From: Wolbachia endosymbiont of Cylisticus convexus
GTDB taxonomy: Bacteria; Pseudomonadota; Alphaproteobacteria; Rickettsiales; Anaplasmataceae
Direction of reading: 5' to 3'
Assembly: GCF_003344345.1 (NCBI RefSeq)
Contig: NZ_QPIP01000190.1
Location: 1-7,516 of the forward strand
DNA: 7,516 nucleotides
Positions 1-7,516 of this stretch are shown one piece after another. The translations under genes and the position numbers were made by a program. The notes below the pieces were generated by a model that was not told the DNA's origin, did no database searches, and saw only the letters and a program-made list of their open reading frames with translations. The first letter of the stretch is position 1; every line of letters starts with the position of its first letter.

Positions 1-1
1 T

Positions 2-367
2 GCTTCAAGTAAAGAAATTGCTGAGAATTATCTGCTTGAGCTGGAAGGAAAATGGGGAGAAAAGTATCCTTTAGTTATAAAATCCTGGCAGAACAATTGG
101 GAAAACTTATCCAGTTATTTTAAGTATTCTGGGCCAGTTAGGAAGCTGATTTACACCACTAATCCAATTGAGGGGTTGCATAGACAAATCAGGAAATTTA
201 CTAAAACTAAGGGTTCATTTACTAGTACAAATGCCTTGTACAAACAGGTATATTGTGCTATAAAAAAGGTAGAGCAAAAGTGGATTATGGCTCTCCCTAA
301 TTGGGCTTTAACTATGTCTCAACTTGATATTTTCTTTCCAGATAGGTTGAAAATTGAGTTGAACTAA
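2..367 (+). CDS. IS256-family (mutator-type) transposase, C-terminal part
   Basis: This gene is open from the left window edge and ends at TAA 365-367, giving 121 C-terminal residues of a protein usually near 400. It would catalyse cut-and-paste or copy-out movement of its own element through a DDE active site. The visible diagnostic block is YTTNPIEGLHRQIRKFTKTK, in which the Glu (codon 170-172) matches the third catalytic acidic residue of the family; the two catalytic Asp residues would lie upstream of the window. The closing segment (KKVEQKWIMALPNWALTMSQ then a short FPDRL tail) also matches the normal family C-terminus, so this end is not truncated. The ATG at 176 is internal and is not the real start. 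Whether the whole gene is intact cannot be judged. The frame differs from that of the interrupted sheath gene downstream. Confidence 0.92.
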   Translation, partial: ASSKEIAENYLLELEGKWGEKYPLVIKSWQNNWENLSSYFKYSGPVRKLIYTTNPIEGLHRQIRKFTKTKGSFTSTNALYKQVYCAIKKVEQKWIMALPNWALTMSQLDIFFPDRLKIELN

Positions 368-376
368 AAATGCGGC

Positions 377-382
377 TTGACA
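377..382 (+). promoter_or_regulatory. Outward-facing -35-like hexamer in the IS end
   Basis: A perfect TTGACA lies inside the right end of the insertion sequence and points out into the phage tail genes. Many insertion sequences, including IS256, are known to form hybrid promoters by supplying a -35 box next to a fortuitous -10 in the target. Here no good -10 is seen at 16-18 bases; the best candidate is TCAAAT at 402-407 (4 of 6 matches to TATAAT, 19-base spacing). It may therefore be a weak promoter or none. Confidence 0.3.
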
Positions 383-389
383 CACTTTT

Positions 390-758
390 TTGAACATTCC
401 CTCAAATGGCTACAGACTTTGGGGAAATAGAACATGTTCAAATGACTCAAAATGGGCTTTTTTATCAGTGAGAAGGACTGCAGATTTAATCAATGATAGT
501 TTACTTCGAGCTCATTTATGGGCAGTTGATCGCAATATCACTAAAACTTATATAGATGATGTGATTGAGGGGGTGAATTCTTATTTAGCCAATTTAAAAG
601 CCCAAGGAGCTATTATCAGCGGAAAATGTTATGCAACACCAGAACTCAATACACCGGCAAATATTGCAAGCGGAAAAGTGTCTTTTGATTTTGAGTTTAC
701 ACCGCCATATCCAGCTGAGCAAATAATATTCAGATCCCATCTTGTAAATATAAGTTAG
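390..758 (+). pseudogene. Phage tail sheath protein (P2 gpFI-like), 5' end removed by IS256 insertion
   Basis: These are the last ~118 codons of a contractile tail sheath protein, which surrounds the tail tube and shortens to drive the tube through the cell envelope. The remnant starts at the IS boundary with SNGYRLWGNRTC, continues through FLSVRRTADLINDSLLRAHLW and ends with a typical sheath tail (FDFEFTPPYPAEQIIFRSHLVNIS), TAG at 756-758. Full-length sheath proteins of this family are roughly 390 residues, so about two thirds is missing. The TTG at 390 sits inside the IS end and could only add four foreign residues; no ribosome binding site precedes it, so I treat this as a remnant rather than a functional gene. 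Its own frame has no stops or shifts, which suggests that the insertion is fairly recent. A 5' half may lie on the other side of the element. Confidence 0.88.
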
Positions 759-762
759 GAGA
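757..762 (+). promoter_or_regulatory. Shine-Dalgarno site for the GTG start of the tail tube gene
   Basis: AGGAGA overlaps the stop codon of the sheath remnant and sits 7 bases before the GTG at 770. It supports GTG 770 as the real start of the tail tube gene, since no ATG lies near the expected N-terminus. Confidence 0.7.
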
Positions 763-769
763 AAGCGAA

Positions 770-1276
770 GTGTTACCAAAAATACTGAGAAATTTTAACG
801 TATTCGTTGATGGTCGTGGTTATGCAGGAAAAATAGATGAAGTAACCTTGCCAAAGCTCACCATTAAAACTGAGGAATATAGAGCTGGTGGTATGGATAT
901 TCCAATAAATATTGACATGGGCATGGAAAAGCTTGAAGCAGAGTTTACGTTTTCAGAATATGATTCAGAGTTATTCAGGCTTTTTGGCCTCATAGATGGA
1001 AATTCGGTTTCTCTGACGCTAAGGGGCGGATTACAAGGCAGCGGAAACAATGATATTGAAGGAGTAATAATCAATTTAAGAGGCATTTTTAAAGAATTTG
1101 ATTTTGGTAGCTGGAAACCTGCTGAAAAAGCAACGCTGAAGTGTACTGTAGCTGCTCATTACTATAAACTTACTATAGGTGGTAATGAATTAATAGAAAT
1201 CGATGCAGAAAATATGATTAGGAAGATAAACGGAGTTGATCAGATGGCCTTGCTGCAAACGGTTTTAGGCATATGA
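770..1276 (+). CDS. Phage major tail tube protein (P2 gpFII-like)
   Basis: This 168-residue protein is close in length to P2 FII (about 170). It polymerises into the inner tube of the contractile tail, through which DNA passes. The N-terminus MLPKILRNFNVFVDGRGYAG and the C-terminal block with EIDAENMIRKINGVDQ and a final LGI are characteristic of the P2 FII tube family. There is no signal peptide or membrane segment, as expected for a virion protein assembled in the cytoplasm. The start is GTG with a good AGGAGA ribosome site. It follows the sheath remnant by 11 bases and precedes the chaperone gene by 36, which matches the P2 FI-FII-E order. The reading frame is intact. After the upstream IS insertion its transcription would depend on read-through or on a promoter supplied by the element. 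Confidence 0.93.
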   Translation: MLPKILRNFNVFVDGRGYAGKIDEVTLPKLTIKTEEYRAGGMDIPINIDMGMEKLEAEFTFSEYDSELFRLFGLIDGNSVSLTLRGGLQGSGNNDIEGVIINLRGIFKEFDFGSWKPAEKATLKCTVAAHYYKLTIGGNELIEIDAENMIRKINGVDQMALLQTVLGI

Positions 1277-1312
1277 AAACTTATTTGAAATTTTATTTTT
1301 TAGGAGAATTTT

Positions 1313-1567
1313 ATGCAAACTATAACACTAAACAACCCAATTACAGTTGATGGTATTTCTGTCTCAGAATTATCGATGCGTGAACCTAAAGTAAGAGATT
1401 TACTTGCTATAGAACGTATAGAAGGAGAAGCCTTGAAAGAAGTAGCTTTAATTGCTAATCTAGCATCCGTGCCAAAAGAAGCAGTTGAAGATTTATGTAT
1501 TAAAGATTATGTAGAAATACAAAAGGTGCTAAAAGATTTTTTGTCGCCGCTGGAACAGAGAACTTAA
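1313..1567 (+). CDS. Phage tail assembly chaperone gpE, zero-frame product
   Basis: This is an 84-residue protein of the P2 gpE type (tail assembly chaperone; P2 gpE is about 90 residues). Such small proteins coat the tape measure during tail assembly and are absent from the finished particle. It reads MQTITLNNPITVDGISVSEL and then a charged helical region (MREPKVRDLLAIERIEGEAL), the usual pattern for these chaperones. The start ATG 1313 follows a good site, TAGGAGA at 1301-1307. Near its 3' end it carries T TTT TTG at 1537-1543, the slippery sequence used for the -1 frameshift that makes gpE+E' in P2. Without a shift, translation ends at TAA 1565-1567. It lies between the tube and tape-measure genes, as the chaperone pair does in nearly all long-tailed phages. 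Confidence 0.9.
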   Translation: MQTITLNNPITVDGISVSELSMREPKVRDLLAIERIEGEALKEVALIANLASVPKEAVEDLCIKDYVEIQKVLKDFLSPLEQRT

Positions 1568-1692
1568 AGTATAATGTACTACTACTCAGTTCTATTTCAG
1601 GAAGTGGAATTGAGCAGATTACTAATATGGATATAAATGAATTTTTATCATGGGTAGAAATAAGTAAAGGAGTAGCAAAATGCTTTCAATAA
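1313..1692 (+). CDS. Tail assembly chaperone gpE+E', predicted -1 frameshift fusion
   Basis: This is the predicted extended chaperone, about 126 residues. The first 77 codons are those of gpE; after TTT TTG the ribosome slips back one base and continues from GTC 1543. It adds 49 residues, beginning VAAGTENLKYNVLLL and ending near FLSWVEISKGVAKCFQ, with TAA at 1690-1692. The added frame is open but has no usable start: its first ATG (1627) leaves only 21 codons, and a stop at 1501-1503 closes it upstream. The tail-end pattern (acidic residues then WVEI) resembles the short GpE/E' domain of P2-like phages. It overlaps the tape-measure start by 13 bases. By analogy with P2 gpE+E' and lambda gpGT, the extension would bind the tape measure. 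The frameshift is inferred from sequence and position and has not been demonstrated here. Confidence 0.82.
1537..1543 (+). other. Slippery heptamer T TTT TTG for programmed -1 frameshifting
   Basis: T TTT TTG fits the X XXY YYZ rule exactly, with TTT and TTG as zero-frame codons 76 and 77 of gpE. Both tRNAs can re-pair after a one-base slip. The same T6G sequence is the known site in the P2 tail operon. A short Shine-Dalgarno-like AGGTG (1524-1528) lies 8 bases upstream, reminiscent of the stimulator in dnaX. I see no convincing hairpin 5-10 bases downstream. Confidence 0.82.
1667..1672 (+). promoter_or_regulatory. Shine-Dalgarno site for the tape-measure start
   Basis: AAGGAG sits 7 bases before ATG 1680, inside the E' reading frame. 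It supports 1680 as the true start of the tape-measure protein, so the TTG at 1897 is an artefact of the frame break. Confidence 0.7.
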
Positions 1693-1946
1693 AGATCGGT
1701 GCAACGTTAGATGGCAGTTTTAATAGTGCAATGACAGGTAGTGCAGCAAAGCTTTCTAAGTTGGGTGATAGTATAAAGCAGCTTGATTCGTCAATGAAAT
1801 CTGTTTCCAAATTTAAGCAATTAAATCATGATGCCCTTGAAGCCATGAAGAATTGGAAGGAAGTGCAGAAAAAAGCAAAAGAATCAGCCGCAGCAATTGC
1901 TAAAGAAAAAAGGGAAAAAAGAGCCAAGCAAAGCACTGAGAAATGA
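1680..1946 (+). pseudogene. Tape-measure protein, N-terminal fragment before the frameshift
   Basis: These are the first part of the tail tape-measure gene: 88 codons, of which about 75-80 belong to the protein before the frame is lost. It begins MLSIKIGATLDGSFNSAMTG, the N-terminus I recognise for WO-type tape measures, and continues as a Lys/Glu-rich predicted coiled coil (KNWKEVQKKAKESAAAIAKE). After the A6 runs at 1906-1911 and 1915-1920 the frame yields RAKQSTEK and stops at TGA 1944-1946. The protein continues one frame over. Removing a single A from the second run gives a smooth junction, REKEPSKALRNEF, so one extra A is the simplest explanation. The start is fixed by a strong ribosome site. 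This is not an independent gene. Confidence 0.85.
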
Positions 1947-3945
1947 ATTCGAAAAATTGAAAGCATCGGCATCAAAGGCAAAAGAGGCTTATATCAAAAA
2001 GAGAGATGCACTACACACATTAAATGAAGAAATAAGGAAAAGTGGAAAGGATATTAAATCTTTAGTGAGGGATCAAACTAAACTTGGTTCTTCTATTGAA
2101 GTACTTAAAGGAAAATACAGTAAGTTAGGATCTGTAATACAAAAACAGCAAAATGCTTTGGCAAAAAAAGCGCATTATAGATCACAAGTAATGGAGACTA
2201 TAGGGCTAGGGCTTTCACTTGCAGCGCCAATTAAAGTTGCGATTAACTTTGAAAGTGCTATGGCTGATGTTAAGAAGGTTGTAAAGTTTCAGAATGATGA
2301 GGAAATTAATAAGTTTAGTGAGAATATAAAGAAGTTATCCCATGAAATACCACTATCAGCTACAGAATTAGCACAAATAGCTTCAAGTGGTGGACAACTT
2401 GGGATTCAAAAAGATAAGTTAATTGGATTTACAACAACAGTAGCTAAAATGGCCACAGCATTTGATATGTCTGCAGAAGAAGCAGGTGATTCTATAGCTA
2501 AGCTTGCCAATGTTTATGGAATTGAGGTAGCAGGCATGGAAAGAGTAGGTAATATTATAAATCACCTTTCAGATAATAGTGCTGCTAAAGCAAAAGATAT
2601 GGTCCAAGCACTTGCTATAGTTGGTGGTACTGCAAAACAGTTTGGTTTTGATATTAAACAGACAAGTAGTTTAGTAAATGCCTTTATTAGCCTAGGCAAA
2701 CAACCTGCAAAAGCAGCAACTGCAATAAACGCTCTACTTAGTAAACTCCAGACCGCTGAAGGACAGGGGAAAAAGTTTAAAGCAGCATTGGAAGACGTGG
2801 GAATAACTGCAGAAGAGATGACACAAAGGATTAGCAGAAATGGCCAAGACGCACTACTTTACTTTTTTGAAACTCTGGAGAAGGTAGATAAACAGGAACG
2901 TTCGCAAATCCTTCTCGATCTCCTTGGTCAAGAATATCAAGATGATATTGCATTACTAGTTGGAAGCTTAAAGAATTATAAAGATGCCATAAATAATTTA
3001 GCTGATGAGGAAGAATTTAAACAGTCCATGCAAGAAGAGTTTAACAATCGTGCAGCAACTACAGCAAATAACTTACGATTACTGAGGAATACGATAGCAG
3101 AGGTGGGAATGAATCTGGGCTCAGTAATGCTACCTCCTTTAAAGTGGATAAGTAATCTTCTAAGAGAGATAACTAATCCCATAGCTTGGTTTGCAGAAAA
3201 ATTTCCAGTTATTACTACAGGAATAATGAGCATAATTTCAGCGCTTATTATTGGTAAGATTGCAGTAGTAGGTTTTGGTTATGCATTTGCATTGGCTGGA
3301 GGTGGAATATTAACTTTTAAGGCTATTTTGCAGGGAACACTTTTGCCAGTATTAACTTCGTTATCAGCTCGAGTAATTCCAGCAGTGATCATGGGACTGA
3401 AAGCTTTAACGCTAACCAATCCTATAGGAGCTGCTATTGCTGGACTATCAGTTGGTGCAGCACTTGTAATTGCTAATTGGCAAAAGGTAAAGAACTTTTT
3501 CTCAAGTATCTGGAAATCAATTACAAAACCTATAGAAAATTGGATTGGTGTAGGAAAATTGTTTAATGATAATCCAATAAAAGCATTAGAGAAACCAGTA
3601 GAAGCAAAAATAGGCAGTACAACTAGTGAAAATAGAAGTATTTTTAGTAAAGGAAATCCTTTATTGAATAATAATGCTTTTAGTGGAATTTCGAATAATA
3701 GAACGAATATTATTGAAAGTGCTAGTGTGATTACAGAAAAAAGTTCTGTAGAAGATAATTCAGAGAAAGTTTTAAAAGACTGTGAAAAGTGTGAACAAAA
3801 AATTTTTAATCAAACTTTTACATTTAATATAAGTATAAAAGCAGAACCTAACCAAGATGTACGTAGTCTTGCTGATGCAGTAATAAAAAGAATAAGAGAA
3901 AAATCGCGTGACGTTCTGTTTGATTCAATAGAACCAATTTACTAA
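1897..3945 (+). pseudogene. Phage tail tape-measure protein, main part after the frameshift
   Basis: This holds roughly the last 675 residues of a tape-measure protein that would be about 755 long if joined to the upstream fragment. The tape measure fixes tail length and is ejected ahead of the DNA. Residues 1-95 of this part are charged coiled coil. Residues ~115-370 match the TP901-type tape-measure core (NFESAMADVKKVVKF, IPLSATELAQIASSGGQLGI, then DMSAEEAGDSIAKLANVYGI). Two hydrophobic stretches near 437-475 and 480-526 are the usual membrane-active region. A Ser/Asn-rich linker leads to a C-terminal charged segment. Apart from the frame break near 1906-1920 the gene is open to TAA 3943-3945. 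The TTG at 1897 merely opens the frame and has no proper ribosome site. The gpU start overlaps its stop by one base. Function depends on whether the shift is real or is bypassed. Confidence 0.9.
1906..1920 (+). other. Double A6 tract at the tape-measure frame break
   Basis: Two runs of six A (1906-1911 and 1915-1920) are separated by GGG. Here the tape-measure frame must move +1 (or -2) to continue. Loss of one A from either run restores it. Such tracts are mutation hot spots, sites of transcriptional slippage in AT-rich bacteria and common sequencing-error positions. The zero-frame codons (GAA AAA AGG GAA AAA AGA) do not form a canonical -1 heptamer. Confidence 0.75.
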
Positions 3946-4280
3946 TGCTATCACTTGGTCAGCATAAGCTTTCTCCAACAAGTTTAAGGTATAGTAAAGA
4001 AAATCGTTGGAGTACAATTGAGTGTATTGGTAAAATACCTTCATTACAAAATATTGGCCAAGGTACAGAAAATATAGACTTAGAAGGAATAATTTATTTC
4101 CATAATCTTAATGATTTAAATCAATTAAAAAGTATGAAAGAAGCTGAGGAAAATCAGGAACCAAGTATCTTAGTAGACAAATTAGGAAATGTTTTGGGAA
4201 GATTTGTTATTGTGCGGTTAAAAGAAAAGCAAACGTCGTATTTTCCATGTGGATTACCAAAAAAGATAGATTTAGCTTAA
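3945..4280 (+). CDS. Phage tail protein gpU (P2-like)
   Basis: This 111-residue protein belongs to the P2 GpU family, a small tail protein needed for assembly of the tail end or baseplate region. Visible family features are the N-terminal YSKENRWSTIECIGKIPSLQ, then the QGTENIDLEGIIYFH strand segment, and near the C-terminus a GNVLGRFVIVRLKEKQTSY block. P2 gpU is somewhat longer (about 159 residues), and WO-type versions are shorter. Start and stop of neighbouring genes overlap (TAATG at 3943-3947) and no ribosome site is visible, so translation is probably coupled to the tape measure. The order T-U-X-D is retained. The reading frame is intact. Confidence 0.9.
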   Translation: MLSLGQHKLSPTSLRYSKENRWSTIECIGKIPSLQNIGQGTENIDLEGIIYFHNLNDLNQLKSMKEAEENQEPSILVDKLGNVLGRFVIVRLKEKQTSYFPCGLPKKIDLA

Positions 4281-4296
4281 GTTTAAGGCGTTATGT

Positions 4297-4506
4297 ATGA
4301 TAGTACATTATATAACCCGAGAAAATGAAATGTTAGATTACATATGTTTTAAACACTATGGATATAGCTCTGGAGCAGTAGAAATAGTATTGGAGGAAAA
4401 CTATGGACTTGCAGAGCATGGAAGTTTTTTGCCTGCAGGATTAAAAATTAGGTTACCTACAATACAAGAGCAATTAAAAAAATCGAAGTTAAAAGTGTGG
4501 GAATAA
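4297..4506 (+). CDS. Phage tail protein gpX (P2-like, LysM-related fold)
   Basis: This 69-residue protein matches the P2 gpX tail family (about 67 residues). It has the short LysM-like pattern: YITRENEMLDYICFKHYGYS, then a helix and turn (VLEENYGLAEHGSFLPAG), then a terminal strand LKIRLPTI. In contractile tails such small LysM-like proteins attach to the hub and help fix it to the tube or spike. ATG 4297 is chosen because AAGG at 4285-4288 lies 8 bases before it; the overlapping ATG at 4293 is in another frame. The stop is followed at once by the gpD start (TAAATG), so the two are probably co-translated. In P2 itself X sits elsewhere, among lysis/head-completion genes; here it is between U and D, as in many other P2-like tails. 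Confidence 0.88.
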   Translation: MIVHYITRENEMLDYICFKHYGYSSGAVEIVLEENYGLAEHGSFLPAGLKIRLPTIQEQLKKSKLKVWE

Positions 4507-5442
4507 ATGAAACCTGAATTTAGTATTCAAGGAATAAAAGATCATGTAATATCGGTGCACCTTACTGATGAATCTGGTACTATAGATGATGTCGCAGAGG
4601 TATGCGTTGATTATGGCAATGAAAATGTAGAAGTTCCAAATGAATTGAACATAGCACTAGGTTATAAGGAAACGGGAATCTTTCCAATGGGTATATATAA
4701 AGTCAACGAAGTTACGATACAAGGCCCACCTAAGACCCTACTAATCAAAGCTCATGCAACAAATTTAAGAATATCTTTGAAGGCAAAAGTATCAAAAGAA
4801 TGGCATCAAATTACCATAGAAAACTTAGTAAAAGAAATAGCCCAAAAACATGGATATGGATACAAAGTCGCTGAGGAATTTAAAAACGTACTTATAACTC
4901 ACATTAATCAAACTGAGGAGAGTGACATAAGCCTTCTAACGAAAATAGCAATAGAGCGTGAAGCAATGGTAAAATTAGCTGGTGGGTATATATTATTTAT
5001 TTCAAAAAACATGGCAAAATCAGCCACAGGAAAAGCTTTAGGAACAACGACTATTAGACCTCAAGATACAATTAACTGGAAAGTGCATTTTACTGTACGT
5101 GATAAATACAATTCAGTAGTAGCAAAATGGCATAGCTATGAAAAGGGTAAAACTATTAAAGAAACAGTTGGTAGTAGCGAGCCAAGTTATATTATGCTAG
5201 AAATCTATCCAAATGCAGAGTCAGCACTAAGTGCAGCAAATGCCAAGTTAAAACAATTGAAGCGTAACAATGAAACTTTAGATATAACTATGCCTGGTAA
5301 TCCAGAATTATTTGCAGAAGCTAAACTTAATCTTATAGGTTTTAATCAAGCGGTAGATGGTGAATGGATAGTTAATAGAGCAGAGCATAATTTAAATAGC
5401 TCAGGTTATCTTACTATATTATCAGCATCTTTAAGCAAATGA
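4507..5442 (+). CDS. Phage baseplate hub / late control protein gpD
   Basis: This 311-residue protein belongs to the P2 gpD family (P2 D is about 387 residues). Despite the historic name 'late control', its role is structural: it resembles the gp27-like hub at the tail tip and the N-terminal half of VgrG, and joins the tube to the spike. Visible features are the N-terminal hub strands (FSIQGIKDHVISVHLTDESG), the YKETGIFPMGIYKVNEVTIQGPP segment typical of the family, a helical insertion (IENLVKEIAQKHGYGYKV) and a C-terminal strand region ending GEWIVNRAEHNLNSSGYLT. There is no signal peptide. The start directly abuts the gpX stop; a GGGA at 4499-4502 may serve as a weak ribosome site. It is the last recognisable tail-structure gene; a 58-base gap follows. 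The frame is intact. Confidence 0.9.
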   Translation: MKPEFSIQGIKDHVISVHLTDESGTIDDVAEVCVDYGNENVEVPNELNIALGYKETGIFPMGIYKVNEVTIQGPPKTLLIKAHATNLRISLKAKVSKEWHQITIENLVKEIAQKHGYGYKVAEEFKNVLITHINQTEESDISLLTKIAIEREAMVKLAGGYILFISKNMAKSATGKALGTTTIRPQDTINWKVHFTVRDKYNSVVAKWHSYEKGKTIKETVGSSEPSYIMLEIYPNAESALSAANAKLKQLKRNNETLDITMPGNPELFAEAKLNLIGFNQAVDGEWIVNRAEHNLNSSGYLTILSASLSK

Positions 5443-5500
5443 AAACGATGTTAAGGAAAAATAAGTATATAGTCTATTCAATGTAAAGAAACTACGGAAT

Positions 5501-6022
5501 ATGAGTCAACTAAAATGTAATGAAAAGGATAAAATACATTTTGTATGGTTTATAATATTAATGGTATGTGTTGTTATTACATATTGCTACCAAAAATCCA
5601 AAGCTAACGAGAATTACAGAAAGATACTACAAGTAGCTACTGTAAGTTGTAGTTTAGAAACAACGAGATTTTTAGTAAAAGATATAATACCAAACTTAAG
5701 CGAAACGGCATTACATTATGCAGCAAGAGAAGGATGCTTAGATACTATTAGATTTTTAATAGTAGAAGAGAAAGTAAATATAAATGCAATCGATAAGAAT
5801 GCTTTTAAAAGGACAGCTTTACATCATGCTGCAGGTGAAGGACATTTAGGAATTGTAAGGTTCTTATTAGAAAAAGGTGCGAATCCTAACATAAAAGATA
5901 ATGACGGAAAAGGAGCTAGAAAAATGGCTGTAATGGCATTGCGACACGATAAAAACAAACCTTATAAAGAAATAATAAAGTTACTGGCTAGAGCAGAGGA
6001 ACAGTACAAATCAGAGAAGTAG
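5501..6022 (+). CDS. Membrane-anchored ankyrin-repeat protein of the prophage
   Basis: This is a 173-residue protein with one strongly hydrophobic segment at residues 13-30 (IHFVWFIILMVCVVITYCY), followed by a short basic stretch, which suggests a single membrane anchor or uncleaved signal. Ankyrin repeats follow: a degenerate one near 42-66, clear ones at about 68-100 (SETALHYAAREGCLDTIRFL) and 104-137 (RTALHHAAGEGHLGIVRFLL), and a partial last one near 138-165. Ankyrin repeats bind other proteins. Ankyrin genes near the tail module are a known feature of WO prophages and are suspected to act on the insect host or host cell, but the target here is unknown. The ribosome site is poor (CGGAA region). 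A small hairpin overlaps its stop codon. It sits between gpD and the small membrane protein on the same strand, probably in the same late transcript. Confidence 0.87.
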   Translation: MSQLKCNEKDKIHFVWFIILMVCVVITYCYQKSKANENYRKILQVATVSCSLETTRFLVKDIIPNLSETALHYAAREGCLDTIRFLIVEEKVNINAIDKNAFKRTALHHAAGEGHLGIVRFLLEKGANPNIKDNDGKGARKMAVMALRHDKNKPYKEIIKLLARAEEQYKSEK

Positions 6023-6040
6023 TTACTATAAAGTAGCTAT
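6019..6040 (+). other. Small stem-loop at the end of the ankyrin gene
   Basis: TAGTTACT (6020-6027) pairs with AGTAGCTA (6032-6039) around an ATAA loop: eight pairs, one of them G-U. A further outer G-U pair is possible. It includes the ankyrin stop codon. No T-run follows, so it is not a standard intrinsic terminator. It could protect the upstream mRNA end or reduce read-through, or be chance in AT-rich DNA. Confidence 0.3.
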
Positions 6041-6067
6041 CCATAATAAATCCATATTTAAGTAATT

Positions 6068-6301
6068 ATGCAAAATCAAAAAATCCCAATCGCAGTAATT
6101 GTAACGATGTTAATACAGACGGTAGCGGCGATTTGGTGGCTTGCCAAGCTAGATTTACGGGTTCACATTCATGATAAATTTATAGAGCAGAACAACGGAT
6201 TGACCGTTACGGTATACCGGCTTGAGGAGAGAATAAAAAATCTTTCTGAGGAATTGGATGAGTTTAAATTACACGTTCTAAGCGGAAAAATCAAATCTTA
6301 A
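6068..6301 (+). CDS. Small single-membrane-span, coiled-coil phage protein
   Basis: This is a 77-residue protein of unproven function. Residues 6-26 (IPIAVIVTMLIQTVAAIWWLA) form a membrane span ending in a WW pair, followed by LDLRVHIHDKF and a heptad-rich helix at about 45-70 (YRLEERIKNLSEELDEFKLH). The layout of a short N-terminal tail, one span and a coiled coil resembles small membrane proteins found near the lysis or tail ends of alphaproteobacterial prophages. Holin-like or spanin-like roles are possible but not shown by the sequence. ATG 6068 is chosen as the first start after the preceding gene; no good ribosome site is visible. It lies only 12 bases before the phospholipase gene, so the two are probably translated together. 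Its use of GCG, CGG and ACG codons looks richer in G+C than that of its neighbours. Confidence 0.8.
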   Translation: MQNQKIPIAVIVTMLIQTVAAIWWLAKLDLRVHIHDKFIEQNNGLTVTVYRLEERIKNLSEELDEFKLHVLSGKIKS

Positions 6302-6313
6302 CCTAAACTCACA

Positions 6314-7234
6314 ATGATTAAATACATTTTATCCGTTGATGGAGGTGGAATTAGAGGCATCATACCAGCCATTATACTAGCAGAAATAGAAAAAAGAGCA
6401 AGAAGAACTATAGCTAAAATCTTTGATCTGATGGCTGGTACTTCAACAGGTGGTATTGTTGTTGCTGGGTTATGTAAAAAGGATGAACAAGGAAATCCTC
6501 AATACTCTGCCAATGATTTGGTTGAACTTTACCAAGAGTATGGACCATATATTTTTAAGTCTTCATTCTTTAGACGATCAATACTATCTTGGTTTAATTG
6601 TGCACAATACCCACACAAAAACATCGAATCGATATTAGAAAAATATTTTGGTGATGATACTCTACAAAACACTTTGAGTAATGTACTGCTTACCAGTTAT
6701 GATATTCATAACAACCATCCTTTCTTTTTTAAGAGCTGGAAAGAAGATAGAAATTTTATCAAACTCAAAGATGCATTAAGAGCCACAACTGCAGCTCCAA
6801 CATATTTTGCACCTAAGTATCTTAAGGTCAACCAAAAAGAAATGGTACTGGTGGATGGCGGAGTATTTGCGAATAATCCAGCTGCTTGTGCATATGCAAA
6901 CAGTAAAAAACTTTTCCCTAACGAAGAAATCGTTCTGGTATCAATTGGCACAGGTCGGCTATCTAATCGAATCAAGTACAGGAAATTAGGGAAAATAGCT
7001 TGGATAAAACCGTTACTAGATGTGATGTTTGCTTCGAGCCTTGATGTAGTAAATTATCAGATGAGTAATGTAATGGACGAAAAGTATATAAGAATACAAT
7101 CACAACTGACAATAGCGTCTGCTGAGATGGATAATGTAACACCTAAAAATATTAAATTTCTACAGCATGAGGCAAATGCAATGATAGAGGAAAATCAAAA
7201 AGTAGTCGATAAATTCTGTGATGTTTTATCTTGA
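6314..7234 (+). CDS. Patatin-like phospholipase
   Basis: This 306-residue protein is a patatin-like lipid acyl hydrolase (phospholipase A type) with an apparently complete Ser-Asp catalytic dyad. The oxyanion-hole loop is DGGGIRG at residues 9-15, the nucleophile Ser44 lies in GTSTG (42-46), and Asp181 lies in DGG (181-183) followed by VFANNP. Family length is about 300, so it is full size. There is no signal peptide or membrane span; if it acts on membranes it would do so from the cytoplasm or after release by lysis, or travel with the virion. Patatin genes directly downstream of the tail module are known in WO prophages and have been suggested to help the phage cross bacterial or host membranes. 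The start at ATG 6314 lies 12 bases after the preceding stop, with no clear ribosome site, which suggests coupling. The substrate is unknown. Confidence 0.93.
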   Translation: MIKYILSVDGGGIRGIIPAIILAEIEKRARRTIAKIFDLMAGTSTGGIVVAGLCKKDEQGNPQYSANDLVELYQEYGPYIFKSSFFRRSILSWFNCAQYPHKNIESILEKYFGDDTLQNTLSNVLLTSYDIHNNHPFFFKSWKEDRNFIKLKDALRATTAAPTYFAPKYLKVNQKEMVLVDGGVFANNPAACAYANSKKLFPNEEIVLVSIGTGRLSNRIKYRKLGKIAWIKPLLDVMFASSLDVVNYQMSNVMDEKYIRIQSQLTIASAEMDNVTPKNIKFLQHEANAMIEENQKVVDKFCDVLS

Positions 7235-7326
7235 TACGTAGAAATGCCAAAAAAATTCTGCAGAGCTAAATAAGGGTTTAGAATAGATAATATATTAACC
7301 ATTTTTACTTATATCTTAAACACAAT
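7235..7326. other. Intergenic gap between convergent genes
   Basis: These 92 AT-rich bases lie between the stops of the phospholipase gene (plus strand) and the nuclease fragment (minus strand). I find no open frame of note and no strong stem followed by a T-run in either direction. Only a short palindrome, TCTGCAGA (7257-7264), is visible. Termination here, if any, is not obvious from sequence. Confidence 0.5.
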
Positions 7327-7516
7327 TCAATTTTCACACTCACCTAACTCATCAACAGTTAGGCCACTTGCTCGCAAAATAACATCAGTAGAAACACCCG
7401 CCTTCACTAGATTTTTTGCAACCCTGATTTTCTCTGCTTTTTTAACTTTTTCCTTGCCACTTTTCATATCTTCAGATAGAGATTTGACTAATGCATCTAA
7501 TGATTCTTGTTCTCTG
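7327..7516 (-). CDS. Rpn-family recombination-promoting nuclease / PD-(D/E)XK transposase-like protein, C-terminal part
   Basis: The minus strand is open from the right window edge to TGA at 7329-7327, giving 62 C-terminal residues. It reads REQESLDALVKSLSEDMKSG, then a lysine-rich helix, then RVAKNLVKAGVSTDVILRAS and GLTVDELGECEN. This ending is the one I associate with Rpn / PD-(D/E)XK nuclease-family transposase relatives that are abundant in Rickettsiales. Rpn proteins are DNA endonucleases that promote RecA-independent recombination; the catalytic domain would lie N-terminal, outside the window. It converges on the phage genes, so it probably belongs to a different transcription unit and may mark the prophage border or an accessory insertion. 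Whether the whole gene is intact cannot be seen. The family call comes from memory of the C-terminal motif. Confidence 0.68.
   Translation of the reverse strand, partial: REQESLDALVKSLSEDMKSGKEKVKKAEKIRVAKNLVKAGVSTDVILRASGLTVDELGECEN

Follow-up and report, generated by a model that had tools for sequence, protein, structure and literature searches.

A probable programmed -1 frameshift site and a candidate RNA hairpin in the tail-chaperone region of Wolbachia WO phages

The window, a stretch of 7,516 nucleotides from the Wolbachia endosymbiont of Cylisticus convexus, carries the tail end of a WO phage, in which Pfam matches identified a C-terminal sheath fragment, the tube protein FII, gpE, the tape measure, gpU and gpX. 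On the plus strand the C-terminal end of a Mutator-family transposase (2-367; PF00872, E = 8.1e-16) is followed by the C-terminal fragment of the tail sheath protein FI (390-758; PF17482), the tail tube protein FII (770-1276; PF04985, E = 1.1e-59), gpE (1313-1567) and the tape-measure gene gpT (1680-3945; PF10145). From the sequence, AAGGAG at 1667-1672 is the likely Shine-Dalgarno element of the tape-measure gene, 7 nt 5' of its ATG at 1680. Further ORFs were placed by position as counterparts of gpD, an ankyrin protein, a small hypothetical protein and a patatin of related records; the candidate gpD ORF had no firm Pfam match. On the minus strand an ORF at 7327-7515 runs off the window edge.

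gpE (84 aa) lies between the tube gene and the tape-measure gene. It matched PF10109 (Phage_TAC_7, E = 6.4e-18; Pfam description 'E, or 41 or 14') above the cut-off and PHROG 166 (tail protein E, 2e-22), which agrees with a sequence-only reading of the window that had assigned gpE, a tail assembly chaperone, to a WO-type tail operon. The same reading had proposed a slippery heptamer in the right register near the 3' end of gpE, and its coordinates were correct to within a few bases: T_TTT_TTG lies at 1537-1543 on the plus strand in phase with gpE, its first T being the last base of the GAT codon in GAT TTT TTG. The gpE stop codon (1565-1567) ends 24 nt 3' of the heptamer. TTTTTTG occurs 11 times on the two strands of the window vs. 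6.8 times expected from shuffles. With window codon usage the probability of the exact heptamer given the residues D-F-L is 0.084, and an in-phase T_TTT_TTN appeared in 39% of synonymous recodings of the AT-rich gpE. Because of these figures the heptamer is weak evidence as long as a single sequence is considered.

The -1 frame, E', is open for 49 codons from 1543 to 1689 on the plus strand and is closed by TAA at 1690-1692. Its last 13 bases, stop codon included, are shared with the tape-measure gene. Thus the open frame of 49 codons and its run into the tape-measure start were both confirmed. The claim that E' has no useful start of its own also holds for the window: the first 20 codons contain no ATG, GTG or TTG, and the sole ATG is at 1627, after 28 codons. 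Only 0.7% of dinucleotide shuffles kept the frame free of stops, so that an open frame is unlikely by chance. In close relatives E' has 52 codons, a difference that is a multiple of three.

Conservation was assessed across Wolbachia phages. tblastn detected gpE in 25 of 41 Wolbachia-genus genomes; genome, phage-record and viral-contig sources together gave 76 matches, which reduced to 58 distinct E regions. The N-terminal fragments L074 and L075 were dropped, and four more N-terminal tblastn fragments were not included. The regions fall into three WO clades, which we labelled mel (37), win (15, among them the window) and ri (6). An in-phase T_TTT_TTG or T_TTT_TTT is present in all 58 distinct regions, and on these sequences we regard the WO-wide conservation as decisive against chance. 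The tally for 57 regions was 36 T_TTT_TTT and 21 T_TTT_TTG; in the remaining region the tract is eight T long. T6G is the form present in win, in ri and in the window; eight consecutive T occur in most mel regions. The expectation of T6G across WO was therefore borne out as far as an in-phase heptamer is concerned, but not in its wording, as one clade has T_TTT_TTT. The end of the gpE stop codon lies 24 nt past the heptamer in all 52 mel and win regions and 18 nt past it in the six ri regions. E' is open for at least 44 codons past the heptamer in 57 of 58 regions, the exception being L068 with a stop after 23.

Synonymous change avoids the slippery codons. In mel (34 of 37 regions, three partial copies being left out) 69 of 84 degenerate gpE columns vary synonymously, and the three slippery codons, i.e. 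GAT, GGT or GTT followed by TTT and TTT, never do. In win (15 regions) 51 of 84 gpE columns vary, and GAT or GGT, TTT and TTG again never; TTG makes up just 11% of the Leu codons in the other genes of the window, yet it is fixed in the win slippery site. In both clades the longest gpE run without synonymous change spans the slippery codons. With 18 of 81 columns varying, the ri regions are too alike for this analysis to be informative. For the E' frame dN/dS was about 0.28, and the two alternative frames gave 0.56 and 2.0, pooled over 660 pairs that are not independent and in which the constraint of a hairpin (see below) also lowers dS. This set comprised 57 of the 58 regions, one of two L066 copies being absent, and L068 was omitted because of its short E'. 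The substitution pattern indicates that E' is evolving as a protein in its own frame under protein-level selection. An alignment across WO prophages, which the sequence-only reading had suggested as a check, thus returned a conserved heptamer and E' frame with synonymous-biased change.

Changes in the length of the T tract are suggested by nine of 50 gpE protein clusters, eight in the T8 clade and one in the T6G clade. Six of these clusters read the third frame after the tract, two are in-frame E-E' fusions (P0044 and P0047), and P0014, judged by eye, looks one T short. None of the 58 distinct DNA regions has a change in tract length, the variants being known from protein clusters alone. They may be decayed copies or sequencing errors in a homopolymer, or the slip may be dispensable in some copies. 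The natural fusion P0044 was modelled with AlphaFold2 (alignment A4, 30 rows), which gave a mean pLDDT of 73.6 with blocks of 56-66 in the E' part and values near 43 at the last residues. E' is predicted to be helical, and this is all that the model tells. Foldseek with the P0044 model found no PDB entry with E below 0.001 (best 3.8). A PDB sequence search gave four matches, the best with E = 0.24, and nothing was found in NCBIfam up to E = 1.

Tail-chaperone frameshifts are well described as a kind (available parts of PMC5009743, PMC3091744 and PMC3931495), and several known systems resemble the WO locus. As the sequence-only reading had stated, E of P2 uses the same T6G site: T_TTT_TTG is in phase, and the record annotates E+E' as a -1 frameshift. 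The P2 FETUD operon shares with WO the heptamer and its register, the TCGCC that follows, the gene order tube-E-E'-T, and the overlap of E' with the start of T. On the other hand, the similarity of the E' proteins is weak; hhalign scored the WO E' profile at 96.8% with E' of nine other phages and at 17% with P2 E' alone. Lambda G/GT is alike in having a small chaperone and a longer -1 product, while its protein family and slippery sequence differ from those of WO gpE. Burkholderia phage Mica has a PF10109 chaperone with a joined product named 'tape measure chaperone frameshift product', and its E' belongs to the profile matching WO E'; it differs by an A_AAT_TTT heptamer. In ten of 13 sampled phages, P2 included, the final 75 nt contain an X_XXY_YYZ heptamer in phase, and the -1 frame runs on for 44-57 codons. 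Under this definition ZRG1, yong2 and IPK do not qualify, the gpE start of IPK being approximate. In some distant relatives the heptamer is G_GGT_TTT, G_GGT_TTC or A_AAT_TTT. A set of 35 viral-contig loci left 27 distinct ones after removal of four duplicates and of four that were not evaluable at the start coordinates used; 26 have a heptamer and a -1 frame, and L118 lacks them. Three of the 27 are already among the 58 regions, and others are also WO.

Current records reflect the frameshift in part. The suggestion that E' is likely to be missing from the records holds only partly: of eight records of Wolbachia phages, five have an annotated ORF in the E' frame (KX522565, MN180251, MK976036, MN180248 and MN180253), and it is absent from the annotation of MW788656, HQ906662 and AB161975. 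None of the eight joins it to gpE. The direct homologue is gwv_1113/gwv_1112 of WOVitA1 (KX522565.1), where both ORFs are annotated as 'tail chaperone protein' gpG/gpGT, a naming repeated in the available part of PMC10299305; WOVitA1 differs in having two separate ORFs without a joined product and in its heptamer T_TTT_TTT. The same part of PMC10299305 makes no mention of a slippery site or a hairpin for this gene pair. Searches of an open-access library turned up no account of the frameshift site or the hairpin of WO.

Taken together we conclude that 1537-1543 is very probably a programmed -1 ribosomal frameshift site of the type of P2 E/E+E' and lambda G/GT. The conclusion is based on the in-phase site, the open -1 frame, their conservation, selection on E', the gene order and the similarity to frameshift products of other phages. 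That ribosomes slip at this site in Wolbachia cells, how often they do so, and that gpE acts as a chaperone are inferences. It is highly improbable that E' is instead a separate small gene with its own or a translationally coupled start at a TTG or ATG near the gpE stop. Such starts have been annotated, from a TTG overlapping the gpE stop in KX522565.1, MK976036.1 and MN180248.1 and from an internal ATG in MN180251.1 and MN180253.1, and a start codon (ATG, GTG or TTG) is present in the first 20 E' codons of 36 of 37 mel and all six ri regions. However, in win such a codon is limited to two of 15 regions and it is lacking in the window, whereas the heptamer is universal; moreover L8, which is invariant, and R9, which is nearly so, are conserved upstream of the internal ATG. 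Transcriptional instead of ribosomal slippage on the T tract is also very unlikely as the source of the -1 product. The run of eight T in most of the mel clade and the tract-length variants would suit it, and transcriptional slippage and indels are named as possible causes of the rarity of U7 (available part of PMC4066793). Yet in win, in ri, in the window and in P2 the tract is no longer than T6G, which is short for efficient slippage by a polymerase, and the G_GGT_TTT, G_GGT_TTC and A_AAT_TTT heptamers of distant relatives fit tandem tRNA slippage, not slippage on a homopolymer.

There is likewise very little probability that E/E' of the window is a pseudogene remnant with an accidentally open frame, although the prophage around it is damaged. 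The sheath fragment sits immediately 3' of the transposase end (window 2-390), and the prophage appears to have been cut by an insertion sequence at the sheath gene. The tape-measure frame is broken near 1897-1946 in an A-rich stretch and consists of two ORFs, 1680-1946 and 1897-3945. It is uninterrupted past this point in 11 of the 15 win copies; the four broken there are L005, identical to the window, and three from one other Wolbachia genome, G012 (L023, L043 and L047), so that the stretch looks like an indel hot spot. The tape measure of L002 clears the break point, yet it ends at 257 aa. Against a remnant, both frames and the site are intact in the window and conserved in the 58 regions, and the different length of the E' end, 49 vs. 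52 codons, preserves the frame. Because sheath and tape measure are broken, E+E' may nevertheless have no work left in the window copy. A stretch of 6159 bases of the window is 100% identical to IMG/VR contig 2846025955_000020, which therefore comes from the same or a nearly identical genome. Under the IMG genome id of this twin contig there is a second, mel-type tail module (L106), in which gpE, the heptamer, E' and a strong hairpin are all intact and the tape-measure ORF ends early (396 aa).

The frameshift mechanism as such was already known; the unexpected part is a hairpin inside E'. It is located at 1582-1617 of the plus strand with the arms 1582-1597 and 1602-1617 and the loop 1598-1601; 13 pairs, 1585-1597 with 1602-1614, are continuous. 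It starts 38 nt after the heptamer (41 nt for the 13-pair core) and 14-17 nt after the gpE stop, and the interval between heptamer and hairpin is gap-free in all 52 aligned mel and win regions. Among 2277 overlapping segments scanned it was the most stable 42-nt RNA site. The hairpin topped the stability ranking in five of seven loci scanned (the window, L009, L011, L007 and L004), was second in L002, and the site ranked 189 in L008. Compared with dinucleotide shuffles the result for the window alone was mild (z -1.1 to -2.2). Consensus folding of E' gave one strong stem for mel (z -8.5), no significant result for win (z 0.03) and a weak result with a different structure for ri (z -1.6).

Base pairing was examined in an ungapped alignment (A5) of the 52 mel and win regions, 38 of them distinct, with the six ri regions left out. 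Of the cells that make up the 16 pairs (columns 46-61 with 66-81), 88.3% are paired, vs. 36-45% with the partner slid. Changes on both sides occurred at six of the 16 pairs, in 55 cells vs. 22.3 in shuffles, and 0 of 500 shuffles reached 55. Two of five covariation measures did not beat the shuffles, namely the number of double-change pairs (114/500) and further pair types (190/500), and the relatedness of the sequences inflates the remaining ones. Fitch counts were made on a tree of 49 gpE sequences without three partial mel copies and serve as a rough guide. Second codon positions of one arm face those of the other, and three of these pairs are invariant.

The coding constraint was addressed by random synonymous recoding. 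The natural sequence was more stable with p<0.05 in 23 of 26 distinct regions and with p<0.01 in 21, with a median z of -4.5; for the window p was 0.0025. When synonymous codons were shuffled column-wise among the sequences, 0 of 500 sets were as stable as the observed mean. Elsewhere in gpE and E', at 40 positions outside offsets 24-60 and with 8 to 12 sequences, the recoding test gave a mean z of -0.2 and a minimum of -1.04, while hairpin positions reached -4.6. The mean folding energy was -16.7 kcal/mol for the sense and -6.9 kcal/mol for the antisense strand. Thus, the mRNA is the likely carrier of the hairpin, as the antisense strand folds far less well. We consider the hairpin likely to be a selected RNA structure.

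The hairpin is present in two of the three WO clades, mel and win. It is weak in the L008-type subgroup (p 0.05 in the recoding test) as well as in L036 (0.13) and L047 (0.055), together nine of 52 rows. L008 has a tape-measure frame of 761 aa. No hairpin was seen at the corresponding place in the ri clade or in the majority of the distant relatives scanned. Since it is weak or absent in lineages that keep the heptamer, the hairpin is not essential to the frameshift. In ri the heptamer is directly followed by two small hairpins of another kind (L012, 5234-5275; best segment z -3.9 in the recoding test), an observation resting on six similar sequences. The WO hairpin, 38 nt past the heptamer, is a further difference from P2; for P2-like phages it has been reported that no hairpin is predicted within 60 bp downstream of the slippery site (available part of PMC3091744). 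In our scan the best E' hairpin of P2 had an offset of 50 and z -3.2 (best of 44 windows), a hint of a hairpin further downstream. In other distant phages the best hairpins were found at offset 5 in CAM-P21 (z -4.1), 26 in SNW-1 (z -3.5), 38 in Persinger (z -2.3) and 41 in Valp1 (z -1.6), z values that are flattered because each is the best of 31-44 windows. The E' frames of L046, L079, L081, L082 and L085 (P2, Valp1, SNW-1, CAM-P21 and Persinger) thus each hold a hairpin somewhere, at varied offsets. Structured E' regions may be commoner than reported.

Several identities of the hairpin were rejected or became unlikely. The region 1200-1750 contains no site resembling an intrinsic terminator, i.e. 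a G+C-rich hairpin with a T run. Rfam has no known family at 1582-1617; three sub-threshold matches occurred in the window with E up to 5. A DNA palindrome is made unlikely by the asymmetry of sense and antisense folding, and insertion of a palindromic element does not agree with the gap-free alignment of this stretch of E' in three clades. Stimulators of -1 frameshifting generally begin 5-8 nt downstream of the slippery site (available part of PMC4066793); a spacing of 38 nt, or 41 nt for the core, in the window and its relatives does not suit a classical stimulator.

How might the locus work? Most ribosomes would finish gpE (84 aa), and a minority would slip back by one base on T_TTT_TTG and produce gpE+E' of about 126 aa. 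The available part of PMC4066793 does not name U_UUU_UUG among the E. coli heptamers of highest efficiency, though U_UUU_UUU fits a listed class. In lambda G binds the tape measure and T the tail tube subunit (available part of PMC5009743); by analogy with lambda and P2, gpE would bind the tape-measure protein, while the E' tail would recruit tube subunits. The hairpin should stay folded, since its RNA is translated by slipped ribosomes alone and lies just past the terminating ones. Judged by footprint size, it starts roughly at the leading edge of a ribosome terminating on gpE. With the stem starting 38-41 nt away, it should be out of reach of a ribosome positioned on the heptamer. Ribosomes ending gpE would then leave the hairpin folded, and slipped ribosomes alone would open it. 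We tentatively favor the view that the hairpin adjusts the output of the operon, i.e. sheath, tube and gpE vs. tape measure, by protecting or segmenting the mRNA, and is not a classical stimulator. A more specific version, somewhat more doubtful, is that a lineage-specific hairpin, whose distance to the slippery site and to the gpE stop is constant, controls the ratio of gpE, gpE+E' and tape measure from beyond the usual range of stimulators, e.g. by stacking ribosomes back onto the slippery site or by separate fates of upstream and downstream mRNA.

Long-range stimulation of the -1 shift by the hairpin, either by stacking of ribosomes behind one at the gpE stop or by a tertiary contact, is unlikely. 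The distance from the heptamer is fixed without gaps, and the hairpin occupies the sole stretch read by shifted ribosomes alone; the ri clade, which lacks it, has its different hairpin right after the heptamer, and the best E' hairpins of Persinger, Valp1 and P2 lie at this distance or further on. Yet the spacing far exceeds that of known stimulators, the heptamer persists in lineages with a weak or absent hairpin, and the report on P2-like phages cited above speaks against it. Still less probable is that the hairpin lacks an RNA function and simply follows from the protein sequence of E' or from common descent. The facing second codon positions with their three invariant pairs, the close relationship of the sequences, the two covariation measures within the range of shuffles, and the weak results for window shuffles and the win consensus speak for such a by-product. 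However, both synonymous nulls were exceeded, both-side changes occurred as described, and the 40 control positions gave no like signal.

For annotation a simple rule follows: gpE and E' should be joined. The hairpin is the part worth following, as a strong, covarying RNA element placed away from ordinary translation. Wolbachia is not readily cultured outside animal cells, and the WO hairpin is testable by reporters in E. coli. As the frameshift is kept across WO, the phages of these obligate intracellular bacteria would be, now or until recently, under selection for both forms of the chaperone.
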